A stretch of 36,339 nucleotides of DNA from Candidatus Neomarinimicrobiota bacterium. Lineage in GTDB: Bacteria > Fidelibacterota > SORT01. The stretch's first letter is position 1, and every line of letters starts with the position of its first letter. Under the pieces are notes generated by a model. The model was not told the origin of the DNA, ran no database searches, and saw only the letters and a list, made by a program, of their open reading frames with translations. Shown here in pieces: positions 1 to 36,339 of this stretch. Both the position numbers and the translations under genes were made by a program. The DNA lies in assembly GCA_022567655.1 (NCBI GenBank), contig JADFGO010000011.1, positions 1-36,339 on the forward strand, written 5' to 3'.

Positions 1-401
1 GTACGCTGTCCCATTACTTCGCCCGAAAAAACGAAGTGAGCGCCTATCTCCTCCATATAAATTTTTGCCTTTGAGAACATCATGATACGGCAATCGACGC
101 ATGGGTTCATATTGGCTCCATAACCGTATTTAGGGTTTAGGAGTATATCCCAATATTCGGTGGATATATCTATTATCTCGATGGGTATCTCAAGGTCCGA
201 ACCCAAACGCAGCGCTTCGTTTTGCATCTTCTGAACCGGAACGTCATCCCTGTTCAATTTTCTCTGATGATCCGTGATGCAGAATCCGGTGCTGAAGTTT
301 ACCCCCTGAATCTCAACCCCCATATTTTTCATGACATGTGCGGCGAGCGTACTGTCCAGTCCGCCGGAGAGCATCCCGACTGCTTTTACCTTATCTGACA
401 T
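1..401 (-). CDS. PP-loop tRNA 2-thiouridylase-like protein (5' part, cut by window edge)
   Basis: This is the first 133 residues of an ATP-dependent tRNA thiolation enzyme of the MnmA/ThiI-like PP-loop group. The pyrophosphatase loop SGGLDST lies at residues 12-18 directly after a short beta strand. Further on comes GANMNPCVDCR, with Cys101 and Cys104, the CxxC placed where such enzymes carry catalytic or metal-binding cysteines, and then SGEVMGQR near the window edge. The ATG at 401 is preceded by AAAGGA at a good distance. The arrangement fits the family in which a PP-loop domain is followed by an NFACT/DUF814-like RNA-binding part better than it fits classical MnmA, but the C-terminal half is outside the window and cannot be checked. 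Nothing is seen to be co-transcribed with it here. Confidence 0.8.
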   Translation of the reverse strand, partial: MSDKVKAVGMLSGGLDSTLAAHVMKNMGVEIQGVNFSTGFCITDHQRKLNRDDVPVQKMQNEALRLGSDLEIPIEIIDISTEYWDILLNPKYGYGANMNPCVDCRIMMFSKAKIYMEEIGAHFVFSGEVMGQR

Positions 402-578
402 AAATTATCCTTTCTTCGCATCGGGAGTTTAACAATTCAGGTCATTATTGTCAATAATCTGTTTCTAAATCTATTACCGAGTTGTACCAGATAAACCGGT
501 CTGTTTAGAGGCTGTTTAGAAACGGATTTCAAATGAAAAACTGTTGAAACAGTTTGCATTAGCACGGCTTATCTATAT

Positions 579-598
579 CCCCTCGATCAATCGAGGGG
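579..598. repeat. Short perfect hairpin of a dispersed repeat
   Basis: The arms CCCCTCGAT and ATCGAGGGG are perfectly complementary around a 2-base centre. The right side continues as TTAAGAAGATGT. The 16-base block GGGGTTAAGAAGATGT (595-610) recurs inverted at 35802-35817, again at the edge of a G/C-rich palindrome, so this looks like one copy of a dispersed repeat family. No T-run follows, so it is not an obvious terminator. Confidence 0.6.
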
Positions 599-651
599 TT
601 AAGAAGATGTCGGGATTATTACTCTTACGCTGTCATTAACCCCCGATTTTA

Positions 652-833
652 GAGGCTGTGTGAAAACATAGAAAAAAACGTCATTCCGAAGGAGTCCCGT
701 CCCGAAGTTTCGGGACGACTGAAGGAATCTCATAAGTACTTGTACTGCAGTTATTTATGAGATTGCTTCGTCCGCAAGCTGGCGGACTCGCAATGACGCT
801 TTTTACATTGTTATTGGGTTTGCACACAGACTC
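652..833. mobile_element. MITE-like non-coding element with terminal inverted repeats and nested hairpins
   Basis: The ends match as inverted repeats in 10 of 11 bases (GAGGCTGTGTG at 652-662 against CACACAGACTC at 823-833). Inside are nested inverted repeats: CGTCATTCCGAAGGAGTCC (679-697) against GGACTCGCAATGACG (784-798), CGTCCCGAA/TTCGGGACG around 698-717, TCTCATAA/TTATGAGA around 728-761 and GTCCGC/GCGGAC around 770-787. There is no transposase frame in its 182 bp. The end sequence resembles tips of IS5/IS1182-type elements as I remember them; that parentage is inference. A second tip-like sequence sits at 508-523. Confidence 0.6.
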
Positions 834-923
834 CAAATAGCCTGGCTAAGAAGGGGAATCTGCATTGTAACTGTCACCCGGATTCACCTGATATTTTAGG
901 GGAAGTTCAAATATCCTAAACTC

Positions 924-952
924 TTGACATACTGACACTGCTCGCTTATAAT
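924..952 (+). promoter_or_regulatory. Near-ideal sigma70 promoter of the cytochrome operon
   Basis: A perfect -35 TTGACA (924-929) and a perfect -10 TATAAT (947-952) are separated by exactly 17 bases. Transcription would begin near 959, about 50 bases before the first codon of the barrel-like protein. A full consensus match suggests strong, activator-independent expression of the operon downstream. Confidence 0.85.
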
Positions 953-1006
953 TACGCCCTAAGTGAAGTAGATTTTAATAGAAACTAATCAAAACGGAAA
1001 ACGCAG

Positions 1007-2413
1007 ATTTTTCACAGTGACTTCTATTATTCGGGGCGATTTTGGCGGCTCCACTATTTTACTCTCTTCTTTTTTATCCTGTTATTTCAGTCAGGGCTAA
1101 ACGCTCAATCATACGACGGCAGGTTCTCCTCTTCCGTCTATGCATGGTCGGAAAGTTACGATGGCACCAAAAGGGAACATTTACGAATCTATCAGTCATC
1201 AAGCATAACCCTGCGTGATTTTTTCAAAAAGGGATTAAAGCTCAAAAGCTATTTTTATCTCTCCGATGATCTGAATTCAAACGTTCCTGACAATACGTAT
1301 CTCAAATTATACGACATATACGCTGATTATTCCGGAGCGTTCTTCGATACGGATTTAAAAATCGGAAGACAATTTCTCTTCGCCGGAGTCGGCAGGGGAC
1401 CGATTGACGGATTAAAGCTAACTTACAGGGGTTCGGATAACGGGAAATTATTGCTCTATGCCGGGACATCAGCTCCCTTGACCGATTCGGAAAAGATCGA
1501 CAGCTGGAACGAGAGTCATATGTTCGGGGGCGAACTGACTCTCTATTACCTGTTTGGAAGCGTCGCAAAATTCAGCTACATGAGAAGATCGAAAAGCGTC
1601 GAGCCGTTCGAGCTGAACCCTCCCCGATTGGGAATCAGCAGTGTGAACCCTACCTCCCTGCAAAGGCAGGCTGTAGGGATAGACGTTACAAGGGAACTGA
1701 ACGACCGAATGTCACTATACCTGAGAGCGGATTTAAGTGTTGGAGACGGAGTCCCGGACGGAACTTTAGCTCTTGAAAGGAGCGAACTGATAGTTACCTA
1801 CAACCGTCCGAAATCTCATTACATAACCGCCGAATTTCTCAATCGCCGCCCGCTCATTTACATCAATTCGTTTTTCAGCAGGTTCAGCAAACTGCTTCGG
1901 CGGAGTAATGAACTCAGTCTTGCTTTGGATAAAAGAATCTCGGAAGAGTTCTGGTATAACGGCAAAATAGCAGTCGTCTATTACGGCGCTCCATCATATA
2001 GAGGCAGGAGCTCAAGGAGCCTGCGGTTCAACACCGGAATATCGCTGAACGGATTGACAGCGGGACTAACCGTCCGAAACGGGTACGGCGGCGATTGGTT
2101 CGGGGTTTATGGCGGTTATTACGGTAAGATAACGAAGACAATCAGCCTCAGACTTGACGGCGAGTGGTCTGCGTTTTCGTTGACTTCATTCGATCTTCTC
2201 GACGACAGCGACAAAAGCTCCGCATTCGGCGTCAGAACCGGAGGAAACTGGAAGATCAACCGGCATATTTCGGTGGACGCGGAAATTCAGACGCTCGCTC
2301 AATCGATAGAATGGGCGAATATAGCTGATTTTATTCCCTTTGCGGGAAATGACAGGGAATTACGCGCTTTCGCGAAAGTCAACTTCTGGATCTTCAAGGG
2401 GAAGGGTTACTGA
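1007..2413 (+). CDS. Outer-membrane beta-barrel-like protein, porin partner of the multiheme cytochrome
   Basis: The frame is open from 989 to 2413 and encodes about 468 residues. It begins with a signal peptide: a basic segment, a hydrophobic run (FTLFFFILLF), then a probable cleavage after GLNA. The rest has the alternating polar/aromatic pattern of outer-membrane strands (for example FGVYGGYYGKI, SLRLDGEWSAF) and ends with a short strand rich in aromatics (VNFWIFKGKGY). I recognise no named family. The gene is followed by one base and then the 12-heme cytochrome gene, and shares the promoter at 924-952, so a role as an outer-membrane sleeve for that cytochrome is likely, though smaller than MtrB/PioB. 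No in-frame ATG, GTG or TTG exists before 1451, which would remove the signal peptide. ATT at 1007 is the best remaining start, so the exact 5' end is uncertain. Confidence 0.65.
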   Translation: MFHSDFYYSGRFWRLHYFTLFFFILLFQSGLNAQSYDGRFSSSVYAWSESYDGTKREHLRIYQSSSITLRDFFKKGLKLKSYFYLSDDLNSNVPDNTYLKLYDIYADYSGAFFDTDLKIGRQFLFAGVGRGPIDGLKLTYRGSDNGKLLLYAGTSAPLTDSEKIDSWNESHMFGGELTLYYLFGSVAKFSYMRRSKSVEPFELNPPRLGISSVNPTSLQRQAVGIDVTRELNDRMSLYLRADLSVGDGVPDGTLALERSELIVTYNRPKSHYITAEFLNRRPLIYINSFFSRFSKLLRRSNELSLALDKRISEEFWYNGKIAVVYYGAPSYRGRSSRSLRFNTGISLNGLTAGLTVRNGYGGDWFGVYGGYYGKITKTISLRLDGEWSAFSLTSFDLLDDSDKSSAFGVRTGGNWKINRHISVDAEIQTLAQSIEWANIADFIPFAGNDRELRAFAKVNFWIFKGKGY

Positions 2414-2414
2414 G

Positions 2415-3410
2415 ATGTTCAAAAAATTCAGCCTCCTCCTTTATTCTTTATTGTTTATTCAGCTGAACAGCGTTAACGCCGGCGATGAAAAGATCAGACC
2501 GATCAAGCTCTCGCACAAAGTTCACATGGCTTTGGAAAATGTCGAATGTTCAACTTGTCACAAAGACACCGACATTTCGGTCAGATCTTCCGATATTATT
2601 TTACCTTCTAAGGAAGTATGCTCCTCATGCCATGACGTTGAATCTCCGGAGAAATGCAGTCAGTGTCATTTGACAACAGATGCAAAGGGATTCAGAGGAT
2701 TTATAACACCCGAACCTGAATTAAACTTCAACCACAAATACCACACTGTCACCCGGGGACTTCCCTGTTTCTTCTGCCACGGCGATATCGAAAATCAGGA
2801 TGTTATCAGCGAAGCAAATATGCCGCCTATGACCACATGCTTCAATTGCCATAACGATAAAATCGCCCCTACCGACTGCGGGTGGTGCCACCTGAACGAG
2901 GATAATTTAAGACCCGAATTTCATACTACCGACTGGCTGAGCAAGCACCGGGTCATATATAATTCGGGAAAGTTGAAAGCGGAGAATAATTGCGCTATGT
3001 GTCATCAGGATAACTGGTGTCAGGAATGCCACACCGGTTCCCAGCTGACGAAATCTTCTCCTCAGAGCGTTTCACCCTTTTACCAGCCGAGTGAACGGGG
3101 AAGGAAACCGCAGACCATATCGAGAGTGCATTCACTTAATTACCGCTTCCTCCATCCTATCGATGCCAAAGGCAGGGAACGTTTCTGCACTACCTGCCAT
3201 GAGTTTACGGAGTTTTGCGTTGAATGCCACAGGGAAGATGAAAACCGGTTCATGCCTAAATGGCATCAGGGTTCCGACTGGGCGCCCGGTTTCAGAGTCG
3301 GCGGAAGACATGCTGATTTCGCGCGGCGTGATCTCGAGCGCTGCATGGGCTGCCACGACCTTCAGGGGGAAGCTACGACATGTTTGAGATGCCATGTGGA
3401 TGAAAGATGA
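2415..3410 (+). CDS. Exported dodecaheme c-type cytochrome
   Basis: The product is a 331-residue periplasmic or outer-membrane electron carrier. A signal peptide (MFKKFSLLLYSLLF to about NA22) is followed by twelve CXXCH heme-binding motifs, with first cysteines at residues 45, 69, 81, 118, 142, 155, 193, 202, 258, 268, 310 and 323. Ten other histidines (34, 37, 107, 110, 170, 178, 239, 247, 284, 299) can serve as sixth ligands. The first two heme triplets are a duplication: each starts with HKxH and the next cysteines follow at +8, then +24, then +12 or +13. They resemble triheme c7 modules. Three heme pairs follow. Size and heme density recall MtrA/DmsE-type cytochromes. The ATG at 2415 is chosen because it begins the signal peptide, one base after the barrel gene ends. 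The downstream lipoprotein gene overlaps by four bases (ATGA). Confidence 0.9.
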   Translation: MFKKFSLLLYSLLFIQLNSVNAGDEKIRPIKLSHKVHMALENVECSTCHKDTDISVRSSDIILPSKEVCSSCHDVESPEKCSQCHLTTDAKGFRGFITPEPELNFNHKYHTVTRGLPCFFCHGDIENQDVISEANMPPMTTCFNCHNDKIAPTDCGWCHLNEDNLRPEFHTTDWLSKHRVIYNSGKLKAENNCAMCHQDNWCQECHTGSQLTKSSPQSVSPFYQPSERGRKPQTISRVHSLNYRFLHPIDAKGRERFCTTCHEFTEFCVECHREDENRFMPKWHQGSDWAPGFRVGGRHADFARRDLERCMGCHDLQGEATTCLRCHVDER

Positions 3411-3772
3411 GAAACCCTTATTTCTTAATTCTCGCTGTGTTCCTTATCGGATGTACCGATATCGCCGAAAACCCCACGGACGAGGCAAACTATCAGCCGA
3501 TCCCGCAGAATGTGCAGGAAATAATTCTGTTCAACTGTTCTTTTTGTCATCAACCGGAATCATTGGTCGTGTTTAAGGGACAAATGCCGTACTTCGCGAT
3601 TTCTTTTCCCGACACGATCATTCTTGACACGATTCAAATCTGGCGGGCGAAAGAAAGAATCGGAATCAGGGTAAAGGAAGGAACGATGCCGAGACTTTCG
3701 GATACATCTGACGTATTTTTCCCATTGCCCGATGACAAAAAAGATATAATTGTCAATTGGTCCGAAGGATAA
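3407..3772 (+). CDS. Monoheme c-type cytochrome lipoprotein
   Basis: A 121-residue exported lipoprotein. The lipobox LIGC places the lipidated cysteine at residue 16. One heme motif, CSFCH, lies at residues 44-48, and the following GTMP (Met94) is a good candidate for the axial methionine, as in small His/Met cytochromes c. The start codon overlaps the stop of the 12-heme cytochrome (ATGA), so the two are almost certainly translated together. Because its heme is probably His/Met ligated while the neighbour is probably bis-His, it could act as a higher-potential entry or exit point for electrons at the membrane surface; that is inference. Which membrane leaflet it occupies cannot be read from the sequence. 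Confidence 0.8.
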   Translation: MRNPYFLILAVFLIGCTDIAENPTDEANYQPIPQNVQEIILFNCSFCHQPESLVVFKGQMPYFAISFPDTIILDTIQIWRAKERIGIRVKEGTMPRLSDTSDVFFPLPDDKKDIIVNWSEG

Positions 3773-3837
3773 TTACTTAACGTATAATGATAATAATACA
3801 AAATTGAACCGCGTAATAACATCAAGGAATTTAATTA

Positions 3838-5832
3838 ATGGGTAATGACAGCAAGGTCAAAACGCTCAGCTCAGCGGCGTACGCGCCTAAAGAAGGCGAA
3901 GTTTACGAACCATACATCGCTGAAAAAGATAACGTAGTCGAATTCACGCTGAAAGCAATAATAGTCGGAGCGCTTTTCGGAATAATATTCGGCGCCGCAA
4001 ACGCATACCTTGGACTTAAAGTAGGGTTGACCGTTTCGACCTCCGTTCCTATAGCTGTTATGACTGTCGGTTTCTTCCGTCTTGTCAGGCCGTGGCTTGG
4101 AAAAACTACCATACTTGAGCATAACATTTCTCAAACGGTAGGCTCAGCCAGCTCGAGTCTCGCGAGCGGAATAATATTCACCCTTCCCGCACTATTCCTT
4201 TGGGGTCTTGATCCGACCGTCTTCAGTATGGCGTTAATCGGTTTCACAGGGGGACTGCTCGGAATTCTTTTCATGATACCGCTTCGCAAATTCCTGATCG
4301 TCCAGGAACATGGAAAGCTTCCCTACCCCGAGGGAACTGCTTGTGCCGAAGTCCTTGTCGCAAGCGAAGTAGGCGGATCTCATGCGAAAATCGTATTTAC
4401 GGGTCTCGGTGTCGGAGCCGTATTTAAAGGCTTGATGTCGTTCGGGAACTTCTGGAGTGAGAATTTGAGCTGGGCGATTCCCGGGCTCCCCAAAGGTAGA
4501 ATAGGCATTCACATCCTCCCGGCTTTACTCGGGGTGGGCTATATCCTCGGATATCGCGTGTCGGCGATACTGGTTTCCGGCAGTCTTCTGTCGTGGGGTA
4601 TCTTGATACCGCTTATTGCTTACTTCGGGGATGGTTTAACCTCTACTCTCGCGCCTGAACCGGCTAAACTCATTAGTGAAATGACAACGAGTCAGATATG
4701 GTCCCGTTACATAAGGTACATCGGCGCCGGCGCCGTCGCCACAGGTGGACTAATCTCTCTTACAAGGGCAATCCCCACAATTGTCTCTTCTTTTAAAGTT
4801 GGGTTGGAACAGATAAAAAGCCGCATCTCTTCATCTAATGAGTTAAAAATTCGCACGGAGAGAGACCTGAACATGGCATACGTACTCGGCGGCGTACTGA
4901 TCATAGCTCTTTTAATCGCTCTTTCACCTAATATTATCAGTGCAGCGGACTCACTCGCTGTACGTGCGGTGGGTGCGACGCTCATAATTATCTGTTCGTT
5001 CTTCTTTGTTACCGTTTCCTCCAGAATCGTCGGACTCGTCGGGGTAACAAGCAATCCCACATCGGGAATGACTATCGCTACACTGCTTCTGGTAAGCTCC
5101 ATATTCGTTCTGCTTGGCTGGACGGATGATGTCGGCAAAGCTACTGCTATTACCGTTGGAGCGGTGGTTGCCGTAGCCGCCTCTATCGCCGGTGATACCT
5201 CGCAGGATTTAAAAACCGGTTTTCTCCTCGGCGCCACACCCTACCGACAGCAGATAGGCGAGATGATAGGCGCCGGCACGGCAGCTTATTTTGTGGCGAT
5301 GACTGTGGTTGCTCTGCATCAGGTTTACGGGTTCGGCTCAACCGAGCTTCCGGCGCCCCAGGCAACTTTGATGAAAGTGGTGATCGAGGGAATACTATCC
5401 AGGGACATCCCGTGGGTTCTTATCATGACGGGTGTGATGTTTGCAATAGTAGCTGAATTATTATCAATACCCTCACTGCCTTTAGCGGTGGGAATTTACC
5501 TTCCTGTCTCTACTATGACCCCGATTTTTGTCGGCGGGTTAATCAGACATTATGTAGAAAAAAAATCCGCCAAAAATGAAGATTTATTGAAACAGAGAAG
5601 AGAAAGAGGAATTCTTCTCGGTTCAGGTTTTGTGGCGGGTGATGGTATTACGGGCGTACTCATAGCATTTTACGCTTTATACGTTGGAACGAGACCATCG
5701 TGGAATTTTCATGAATGGATGGGAGGCATGGACACATTTATTTCGTTCGCAATATTTCTCGGTCTTGTCTATTTCTTGCTTAAGGTTGCTATGGGAAAAA
5801 ATGAGCCGCGCTCGGATATTCCCGCTGATTAA
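3838..5832 (+). CDS. OPT-family oligopeptide transporter
   Basis: A 664-residue inner-membrane protein of the OPT (oligopeptide/YSL) superfamily, which imports peptides or metal chelates using the proton gradient. After a hydrophilic start (about 35 residues) come many membrane spans. The first has the conserved family pattern AANAYLGLKVGLTVSTSVP, followed by ILEHNISQTVGSASSSLASG and the LPYPEGTACAEVL loop, all typical of bacterial OPT proteins. The C-terminal half contains GDTSQDLKTGFLLGATP and GSGFVAGDGITGVL, also family signatures. Length is normal for bacterial members. The ATG at 3838 is preceded by AAGGAATTTAATTA. It lies 65 bases after the cytochrome lipoprotein gene, so it may be a separate unit; TATAAT at 3784-3789 could be a -10 box but I see no matching -35. 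The substrate cannot be inferred. Confidence 0.92.
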   Translation: MGNDSKVKTLSSAAYAPKEGEVYEPYIAEKDNVVEFTLKAIIVGALFGIIFGAANAYLGLKVGLTVSTSVPIAVMTVGFFRLVRPWLGKTTILEHNISQTVGSASSSLASGIIFTLPALFLWGLDPTVFSMALIGFTGGLLGILFMIPLRKFLIVQEHGKLPYPEGTACAEVLVASEVGGSHAKIVFTGLGVGAVFKGLMSFGNFWSENLSWAIPGLPKGRIGIHILPALLGVGYILGYRVSAILVSGSLLSWGILIPLIAYFGDGLTSTLAPEPAKLISEMTTSQIWSRYIRYIGAGAVATGGLISLTRAIPTIVSSFKVGLEQIKSRISSSNELKIRTERDLNMAYVLGGVLIIALLIALSPNIISAADSLAVRAVGATLIIICSFFFVTVSSRIVGLVGVTSNPTSGMTIATLLLVSSIFVLLGWTDDVGKATAITVGAVVAVAASIAGDTSQDLKTGFLLGATPYRQQIGEMIGAGTAAYFVAMTVVALHQVYGFGSTELPAPQATLMKVVIEGILSRDIPWVLIMTGVMFAIVAELLSIPSLPLAVGIYLPVSTMTPIFVGGLIRHYVEKKSAKNEDLLKQRRERGILLGSGFVAGDGITGVLIAFYALYVGTRPSWNFHEWMGGMDTFISFAIFLGLVYFLLKVAMGKNEPRSDIPAD

Positions 5833-5837
5833 TATCC

Positions 5838-5866
5838 TTGACTCAATACGGGTTCAAAGATAGCTT
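5838..5866 (+). promoter_or_regulatory. Possible weak sigma70 promoter before the Lon-like protease gene
   Basis: TTGACT (5838-5843) and TAGCTT (5861-5866) are 17 bases apart. The -35 box matches in five of six positions but the -10 box in only three, so this is tentative. Confidence 0.3.
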
Positions 5867-5911
5867 AACGTAATGAAAACAAAGATTGTTATTTGATGGA
5901 GCGTGTCCCTA

Positions 5912-8350
5912 TTGATAATTAAATCCCTATCTCCCGAAAAACTTCGGAACAGCATAAACCCCAAATCATTTAAGTTCAGATCAACCAAAGAAGTACGCCC
6001 TTTATCGGGAGTTATCGGACAGGAAAGAGCGGTTCGGGCGATCGAATTCGGTTTGGGTATGAAAGGTCACGGTTACAACATCTTCGTGACGGGGTTATCC
6101 GGAACAGGAAAAGCTACAATAGTGGAAAGGATTCTCCGTCAACTCGCAGAAAAAGATGTTGGTCCCAATGACTGGTTCTTCGTTCACAATTTTTCCGAAC
6201 CGGATCATCCTCGCGCGATCTCCTTACCCCTCGGAATGGGAATCGAATTCAAGAAGGATATGGAAGCGCTGTTGAACTCATTAAAATCGGATTTACCGAA
6301 GGCGTTTAGTGATAAACCCTATGAGGAACAGAAAGAAGACACTTACAGTGAGTTTAATGAGAAACAAAATTCAGCGCTTCAACGCCTTGAAAACTATGCT
6401 AAAAAGCGGAAAATAATAATTCAGGGAAGCGCCACCGGCTACAAAACAATTCCATTTATCGGCGACAGAGAGATGACGCCTGAAGAATATGAGAATCTGC
6501 CTGAAAGAAGTAAGAAAAAAATCGATGAAAATATCGCAGAGGTTCAGGATAAAATTTCGGCATCCGTCAGGGAGCTCTCCCGATTAGAAGAGAAAACCGA
6601 TGAAAAGATAGAAAAATTGAACGAAGATATCGCTGAGTTTACTGTCAATCAACGACTTGGAAAGTTGTTGAAGAAATACAATTTTTCCGATCCTGTTAAA
6701 GAGTATTTAAATGAAGTCAAAGACGACCTTATTAAAAACGTATGGGATATAGTTTCCTTAGGAGAAGAAAAAGGCAACGTGCTGAGCCTTCAGATTCCTC
6801 AGTCAAAACCGAGTTTTACGAAATATAAAATCAACGTTGTCGTATCAAATACGAAGGTGAAATGCGCTCCTGTTGTGGTCGAGACCAATCCCACTTATCA
6901 AAATTTATTCGGCAGAATCGAAAAGAAAGCGCAGTTCGGTACTCTTGTCACCGATTTTACGCTGATAAAATCCGGAAGTCTGCTAAAATCAAACGGCGGT
7001 TATTTGATCGTTGATATCGAGTCCATCCTTTCTCATCCGTTCGTCTGGGAGACGTTGAAACGGACGTTGAAAAACAAAGAGCTGCGGATAGAAGACCTCA
7101 GCGATGAACTCGGCTTGATCACAACGGTCGGTCTTAAACCCGAACCGATACCGCTTGACGTTAAAGTGATTCTCCTCGGAAGAGCGGACATTTTCCATTT
7201 TCTTGAACAGTATGACGAATCGTTCAGGAAAACTTTTAAAGTAAGGGCGGACTTTGACAATTCAGTAAAGATGACAAAAAACTCGAACAATCAGTACGCA
7301 AGTTTCATATCAAAAGTATGTTTTGAAGAGGACCTTCGTCATTTTAACCCATCGGGAGTAGCTGCGATCATCGAACACGCCCAGCGGACTGTTTCTGATC
7401 AAAAGCGCGGATCTATTCAATTCGGTCACTTGGTGAATATTGTCAGGGAAGCGAGCTATACGGCTGGAAAAAACAATCGACGGTTTGTTTCCGAACAGGA
7501 GGTCGAATCGGCGATAAATGAACGTAGATTTCGCTCGAACCTCGTCGAGGAAAAGATCAGAGAGCAGATAAAAAGGGATGTCATAACCTTCGAATTGTCG
7601 AAGCGCGTTGTCGGTCAGGTCAACGGGCTCGCGGTATATCAGGCAGGAGATCACTCGTTCGGTGTTCCTGCAAGAATTACCGCCAGTGTTTACGCCGGAA
7701 AAGGAAACGTTGTCCAGATAGACAGAGAGGTAAAGTTGAGCGGAAGCACCCACAACAAAGGTGTGCTCATCCTTTCTGCATACATAAATAGAATATTCGC
7801 TGTTAATACACCCTTATCGCTGTCGGTGAGCATAACTTTTGAACAAAATTACTCCTTTATAGACGGCGACAGCGCCTCGTCGACAGAGCTTTACTCACTC
7901 CTTTCAGCTCTCTCTTCGATTCCTGTCAAGCAACCGATTGCCGTTACCGGCTCCGTAGATCAAATGGGGAAAGTTCAGGCTATCGGGGGAGTCAATCAAA
8001 AGATTGAAGGATTTTTTGACGTCTGCCTCGATAAAGGACTTACCGGTGATCAGGGAGTGATGATCCCGGCATCGAACGTGCAGCACTTGATGTTGAGAAA
8101 AGACATAATCGAAGTGGTACGCTCAGGATTATTTCATATTTGGCCGATTAAATCAATCGAGCAGGGAATCGAAGTACTTACCGGCGTCCCCGCCGGAAAA
8201 AGAAATAAGAGAGGACATTTTCCAAAGGGAACCGTGTATGGCGAAGTTGAAAAGCGACTGCGTGAATATCATAAAGAATCAATATTATTCAAGCGAAATA
8301 TTAAAAAAGAACTCGGGATTCTGAACGAAAAAGAAGAAGATTCCAGCTAA
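5912..8350 (+). CDS. LonB-like ATP-dependent serine protease (AAA+ Lon family, COG1067 type)
   Basis: A Lon-type protease without the classical N-terminal substrate domain, in the group annotated as ATP-dependent protease LonB or Lon-related. Counting residues from the GTG at 5903, Walker A GLSGTGKAT lies at 64-72, after IGQERAVRAIEFGL. A long helical insertion (about 110-260) is rich in Glu and Lys and probably coiled-coil. The Walker B region is GGYLIVDIESIL. The C-terminal peptidase domain carries the Ser/Lys dyad: Ser657 in GDSAS and Lys700 in NQKIEGFF, 43 residues apart as in other Lon proteases. An open GTG start exists at 5903, but GGAG at 5898-5901 is then only one base away. TTG at 5912 has better spacing, so I use it. 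The enzyme would degrade misfolded or regulatory proteins in the cytoplasm. Length and motifs appear intact. Confidence 0.92.
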   Translation: MIIKSLSPEKLRNSINPKSFKFRSTKEVRPLSGVIGQERAVRAIEFGLGMKGHGYNIFVTGLSGTGKATIVERILRQLAEKDVGPNDWFFVHNFSEPDHPRAISLPLGMGIEFKKDMEALLNSLKSDLPKAFSDKPYEEQKEDTYSEFNEKQNSALQRLENYAKKRKIIIQGSATGYKTIPFIGDREMTPEEYENLPERSKKKIDENIAEVQDKISASVRELSRLEEKTDEKIEKLNEDIAEFTVNQRLGKLLKKYNFSDPVKEYLNEVKDDLIKNVWDIVSLGEEKGNVLSLQIPQSKPSFTKYKINVVVSNTKVKCAPVVVETNPTYQNLFGRIEKKAQFGTLVTDFTLIKSGSLLKSNGGYLIVDIESILSHPFVWETLKRTLKNKELRIEDLSDELGLITTVGLKPEPIPLDVKVILLGRADIFHFLEQYDESFRKTFKVRADFDNSVKMTKNSNNQYASFISKVCFEEDLRHFNPSGVAAIIEHAQRTVSDQKRGSIQFGHLVNIVREASYTAGKNNRRFVSEQEVESAINERRFRSNLVEEKIREQIKRDVITFELSKRVVGQVNGLAVYQAGDHSFGVPARITASVYAGKGNVVQIDREVKLSGSTHNKGVLILSAYINRIFAVNTPLSLSVSITFEQNYSFIDGDSASSTELYSLLSALSSIPVKQPIAVTGSVDQMGKVQAIGGVNQKIEGFFDVCLDKGLTGDQGVMIPASNVQHLMLRKDIIEVVRSGLFHIWPIKSIEQGIEVLTGVPAGKRNKRGHFPKGTVYGEVEKRLREYHKESILFKRNIKKELGILNEKEEDSS

Positions 8351-8373
8351 ATAACGGACACTCCCTTTTTCGC

Positions 8374-8402
8374 TTGATTATATACGTTTTAATACATATA
8401 TA
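8374..8402 (+). promoter_or_regulatory. Probable sigma70 promoter of korAB
   Basis: TTGATT (8374-8379) and TATATA (8397-8402) are separated by 17 bases. Transcription would start near 8409, leaving a leader of about 90 bases before the korA ATG. Both boxes match at four of six positions. Confidence 0.45.
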
Positions 8403-8500
8403 GAACCGGTTCAGGCTGAAAACAGAGCCGTTACGAGCGAAATATTGAAAGGTGGGAAAAATTAACACACGATATATCAAAGAAATATCCAGAGTCTGAA

Positions 8501-10375
8501 ATGGCTAAATCGAACGGCGATCAACCCGATGCAGCCGAGATAAAAGAAAATTTAGAGAACATAGATTCCGCAACAGTGCGATTCGCCGGCGATTCCGGTG
8601 ATGGAATGCAGCTTGCCGGCACCCAATTCTCCAACACCACTGCGATTTTCGGCAACGATCTGAGCACATTGCCGGACTTTCCGGCGGAAATCAGAGCGCC
8701 GGCAGGATCACTCCCCGGTGTTAGCGGATTCCAAATCTGCTTCTCGAGTCATGATGTAATGACACCCGGTGACGAACCTGATGCCATGGTTATAATGAAC
8801 CCCGCCGCTCTGAAAATGAACGTCGGTGACTTACAACCCGGCGGAATACTTATAGTAAACGAAGATGCGTTTAAACCCCTAAATATTCAAAAAGCCGGAT
8901 ACGACGTTTCACCGCTCGAAGATGGATCTTTATCGGAGTATCGTCTGATCAAGATCCCGATTACCAAATTAACTCTGAACGCACTCGAAGATTTCAATTT
9001 GAATAACAAAATTAAAGAGCGTTCAAAAAATTTCACCGCTTTAGGGATAGTTTTCTGGTTATATGACCGACCTCTTCAGCCGACCATCGAGTGGGTGAAG
9101 GAAAAATTCGCGAAAGTCCCCGACGTTGCTGAGGCGAATATTACAGCGCTGAAAACAGGTAATAACTTTGCGTCAACCGCCCGGATTTTCACAAGTCATT
9201 ATTCCGTAAAAAAGGCGAAAATGAAAAAGGGGAAATACCGCAACATCACGGGCAACGAAGCGACCGCTCTCGGTTATGTAACGGCGGCAAATTTAGCCGG
9301 TAAGCAACTGGTTTATGCATCTTACCCGATAACGCCCGCCAGCGACATTCTTCATGAGCTCGCTAAGCATAAATCGTTCCGCGTCAAAACTATACAAGCG
9401 GAAGATGAAATTGCGGCGATATGCGCAGCTCTGGGCGCAGCTTATACGGGAAGTATCGGAATTACGGGAACGAGCGGTCCCGGACTCGCCCTTAAAAGCG
9501 AGGCGATCAACCTGGCACTCATGACGGAGATTCCGGTAGTTATTTCAAATGTCCAGAGGGGCGGTCCGAGCACCGGATTGCCCACAAAGACCGAGCAGGC
9601 CGACTTGCTTCAGGCGATGTTTGGTCGTAACAGTGACTCTTCGCTTCCTATAGTTGCAGCTTCGACTCCAGCTGATTGCTTCAAAATGGCATTCGAAGCT
9701 GTCCGTCTTGCCGTAGAGTCGATGTCGCCTGTTATCTTCCTTACGGACGGTTACCTCGGCTCCGGCTCTGAGCCGTTTAAAGTGCCTGATGTCGCAGACC
9801 TGCCTCGAATCGAGATAAAACATCACACCGATCCCAAAACGTACGCTCCATATCTAAGAGATATGAAAACTTTTTCCAGGCCCTGGGCTGTCCCGGGGAC
9901 TCCCGGCTTAGAGCATCGTCTCGGTGGTTTGGAGAAGGCGGACGGCTCAGGTGACGTGAGCTACGACCCTCTCAACCACGAACTGATGACGATGTACCGT
10001 CATAAAAAAGTGGAAAGTCTGGCGAATTCAATTCCGCTCCTGAAAGTAACAGGGCCGAAATCAGGTAAACTTCTCGTACTCGGTTGGGGTAGTACGTTCG
10101 GCGCAATATCAGCGGCGGTCAAGTCTCTAAGCGCTAATGGAATAGAGATATCGAGCACACACCTCAACTACCTGAATCCGTTTCCGAAAAACCTCGGTAA
10201 AGTTTTGAGCTCATTTGAAAAGGTTCTTATACCCGAGATCAATCTCGGCCAATTAGCATTACTGATAAAAGCCCGATTCGGTGTTAATGTCGTCCAGCTG
10301 AATAAGGTTAAAGGGAAACCATTTTTAATACACGAAATCTACGATAAGATCCGGGAAGTTCTGAAAGGGAATTAG
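8501..10375 (+). CDS. korA: 2-oxoacid:ferredoxin oxidoreductase, fused gamma-alpha subunit (probably 2-oxoglutarate)
   Basis: The 624-residue large subunit of an OFOR enzyme that oxidatively decarboxylates a 2-oxoacid with CoA, giving acyl-CoA, CO2 and reduced ferredoxin. The N-terminal gamma domain begins after about 25 residues with VRFAGDSGDGMQLAG, followed by RAPAGSLPGVSGFQI. The alpha domain starts near residue 245 with GNEATALGYVTAANLAG, then YPITPASDILHEL and TGTSGPGLALKSEAI, and ends with the transketolase C-terminal fold. This fusion is the usual KorA arrangement. The TPP-binding beta subunit follows three bases later, so the two form a heterodimer. Assignment to 2-oxoglutarate rather than pyruvate rests on this two-gene layout and on motif similarity and is not certain. 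No ferredoxin or delta subunit gene is next to it. Confidence 0.9.
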   Translation: MAKSNGDQPDAAEIKENLENIDSATVRFAGDSGDGMQLAGTQFSNTTAIFGNDLSTLPDFPAEIRAPAGSLPGVSGFQICFSSHDVMTPGDEPDAMVIMNPAALKMNVGDLQPGGILIVNEDAFKPLNIQKAGYDVSPLEDGSLSEYRLIKIPITKLTLNALEDFNLNNKIKERSKNFTALGIVFWLYDRPLQPTIEWVKEKFAKVPDVAEANITALKTGNNFASTARIFTSHYSVKKAKMKKGKYRNITGNEATALGYVTAANLAGKQLVYASYPITPASDILHELAKHKSFRVKTIQAEDEIAAICAALGAAYTGSIGITGTSGPGLALKSEAINLALMTEIPVVISNVQRGGPSTGLPTKTEQADLLQAMFGRNSDSSLPIVAASTPADCFKMAFEAVRLAVESMSPVIFLTDGYLGSGSEPFKVPDVADLPRIEIKHHTDPKTYAPYLRDMKTFSRPWAVPGTPGLEHRLGGLEKADGSGDVSYDPLNHELMTMYRHKKVESLANSIPLLKVTGPKSGKLLVLGWGSTFGAISAAVKSLSANGIEISSTHLNYLNPFPKNLGKVLSSFEKVLIPEINLGQLALLIKARFGVNVVQLNKVKGKPFLIHEIYDKIREVLKGN

Positions 10376-10378
10376 AAT

Positions 10379-11416
10379 ATGAAGAACAAAGGCAACGGAA
10401 ACGGCAGAGCAGTATCTCAATTAACAAAAGCGGATTTTACGTCAAGCAATGAAGTTCGGTGGTGTCCCGGATGCGGCGATTACTCGATTCTTTCACAGGT
10501 TCAAAAGCTATTGCCTACTCTCGGAGTCCCGAAGGAAAACTTCGTGTTCGTTTCCGGAATTGGCTGTTCGAGCCGCTTTCCTTATTACCTTGACACCTAT
10601 GGTTTTCATTCGATACACGGAAGAGCGCTTCCGATCGCTACAGGAGTCAAGGTCGCTAATCCTGACCTGTCTGTATGGGTCATTACGGGCGATGGAGATG
10701 CGTTGTCAATTGGAGGAAATCATTTTATACATGCGCTTCGGCGTAACCCGGACATCAATATTCTGCTCTTCAACAACCGTATTTACGGCTTGACCAAGGG
10801 ACAATATTCCCCTACCTCGGAGATGGGTAAAGTCACAAAATCAAGTCCGTTCGGAAGCGTTGAGCAGCCGATAAGACCCGTTAATGTAGCCCTCGCGGCT
10901 GAAGCTTCTTTTGTAGCACGCACGATAGACCGATGGCCTCATCACCTTTCCGAAATGATTAAAAAAGCTTTTGATCATAAAGGCACTTCACTCGTTGAGA
11001 TATACCAGAATTGCAACATATTCAATGACGGAGCGTTTTTCGAATATACCGAGAAGGACGTAAAAGACGATAACACGCTGATCCTCGAAGACGGTAAACC
11101 TCTTCTTTTTGGAAAAGATAATGACAAAGGCGTTATATTGGACGGTGTGACGCCAAAGATGGTCAAATTAGGGGATAAATATTCCGAAAAAGATCTTCTC
11201 GTCCATAACGAGAAAGAGGATTCCCCGATAATGGCAAATATTCTTGCGAACATCGAATTTTATGGCGGTCCGCTGCCCTTAGGTGTTTTCCGCTCTGTAG
11301 AAAGACCATGTTACGAAGATATGATAGAAGATCAGATCGAAGACGTCATCAACAAGAACGGAGAAGGAGATATCCAAAAACTTCTATCAAGCGGGTACAC
11401 CTGGACCGTTAATTAG
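10379..11416 (+). CDS. korB: 2-oxoacid:ferredoxin oxidoreductase beta subunit (TPP-binding)
   Basis: A 345-residue partner of the preceding alpha subunit. It binds thiamine diphosphate and one 4Fe-4S cluster. Residues 28-34 are WCPGCGD, with cluster cysteines 29 and 32; a third is in GIGCSSRFP (Cys63) and a fourth is probably in QNCNIFND. The TPP/Mg motif runs from GDGDA (104-108) to FNNRIYG (131-137). NRIYGLTKGQYSPTSE is characteristic of the KorB group. The ATG at 10379 has AAGGGA upstream and sits three bases after the korA stop, so the genes form one operon. Length is at the upper end for the family, because the C-terminal part (from about 225) is longer than the core. Confidence 0.92.
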   Translation: MKNKGNGNGRAVSQLTKADFTSSNEVRWCPGCGDYSILSQVQKLLPTLGVPKENFVFVSGIGCSSRFPYYLDTYGFHSIHGRALPIATGVKVANPDLSVWVITGDGDALSIGGNHFIHALRRNPDINILLFNNRIYGLTKGQYSPTSEMGKVTKSSPFGSVEQPIRPVNVALAAEASFVARTIDRWPHHLSEMIKKAFDHKGTSLVEIYQNCNIFNDGAFFEYTEKDVKDDNTLILEDGKPLLFGKDNDKGVILDGVTPKMVKLGDKYSEKDLLVHNEKEDSPIMANILANIEFYGGPLPLGVFRSVERPCYEDMIEDQIEDVINKNGEGDIQKLLSSGYTWTVN

Positions 11417-11478
11417 AAATATTTTCAGTTCATTCCCACCAACCCTTCATATCAGGGTTTCTTACGCAATAGACTGAT

Positions 11479-12309
11479 TTGACCCCGATATTAAGCACCA
11501 AAGATCTGAACCTCTATTACCGCGAAGAAGGTACCGGTACTCCGGTCGTACTGCTCCATGGTCTGACTCTATCGGGACTTATGTGGACGCCGCAGGTAAA
11601 AGCGCTTTCCAAAACATACAGGGTGATTATTCCTGACCTGCGAGGGCACGGTAAATCTTCGGCGCCTGACCATGGCTACACCTTTCACGATTATGCATCG
11701 GATATCAAACGGCTTTTTGACGAATTGAACCTGGATAAGGCGCATCTGATCGGATTATCTCTCGGTGGTGCGGTCGCTGCGGAGTTCACGGTAGCCTATT
11801 CTGAATCGGTTATCTCAACCGTTCTCATAAGTCCGATGCCTCCGCGATTTATACCGGGAGATGACTGGTCGGTGACCTTGAATAAATTCCGGAGTGTTAT
11901 GAATGATAAGGGATTGGATAGCGCAGTTGAAAATGTCTTGCTAAAGGAGCCCGTATTCGGTAAAATGAATATAGGAATTGACGATTGGATGAATCTTAAA
12001 AATGCCGTCAGGCAGTTTTCAGGTACTCCCGTTGATGATAATCTTTCAGGGAGAAATGATTCGATGAGGATTTTGGAATTACTTCCGGCGTTAGAAACTC
12101 CTTTCCTTATAATTACAGGAGAAAACGATTATAAAAAGTTCCATGACACTGCCGAATCTCTCGCGGATTCTCTCTTGAACGTGCGGCATCTGTCGGTTAA
12201 AAACGCAGGTCATTTGTGTAGTATGGAACAACCTGAAATAGTAAATAAAGAGATTTTGCAATTTTTAAGCAATTCAGTCCATCACCGAACGCAAAAATCC
12301 GATGATTAA
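11479..12309 (+). CDS. Alpha/beta-fold hydrolase (3-oxoadipate enol-lactonase-like)
   Basis: A 276-residue cytoplasmic alpha/beta hydrolase. The oxyanion region LLHGLTLSG is at residues 25-33. The nucleophile elbow GLSLGG contains Ser94, the acid is probably Asp217 in GENDY and the histidine is His245 in NAGHLCSME, so the triad is complete. PDLRGHGKSSAP is also typical. The closest familiar groups are enol-lactonases and small ester hydrolases, but the substrate cannot be told from the sequence. The only suitable start is TTG at 11479, with no strong ribosome binding site. The 3' end overlaps the glutaredoxin gene by eight bases, suggesting translational coupling. Confidence 0.85.
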   Translation: MTPILSTKDLNLYYREEGTGTPVVLLHGLTLSGLMWTPQVKALSKTYRVIIPDLRGHGKSSAPDHGYTFHDYASDIKRLFDELNLDKAHLIGLSLGGAVAAEFTVAYSESVISTVLISPMPPRFIPGDDWSVTLNKFRSVMNDKGLDSAVENVLLKEPVFGKMNIGIDDWMNLKNAVRQFSGTPVDDNLSGRNDSMRILELLPALETPFLIITGENDYKKFHDTAESLADSLLNVRHLSVKNAGHLCSMEQPEIVNKEILQFLSNSVHHRTQKSDD

Positions 12310-12541
12310 GCTTTACGAAACAACGTTCTGCCCCTATTGTGATATTGTGAAGGACAGATTGAATGAGCTCGGATTGGAATTCGAAAGCGTGATAGTGCCC
12401 TCTCCGCGTCACCGGAGAAAGATAGTTCAGGAGCTTTCGGGGCAATCGCTGGTTCCGGTTATTGTCGACGGCGATGAAGTCATTAACGATTCACAAAGGA
12501 TAATAGAGTACTTATCAAAATATCAATCGAATATGAATTGA
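12302..12541 (+). CDS. Glutaredoxin-family protein
   Basis: A 79-residue thioredoxin-fold protein with the classical dithiol site Cys10-Pro-Tyr-Cys13 after the first strand (MIKLYETTF). SLVPVIVDGDEVINDSQRI supplies the cis-proline (the VP pair) and the glutathione-binding segment expected for glutaredoxins or GST N-terminal-like domains. It would reduce disulfides or glutathionylated proteins. Eight bases overlap the upstream hydrolase gene, and the M20 hydrolase gene begins eight bases after its stop, so the three genes are probably one transcript. Confidence 0.85.
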   Translation: MIKLYETTFCPYCDIVKDRLNELGLEFESVIVPSPRHRRKIVQELSGQSLVPVIVDGDEVINDSQRIIEYLSKYQSNMN

Positions 12542-12549
12542 GATAATAG

Positions 12550-13839
12550 ATGATTAGAAGAAATCAATTAAAGTTCTTCTTCATTCTGATTATTTTAACC
12601 TTTGTATCCTTAACAACTATAAAAGGACGGGATAGAGACTTGAACAAAACTATCAAAGCGAAATCCTCGGAGATCGCCGCTGAAGTTAAAAAGTGGCGGC
12701 GGCATATTCATGAAAACCCGGAGCTATCCAACGAAGAAAATGAAACTTCAAAATTTGTAGAATCAAACCTGAAGAAGTTCGGATTTAACCCCGTAAACGG
12801 AGTTGCCAATACCGGAGTGGTCGCTTTGTTAGTAGGCGGCAAGCCGGGTCCGACAATTGCCGTCAGAGCCGACATGGACGCTCTGCCGATTGAAGAAGAG
12901 ACAGGATTGAAATTCGCCTCTAAAAACAAGGGGGTAATGCACGCCTGCGGGCATGATTTTCACACTTCTATCCTTTTAGGGGTTGCCAAGATACTCAATG
13001 ACGTCAAGGAAGAACTTCCCGGTAAAGTAAAATTTATCTTTCAACCGGCTGAGGAAGCGCCGTCGGGACAGATGGTAGGCGCTCGCCTCATGGTCAAGGA
13101 AGGCGTACTCAATTCGCCCGACGTAGAAGCGATATTCGGACTGCACGTTGCTTCTGAACTTGATGTCGGTAGTCTCGGATATGTCTCGGGTCCCTTTATG
13201 GCTTCGAGTGATCTTTTCAAGATCACGATCCACGGCAAGCGCTCTCACGGGGCATATCCGTGGAAAGGGATTGACGCTATTGTAATAGCCTCGGAAGTGG
13301 TAACCGCCCTGCAAAGCATTACCAGCAGGCGAATAGATGCCCGGAAACCGGTCGTAGTAACAGTCGGAAAAATTAACGGCGGTGAAAATTTCAATATAAT
13401 CGCCGCTGAAGTCATACTTGAGGGTACAGTCCGCACACTTGACCCTGAGGCGCATGAGCAGGTACCGGTCATAATGGAGGAAATTTTGAAGGGTATCACC
13501 TCGGCGCACGGAGCGAGTTACGAATTTTCCTATACACGGGGAGCGCCCGTTACCGTCAACGACCCGGAGCTTACTGCGCAATCTATCTCTTCCCTCGAAT
13601 CCACCGTAGGTGAAAGTTTAGTGATAGTTGGGAATCCGACCATGGGCGCTGAAGATTTCGCCTGGTTTGCAAATGAGGTGCCGGGATTCTATTTTGACCT
13701 TGGAGTCCGAAACGAAAAAGAGAACAAAATATACGGCGTGCATACGGCTCTCTTCAATCCTGATGAAGATGCCCTCGAATTAGGAGTCAGAGCTATGTCG
13801 CAAGTTATTATCGACTATTTAACAAGAAACAGCAAATAA
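12550..13839 (+). CDS. Exported M20 family amidohydrolase (IAA-amino acid hydrolase/hippurate hydrolase type)
   Basis: A 429-residue metallohydrolase of peptidase family M20D, which splits N-acyl amino acids and related amides. Binuclear metal ligands are visible: Cys133 and His135 in HACGHDFH, Glu168 and Glu169 in FQPAEEAP, His199 in FGLHV, and a late histidine in YGVHTALF. RADMDALPIEEETG is the family signature. The dimerisation domain is the middle part (about 205-320). Unlike most family members it has an N-terminal hydrophobic stretch (about residues 8-22) after basic residues, so it is exported or membrane-anchored. It lies eight bases after the glutaredoxin gene. The actual substrate is unknown. 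Confidence 0.9.
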   Translation: MIRRNQLKFFFILIILTFVSLTTIKGRDRDLNKTIKAKSSEIAAEVKKWRRHIHENPELSNEENETSKFVESNLKKFGFNPVNGVANTGVVALLVGGKPGPTIAVRADMDALPIEEETGLKFASKNKGVMHACGHDFHTSILLGVAKILNDVKEELPGKVKFIFQPAEEAPSGQMVGARLMVKEGVLNSPDVEAIFGLHVASELDVGSLGYVSGPFMASSDLFKITIHGKRSHGAYPWKGIDAIVIASEVVTALQSITSRRIDARKPVVVTVGKINGGENFNIIAAEVILEGTVRTLDPEAHEQVPVIMEEILKGITSAHGASYEFSYTRGAPVTVNDPELTAQSISSLESTVGESLVIVGNPTMGAEDFAWFANEVPGFYFDLGVRNEKENKIYGVHTALFNPDEDALELGVRAMSQVIIDYLTRNSK

Positions 13840-13852
13840 TGAAAAACAACAG

Positions 13853-15388
13853 TTGAAATTTTATTCGCCTGAACCGGAAGTAAAAATCACAAGGGCGTTC
13901 AAGGAGCCCTACAAAAGTATTATCACCGCAGCGCGTACCTGCTATTCTCCTTCGGGGATAGTCGAAGATGACAGAGTGAAACATAATTACGAAGCTCTTG
14001 TATCCGACCTCTATCAGGCTGGACATCACACGACTTTTCAGCACGCGCAATTTCAATTTGCAATTTCAAACGTCTCCCGCCATGCGGTCTGGTCATTCCT
14101 TCATAGCCACCCGTTTTATAATTCGGAGCAGGTAAGCCAGCGATATGTAGCGGTCAATAAAAACAACTATTCGATCCCTCCGTTCAGTTCCCGCGGAAGA
14201 GTGATTTACGAATCGACGGTCAGGACACAAATGAACGCTTACGACAAACTTCGGAAATTGCTTGTCAAGCCGGCAGCCGAAGAATTTTACAGGCGTTTTC
14301 CGGGAAGAATAAAAGTCAGCGAGAAATATGAAAAGGAGATTGGTAAAAAAGCGCAGGAGATCGCACGCTACGTCCTTCCCGTCTCCACCTTCACTTACCT
14401 CTATCACACTGTCAGCGCTTTGACCGTGTTGCGCTATATGCGTATATGCCAGATTTATGACACTCCTTTTGAACAGAGAATCCTTGCACAAAAAATGGCG
14501 GACGCAATACTGGACATCGATCCCGACTATAAGATAGTGCTTGAGGAACCGCTTGATGCTGATGAGCTGCGCGGCTATCAGAGTTTGAACGGACGAAGTA
14601 ACGGTAAAGCGTCAGAATTTCGGAAAGAGTTTGATGATAGTTTAGAGGGCAGAACTTCCCTGCTGATCGATTACAAGCTGCGGAATCAAGAGAGCATAGC
14701 GGATGCCGTCAGAGAAGTACTCGGTCTTTCGAGGAATGATCTTGACGACGAATCGGCTATCAGACTCTCGATCGATCCATCCCGAAACAGAGTGTTCGGA
14801 GAGAAACTGAACCTCTCTACTCATGACAAACTGACCCGCGCGATGCACCATGCCAGCTATACGTTCAGGAAGAAGATCAGCCATACAGCCGATTCACAGG
14901 ACCAACGGCATAGAATGACTCCCGCTTCCCGTCCTGTTCTTATCGCTCACATGGATAATACTCCCGACTATATTACACCCGCCTTGATAAATCAAAGTAA
15001 ACCGGCAACTGATCTGTTCACTACTACGATGGAACAGACATGGGACTCCATCGCAAAACTGACAACTCTCGGTGAATCTTCCGAGTTTATCGCCTACGTT
15101 CTCCCAAATGCTGTGTCGATAAGGTTTACAGAGTCCTCCGATCTTCTGAATCTTCACCACAAACACGCCATGAGACTCTGTTACCTCGCCCAGGAAGAAA
15201 TATGGAAAGCATCGCTCGATGAAGCGCTGCAAATCACTGAAATTAACCCATTGATCGGTAAATTCCTTCTCCCCCCTTGCACTCTCAGACAAATCGCCGG
15301 TACCAAACCGTTCTGCCCCGAAGGAAAAAGATACTGCGGAGAACCTGTCTGGAATTATTCGCGTGAAGAATACACGCGGATAATATGA
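13853..15388 (+). CDS. Tandem-domain ThyX-like flavin-dependent thymidylate synthase homologue
   Basis: A 511-residue protein with two ThyX-like domains, about twice the length of ordinary ThyX (220-250). Domain 1 (about 1-240) has SRHAVWSFLHSHPFYN and SEQVSQRY. The usual RHR is replaced by His84-Ser85-His86, while Ser95 and Arg97 of the motif's second half remain. Domain 2 (about 300-511) has QRHRMTPASRP, so RHR is present at 352-354. Both domains have the LP-containing helix segment (ARYVLPVSTF, FIAYVLPNAV). The C terminus carries an unusual cluster with Cys476, Cys488 and Cys495. The start is TTG at 13853; the ATG at 13839 leads to an immediate stop. ThyX makes dTMP from dUMP using FAD and methylene-tetrahydrofolate. 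Whether this tandem form does so cannot be settled here, but I see no other thymidylate synthase in the window. Confidence 0.8.
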   Translation: MKFYSPEPEVKITRAFKEPYKSIITAARTCYSPSGIVEDDRVKHNYEALVSDLYQAGHHTTFQHAQFQFAISNVSRHAVWSFLHSHPFYNSEQVSQRYVAVNKNNYSIPPFSSRGRVIYESTVRTQMNAYDKLRKLLVKPAAEEFYRRFPGRIKVSEKYEKEIGKKAQEIARYVLPVSTFTYLYHTVSALTVLRYMRICQIYDTPFEQRILAQKMADAILDIDPDYKIVLEEPLDADELRGYQSLNGRSNGKASEFRKEFDDSLEGRTSLLIDYKLRNQESIADAVREVLGLSRNDLDDESAIRLSIDPSRNRVFGEKLNLSTHDKLTRAMHHASYTFRKKISHTADSQDQRHRMTPASRPVLIAHMDNTPDYITPALINQSKPATDLFTTTMEQTWDSIAKLTTLGESSEFIAYVLPNAVSIRFTESSDLLNLHHKHAMRLCYLAQEEIWKASLDEALQITEINPLIGKFLLPPCTLRQIAGTKPFCPEGKRYCGEPVWNYSREEYTRII

Positions 15389-15451
15389 AATTTGATTTGC
15401 ATATCAGCAGCTGCCTAATTATCATTAATCGACAAGTTTTTTGGAGAAAAA

Positions 15452-15745
15452 ATGCCTACGGCGAGAGTTCTTGAAGTAATAGACGGAAAATCATTGATGA
15501 TCTCACCTATGTGGGTACATAAAGACAGATCGGGCTTCATTCTTATCTTGGATGGAGTCGAAACCCCGGCAAGAGGGGAAATGGGCGGACCGGAGGCGAT
15601 GGAAGCACATACGAAGATATGCACCGGGAAGAATATATCGTATTCGGGAGAGAAAATAGACCCTCACCGCAGACTTGTAGCTGATGTGGAAATAGGCGGC
15701 GTATCCGTTAACGAAACGATGAGAGAACTCGGTTATAGATCGTAA
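15452..15745 (+). CDS. SNase/thermonuclease-fold small protein, probably not catalytic
   Basis: A 97-residue protein without signal peptide. The pattern matches the staphylococcal nuclease OB fold: ARVLEVIDGKS, then ILILDGVETPA, GGPEAMEAHTKICTGKNIS, DPHRRLVADVEIGGVSVNE and MRELGY. Set beside S. aureus nuclease, Asp21 is replaced by Lys13 (DGKS), Arg35 by Ile, Asp40 by Glu and Glu43 by Ala. Only the arginine corresponding to Arg87 (Arg73 or Arg74) remains. The fold is convincing but the catalytic site is not, so a nucleic-acid or protein binding role is more likely. TTGGAG precedes the ATG. It stands alone between the ThyX-like gene and a convergent gene. Confidence 0.65.
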   Translation: MPTARVLEVIDGKSLMISPMWVHKDRSGFILILDGVETPARGEMGGPEAMEAHTKICTGKNISYSGEKIDPHRRLVADVEIGGVSVNETMRELGYRS

Positions 15746-15830
15746 AATACAGCCCGACTAAGGGTTGTCATATAATCAGACTGAAGATTGTTAAACCGGT
15801 TCGGTAATGCGCTCAGGACGAAAAGTTAAC

Positions 15831-16931
15831 TTATATCTTAAATGCCCGTCTCAAAATAGCAGCAACGTCGTTAATAGAAAAATTAGCTAAGGCGTTTATC
15901 GTCAAGGAATCATCAAGACCCTTATCGGAATCGAGGTCAATGTATTCTATCCCAAGAGTTATCCTGCTGCCGAGAATCGGGAATTTTCCGCGAATCACCG
16001 TTCCGTCAACAGATGTGAGCGGAGCGTTTCCCGCGCTTGGGTCCAATATTACAATCCCCGAAGGAACTTCAAATGATGAAATGAGGTACTCGAGAACAAA
16101 ACTTCCCTTAACTCCCACGACAGAGACGGGGAGACTCAGCCTGGCGCCATACTGTAGTCTGTAAAATGCGTCTTTGATCCTCACCGTATCCGGAACTGTT
16201 TCGTTGGTAATTATCGTGAAATTTTTCACACTCCAGTCAAAATATCCAACCGGTGCGATATGAATACGGCTGAATTTTATCTCGATAGCGGTTCCCAGGC
16301 TGAAGTGTAAGTCTTTCGGAATCGTCAGGGCTCGACTTCCTGTAACCGTATCCGGTTCATCCGAAGTGAACCGCATACCTGTGAGCAGATACAGGCTGAT
16401 ACGCCTGCCTAACTGAAAATATTCGTAGTTAACATTATAAGCAAAAGTGAAGTGACCGGTATCCCCAAATCCGTCGTTATCATAGAACGCCGACCCAAAG
16501 CTCAGTGAACCGGGCATTCTATGTGCTTTTTCATAGATCCTGTTGTTGAAAAAATTGAAGGGTACGAAAGGACTCCTTTTGATGGAGCCTTGATTCGGAT
16601 TAAGAACGTATATGGGAGTGTCCTTGACAAAAGCTATCTCAAACACGTCCGGCAGCTTGTTGGTAACTTCCTGGACTAAGTCCTCGATCGTTTCGATATC
16701 CATATTTATAAAATTAAACCGCTCTGAAAATACAGCGATGCCGTCTATGTCTTTTATATTTATGCTGAATTCATCATCAGTGAGAGTAAGCAGCGCCGTC
16801 TCAAAACTGTCCGGCGCCTCCGGTGTGAATTTAATTGCTAACCCCACCGTCTTCTGACCCATCGCGCTGACGGAAATCATAAGTAATACCTGTATAGAAA
16901 AGACAACTGTTCTAAGTTCTTTTCTGATCAT
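15831..16931 (-). CDS. Secreted or outer-membrane protein of unknown function
   Basis: A 366-residue protein with a signal peptide (basic start MIRKELR, hydrophobic VVFSIQVLLMISVSA, probable cleavage after MG or AMG). I do not recognise a family. Residues about 30-120 form a small globular part with DIDGIAVFSERFNFINMDIE. From about 145 on, alternating hydrophobic/polar segments with many aromatic residues (FTFAYNVNYEYFQLG, ISLYLLTGMRF, GARLSLPVSVVG) read like outer-membrane beta strands. The start at 16931 is supported by GGAG just upstream on the minus strand. It is divergent from hsp20 with a 296-bp spacer. A surface beta-barrel is the likeliest description. Confidence 0.6.
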   Translation of the reverse strand: MIRKELRTVVFSIQVLLMISVSAMGQKTVGLAIKFTPEAPDSFETALLTLTDDEFSINIKDIDGIAVFSERFNFINMDIETIEDLVQEVTNKLPDVFEIAFVKDTPIYVLNPNQGSIKRSPFVPFNFFNNRIYEKAHRMPGSLSFGSAFYDNDGFGDTGHFTFAYNVNYEYFQLGRRISLYLLTGMRFTSDEPDTVTGSRALTIPKDLHFSLGTAIEIKFSRIHIAPVGYFDWSVKNFTIITNETVPDTVRIKDAFYRLQYGARLSLPVSVVGVKGSFVLEYLISSFEVPSGIVILDPSAGNAPLTSVDGTVIRGKFPILGSRITLGIEYIDLDSDKGLDDSLTINALANFSINDVAAILRRAFKI

Positions 16932-17081
16932 CCTCCACTCCTAAGAAGAATTATCGCTTCAAAATTAAGTTTCTTAAGGTACTCGCAGACGTTTTCACAA
17001 TCAAGCGCAGATTTTCGGTGACAATTTAGCATAATAAATCGCCAAAACACCGCCTATTTGACATTAGTAAGAGTTTGTTAC

Positions 17082-17094
17082 TGCCATTATGGCA
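17082..17094. promoter_or_regulatory. Palindrome, possible operator or enhancer site upstream of the sigma54 promoter
   Basis: TGCCATTATGGCA is a perfect palindrome apart from its central base. It is centred roughly 90 bases before the start point predicted from the sigma54 promoter at 17151-17165, where bacterial enhancer-binding proteins commonly bind. It also lies in the spacer of the divergent gene at 16931. Confidence 0.4.
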
Positions 17095-17150
17095 TTATTA
17101 AAATAATTTTATTTCTTATAAGTCCTTTATTATCAACAATATCTAACTTC

Positions 17151-17165
17151 TGGCACGAAAGATGC
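17151..17165 (+). promoter_or_regulatory. Sigma54 (RpoN) type -24/-12 promoter of the hsp20 gene
   Basis: TGGCACG-AAAG-ATGC matches the RpoN consensus TGGCACG-N4-TTGC with one mismatch. The invariant GG (17152-17153) and GC (17164-17165) are separated by the required 10 bases. Transcription would start near 17177, about 50 bases before the hsp20 ATG. This points to activator-dependent expression, unlike the HrcA/CIRCE or sigma32 control usual for small heat-shock genes. No sigma54 activator gene lies in the window. Confidence 0.65.
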
Positions 17166-17227
17166 AAAATAGATCGGTGGAAACGGAATATTTGAAACGA
17201 TAGAAACGAATAAAAAGGAGAGATAAA

Positions 17228-17644
17228 ATGAACTTAATAAAATATAGACCGAGAACTCTGTTTGACACGATGTTCGATGACAGCTTCGTTTCTTACCCCC
17301 GTCAGTTCGACTTGGGGTTCGATCCCAGCGTTGACGTAACGGAGCATGAAAAGGACTACGTCATATCCTTCGAGCTTCCCGGCGTGGATAAGAAGGACAT
17401 AAGAGTATCTGTCGAAAACGGCTATCTCATGATAAGCGGTGAGAAGAAATACGAGAGCTCCGACAGCGACACCAACACCTGGAGAAGGGAACGCAGGTAC
17501 GGTTCTTTTAAGAGATCGTTCAGATTGGGCGACGGCATAGATCAAAAGAATATCGACGGCAGCTTCAAGGACGGAGTGTTGGAGATTTCGGTGCCGAAGA
17601 CGAAAGAATCTCTGAAAAAGGAGATCGAAATAAAGATCAGCTAA
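17228..17644 (+). CDS. Small heat shock protein, Hsp20/alpha-crystallin family
   Basis: A 138-residue cytoplasmic holdase chaperone that binds unfolding proteins without ATP. A short N-terminal arm (about 1-32) is followed by the alpha-crystallin domain, beginning near FDPSVDVTEHEKDYVISFELPG. Further landmarks are YLMISGEKK and FKRSFRLGDGID followed by FKDGVLEISVPK. The C-terminal tail ends EIEIKIS, which contains an I-x-I motif used for oligomer packing. The strong AGGAGA ribosome binding site fits stress-induced high expression. It is probably monocistronic: sigma54-type promoter upstream, hairpin downstream. Confidence 0.95.
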   Translation: MNLIKYRPRTLFDTMFDDSFVSYPRQFDLGFDPSVDVTEHEKDYVISFELPGVDKKDIRVSVENGYLMISGEKKYESSDSDTNTWRRERRYGSFKRSFRLGDGIDQKNIDGSFKDGVLEISVPKTKESLKKEIEIKIS

Positions 17645-17693
17645 TTACGCTCGATGAGCGTTTTGCTAAATAAATGATAACGAATGCGGTGGG

Positions 17694-17719
17694 AGCCCCC
17701 GGTCTAACGATCGGGGGCT
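17694..17719. terminator. Hairpin between convergent hsp20 and EEP-fold genes
   Basis: AGCCCCCG (17694-17701) and CGGGGGCT (17712-17719) form an 8-bp G/C-rich stem with a 10-base loop. It lies 49 bases after the hsp20 stop and directly before the convergent gene end at 17727. No T-run follows on either strand, so it may act as a transcript-end stabiliser as much as a terminator. Confidence 0.55.
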
Positions 17720-17726
17720 TGGTGTA

Positions 17727-18536
17727 TCAGGGCATTATCCTTACTTTTGCCACTACGGGCAGGTGGTCTGAAGATTTTATTGTAAGCGTATCCCTCGGAA
17801 CAAAATATTCAAACGGTTGAACGTATTTGTTGGTCAGGATGTAATCTATTCTCCGTGTCATCAGCGGAGTCGGGTAGGTGCTCGTTTTATTTCCAAAATA
17901 CGTACCGAGGTCCAGAAGCTGATCCATAAGCGGAGTCAAAAGAGGACTGTACGGTTCCACGCTCAAGTTTCCGCAAAATATTATCGGTTCATTTAATTTC
18001 AACATCCTGAAAATCTTTCCGACTCTTTTCGAGTGATAATCCACTTCCTCCTCCATTATACCGAATTGAGTGGAATAAAATCGCATCGTCCGGAAACCGA
18101 GATCGACCGTCACCCGCAAAAGCCCCCTCCTCTCCGACGTCTCGCCAGGGGAGATATCCGTATTCTGAACTGAAAGTATCGGATACTTACTTAAAATTGC
18201 GTTTCCATACTCACCGCCCATGTAGTTTATCGTCTTCCCGAAGGCGTAGAACATGCCGAGATGGTTGGCGATAATTACCGCCTGCGAATCGCCGTGAGTT
18301 CTGTTCGTGCCCATATCCACCTCCTGCAGGGCAACCAGATCAGGCTTGTACTGTTCGAGCGTCCTCGCGATTCTTATCGAGCTGTAAAGTTCGTCTACTC
18401 CCTCGCCGCGGTGAATGCTGTAACTAACGATAGTCAAATCGACATAACTCGATTCAGGTAGTTCTATCTGTGCGGAAAGCGGCGTAAAATATAGAAGCCA
18501 TAACAAGAAGAGCAGTTGAATTTTATTTTGGTTCAT
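17727..18536 (-). CDS. Exported endonuclease/exonuclease/phosphatase-fold protein with degenerate active site
   Basis: A 269-residue protein with a signal peptide (hydrophobic LLFLLWLLYFTPLSA, cleavage near residue 22). The EEP/DNase I-like fold is clear from VSYSIHRGEG (38-46), LVALQEVD (68-74), YGNAILSKYPI (110-120), RRIDYIL (228-234) and SSDHLPVVA (255-263). Several residues that normally bind metal or phosphate are changed: the Asn of SYNIH is Ser40, the His of the NTHL strand is Gln157 (STQFG), and the GDxN motif is Gly-Asn190-Leu-Ser192. Glu72, Asp231, Asp257 and His258 remain. It may therefore be a non-catalytic binder or have altered chemistry. The start ATG at 18536 gives an ordinary signal peptide. 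The gene is convergent with hsp20 and alone on its strand here. Confidence 0.8.
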   Translation of the reverse strand: MNQNKIQLLFLLWLLYFTPLSAQIELPESSYVDLTIVSYSIHRGEGVDELYSSIRIARTLEQYKPDLVALQEVDMGTNRTHGDSQAVIIANHLGMFYAFGKTINYMGGEYGNAILSKYPILSVQNTDISPGETSERRGLLRVTVDLGFRTMRFYSTQFGIMEEEVDYHSKRVGKIFRMLKLNEPIIFCGNLSVEPYSPLLTPLMDQLLDLGTYFGNKTSTYPTPLMTRRIDYILTNKYVQPFEYFVPRDTLTIKSSDHLPVVAKVRIMP

Positions 18537-18775
18537 GGAACCTGATAGAGTTTAACAATTCATTTTATCCGAAAATTAGAGTTACGTAAATATCAACGGC
18601 GCTATTCGTATAATCAAGAATTTTAGTTGATTAAATAATCTCTAATCTCGTGGAATCTACTCTGAAAGGCACTGCGATTAAAACGACTTGAAAAGCTGAA
18701 ACAAATAACCTATCTTATTATCCTGTGATTCGGGCTATATAACTTATTTTTTCGGAAAGTCAAGGAGGAGACAGA

Positions 18776-19135
18776 ATGGATGACATACTCGGCATGAAAC
18801 CCCGCAACGCCTTCATAGGCGTATGTTTTGCGATGATGGGCGTCGATGAGATGATAGACCAGAGGGAGTTGACCAAACTTTTCGAAGTATTAAACAGATA
18901 CGGATTCACGGAAGAGGAAATTACGGAGGAGATGAAGAACTTCACCAGCCTGGATATGAAAGAGGCGATGCGCTACGGGCAAAAGAGCATGGCGGCGATC
19001 ACCGGCCTGGATAACGACGAAAGGGATGACCTTGTCCAGGCGTTAACTGAAATAGCCATTTCCGATGAATATTTCCATGACGCTGAAAAGACTCTTTTGA
19101 CGGCGGTCAAAATGACTTTTGGCATACCTGTATAG
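18776..19135 (+). CDS. TerB-like all-helical protein
   Basis: A 119-residue cytoplasmic protein predicted to be all alpha-helical. It has the two half-repeats seen in TerB-type domains: MMGVDEMIDQRELTKLFEVL near residues 20-40 and ALTEIAISDEYFHDAEKTL near residues 88-106. In each half, acidic residues precede a helix that begins D/E-x-E. In the TerB family these acidic residues bind metal or partners; here DG is replaced by DEM and DEY, so the match is suggestive only. It has one of the best ribosome binding sites in the window, AGGAGGA, and a tight intrinsic terminator overlapping its stop codon, so it is a single-gene unit, probably well translated. Function is unknown. Confidence 0.6.
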   Translation: MDDILGMKPRNAFIGVCFAMMGVDEMIDQRELTKLFEVLNRYGFTEEEITEEMKNFTSLDMKEAMRYGQKSMAAITGLDNDERDDLVQALTEIAISDEYFHDAEKTLLTAVKMTFGIPV

Positions 19136-19156
19136 GTTTCTACCTATATTTTTTTT
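19131..19156 (+). terminator. Rho-independent terminator overlapping the TerB-like stop codon
   Basis: TATAGGT (19131-19137), a TTCT loop and ACCTATA (19142-19148) form a perfect 7-bp stem followed by eight T residues. The stop codon TAG lies inside the left arm. Confidence 0.85.
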
Positions 19157-19186
19157 AACTGGACTATCTGTTATTTTCTGATTTAG

Positions 19187-19215
19187 TTGATTATATCACA
19201 GCGACTGTTTAAAAT
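19187..19215 (+). promoter_or_regulatory. Sigma70 promoter of the tmRNA gene
   Basis: TTGATT (19187-19192) and TAAAAT (19210-19215) are separated by exactly 17 bases. The mature tmRNA 5' end at 19226 lies 11 bases after the -10 box, so little or no 5' trimming would be needed. Confidence 0.75.
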
Positions 19216-19225
19216 GAATGTAGAT

Positions 19226-19594
19226 GGGGACGACATGGTTTCGACGGGATCGAAGTCGGTGTCGGACGCATGCCGCGGCTGTTTCGGTTCCGCGTTATCA
19301 AACCGGGCGCTAAATATAAGTGCAGACTACAATTACGCACTGGCAGCCTAAATAGGCTGTCCGTTCCCTCACGGTCCTTTCCACCGGGCTGTGAACGGAG
19401 CGACGACAATGGTGGAATAGTTTCATTCTTCGTTTGTGGGGATGAAATGAAATCGGAACCTTCGGGTTAGCAAACTGGCGCAGCTCTAATCCAGTCCTTC
19501 GGAGTGGGCTCCGCGAGAACCAAATGAGGGACTAAGCATGTAGAAGACGACGTGGACTCTTTTTCGGACGGCGGTTCGATTCCGCCCGTCTCCA
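19226..19594 (+). ncRNA. ssrA: Transfer-messenger RNA (tmRNA)
   Basis: The 369-base RNA rescues stalled ribosomes and tags unfinished proteins for degradation. The 5' end GGGGACGACATGGTTTCGAC is the classic tmRNA start. Its first seven bases pair with CGTCTCC at 19587-19593 to make the acceptor stem. The T arm GGCGGTTCGATTCCGCC is near the 3' end. After the acceptor stem comes discriminator A and then CAA, so the CCA end is not encoded and must be added. The tag reading frame starts with GCA at 19322. The one-piece (not permuted) form and G/C-rich pseudoknot regions are as expected. Confidence 0.97.
19322..19351 (+). other. tmRNA tag peptide reading frame (ADYNYALAA)
   Basis: The resume codon GCA follows TAAGT, comparable with TAGTC before GCA in E. 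coli. The frame reads Ala-Asp-Tyr-Asn-Tyr-Ala-Leu-Ala-Ala and stops at TAA (19349-19351). The YALAA end is the degradation signal recognised by ClpXP-type proteases. The frame is also open upstream to GCG at 19310, so the resume codon choice rests on comparison. Confidence 0.8.
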
Positions 19595-19898
19595 CAAAAG
19601 AGATTTGATTATCTATTTGTGAAGCCGATTTGGCGCGTGAGCGAATTTATGTTTACGAAGTAATGAAAATTTTCAGAATCTCAGCTCAGCCGACCAGATC
19701 GAGATATAGCCGATATCTCCGCCGGAAACCGGGGCAAATTGAACCAAGCGAGATGGTTGGAATCGGAATTCATCATTTGTTTTAATATTTGCGATAGTGA
19801 GACATAAGATCGGCAGCATATTTATTTGCTTGAGAAGAAACTAAATAAATATCAGTAACAGTCTACACTCTTCAAATTCTCTAATATCTATTGATGTT
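19595..19898. other. Gene-free spacer
   Basis: Between the tmRNA and the convergent histidine kinase gene I see no reading frame, repeat or clear terminator hairpin. Confidence 0.6.
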
Positions 19899-22800
19899 CT
19901 ATCCATCATCAAGGGATTCTCTTATTGCCCGTCCTATCTCTTCCCTCGTGAATGGTTTCCGCATATATCTTCCGGCACCCAAATTTTGAGCCTTTTTAAC
20001 GCGTTCAGTCTCAGAAAATCCGCTCGCAAGAATTACTTTCTGATCGGGATGCGAGTCTAATATCTTTTCAAAAGTATCAAGCCCGTCGAAGTCATCTTCC
20101 ATGATCATGTCGAGAATGATAAGATCAACTTTGTGTTTTTTAAGATATTCAATCCCTGCTCTGCCGTTCTCCATTGAAATCACAGTGTACCCGAACGATG
20201 ACAGGAGCCGCTCGGCGAGCTCTCTCTGATCTTCATTGTCGTCTATGACGAGTATAGTTTCGCTGCCTTGCAGGTTAATATCTTTATCCTTTGGAGTTGA
20301 CCCTTCATCACTTGTTACCGGAAAGTATATTGAGAAGGTTGTGCCCTTGCCCATCCGGGAATTCACATCGAGATAACTATTATGGTCTTTAACAACTCCC
20401 CAGACTACCGACAAGCCCAATCCTGATCCGCTTCTCCCCATCGATTTATTCGAATAAAACGGTTCAAAGATTCTCATAAGATTTTCGTCTTTTATACCTT
20501 CTCCGGTGTCGCGAACTTCGAGGAGAACGTATTCGCCCTCCGGGATTTCTCCATAATAGAGCTGGCGCTCTTTAATTCTCGTATTGGACGTGCTGATTTT
20601 TAGCTTACCTCCCGCAGGCATTGACTCGAAGGCATTTATGACAAGATTCATTAACACTTTCGAGATATGAGATTCAGAACCCAATAAATTCTCAATATCT
20701 TTTCCCGGCTTAAATTTGAAACTGATATTCTCATACTTGTCTTTTATATCGATAAAGCTGTATGAACTCAGATAATCATCTACCAGATTATTTAAGTTGA
20801 TAGCACCCATCTCATATTTCCCTCTTCGAGCCATTGTCAGAAGATCGGTGACGACGTCTCTGGCTCTTCCGGCAGCGATCTTTATCTGCTCTATGTCATT
20901 TCGGATGGGGTCGTCGTCCGGCAGGGTTGTGAGTATGATGTCAGGATAGCCGATTATAGGTCCCAGAATATTATTCAGATCATGCGCAACGCCCCCTGCC
21001 AGAACTCCGAGAGATTCCAGGCGCTGTGCTCTTTCGAGTTTTTTCGCAAGTTCTAAATTTTCTCTCACCTGACGTTTTTGTTCCGTCACGTCCCTGATAA
21101 CTCCTTGAATCGCTTGTTTGCCTTTATATAATATAGAAGATGTGATGGCTTCGAGATCACGCAACTGATTGTCTTTGGTCAGTCCTTTAAATTCGTATCT
21201 ACTCGGAATGTTGATTCCCTCCTCCCTCGCTTTACTCCTGTTCAAGATGAACTCTTTGCTTTCAGGAGCAACGAGGTTTATGAAATCAAAATCCTCCGAT
21301 ATAAAATCTTCTTTGGTGTATCCCGTTATTTTTTCAGTCGCCGGATTAGAAACGACGAATTTCCCATCCTGTATTATGTATATCGCATCCTCGGCATTTT
21401 CAACTAACTGCCGGTATTTTACCTCCGATTCCTTCAGTTCGGCTTCAGCGATTTTCCGTTCAGCGATTTCCTTTAACAGCTTCTTGTTGGCTTCGCTTAA
21501 TTCCTCGGTACGATTTTCAACCAGTTTTTCAAGGTTTTTACGGTAATGCTCTAACTCCTCCTCGGCCAATTTTCGCTCGTTGATATCCTCAACCATAGAA
21601 AGAAAGTATAAAGGCTCACCCTCTTCATCGCTGATGATCGTCACCGTAGTTTCAGCCCAGAAGGTAGAGTCGTCCTTTTTGATATATCTCTTTTCCGTGT
21701 GATAGAACTGTATTTCACCTTCGACCAATTTCTTGATGTTTTTATCGTCTTTATTGAGATCATCGGGGTGCGTAAAGTCCCTGAAAGTCAATTGCATCAA
21801 ATCACTCTTTTTATACCCGAGCATTTTGCATAAAGAGACATTTACGTCAATAAAGCCGAACTCCATGTCAACGAGAGTCATTCCGAGAGGACTGTTTTCA
21901 AAAATCTTTCTGAAACGATTTTCGCTTTCCCTGAGCGCCTCTTCGTATTGTTTATCTCTGGTGATGTCCGAGACAATTCCATCTATGCGAACAACTTCCC
22001 CTTCATCATTAAATGCCGGTCTCAATTTCTCATTCAGCCAACGGATCTCCCCGTCCGGTTTGATAATGCGATATTGCACCTCTGACGGTGTACCGGCGTA
22101 AACTTGCTTCCAAACGTCATCCTCCGTTTTCACGTCCTCAGGGTGTATCATGTCTTTCCACAACCATCGGTCTTTGATAAAATCTTTCTGCTTTTTCCCG
22201 AATACCACATAGCATGCCGGCGATATCTCAAGAAGATTTTCTTTTTTGATATCAAATGAGTAAAATACGTTATCAAGATTTTCAAAAAGATTCTGGAGCT
22301 GCTGACGCGACAAGTCCAACTCAGCTCCGGATTTTTTTCTTTCGGTTATGTCTCTTGCTATCGCAATGAAATAATTTTTATTCGCTATGGTGGTAGATTT
22401 TACGTTGATCTCGACGGGAAAAGTAGTCCCGTCATGCCGTTTGTAAAAGCTCTCGCGTACCGAAGATCCTTCTTTAATTACCTGCTTACTATGTTTTTTC
22501 CACTCTCTCTTGCTTGTCAGATTACCGTCAATATCGATAACTTTCATACCTACAAGATCGCTTTTGCTAAATCCCAAGTAACGGCATGCCGTTTCATTAA
22601 CGTCAAGATATTCACCGCTTTCCGGCTCAATAATAAACAGCGCATCGTACGATTGGTCCACCAGATTTCTAAACAGTTTGAGCTCATTTTCGATCTGTTT
22701 CCTCTGGGTGATATCGCGTATTATTCCGGTGAAGAATTTAATATCACCGCTTGTGGATTCACTCACCGCGAGATCGATAGGAAAGGTTGTTCCGTCTTTC

Positions 22801-23081
22801 TTTATGCCGACGACTTCCCTTCCTATTCCTATGATCTTTTTATCTCCTGTATTGTTATAATTGGAAAGATAGCCGTCGTGCTCTTTATGGTAAGGGTCGG
22901 GCATCAAAATCTTGACATTTTTGCCCATTAGCTCTTTAGATGAATAACCGAATATCCGCTCGGCGGCGGGATTTACAGACTCTATTCGGCCTGCACTGTC
23001 GATAGTGATGATCCCGTCAACTATATCACTTAAAATTGTCTTGAGGAGATCTCCGCTCTTATCGTAGTCCAATAATTCCAA
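19899..23081 (-). CDS. Hybrid sensor histidine kinase with FixL-like PAS, four more PAS domains and a receiver domain
   Basis: A 1060-residue cytoplasmic hybrid kinase with no membrane segment. It has five PAS domains (about 12-125, 133-247, 263-377, 385-503, 551-668), with a coiled coil at about 505-550. The HisKA helix follows, with phospho-acceptor His700 in AGGVAHDLNN, then the ATPase domain (N box near MNLVINAF, G1 DTGEGI, G2 GSGLGLS). A receiver domain (about 942-1057) has Asp991 and Lys1042. PAS1 closely follows the FixL heme PAS: NPAAERIFGYSSKELMG, MPDPYHKEHDGYL with His68 in the position of the heme ligand, TGDKKIIGIGRE with Arg88 in the position of the oxygen-contacting arginine, then KKDGTTFP. 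It is thus a candidate oxygen or redox sensor. The frame opens with TTG at 23081 right after AAAGGA; TTG at 23072 (residue 4) has better spacing. No separate response regulator is adjacent. Confidence 0.93.
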   Translation of the reverse strand: MELLDYDKSGDLLKTILSDIVDGIITIDSAGRIESVNPAAERIFGYSSKELMGKNVKILMPDPYHKEHDGYLSNYNNTGDKKIIGIGREVVGIKKDGTTFPIDLAVSESTSGDIKFFTGIIRDITQRKQIENELKLFRNLVDQSYDALFIIEPESGEYLDVNETACRYLGFSKSDLVGMKVIDIDGNLTSKREWKKHSKQVIKEGSSVRESFYKRHDGTTFPVEINVKSTTIANKNYFIAIARDITERKKSGAELDLSRQQLQNLFENLDNVFYSFDIKKENLLEISPACYVVFGKKQKDFIKDRWLWKDMIHPEDVKTEDDVWKQVYAGTPSEVQYRIIKPDGEIRWLNEKLRPAFNDEGEVVRIDGIVSDITRDKQYEEALRESENRFRKIFENSPLGMTLVDMEFGFIDVNVSLCKMLGYKKSDLMQLTFRDFTHPDDLNKDDKNIKKLVEGEIQFYHTEKRYIKKDDSTFWAETTVTIISDEEGEPLYFLSMVEDINERKLAEEELEHYRKNLEKLVENRTEELSEANKKLLKEIAERKIAEAELKESEVKYRQLVENAEDAIYIIQDGKFVVSNPATEKITGYTKEDFISEDFDFINLVAPESKEFILNRSKAREEGINIPSRYEFKGLTKDNQLRDLEAITSSILYKGKQAIQGVIRDVTEQKRQVRENLELAKKLERAQRLESLGVLAGGVAHDLNNILGPIIGYPDIILTTLPDDDPIRNDIEQIKIAAGRARDVVTDLLTMARRGKYEMGAINLNNLVDDYLSSYSFIDIKDKYENISFKFKPGKDIENLLGSESHISKVLMNLVINAFESMPAGGKLKISTSNTRIKERQLYYGEIPEGEYVLLEVRDTGEGIKDENLMRIFEPFYSNKSMGRSGSGLGLSVVWGVVKDHNSYLDVNSRMGKGTTFSIYFPVTSDEGSTPKDKDINLQGSETILVIDDNEDQRELAERLLSSFGYTVISMENGRAGIEYLKKHKVDLIILDMIMEDDFDGLDTFEKILDSHPDQKVILASGFSETERVKKAQNLGAGRYMRKPFTREEIGRAIRESLDDG

Positions 23082-23617
23082 TCCTTTCTCTCTTTTTTAT
23101 GAGTGCATAAGTTGATTTGTTTTGTTAAATCATACTTCCCGGCTAAAAACATAAAATTAGTGTCGGCATTTCGAGCATCAGGCAGAGAAATCATATACTC
23201 CTCTCCCTCTTAACATATGTTTCCTCTAAAATATGACTCCCCCATACTCTTGAAATCGCAAATTTAATGCCAATTGTTGAATCCGATTTGAACAGCGGCA
23301 GAAAGACAGTTGTGATACTACCCCTCAAGCGTTTCCCCGAAGCACTGAATAACGATTGAATATTCAACTTCCGCTATTATTAATCGAGTGTTGAAATTGA
23401 TTGAACGCTTGATCGTTCTAAAATAAGTGCCATTGCTGCATTACCCATCCCTTGAAACAACTGTCGTCGTTTCCCCCGAGTCTTAGATGCTAAACTTATA
23501 ATTTCTCTAACTGAATTCCTAGCTGAAAAGTCATATACTCATGAACATGATGAGACTGATCACGCCATTTCGAATTTAAGATTTACTTTCGGAGCTCTGT
23601 CTCTGTATTTTATCATA
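23082..23617. other. Gene-free spacer between divergent genes
   Basis: This 536-bp AT-rich stretch separates the divergent histidine kinase and membrane protein genes. It must hold both promoters, but I see no box pair or repeat good enough to call. Confidence 0.55.
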
Positions 23618-25267
23618 ATGAGAATTAAAAACGTATTTTCGACTCCCGTTATTTTAGGATTAGCTTCCTTCGCATTGTTTAGCTCGTTCCTGCCGCATAG
23701 TTATATATTAGACGGATTTGAATATGCAAATGCAGTCGAGAATAACGATCCTAATTTACTCAGCTATTATCATCCCCATCACCTGTTTTACCGTCCCCTT
23801 TTAAGCGGTATATACGAAATAGCCTCTCTGTTCGGGTATTCCGGCGGTTCAATTATCATTATACAAACGGTTAGTTCGCTTGCAGGGGCATTAGTCGTAG
23901 CAGCTTTTTTTTCAATCGCTCTTAGTTATCTCGGTTCTTATAAATTGGCTTTGACCGCTTCGTTGTTTTTAACGGGCAGCTTCGGATTCTGGCATCTAAG
24001 CACTCAGACCGACCCGTATGTAATATCAATGGCTCTGCTTGCCTGGAGCCTATATTTTCTTGTAATCTATCTCAATAAACCGGATAAAACGGTTTCGTTC
24101 ATTATCGGAGTTCTATTCTATTTTGCCCTGATGATATCACAAAGTAACGTCATATTCGCTTTGATTTTCATCTACACCAGTATGATAAATCGAAGAGATT
24201 ATCGTCTCCTCTCTTATTCAATTGTTTTACCCGGTCTTCTTAGTATAGTCACCTACTTTATAGTCGGAACGTTCTTTAAAAAATTGGATTCTTTTAAGGA
24301 ATTGATTTTATGGATGACAACCTTCGCTCATTCAGGGTATAACTGGACGCTCGGGATAAAAGCGAGCGTTATCGGTTTATTCGAATCGATCGGGATCGCG
24401 CTCGCCGGCGGGCAATCCTTGCTCGAGTACAAGCTCGGAGCACACGGAATTTTCAATACTATCGGAATCGCGGCAAATCTTTTGAGTCTTTTGTTTGCAC
24501 TTGCGGCTGTTCTATGGCTTGGAGTATCGCTTAGAAAACTATTTTTTAAACCGGATAGAACCACCCGGGTTCTTTTACTGATGCTGATCATTTATCCGGC
24601 ATTTTTCACATGGTGGGCGACCGGTCAGTATAAATTGTGGGTGATACTCCTTATTCCCTTCTGGCTTTTGATTTTTAAGAGTATGGCGACGACCGTGATT
24701 CCGGCTAATCCCCGTAGGTCAGGTCTATATCTGATCATCACCGTTTGTATCTGGAACAGCTCCAACTTTATAGGAAATACATTACCGAAGAGTTTACATA
24801 AACCGGTAGTTTATTCACAGGTAATTGAGATAGACTCATTTCTTCGGGAATCGGACAGAATCATTTTCGATGATTTCATAAAAACAGGCGAACATCCTGA
24901 GCTGCTCTGTGAAACATTTTTACCGCAATATATTCCATACTATCTCGGTAGCAAAACCATCCCGACTTCAACACTTCTAAATAGCCCGGAAAGGTTTTAC
25001 TCTCAAATTGAATCATCCATGAATAATGGCAGCAACGTTTACTCATACAGCAGCCCGGAGGAATTGAGAAATAGCTATTCAGCGAGAGAAAAATGCTTCG
25101 GGAAGATCGAATTTGAATTATTGAAAAGATACGAATTTATTCCCATAACCGGTTATAAAGAAGCTACAGATATCGTCCATCATGAGAGGACACTCTCCGA
25201 CGCTGAAATGCATGATAAAATCTTATGGAAACTAAAAGCCCGGGCTCATCTGAACGGAGAAAACTGA
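23618..25267 (+). CDS. Multi-pass membrane protein, probable GT-C type glycosyltransferase
   Basis: A 549-residue protein with about ten hydrophobic spans in residues 8-400 and a soluble C-terminal domain of about 150 residues. The first periplasmic loop after span 1 has LDGFEYANAVENNDP followed by YYHPHHLFYRPL. An acidic residue in that loop and a multi-span N-terminal core are typical of the GT-C superfamily (PMT, ArnT, DUF2723-type), which transfer sugars from lipid carriers outside the inner membrane. No specific family is recognised, so this is a fold-level guess. ATG at 23618 starts directly at the first span; no clear ribosome binding site is seen. Long gene-free stretches flank it on both sides, so it is a single-gene unit. 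rfbC, a sugar-nucleotide gene, is the next gene, but 734 bp away. Confidence 0.55.
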   Translation: MRIKNVFSTPVILGLASFALFSSFLPHSYILDGFEYANAVENNDPNLLSYYHPHHLFYRPLLSGIYEIASLFGYSGGSIIIIQTVSSLAGALVVAAFFSIALSYLGSYKLALTASLFLTGSFGFWHLSTQTDPYVISMALLAWSLYFLVIYLNKPDKTVSFIIGVLFYFALMISQSNVIFALIFIYTSMINRRDYRLLSYSIVLPGLLSIVTYFIVGTFFKKLDSFKELILWMTTFAHSGYNWTLGIKASVIGLFESIGIALAGGQSLLEYKLGAHGIFNTIGIAANLLSLLFALAAVLWLGVSLRKLFFKPDRTTRVLLLMLIIYPAFFTWWATGQYKLWVILLIPFWLLIFKSMATTVIPANPRRSGLYLIITVCIWNSSNFIGNTLPKSLHKPVVYSQVIEIDSFLRESDRIIFDDFIKTGEHPELLCETFLPQYIPYYLGSKTIPTSTLLNSPERFYSQIESSMNNGSNVYSYSSPEELRNSYSAREKCFGKIEFELLKRYEFIPITGYKEATDIVHHERTLSDAEMHDKILWKLKARAHLNGEN

Positions 25268-25712
25268 TTTTTATCGAATCTTATAAGGCAATAACTTATG
25301 GAAGATGATTCATCCTCAAATATCATATCCGATTTTTAAAGCGAAATTTTAAAAAAACCTTTTGAATTAGGGCATTTGCGCTTATATTTATAGAGAACTT
25401 CTAATGAAGAGGGGAAGTGCCCCGCCAGCACATTCTCTTAGTGGATATTAAGACTCAACTGACGGAGCATTGTAGCTGTTGTTGAAGTTTTTATTTTAAA
25501 TGCTTTAATTAATCCCTCTTTTCATAAATAACTCTTTATAATTTATATGTGCAATTTATGTGCCATCCGAAAATATTTTAGCCTAAGTCCTTAATGTTAA
25601 TCGGTTTACACTTTTTCGGCTTTCGGAATGATATTGCATTATCGGCAACTATTTGCCACCCTATCTCTCAAATTGATATTTAGGTTCTGAAACTCTTTAC
25701 TTATTGCCTGTC

Positions 25713-25752
25713 TTTATACATATAACCCGAATGATGGGAGTATATGTATAAA
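25713..25752. repeat. Long perfect hairpin in gene-free stretch
   Basis: TTTATACATATA (25713-25724) and TATATGTATAAA (25741-25752) pair perfectly over 12 bp. Inside the 16-base loop CCC (25726-25728) can pair with GGG (25736-25738). It lies about 140 bases before an intrinsic terminator. Confidence 0.6.
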
Positions 25753-25894
25753 TTTCGGTCGTACGTCAACTAAAACTAATGATTTCCGACACCTGCCGTT
25801 AAGTAAGCTTCGACTAAAGTATAACCAAGATAGTCCGATAATATTTATCAAGGACGCAAAAAGCGCATTATTATAGATTGAACTTAAGCAGTCG

Positions 25895-25940
25895 GGGCGT
25901 GATTAAAAATAGCCTATCACGAGGTATCACGCCCTTTTTT
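25895..25940 (+). terminator. Rho-independent terminator upstream of rfbC
   Basis: GGGCGTGAT (25895-25903) and ATCACGCCC (25926-25934) form a perfect 9-bp stem followed by six T residues. The 22-base loop can form a small extra stem (CCT/AGG). It is 62 bases before the rfbC start and over 600 bases after the preceding gene, so it either ends a small RNA or attenuates rfbC. Confidence 0.75.
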
Positions 25941-26001
25941 GTTACTTAAATTCATTGAACATAAGCGGCTTTTTATATACCTTCTCAATTCAGGACTACA
26001 A

Positions 26002-26571
26002 ATGGATGTACGACTTATAAACACCGAGATACCGGAAGTAAAACTAATTGAAACAGCTCGTTTTACGGACGAACGTGGATTTTTCATGGAATCTTTCCAC
26101 AAACAGGCTTTTGATGAATTAGGCATCCCTTCCATCTACGTTCAGGATAATTATTCACGGTCTAAAAAAGGTGTTTTGCGCGGTATTCATTACCAGGACA
26201 TGTCAGCACCTATGGGAAAACTCGTACGCTGTACCGTTGGAGAAATAGTTGACGTTGCGGTGGACCTGAGGGCCGGCTCACCAACGTTCGGGAAGTATGT
26301 AAAGGAGGTTCTATCCGACGCGAATAACCGGCTGCTCTACATTCCGGAAGGGTTTGGACATGCTTTTTTGTCGCTTTCGGACAGAACGGACGTTATGTAT
26401 AAATGCACGGGATTTTATTCACCTTCCTCGGAGGGAACAGTGGTCTGGAACGATCCTCAATTGGGGATCGACTGGGGATTAGAAGACCCGATAGTCTCCG
26501 ATAAAGACGGAAAGGGCAAATCTCTCGAACAATATTTGGCAGAACCCGCCTATGTTTATAAAAGTTCATAA
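26002..26571 (+). CDS. rfbC: dTDP-4-dehydrorhamnose 3,5-epimerase
   Basis: A 189-residue cupin-fold enzyme that epimerises dTDP-4-keto-6-deoxyglucose at C3 and C5 on the path to dTDP-L-rhamnose. Family landmarks are FTDERGFFMESFH (21-33), QDNYSRSKKGVLRGIHYQ with catalytic His63, VDVAVDLRAGSPTFGKY (83-99), IPEGFGHAFLSLSD, and GFYSPSSEGTVVWNDPQLGI with Tyr139. Length is normal. The frame is open further upstream, but ATG at 26002 is chosen because it begins the conserved strand and follows CAGGA; the upstream extension would overlap the terminator. The other rhamnose genes (rmlA, B, D) are not next to it. Confidence 0.93.
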   Translation: MDVRLINTEIPEVKLIETARFTDERGFFMESFHKQAFDELGIPSIYVQDNYSRSKKGVLRGIHYQDMSAPMGKLVRCTVGEIVDVAVDLRAGSPTFGKYVKEVLSDANNRLLYIPEGFGHAFLSLSDRTDVMYKCTGFYSPSSEGTVVWNDPQLGIDWGLEDPIVSDKDGKGKSLEQYLAEPAYVYKSS

Positions 26572-26698
26572 TGATATTACATCGTTTATGACTTCGGGTA
26601 TTATAAAAATAAATTTTTCCCATTCACTCTTTTCCTTTTTCAATCAATCTCTGTTAGTTAAATTACCTACACTACAAAAATCGTTATAGCGTATAAAT

Positions 26699-27097
26699 AT
26701 GGACTCAAAAGAATTAGCGACAATCGCACTTAATGCAAGGGCTCACGCCCGTGCGCCTTACTCCAATTTCAAGGTTGGGGCAGCTCTTTTGACAAAATCG
26801 GGGAAAGTATACACAGGCTCTAATGTTGAATCGTCTTCTTACGGTTTGACCATATGCGCCGAGAGAGTTGCGCTTGTAAAAGCGCTGAGTGAGGGAGACG
26901 ACCAGTTCGATTCGATAGCGGTCGTTTCTGAGACAGGCGCCTCCCCTTGCGGCGCATGCCGACAATTGCTTTGGGATTACACGAAAGATATACCTGTCTA
27001 TCTGTCCGATGGGATCGGGGAAATCACTAAATACAATCTCTCCGATCTACTGGCTCATCCGTTTGACGACTCACAGCTTCCTTCAACCGATGGCTGA
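26699..27097 (+). CDS. cdd: Cytidine deaminase
   Basis: A 132-residue zinc enzyme of the homotetrameric type that converts cytidine and deoxycytidine to uridine and deoxyuridine. NVESSSYGLTICAER holds the substrate motif NVE (42-44), zinc ligand Cys53 and the proton-shuttling Glu55. PCGACRQ supplies Cys84 and Cys87. It is the first gene of a six-gene salvage operon (cdd, udk, tdk, CNT transporter, adk, coaE) and overlaps udk by eight bases. I see no clear ribosome binding site before the ATG. Confidence 0.94.
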   Translation: MDSKELATIALNARAHARAPYSNFKVGAALLTKSGKVYTGSNVESSSYGLTICAERVALVKALSEGDDQFDSIAVVSETGASPCGACRQLLWDYTKDIPVYLSDGIGEITKYNLSDLLAHPFDDSQLPSTDG

Positions 27098-27755
27098 TAA
27101 AGGAAAAGAAAAACCCCTGCTCATTGGGATCGCAGGCGGTACCGGCTCGGGGAAAACGCTGGTATCGAACCGGATTTATGAAGAATTAGGTTCGAATCAG
27201 GTAGCTATCATAGAACAGGATTCGTACTATCGTGATCATTCAGATATTCCGATTGACGACAGAAACAATCGCAATTTCGATCATCCGAATGCTTTCGATT
27301 TTGAACTGATGCGGCATCAGGTAGAGATACTAATGGAAGGGAGAGCTGTAAAGGTTCCTGTCTATGACTATAAAACTCACACTCGTAAAAAACAAAAGCG
27401 CACTGTAAAAGATCACGTTGTCATCATCCTCGAAGGGATTCTCACACTTTTCGATCCGGGCATCAGGGCTATGATGGACATTAAAGTCTATATCGACACC
27501 CCCTCCGATACAAGGTTTATCAGAAGGCTGAACCGCGATACGAATGAGAGAGGACGCGATATCGATTCTGTCGTGAAACAGTACCAGGAAAGTGTCAGAC
27601 CTATGCACGAACAATTCGTGGAACCGACAAAGGCGTATGCCGATATTATCATACCCGGCGGAGGTTATAATAACGTAGCAGTGGACCTCCTAAAAACAAA
27701 AGTGTCCGCTCTATTAACCGAGCGAATGAATTCAGTGAAAAAATCAGGGAAATAA
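27090..27755 (+). CDS. udk: Uridine kinase
   Basis: A 221-residue P-loop kinase that phosphorylates uridine and cytidine to UMP and CMP. Walker A is GGTGSGKT (16-23). IEQDSYYRDHSDIP, NFDHPNAFDFEL and VYDYKTHTRKKQ are the uridine-binding segments of the family, and RRLNRDTNERGRD is the lid. The frame is open back to 27009, but ATG at 27090 is the right start because it precedes the first strand and gives the usual length. It overlaps cdd by eight bases and is followed by tdk after one base, so expression is coupled. Together with cdd it returns cytidine to the UMP pool. Confidence 0.94.
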   Translation: MADKGKEKPLLIGIAGGTGSGKTLVSNRIYEELGSNQVAIIEQDSYYRDHSDIPIDDRNNRNFDHPNAFDFELMRHQVEILMEGRAVKVPVYDYKTHTRKKQKRTVKDHVVIILEGILTLFDPGIRAMMDIKVYIDTPSDTRFIRRLNRDTNERGRDIDSVVKQYQESVRPMHEQFVEPTKAYADIIIPGGGYNNVAVDLLKTKVSALLTERMNSVKKSGK

Positions 27756-27756
27756 A

Positions 27757-28323
27757 ATGCACACACCTCAATCAGGCAGAGGAACCATCGAAGCTATATG
27801 CGGCGGAATGTTCAGCGGTAAAACGGAAGAACTGATTCGAAGAATCCGGCGCGCCCAGATCGCCAAGCTCAAAGTGGCAATTTTTAAGCCGGAAATTGAT
27901 GACAGATTCAGCCCAGACCATTTAGTCTCTCACAGCCAATGGAAGATCCCGTCGATAGCAGTCAAGGAACCATCCGAAATAATAGAAAAAGGGATGGAAG
28001 CGGATGTGCTCGGAATTGATGAAGTACAATTTTTCGACCGCGGGATCGTAAAGGTCATAGACGAACTCGCAAACTCCGGTAAAAGAGTGATAGTAGCCGG
28101 ACTCGATCAGGATTTCAGGGGGGTACCGTACGAACCTATGCCCCAGATTATGGCGATAGCGGAATACGTTGATAAGATACTCGCGGTTTGCATGGTTTGC
28201 GGTCAGCCTGCAAACAAGACGCAGAGGTTGACATCGCAAACCGAGAAAGTGGTCATTGGAGCAAACGAAGCCTATGAAGCGCGATGTCGTGAATGTTATG
28301 AACCTCCGCCGGAAGTCTCTTAG
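27757..28323 (+). CDS. tdk: Thymidine kinase, type II
   Basis: A 188-residue kinase that phosphorylates thymidine or deoxyuridine. Walker A GGMFSGKT is at 16-23, the Walker B/base region is IDEVQFFD with catalytic Glu89, and GLDQDFRGVPYEPM is the conserved lasso segment. Four zinc-binding cysteines are present: Cys145/148 (CMVC) and Cys177/180 (CREC). All features of an active type II enzyme are in place. It begins one base after udk. With cdd supplying deoxyuridine it links nucleoside uptake to dTMP production. Confidence 0.95.
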   Translation: MHTPQSGRGTIEAICGGMFSGKTEELIRRIRRAQIAKLKVAIFKPEIDDRFSPDHLVSHSQWKIPSIAVKEPSEIIEKGMEADVLGIDEVQFFDRGIVKVIDELANSGKRVIVAGLDQDFRGVPYEPMPQIMAIAEYVDKILAVCMVCGQPANKTQRLTSQTEKVVIGANEAYEARCRECYEPPPEVS

Positions 28324-28351
28324 TAAATAATAAATAACAATAGGTGAAGCA

Positions 28352-29986
28352 ATGAGATTTGTCAGTCTATTCGGATTATTGGTGTTTATCGGCATCGCAT
28401 TCCTTATGTCGAATAATAAAAGCAAAATTCGCCCGAGGATAATACTATGGGGCTTAGGACTTCAATTATTGTTTGCTTCGATCATTCTCGGAAATCCGAT
28501 ATCGATATGGAATGTGACACTTTCTGTTTCATTTTCCGGAATGTATTTGTTCCTCTCTTTGATACTAATGTACGCATTCAAGGACGAGATAAATCAAAAA
28601 TCTGATAGGAACGCTCAGCTAATACACACTGCCCTGATTTTATTGGGTTCAGGTTTATATGCATTTTTGTTATACAAATTTGCACGATTCGGTATGACAA
28701 CAATCGTATTGGGAATTTCATTTATAGCCATTTTTATACTCCGATTTATTAAAAAAACAGAATATCAAAAATATTTAGTTTCTTCATTTTTAATTTCAAG
28801 TTGGGTGTTTCTGCTTACCAATAATTTAGATGGTAAAACAGTTTTTAAGATGTTATCAGCAAAAGTAAATACATTTTTAAAACTTGCGGATCTCGGCTCG
28901 GCTTTCCTGTTCGGTAACCTCATTGATCCGAAATATTATGATACATTCGGTTTCCAGTTCGCCTTTGCAGTACTTCCCACCATAATATTTTTTGCGGCAT
29001 TTCTTTCAATACTCTATCATCTCGGGGTAATGCAGGTGATAGTTGGAGGGATGGCTAAATTCATGCGTTGGACGATGGGAACCAGCGGGGCTGAGACTCT
29101 CTCATGCAGTGCAAACGTCTTCGTAGGACAAACGGAGTCCCCCCTTCTCATCAAACCCTTTTTGAACGGGATGACGGTCTCGGAGCTCGCTACCGTTATG
29201 ATCGGTGGATTCGCAACTATCGCAGGAGGTGTTTTGGCCGGATACATCCGTATGGGCATAGACCCCGGACACCTGATCGCGGCGAGCGTGATGTCGGCGC
29301 CCGCGGCGCTGGTAATCGGAAAGATCATTTATCCGGAGACTGAACATTCTGAAACTGCCGGCGATGTCGAAATACCCCGGACTAAAACCTCCGTCAACCT
29401 GCTCGATGCCGCAACTGCCGGTGTAACGGACGGATTGAAGTTAGCCGTAAATGTCGGCGCCATGCTTCTCGCGTTTATAGCCTTGATCGGACTGGTAGAT
29501 TTAATACTAAATTTTATGGACGGCTTGATCGACGGAAGGTTACTCGGCGGCACTTATCAAACTTATACTGGAAGCGGAGGATTTTCTCCCGTTAACGGCG
29601 AATATCTCGGTCTGTTTCCGGGCTCGCTGAAGACGCTTTTCGGTACTCTTCTTCGTCCCCTCGCATGGACCATGGGTGTCGCCTGGAACGAAGCGGATAA
29701 GGTAGGAAATCTTCTTGGAGTTAAAATTGCCCTCAATGAATTTGTCGCCTACGCTCAGCTGGGAAGCCATGTCAGTGTCGGCGATCTTTCCGAACGTTCA
29801 TTGATCATATCCACCTACGCTCTTTGCGGATTTGCCAATTTCTCCTCTATTGGAATCCAAATCGGCGGTATATCCGCGATCGCGCCCGGAAGGCGCTCGG
29901 ACCTTGCGAAAATAGGTCTCAAAGCTATGTTCGGAGGAGCGTTAGCATCATGGATGACAGCGACTATTGCAGGCGTTCTAATTTAA
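28352..29986 (+). CDS. Concentrative nucleoside transporter (CNT/NupC family) with extra N-terminal membrane segment
   Basis: A 544-residue inner-membrane symporter that imports nucleosides with H+ or Na+. The core matches the CNT family: AFLFGNL (184-190), FQFAFAVLPTIIFFA, NVFVGQTESPLLIKP, ATIAGGVLAGYI, SVMSAPAALVIGK, NEFVAYAQLG and GFANFSSIGIQIGG. The family is usually 400-430 residues and reaches the FxFG motif near residue 80; here it is at 185. About 100 extra residues (roughly 55-165) are hydrophobic, probably three more spans, and the DNA coding for them is unusually rich in A and T. The gene lies between tdk and adk in the salvage operon, which supports nucleosides as substrate. Confidence 0.93.
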   Translation: MRFVSLFGLLVFIGIAFLMSNNKSKIRPRIILWGLGLQLLFASIILGNPISIWNVTLSVSFSGMYLFLSLILMYAFKDEINQKSDRNAQLIHTALILLGSGLYAFLLYKFARFGMTTIVLGISFIAIFILRFIKKTEYQKYLVSSFLISSWVFLLTNNLDGKTVFKMLSAKVNTFLKLADLGSAFLFGNLIDPKYYDTFGFQFAFAVLPTIIFFAAFLSILYHLGVMQVIVGGMAKFMRWTMGTSGAETLSCSANVFVGQTESPLLIKPFLNGMTVSELATVMIGGFATIAGGVLAGYIRMGIDPGHLIAASVMSAPAALVIGKIIYPETEHSETAGDVEIPRTKTSVNLLDAATAGVTDGLKLAVNVGAMLLAFIALIGLVDLILNFMDGLIDGRLLGGTYQTYTGSGGFSPVNGEYLGLFPGSLKTLFGTLLRPLAWTMGVAWNEADKVGNLLGVKIALNEFVAYAQLGSHVSVGDLSERSLIISTYALCGFANFSSIGIQIGGISAIAPGRRSDLAKIGLKAMFGGALASWMTATIAGVLI

Positions 29987-30003
29987 TAATTTAGGCTTTG
30001 TCA

Positions 30004-30657
30004 ATGAGAATGGTGTTATTGGGCCCTCCCGGCTCAGGTAAGGGAACACAGGCGCAGCTATTAGTCGAAAAATTCGGAGTACCTCAAATTTCGACCGGTG
30101 ATATTCTGAGAGACAACATAGCTAAGAAAAACGAGCTGGGAATTTTTGCCGACCGACTCCTGAAAAAGGGGGAGCTTGTACCGGATGACCTGATACTTAG
30201 TATGATCGAGACCATTCTCGACGGAGATAATGCCCGCTCCGGTTTTATATTTGACGGCTTCCCGCGTACGATCCCGCAGGCTGAGGGTCTTGACGATCTT
30301 CTTGAACAAAGGGATATTGGGATCGATTACGTCATCAGCTTTGAAATCCTTGAAGATGAGGTCGTCAACAGACTCTCCGCACGTTGGTCCTGCCCGAACT
30401 GCGGTAGTCTATTTAACACTCTTTCTCACCCGCCTTCAGAAACCGGAATTTGTGATAATTGCGGCAGCGAACTCCAGCAGAGGGACGATGACCGTCCGGA
30501 TACGATTCGACACCGTTTATCGGTTTACTCTCGTCAGACTGAACCGCTCGTAGAATACTATAAGAAGAAGGGGAATCTGACAATCATATCCGCCGGGGGC
30601 GGACCCCAAACTGTATTTGACAGAATTATCGAGACAATTTCAAAAGACGATCTATAA
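30004..30657 (+). CDS. adk: Adenylate kinase with zinc-binding lid
   Basis: A 217-residue enzyme balancing ATP, ADP and AMP. The P-loop GPPGSGKGTQ lies at 7-16, the AMP-binding STGDILRDNI near 30, and GFIFDGFPRT at 80-89. The lid holds four cysteines, 130/133 (CPNCG) and 150/153 (CDNCG), so it is the zinc type common in Gram-positive bacteria and some anaerobes. The frame is open to TTG at 29998, but ATG at 30004 has a better distance to TTAGG and matches the usual N terminus. It follows the CNT gene after 17 bases and precedes coaE by three. Confidence 0.95.
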   Translation: MRMVLLGPPGSGKGTQAQLLVEKFGVPQISTGDILRDNIAKKNELGIFADRLLKKGELVPDDLILSMIETILDGDNARSGFIFDGFPRTIPQAEGLDDLLEQRDIGIDYVISFEILEDEVVNRLSARWSCPNCGSLFNTLSHPPSETGICDNCGSELQQRDDDRPDTIRHRLSVYSRQTEPLVEYYKKKGNLTIISAGGGPQTVFDRIIETISKDDL

Positions 30658-30660
30658 CCC

Positions 30661-31263
30661 ATGACCATTATCGGCGTAACGGGGGGGATGGGGAGCGGAA
30701 AGACATTGGTCAGCTCCATGCTGGGTAAATTAGGGGCAAAGGTCATAGAGGCGGACAAGGTTGCGAAAGGGCTTTATGCCGCCGAACCGGATCTCAAAAG
30801 AGATATTATCGAGGCTTTCGGTATGGGAATTCTGGATGAATCCGGTGAAGTATCCTTCAAGCGGCTGGCTGCCGAAGCGTTCAAAGATAAATCGACAACC
30901 GCAACTCTCAATAAGATAACTCACCCTTATATAAGAGAGGCGATAAGGCAATTGATAATCGACCACTCAATGACCGAAAATATTATTGCCGTCGATGCGG
31001 CGCTTCTGTTTGAAGGGGAATTGCTGTATACGGTGGATTATATTATTGCGGTGACCGCGCCCGAGGATGGACGTATAGACAGGATCGTTAAATCCGGTAG
31101 ATTTACCGAAGACGAAGTCCGACGTCGAATGAAGTATCAACTCCCGGATGAGGAGAAAGCTGCCCTGTCAGATTTCGTAATCGCAAATACGGGAACGATT
31201 GAAGAACTCGAACGAAAAGTTAAAGACGTTTTTAATCAGATAAAGAATCCACCTGACTTTTAA
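30661..31263 (+). CDS. coaE: Dephospho-CoA kinase
   Basis: A 200-residue P-loop kinase for the last step of coenzyme A synthesis. GVTGGMGSGKTLVS (5-18) contains the Walker A motif, GAKVIEADKVAK the substrate-binding aspartate, THPYIREAI and VDAALLFEGEL the conserved mid-domain segments, and RRMKYQLPDEEK the lid. Length is typical. It begins three bases after adk, so it closes the salvage operon. Its stop codon overlaps that of the convergent SGNH hydrolase gene by three bases, leaving no room for a separate terminator. Confidence 0.94.
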   Translation: MTIIGVTGGMGSGKTLVSSMLGKLGAKVIEADKVAKGLYAAEPDLKRDIIEAFGMGILDESGEVSFKRLAAEAFKDKSTTATLNKITHPYIREAIRQLIIDHSMTENIIAVDAALLFEGELLYTVDYIIAVTAPEDGRIDRIVKSGRFTEDEVRRRMKYQLPDEEKAALSDFVIANTGTIEELERKVKDVFNQIKNPPDF

Positions 31264-32894
31264 TTACCGTTGTGACCTGTCCTCCCCCAAACCTTACCGA
31301 GGCTGATTCCTGCTTCAACTAACGGCGTGGTAGAAAATAGCTTTGTCGAGTTGATATATAACATGCGCCATTCAAACCGGGCGTATAATCCTGTCCGCGA
31401 CCCATTGGTCTTGGCAATTCCCGTCTCGATCCTCCTCCAATTCCATTTACCCTGCGGCTCAATTGCAAAGCCGATCCTAAGTTCATTTAATCTTTTCAAA
31501 TTATTCGATGAGGAGACGGAGGCTCCGAATCTAAAGTTGACCGTCAATCTTGATACCCATCCAACTCGGACCGGAACGGGAGGAAAATCCACACCGGTTG
31601 AAGCGTAGAAATTCAACCCTGAATCTACCCCGTTACCGGTTCTCCCACCTAACTCCGCTCTTCCTCTGTAAGTCGGGCGGGGAGGAAATCTGCCGTCTTC
31701 CATCATCAGCATTGCCATTCTCATCAGACTGGATGCTCTTTTCCTTTCATTCGTATTCAGCTCGGCGGCTGACGGCAGCGGTTTGACCTCGTCCGTTATT
31801 GCAGGTTTTCCGGTTTTTAAAGAATTTCCGCTGATGCTCTCCATCGCTGCAAGCACTTCTTCAGATATAATTGCATAGCCTTTGTAGGATGGATGATGAA
31901 GGTCCGGACTGATATATGAAGAATTTTGTGAAGTGAATCCCGGCTCGGATTCGAGCCGTTTCATCAAGCCGTAAATATCCACCACACTTGCCCCCATCTC
32001 TTCCGCTACACTGTTTATTACCGCGTTATATGCTGCCGCTCTATCCTTTACACTCTGCAGCATTTCAGGACTGAAGACCTCTTTGGATTCAAAGCGGTTA
32101 TTTCTGAAAGGGGTCAGAAACGCTGAAGTTTTGCTTCCCTCGGGATACGGCACTTCCGATCCGTTCACTGAGCCGGCGGGGAGATCTGTGAATACCGGCA
32201 GTTGTGTAACGTCAGGTAATGTCAGAAAGAGCAGATGACTCGCCTCAACCTCGTCCTTGAGAAGTCGTCCGAGTCGCGCTGCGAGAACAGCGTAATCTCT
32301 TTTAAATTCTTCTTGAGAAGGCGGTGTAGCATCTCCAAGCATTCCGAACGAAGAGAGCAAGTCGTTGGCGCCTATCCACAAAATTATCCACTCATATTCT
32401 TCTCCGGAATTCTCAGCCGCCCGGATCAAACTCTCGTTCTGCCTGAGCAGCACTCTTCCAAAAATCCAGGATGCAGATTTTTTACCATGATTTTCAGACG
32501 ACTGGTTTAATACTTCTTTCAGAGTCTGGCCGGGAACAGCGATAATATTTCTATCCTTTTTACGCCTGCCTTTGGTAAATGCGCTTGGGAGCAAATTGAT
32601 GATATTCCTCAACCCCAAAAACCCGAAGCCATTCTTGGTTAGTGTCAGATTATCCAGTGGATAAGGGTGATCGAATCCGGGTAAGTCCGGCTCGATACCG
32701 GTTTTCGATAGTAATTGTGCCGCCCAGCCTTGTTTCGCAGATTCATCGTCGAGATATAGAAAATACATCCCGGCAGTGAGACTGTCACCGAAGAGCAGCA
32801 CACGGGCTTTCTCATTTAGATGCTCTGCTCCCGTTATTTGTGTGTTGAATAGAAGCAGCTGACTTAGAAATATAAACTTAAACTTTTTTTTCAT
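31260..32894 (-). CDS. Secreted SGNH/GDSL hydrolase with C-terminal beta-rich extension
   Basis: A 544-residue exported esterase or lipase of the SGNH fold. A signal peptide (FKFIFLSQLLLFNTQITGA) is followed by block I FGDSLTAG with catalytic Ser38, a block III motif WIGANDLL, and block V PDLHHPSYKG with the Asp/His pair, so all catalytic blocks are present. Residues up to about 355 form this domain. A low-complexity linker follows, then about 130 residues (from RAELGGRTGNG) alternating between charged and aromatic residues (LTVNFRFGAS, LYARFEWRMLYI) that read like outer-membrane strands. A surface-anchored or autotransporter-like layout is possible. AAGG precedes the ATG at 32894. Substrate unknown. 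Confidence 0.8.
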   Translation of the reverse strand: MKKKFKFIFLSQLLLFNTQITGAEHLNEKARVLLFGDSLTAGMYFLYLDDESAKQGWAAQLLSKTGIEPDLPGFDHPYPLDNLTLTKNGFGFLGLRNIINLLPSAFTKGRRKKDRNIIAVPGQTLKEVLNQSSENHGKKSASWIFGRVLLRQNESLIRAAENSGEEYEWIILWIGANDLLSSFGMLGDATPPSQEEFKRDYAVLAARLGRLLKDEVEASHLLFLTLPDVTQLPVFTDLPAGSVNGSEVPYPEGSKTSAFLTPFRNNRFESKEVFSPEMLQSVKDRAAAYNAVINSVAEEMGASVVDIYGLMKRLESEPGFTSQNSSYISPDLHHPSYKGYAIISEEVLAAMESISGNSLKTGKPAITDEVKPLPSAAELNTNERKRASSLMRMAMLMMEDGRFPPRPTYRGRAELGGRTGNGVDSGLNFYASTGVDFPPVPVRVGWVSRLTVNFRFGASVSSSNNLKRLNELRIGFAIEPQGKWNWRRIETGIAKTNGSRTGLYARFEWRMLYINSTKLFSTTPLVEAGISLGKVWGRTGHNGN

Positions 32895-33020
32895 AACCTT
32901 ATCAGAATCGGCATCCCGGGTTGCTGTTTCACAAACTATGGCAAAAAAACGATTTAAGTGAAATTCATGGAAAGCAACCGACTGACTTTTCAGTCTGTTT
33001 TGACAAAACTTACATATAAG

Positions 33021-35264
33021 TTACCGGATATAAAAACTAAAATTGATAACGGATTCATTACGGGCATTGTCGACAGCAGAGATTTGGAGTCTATGCTTAC
33101 CCTTCGATAGGTTTCTGTCACTCACGTACGTCGCTGTATTGGAAGCCGGATGCCATTCGAATATCAATTTTTTGCCGTCCAATTTGAACTGTATCGAGCG
33201 TTCATCTTCGATTCCTGAAAGGTCATCGGTGATTTCTGCTGATATCCTCAGATTCTCTTTCGAAACGACTGAGCGATCCAAAGGTGTTACTTTCGAAATC
33301 TTTGGCGGGATCATATCGCTTAATACCGCAAAGCTTTCTAAACTTAAGACATCCGTTGACAGAACAGTCATGGAAGTGTCGTGATCACTCTTCAAAAACA
33401 CCCAACCCTCTTTCATATCGTGATAATACATCCCTAATTTCTCCCTATCTATCGTCGTGTGGGGATATCGGAGCAGAACTTTTATTATCTCTTTCATAGG
33501 TTGGTAGTTGGGAGATATTTTGTATACGGGCGTCACAAGGTTTTTGTTGATATTTCCAAAATCATTATTATCCTCTATAATTACATCTCCATAATAATCA
33601 CCGTACAGGGAATTCTCATCGAATTGTACCATGAAATTTCCGTCCCCGGATACGAGAGTCCCTCCTGTTCTATGCGATATCTGGTTAAGAGAGAGCACAT
33701 CTTCGTATAGCACGTCTCCGGAACTTCCATCAATAACACTCAAAATTGTAAGGGTTGTTAAAATGTCAAGCGGGACGGAAGCCTCATATCTGAACGCTTC
33801 AGTTTGTCTCAGCGGTATATTCAAGGGCTTATTCTGCCCATTCTTTAACCGCAACACAGGCGCCTCAGAAAGGAGTTCCGAATGAGTATAGATTATAGCC
33901 ATATGCTTGTCATAGATTTCAAACTTGATCGTATCATTTTCAACTTTTGATTTTTCTTCTCGCAAACTCACGAAGACCGGTAGTAAAGAAGCTCCGATAA
34001 TGTCATGCCCATCAATCCTTAGATGCCCGTACAGCTGAGAGTTTATTGTTAATGATGTCGTTATGCTTGTTTTATTTTTTCCGATAGTTTTTGAGCTGAG
34101 CTTCACATATCCCTTGCCGGGTAAATATCCCGATATTTTTACCCTGCTTAACGGCACTCCTCTTTTACTGAACTTAAATTTATATTGCCCCTGAGCGAAT
34201 TCGGTCAGTGAAACATTGACAGAATGAGAAGTGTTGTACACGAAGGCGCCGCGGACTATTGATTTGTTTCCATAATAATCTGAAACCTCTATTTCGTACG
34301 AGTGAAGACCGGGCATAACAGAACTGTCAAGCGCTCCGTCGGATCTGTTACTATAGAACGGCATTGTGTTATATGGCTTAACGTATAGCGAATGAAAGAG
34401 GCCTTTGCCCTTCCTCCAGAGCCTGTATTCTCTGTCGACTTCAATCTGCCTCGTATTATCAAAGGAAAACGTCTCGTAGTTCGCCCGGAAATATTCCACA
34501 CCGTCGATCTTTAGGCGAAACGAATTTATCCCGTATTTGTTGGGGATGTCGTTTGCCATGTCGTATGCAGAGAGGGCAATGCCGATCTTACCGTATATTT
34601 GAACGGTATCTTTTATCTGGTAAACGTATTTCCCTACCCTGTGCAATTTATATGTTTTGTCAGTGAACCCTCCGTCGATTTCGGATCCGTTCTCCAATGG
34701 GATAAATGCAAGCCTGACGGGAGTCGGATGAACCGCGTCCTTTATCTTGAAACCGAAAGCCAACGGGTTCATAGGATTGTTCCGGGAGTCCCTTATTTCG
34801 AAGTGAAGGTGCGGATATTTAGTACCCGTTTTACCGCTTAAGGCTATTGTCTCTCCTCTTTTCACAGGATATTGTGACGAATTAAATTGAATGTCTACCC
34901 TGTACTCTCCGGAACTGTTCTGGTTTTTTTTAATGACTTTCTCAATATCCTCGGTGAAACTCCTCAGATGCGCATAAACGGCGGTGTTACCGTCTGAGAG
35001 CTTCTGGTAAATCACCTTTCCATAGCCGTACGGGGATACCCGTACCCTGGATATATACCCGTCACTGACCGCAAATATTTTATATCCTTCCCTGTTCCAT
35101 GTTTTTATGTCTATCCCCGAATGAAAATGCCCCGGGCGAAATTCACTGAACGTCGATGTAATCGCTTTGCTTGCATTTGTGGGCCAGTAGTATTTTTGTG
35201 CTGAGAGAAATTCTCCCGCCGCGGAGAAGTATAGGAATAAAGCCGATATGATTTTCAATCTCAT
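33021..35264 (-). CDS. Large exported M23 (LytM-type) peptidase
   Basis: A 747-residue exported protein. The signal peptide (MRLKIISALFLYFSAAGEFLS) is followed almost at once by a LytM/M23 zinc peptidase domain. GHFHSGIDI gives His48 and Asp52, YAHL gives His99 and HLHFEIRD gives His152/His154, so all the expected ligands are present. The domain ends near residue 190. The remaining 550 residues are rich in beta structure with Ig-like segments, including a final one with EITDDLSGIEDE. M23 enzymes cut peptidoglycan cross-bridges or act as envelope-division activators. ATG at 35264 is chosen over the upstream TTG at 35303 because it begins the signal peptide. No ribosome binding site is obvious. 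Confidence 0.85.
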   Translation of the reverse strand: MRLKIISALFLYFSAAGEFLSAQKYYWPTNASKAITSTFSEFRPGHFHSGIDIKTWNREGYKIFAVSDGYISRVRVSPYGYGKVIYQKLSDGNTAVYAHLRSFTEDIEKVIKKNQNSSGEYRVDIQFNSSQYPVKRGETIALSGKTGTKYPHLHFEIRDSRNNPMNPLAFGFKIKDAVHPTPVRLAFIPLENGSEIDGGFTDKTYKLHRVGKYVYQIKDTVQIYGKIGIALSAYDMANDIPNKYGINSFRLKIDGVEYFRANYETFSFDNTRQIEVDREYRLWRKGKGLFHSLYVKPYNTMPFYSNRSDGALDSSVMPGLHSYEIEVSDYYGNKSIVRGAFVYNTSHSVNVSLTEFAQGQYKFKFSKRGVPLSRVKISGYLPGKGYVKLSSKTIGKNKTSITTSLTINSQLYGHLRIDGHDIIGASLLPVFVSLREEKSKVENDTIKFEIYDKHMAIIYTHSELLSEAPVLRLKNGQNKPLNIPLRQTEAFRYEASVPLDILTTLTILSVIDGSSGDVLYEDVLSLNQISHRTGGTLVSGDGNFMVQFDENSLYGDYYGDVIIEDNNDFGNINKNLVTPVYKISPNYQPMKEIIKVLLRYPHTTIDREKLGMYYHDMKEGWVFLKSDHDTSMTVLSTDVLSLESFAVLSDMIPPKISKVTPLDRSVVSKENLRISAEITDDLSGIEDERSIQFKLDGKKLIFEWHPASNTATYVSDRNLSKGKHRLQISAVDNARNESVINFSFYIR

Positions 35265-35328
35265 TTGAACGGTAAATGTAAACTCCCCCGGTTCTCTCTT
35301 CAAAACCTTTTTTTACTATATAATATTA

Positions 35329-35414
35329 GTCATTCTGAGGGAGTGGAACGACCGAAGAATCCCAGATTCCTTCTAAGTAACCTGTCTGAGATTCTTCGCT
35401 ATGCTCAGAATGAC
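35329..35414. repeat. Dispersed imperfect inverted repeat (GTCATTCTGAG type)
   Basis: The element starts GTCATTCTGAG and ends CTCAGAATGAC, with a second inner pair GAAGAATC/GATTCTTC and a short spacer. Elements of this type are common in intergenic regions of many bacterial genomes. It lies just upstream of the M23 peptidase gene on the minus strand. Confidence 0.6.
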
Positions 35415-35483
35415 ATCATCGTTTTATTTGTTCTTACAGACGTCAGCCCGGTTTGCCTTTTGTCCACGATATTATAACGCAGG

Positions 35484-35507
35484 CACCCTTCGACTTCGCT
35501 CAGGGTG
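35484..35507. repeat. Short palindrome (CACCCT/AGGGTG)
   Basis: The 6-bp arms CACCCT (35484-35489) and AGGGTG (35502-35507) enclose a 12-base centre with CGACTTCG. It is the second of six palindromic units between 35329 and 35878. Confidence 0.5.
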
Positions 35508-35545
35508 ACTGCGCCACACTGATCCAGTAATTTGCGTGAAACTCC

Positions 35546-35573
35546 GTAGGGGACGCAGATCTGCGTCCCCTAC
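35546..35573. repeat. Perfect 28-bp palindrome
   Basis: The left arm GTAGGGGACGCAGA meets its exact reverse complement with no spacer. Such a structure would extrude easily as a cruciform or fold as a strong RNA hairpin. It lacks a T-run. Confidence 0.7.
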
Positions 35574-35674
35574 AATTATCCAAATAGTAAGTAAATTGAT
35601 CGTGGCGGTCAGGGTCACCGCCGTTGGCGGGACTTACACGTGACCTAACTCGCACGCAATTCTTCGATGGAATT

Positions 35675-35727
35675 TGTAGGGACAACTCAGAAGTTGTACT
35701 TAGGGCAATTCGTGAATTGCCCCTACA
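35675..35727. repeat. Compound palindrome with TGTAGGG/CCCTACA ends
   Basis: The outer arms TGTAGGG (35675-35681) and CCCTACA (35721-35727) enclose two inner hairpins: ACAACT around AGTTGT, and GGGCAATTC followed by GAATTGCCC. A three-way structure is possible in RNA. The outer tips share GTAGGG with the palindrome at 35546. Confidence 0.6.
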
Positions 35728-35810
35728 ATTTAGATTAACGATGGGTTCCTCAGAGGGATTCCTTCATGACCTTCGGGAAAAACGGTTTACCTGTTACGAA
35801 CACATCTTCT

Positions 35811-35836
35811 TAACCCCCGACTTGAGTCGGGGGTTA
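35811..35836. repeat. 26-bp palindrome, second copy of the block seen at 595-610
   Basis: The arms TAACCCCCGACTT and GAGTCGGGGGTTA match in 12 of 13 positions. The left flank 35802-35817 (ACATCTTCTTAACCCC) is the exact reverse complement of 595-610. Confidence 0.6.
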
Positions 35837-35857
35837 GATCGGATAAAGATTTCTCAT

Positions 35858-35878
35858 GGAACCCTTTTAAGGGTTTCC
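35858..35878. repeat. Short palindrome (AACCCTT/AAGGGTT)
   Basis: 7-bp perfect arms (35860-35866 and 35869-35875) surround a TT centre, with extra GG/CC at the outer edges. It lies 21 bases after the previous palindrome. Confidence 0.5.
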
Positions 35879-36004
35879 GACCCGCCTGGCACCCGCCAGA
35901 CCGATGTCGGGCTGGTTAGTCGAACAGGTCGGAATCCCGTTCCGGCAGTCGGCTGATCTGTTAACTGACGGACTGACTGATACCTGAAATTGCCGATGGA
36001 TATG

Positions 36005-36029
36005 AAAAACCCCGGCGCTTATGCCGGGG
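36005..36029 (-). terminator. Rho-independent terminator of the partial right-edge gene
   Basis: Read on the minus strand, CCCCGGC and GCCGGGG form a 7-bp G/C stem with a 6-base loop followed by TTTTT (36009-36005). It begins 28 bases after the stop codon at 36057. Confidence 0.8.
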
Positions 36030-36056
36030 CTCGAAATTGTTATTTACCACTAATCG

Positions 36057-36339
36057 TTATATAATTTTTTCCGGTTCTATTACAATCTCCTTCGTCTTAT
36101 ACAAAATTTCCCTCAACCCTTTTAGACTATTCCTGAGATTAATATCAATTTCGTTACGAAGACCTTGCATCATAATATTCATGTCAAAATCGTGATCGAA
36201 GAAATCGAAATGAAAAGTCTTTGGAGCGATATCAAATCTCGAACGGAAGATTCTGATATCATCATCTTCGAAATCTTCTCTATCTCCTAACTCAACCTTT
36301 ACCGAAGCCCTCTTTTTCTTCCGAACCTCTTCTATCTTA
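36057..36339 (-). CDS. Hypothetical protein, 3' part (cut by window edge)
   Basis: The last 93 residues of a protein whose start is beyond the window. The frame is open to the edge. The visible part starts with a basic stretch (RKKKR), then a very acidic one (DREDFEDDDIRIF), then FDFFDHDFDMN, and ends with an amphipathic helix-like tail (GLRNEIDINLRNSLKGLREIL). There are no cysteines and no recognised motif. A tight terminator follows. I cannot assign a function. Confidence 0.65.
   Translation of the reverse strand, partial: KIEEVRKKKRASVKVELGDREDFEDDDIRIFRSRFDIAPKTFHFDFFDHDFDMNIMMQGLRNEIDINLRNSLKGLREILYKTKEIVIEPEKII

What the first reader, a model, noticed from the sequence alone, without database searches (positions are those of the whole stretch)
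924..3772. Compact porin-like / 12-heme cytochrome / monoheme lipoprotein operon: candidate extracellular electron conduit
One strong promoter leads into three exported proteins with 1-bp spacing and a 4-bp overlap: a barrel-like protein of about 468 residues, a 331-residue cytochrome with 12 CXXCH motifs, and a lipoprotein with one CSFCH and a possible axial Met. Known porin-cytochrome conduits (MtrAB-C in Shewanella, Pcc of Geobacter) couple a barrel to a decaheme or dodecaheme cytochrome. Here the barrel is smaller than MtrB/PioB and the third member is a small monoheme lipoprotein, not a large surface cytochrome. No inner-membrane quinol dehydrogenase is nearby. This combination may be a distinct minimal conduit type.
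Basis: partly seen in the sequence, partly recalled or inferred. Interest (0 to 1): 0.75.

Follow-up and report, generated by a model that had tools for sequence, protein, structure and literature searches.

The report
Outer-membrane electron conduit with one-heme cap
Three adjacent genes in an uncultured bacterium (most likely Candidatus Neomarinimicrobiota) very probably build a protein wire that carries electrons through the outer membrane, a known kind of device, but in this phylum the usual large surface cytochrome is consistently replaced by a tiny one-heme lipoprotein.

Summary
A perfect, conserved sigma-70-type promoter (924-952) precedes a beta-barrel gene (open frame 989-2413), a 12-heme cytochrome (2415-3410) and a monoheme lipoprotein (3407-3772), with 1-bp and -4-bp junctions. 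One correction: the barrel has no ATG/GTG/TTG start before 1451; its 468 residues assume an ATT start. Interpretation: mostly right, with the family corrected. It is not Mtr-like (no PF11854 match). Barrel and cytochrome are homologous to Pcc conduits: the barrel profile finds Desulfuromonas barrels (E 2e-40 to 3e-35), one beside 10-heme and 13-heme-lipoprotein genes, and the gene order matches Ignavibacteria clusters. AlphaFold2 gives a confident wide barrel (about 24 strands). The monoheme lipoprotein is no accident: all 16 Neomarinimicrobiota loci with this barrel (14 genomes; one cut by a contig end, one split over two contigs) carry it directly after the cytochrome, whereas Ignavibacteria carry 6-28-heme lipoproteins there. 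Two-gene Pcc clusters without an outer cytochrome are already published, so 'minimal' is not new; a conserved His/Met-type monoheme partner is a new variant as far as I could find. Electron direction is unproven; quinol-oxidising complexes beside 14-heme paralogues favour outward flow. Nothing here shows assembly or function.

The parts
924..952 (+). sigma-70-type promoter, TTGACA-17-TATAAT
   Evidence: 12 of 12 consensus matches; both hexamers align in the two same-family genomes
1007..2413 (+). outer-membrane beta-barrel (Pcc-type porin homologue); open frame 989-2413; start codon uncertain (ATT 1007 assumed), first ATG/GTG/TTG only at 1451
   Evidence: AlphaFold2 barrel; homology to Pcc-type barrels
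1043..1105 (+). hydrophobic signal peptide of the barrel (...LNA|QSYDG), by eye
   Evidence: sequence; not predicted with a signal-peptide program
1850..1885 (+). conserved barrel motif P...NSFFSRF (NSIFSVF in most relatives), predicted as a short helix in a loop between strands
   Evidence: invariant P249, N254, F260 of the mature protein in 28 barrels; helix 256-263 in the model
2415..3410 (+). 12-heme c-type cytochrome, 331 aa, exported (by eye); c7-type repeats
   Evidence: 12 CXXCH and 10 other His, all ten invariant in 29 homologues; PF14522 Cytochrome_C7 E 7e-15
3407..3772 (+). monoheme lipoprotein, 121 aa
   Evidence: lipobox Cys16, CSFCH 44-48 (3536-3550), Met94 (3686-3688), invariant in 10 homologues; profile finds the same gene at every Neomarinimicrobiota barrel locus of this type

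Best explanation
The three genes encode a porin-cytochrome (Pcc-type) electron conduit across the outer membrane. A wide beta-barrel holds the 12-heme c7-type cytochrome, whose heme chain carries electrons between periplasm and cell surface. A small outer-membrane lipoprotein with one probably His/Met-ligated heme is the redox partner at the outer end, in the place where relatives have 6- to 28-heme lipoproteins. The most likely direction is outward, from menaquinol through periplasmic cytochromes to an extracellular acceptor. Shown here: gene order, homology, a predicted barrel, conserved heme and ligand residues, strict association of the third gene. Inferred: complex assembly, the cytochrome sitting inside the barrel, surface location of the lipoprotein, His/Met ligation, direction and substrate.
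For: Confident wide barrel (pLDDT 86.5, pTM 0.80; matches generic outer-membrane barrels, best the FimD usher, TM 0.54). Barrel profile detects Desulfuromonas barrels at E 2e-40 to 3e-35, one of them directly beside a 10-heme cytochrome and a 13-heme lipoprotein gene; hhalign 99.5% and E 5e-23; the window cytochrome matches that 10-heme one, E 1e-14. Gene order as in Ignavibacteria, 4-heme / barrel / 14-heme / multiheme lipoprotein, the order implied for Ignavibacterium album IALB_1840-1837 (PMC4245776). Triplet at all 16 Neomarinimicrobiota loci; pairwise distances of the three proteins correlate at r 0.95-0.97, including two paralogous triplets within one family. Rieske/cytochrome b and multiheme genes flank several 14-heme paralogues.
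Against: No experiment exists. AlphaFold2 of the cytochrome was poor (pLDDT 55.7) and no complex model could be made. The 12-heme locus itself has no neighbouring quinol dehydrogenase, and the window genome has no NapC match and no match to the tetraheme cytochrome found at the 14-heme loci. The lipoprotein could be on the periplasmic face. The high correlations of protein distances also reflect shared descent. The barrel's start codon is unresolved.
Confidence: 0.8

Rival explanations
1. Same conduit, but for electron uptake: the monoheme lipoprotein accepts electrons from an extracellular donor such as dissolved Fe(II) (compare the monoheme cytochrome-porin Cyc2) and the 12-heme chain passes them inward towards the aa3-type oxidase.
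For: The window genome has an aa3-type oxidase and no NapC or tetraheme homologue. Invariant Met94 suggests a high-potential heme (general knowledge). Qrc-like genes (menaquinone reductase in sulfate reducers) flank several 14-heme paralogues. Mtr-type conduits may run either way (PMC10734462).
Against: Rieske/cytochrome b quinol-oxidising complexes also flank paralogues; Ignavibacteria relatives carry large multiheme outer cytochromes typical of reduction; no carbon-fixation or iron-oxidation genes were looked for.
Confidence: 0.2
2. The monoheme lipoprotein sits on the periplasmic face of the outer membrane and feeds or drains the 12-heme cytochrome; the conduit has no outer cytochrome, like the two-gene Pcc clusters of Anaeromyxobacter and Kuenenia.
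For: Two-gene Pcc clusters with 12-14-heme cytochromes are published (PMC4245776); nothing here shows surface exposure.
Against: The gene takes the position of the outer multiheme lipoproteins of relatives; residue +2 after the lipid Cys is never Asp in the 10 proteins, which by the E. coli rule means outer membrane but not which leaflet.
Confidence: 0.2
3. Not a conduit: an outer-membrane porin co-transcribed with periplasmic electron-storage cytochromes.
For: No functional data; the cytochrome's best solved relative with the profile is the dodecaheme c7-type cytochrome 3ov0, which is not in a barrel.
Against: Conserved barrel-cytochrome order across Neomarinimicrobiota, Ignavibacteria, KSB1 and Calditrichota, and homology of both partners to Pcc clusters.
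Confidence: 0.08

Closest known systems
Pcc cluster of Ignavibacterium album (IALB_1840-1837) and Melioribacter/Ignavibacteria relatives
   Same: Barrel of about 420 aa, then a 14-heme periplasmic-type cytochrome, then a lipoprotein; homologous barrel and cytochrome. Sequences of the I. album genes themselves were not compared; the link is by gene order in close relatives.
   Different: The outer lipoprotein has 6-28 hemes there and 1 here; a tetraheme gene usually precedes the barrel there; the window cytochrome lacks the last two hemes.
Pcc (OmbB-OmaB-OmcB type) of Geobacter/Desulfuromonas
   Same: Barrel plus periplasmic multiheme plus outer lipoprotein; homology to Desulfuromonas barrels and to a neighbouring 10-heme cytochrome.
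   Different: Outer cytochrome there has about 12-13 hemes; sequence identity is low (about 20%).
Two-gene Pcc of Anaeromyxobacter and Candidatus Kuenenia
   Same: Porin plus 12-14-heme cytochrome of 338-344 aa (PMC4245776); Myxococcales barrels align with this barrel.
   Different: No lipoprotein partner.
Mtr/Mto/Pio (MtrAB-C, PioAB)
   Same: Works on the same principle, a barrel around a multiheme chain.
   Different: No PF11854 match; the cytochrome is c7-type, not the decaheme MtrA family; a smaller barrel.
Geobacter extABCD / extHIJKL
   Same: Variable outer redox lipoproteins on a conserved conduit (PMC6148476).
   Different: ExtC/D have 5 and 12 hemes; ExtH is rhodanese-like; no monoheme lipoprotein seen in the passages read.
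Cyc2
   Same: A single heme associated with an outer-membrane barrel (PMC10734462).
   Different: One fused protein without a multiheme chain; homology not tested.

Membership tests
Pcc-type porin-cytochrome conduit | outer-membrane integral barrel, smaller than MtrB, homologous to Pcc porins | tested here: met
   model; homology to Myxococcales and Desulfuromonas Pcc-type barrels
Pcc-type porin-cytochrome conduit | adjacent periplasmic multiheme c-type cytochrome (5-14 hemes) | tested here: met
   12 CXXCH; homology to the Desulfuromonas 10-heme cytochrome; export judged by eye only
Pcc-type porin-cytochrome conduit | outer-membrane redox lipoprotein (in most but not all clusters) | tested here: inconclusive
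   lipobox and CXXCH invariant, found at all 16 Neomarinimicrobiota loci; outer-membrane and surface location not testable here
Pcc-type porin-cytochrome conduit | direct sequence relation to Geobacter OmbB/OmaB | not tested
Pcc-type porin-cytochrome conduit | trans-outer-membrane electron transfer | not testable with these tools
   needs biochemistry
Mtr/Pio conduit | barrel matches MtrB_PioB (PF11854) | tested here: not met
   no match nor in five genomes
Mtr/Pio conduit | decaheme MtrA-family cytochrome (DmsE/MtrA, TIGR03508) | tested here: not met
   12 hemes; no TIGR03508 match at E up to 1; best solved relatives are c7-type
Cyc2 | cytochrome fused to the barrel | tested here: not met
   separate genes

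The most novel reading that the evidence does not exclude
A directionally biased conduit: the low-potential 12/14-heme chain ends in a dedicated high-potential His/Met monoheme lipoprotein that exchanges electrons with a dissolved partner, perhaps Fe(II) uptake coupled to an aa3-type oxidase, instead of a multiheme mineral reductase, conserved in a phylum not linked to extracellular electron transfer in the papers I could search.
Probability: 0.2. Interest if true: 0.7.

Novelty: new variant of a known kind. Interest (0 to 1): 0.45.

Why it matters
It extends Pcc-type conduits to Candidatus Neomarinimicrobiota, for which the papers searched gave no report of extracellular electron transfer. 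The conserved core with an outer lipoprotein ranging from 1 to 28 hemes is a natural series for asking what the outer cytochrome is for. The small monoheme version should be easier to express and measure than MtrC-like proteins.

Tried and rejected
MtrB/PioB membership: no match. Sequence search of the barrel against solved structures found nothing convincing; the structure search gave only generic barrels. AlphaFold2 of the cytochrome was too weak to use for a fold search. NapC/CymA in the window genome: none found. The Qrc-like Mo-enzyme query found only remote molybdoenzymes there (best 28% identity). Literature searches for Marinimicrobia or Neomarinimicrobiota with extracellular electron transfer found no report of such a conduit among the titles and abstracts listed; most subscription papers are not held. 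An apparent lack of the third gene at four 14-heme loci in my ORF maps was an ORF-calling gap: the profile search found it.

Full report
WHAT IS THERE. The window is contig C11 of a 2.14-Mb draft genome. A same-family genome, G002, carries the syntenic locus on a contig of 96,262 bases, the length of a record titled Candidatus Neomarinimicrobiota B25T3L8, so the organism is most likely a member of that phylum. A consensus promoter (924-952), aligned in two relatives, leads into a barrel gene, a 12-heme cytochrome and a monoheme lipoprotein with 1-bp and -4-bp junctions. In both same-family genomes with the locus the triplet lies in the same place, followed by an OPT transporter, a LonB-like protease and two oxidoreductase genes.

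START CODON. The barrel frame is open from 989 but has no ATG, GTG or TTG before 1451, inside the barrel. An in-frame ATT occurs at a similar place in G000, G002 and G001; G001 also has a GTG, and a paralogue in G002 has no plausible standard start but a CTG behind a purine-rich stretch. A real non-standard start and errors in draft genomes cannot be told apart here.

BARREL. AlphaFold2 with 28 homologues gives pLDDT 86.5 and pTM 0.80. DSSP lists 23 strands plus a short one; the alternation of long and short loops fits about 24 strands (my reading). Foldseek's hits are generic outer-membrane barrels, best the FimD usher, TM 0.54. MtrB_PioB is not matched. The profile finds three barrels in a Desulfuromonas genome, E 2e-40 to 3e-35; one lies directly beside a 10-heme cytochrome and a 13-heme lipoprotein (L139), and hhalign gives 99.5%, E 5e-23. 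Myxococcales barrels align too (E 1.8e-9).

CYTOCHROME. It has 12 CXXCH and only 10 other histidines, all ten invariant in 29 homologues, so at most ten hemes can be bis-His and two need another ligand or none. It is c7-type: PF14522, and its best solved relative with the profile is 3ov0. It matches the Desulfuromonas 10-heme cytochrome (E 1e-14). Most homologues have 14 hemes; the same-family 12-heme group lacks the last two, and the G001 copy has 11.

LIPOPROTEIN. 121 aa, lipobox Cys16, one CXXCH, Met94, and no other Cys; those residues are invariant in ten homologues. Single-sequence Pfam scans give only weak cytochrome c hits. In 245 genomes of the phylum its profile gives 16 strong matches, E 7e-24 to 2e-47, in 14 genomes, each next to a barrel/cytochrome locus of this type; the next match is at 8e-15 (loci). 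At G096 the barrel is cut by a contig end and at G234 the locus is split over two contigs. Pairwise distances of the three proteins correlate at r 0.95-0.97 over ten triplets, including two paralogous triplets inside one family; shared descent contributes to this.

RELATIVES. In a named collection the cytochrome profile found 42 loci. Most Ignavibacteria loci read 4-heme, barrel, 14-heme, lipoprotein with 6-28 hemes, the order implied for I. album IALB_1840-1837 (PMC4245776). Two-gene Pcc clusters and Pcc outer cytochromes with one typical motif plus atypical ones are already published there, so 'minimal' is not new. Geobacter clusters often exchange their outer lipoprotein (PMC6148476).

ELECTRON PARTNERS. 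Several 14-heme paralogues stand beside Rieske/cytochrome b genes with multiheme subunits, and some beside a complex resembling QrcABCD. The 12-heme locus has neither. The window genome has a Rieske/b complex with an 8-heme subunit and an aa3-type oxidase elsewhere (assigned from gene order and partial profile matches), no NapC match and no homologue of the tetraheme cytochrome. Outward flow is my preferred direction because Rieske/b complexes normally oxidise quinols; this is inference.

VERDICT. A Pcc-type conduit with a conserved monoheme lipoprotein partner: a new variant of a known kind. Assembly, surface exposure, heme ligation, direction and substrate are untested.

Noticed in passing
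window 989-1451: Barrel gene without ATG/GTG/TTG in its plausible start region; ATT at 1007 with in-frame counterparts in two relatives, and a CTG in a paralogue (L035). Possible non-standard starts or draft-genome errors.
   Followed up: partly
window 2415-3410: Twelve hemes but only ten non-motif histidines, all invariant in 29 homologues: two hemes lack a His partner.
   Followed up: partly
L118, L119, L120, L121, L123, L040: 14-heme paralogues beside a QrcABCD-like complex; several also beside Rieske/cytochrome b and 9-heme genes: an apparently coherent quinone-to-outer-membrane module.
   Followed up: partly
L049-L077 (Ignavibacteria loci): The same conduit core is followed by lipoproteins with 6 to 28 CXXCH, a large range for one gene position.
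   Followed up: partly
L041, L042, L043, L122: A second kind of cluster in the phylum: barrel of about 400 aa, 11-12-heme cytochrome, 5-7-heme lipoprotein.
   Followed up: no
window 655-805: Intergenic repeat; 21 matches in the genome, four of them over most of its length at 77-100% identity including itself.
   Followed up: partly
window 13853-15388: 511-aa protein with two Thy1 (ThyX) matches.
   Followed up: no
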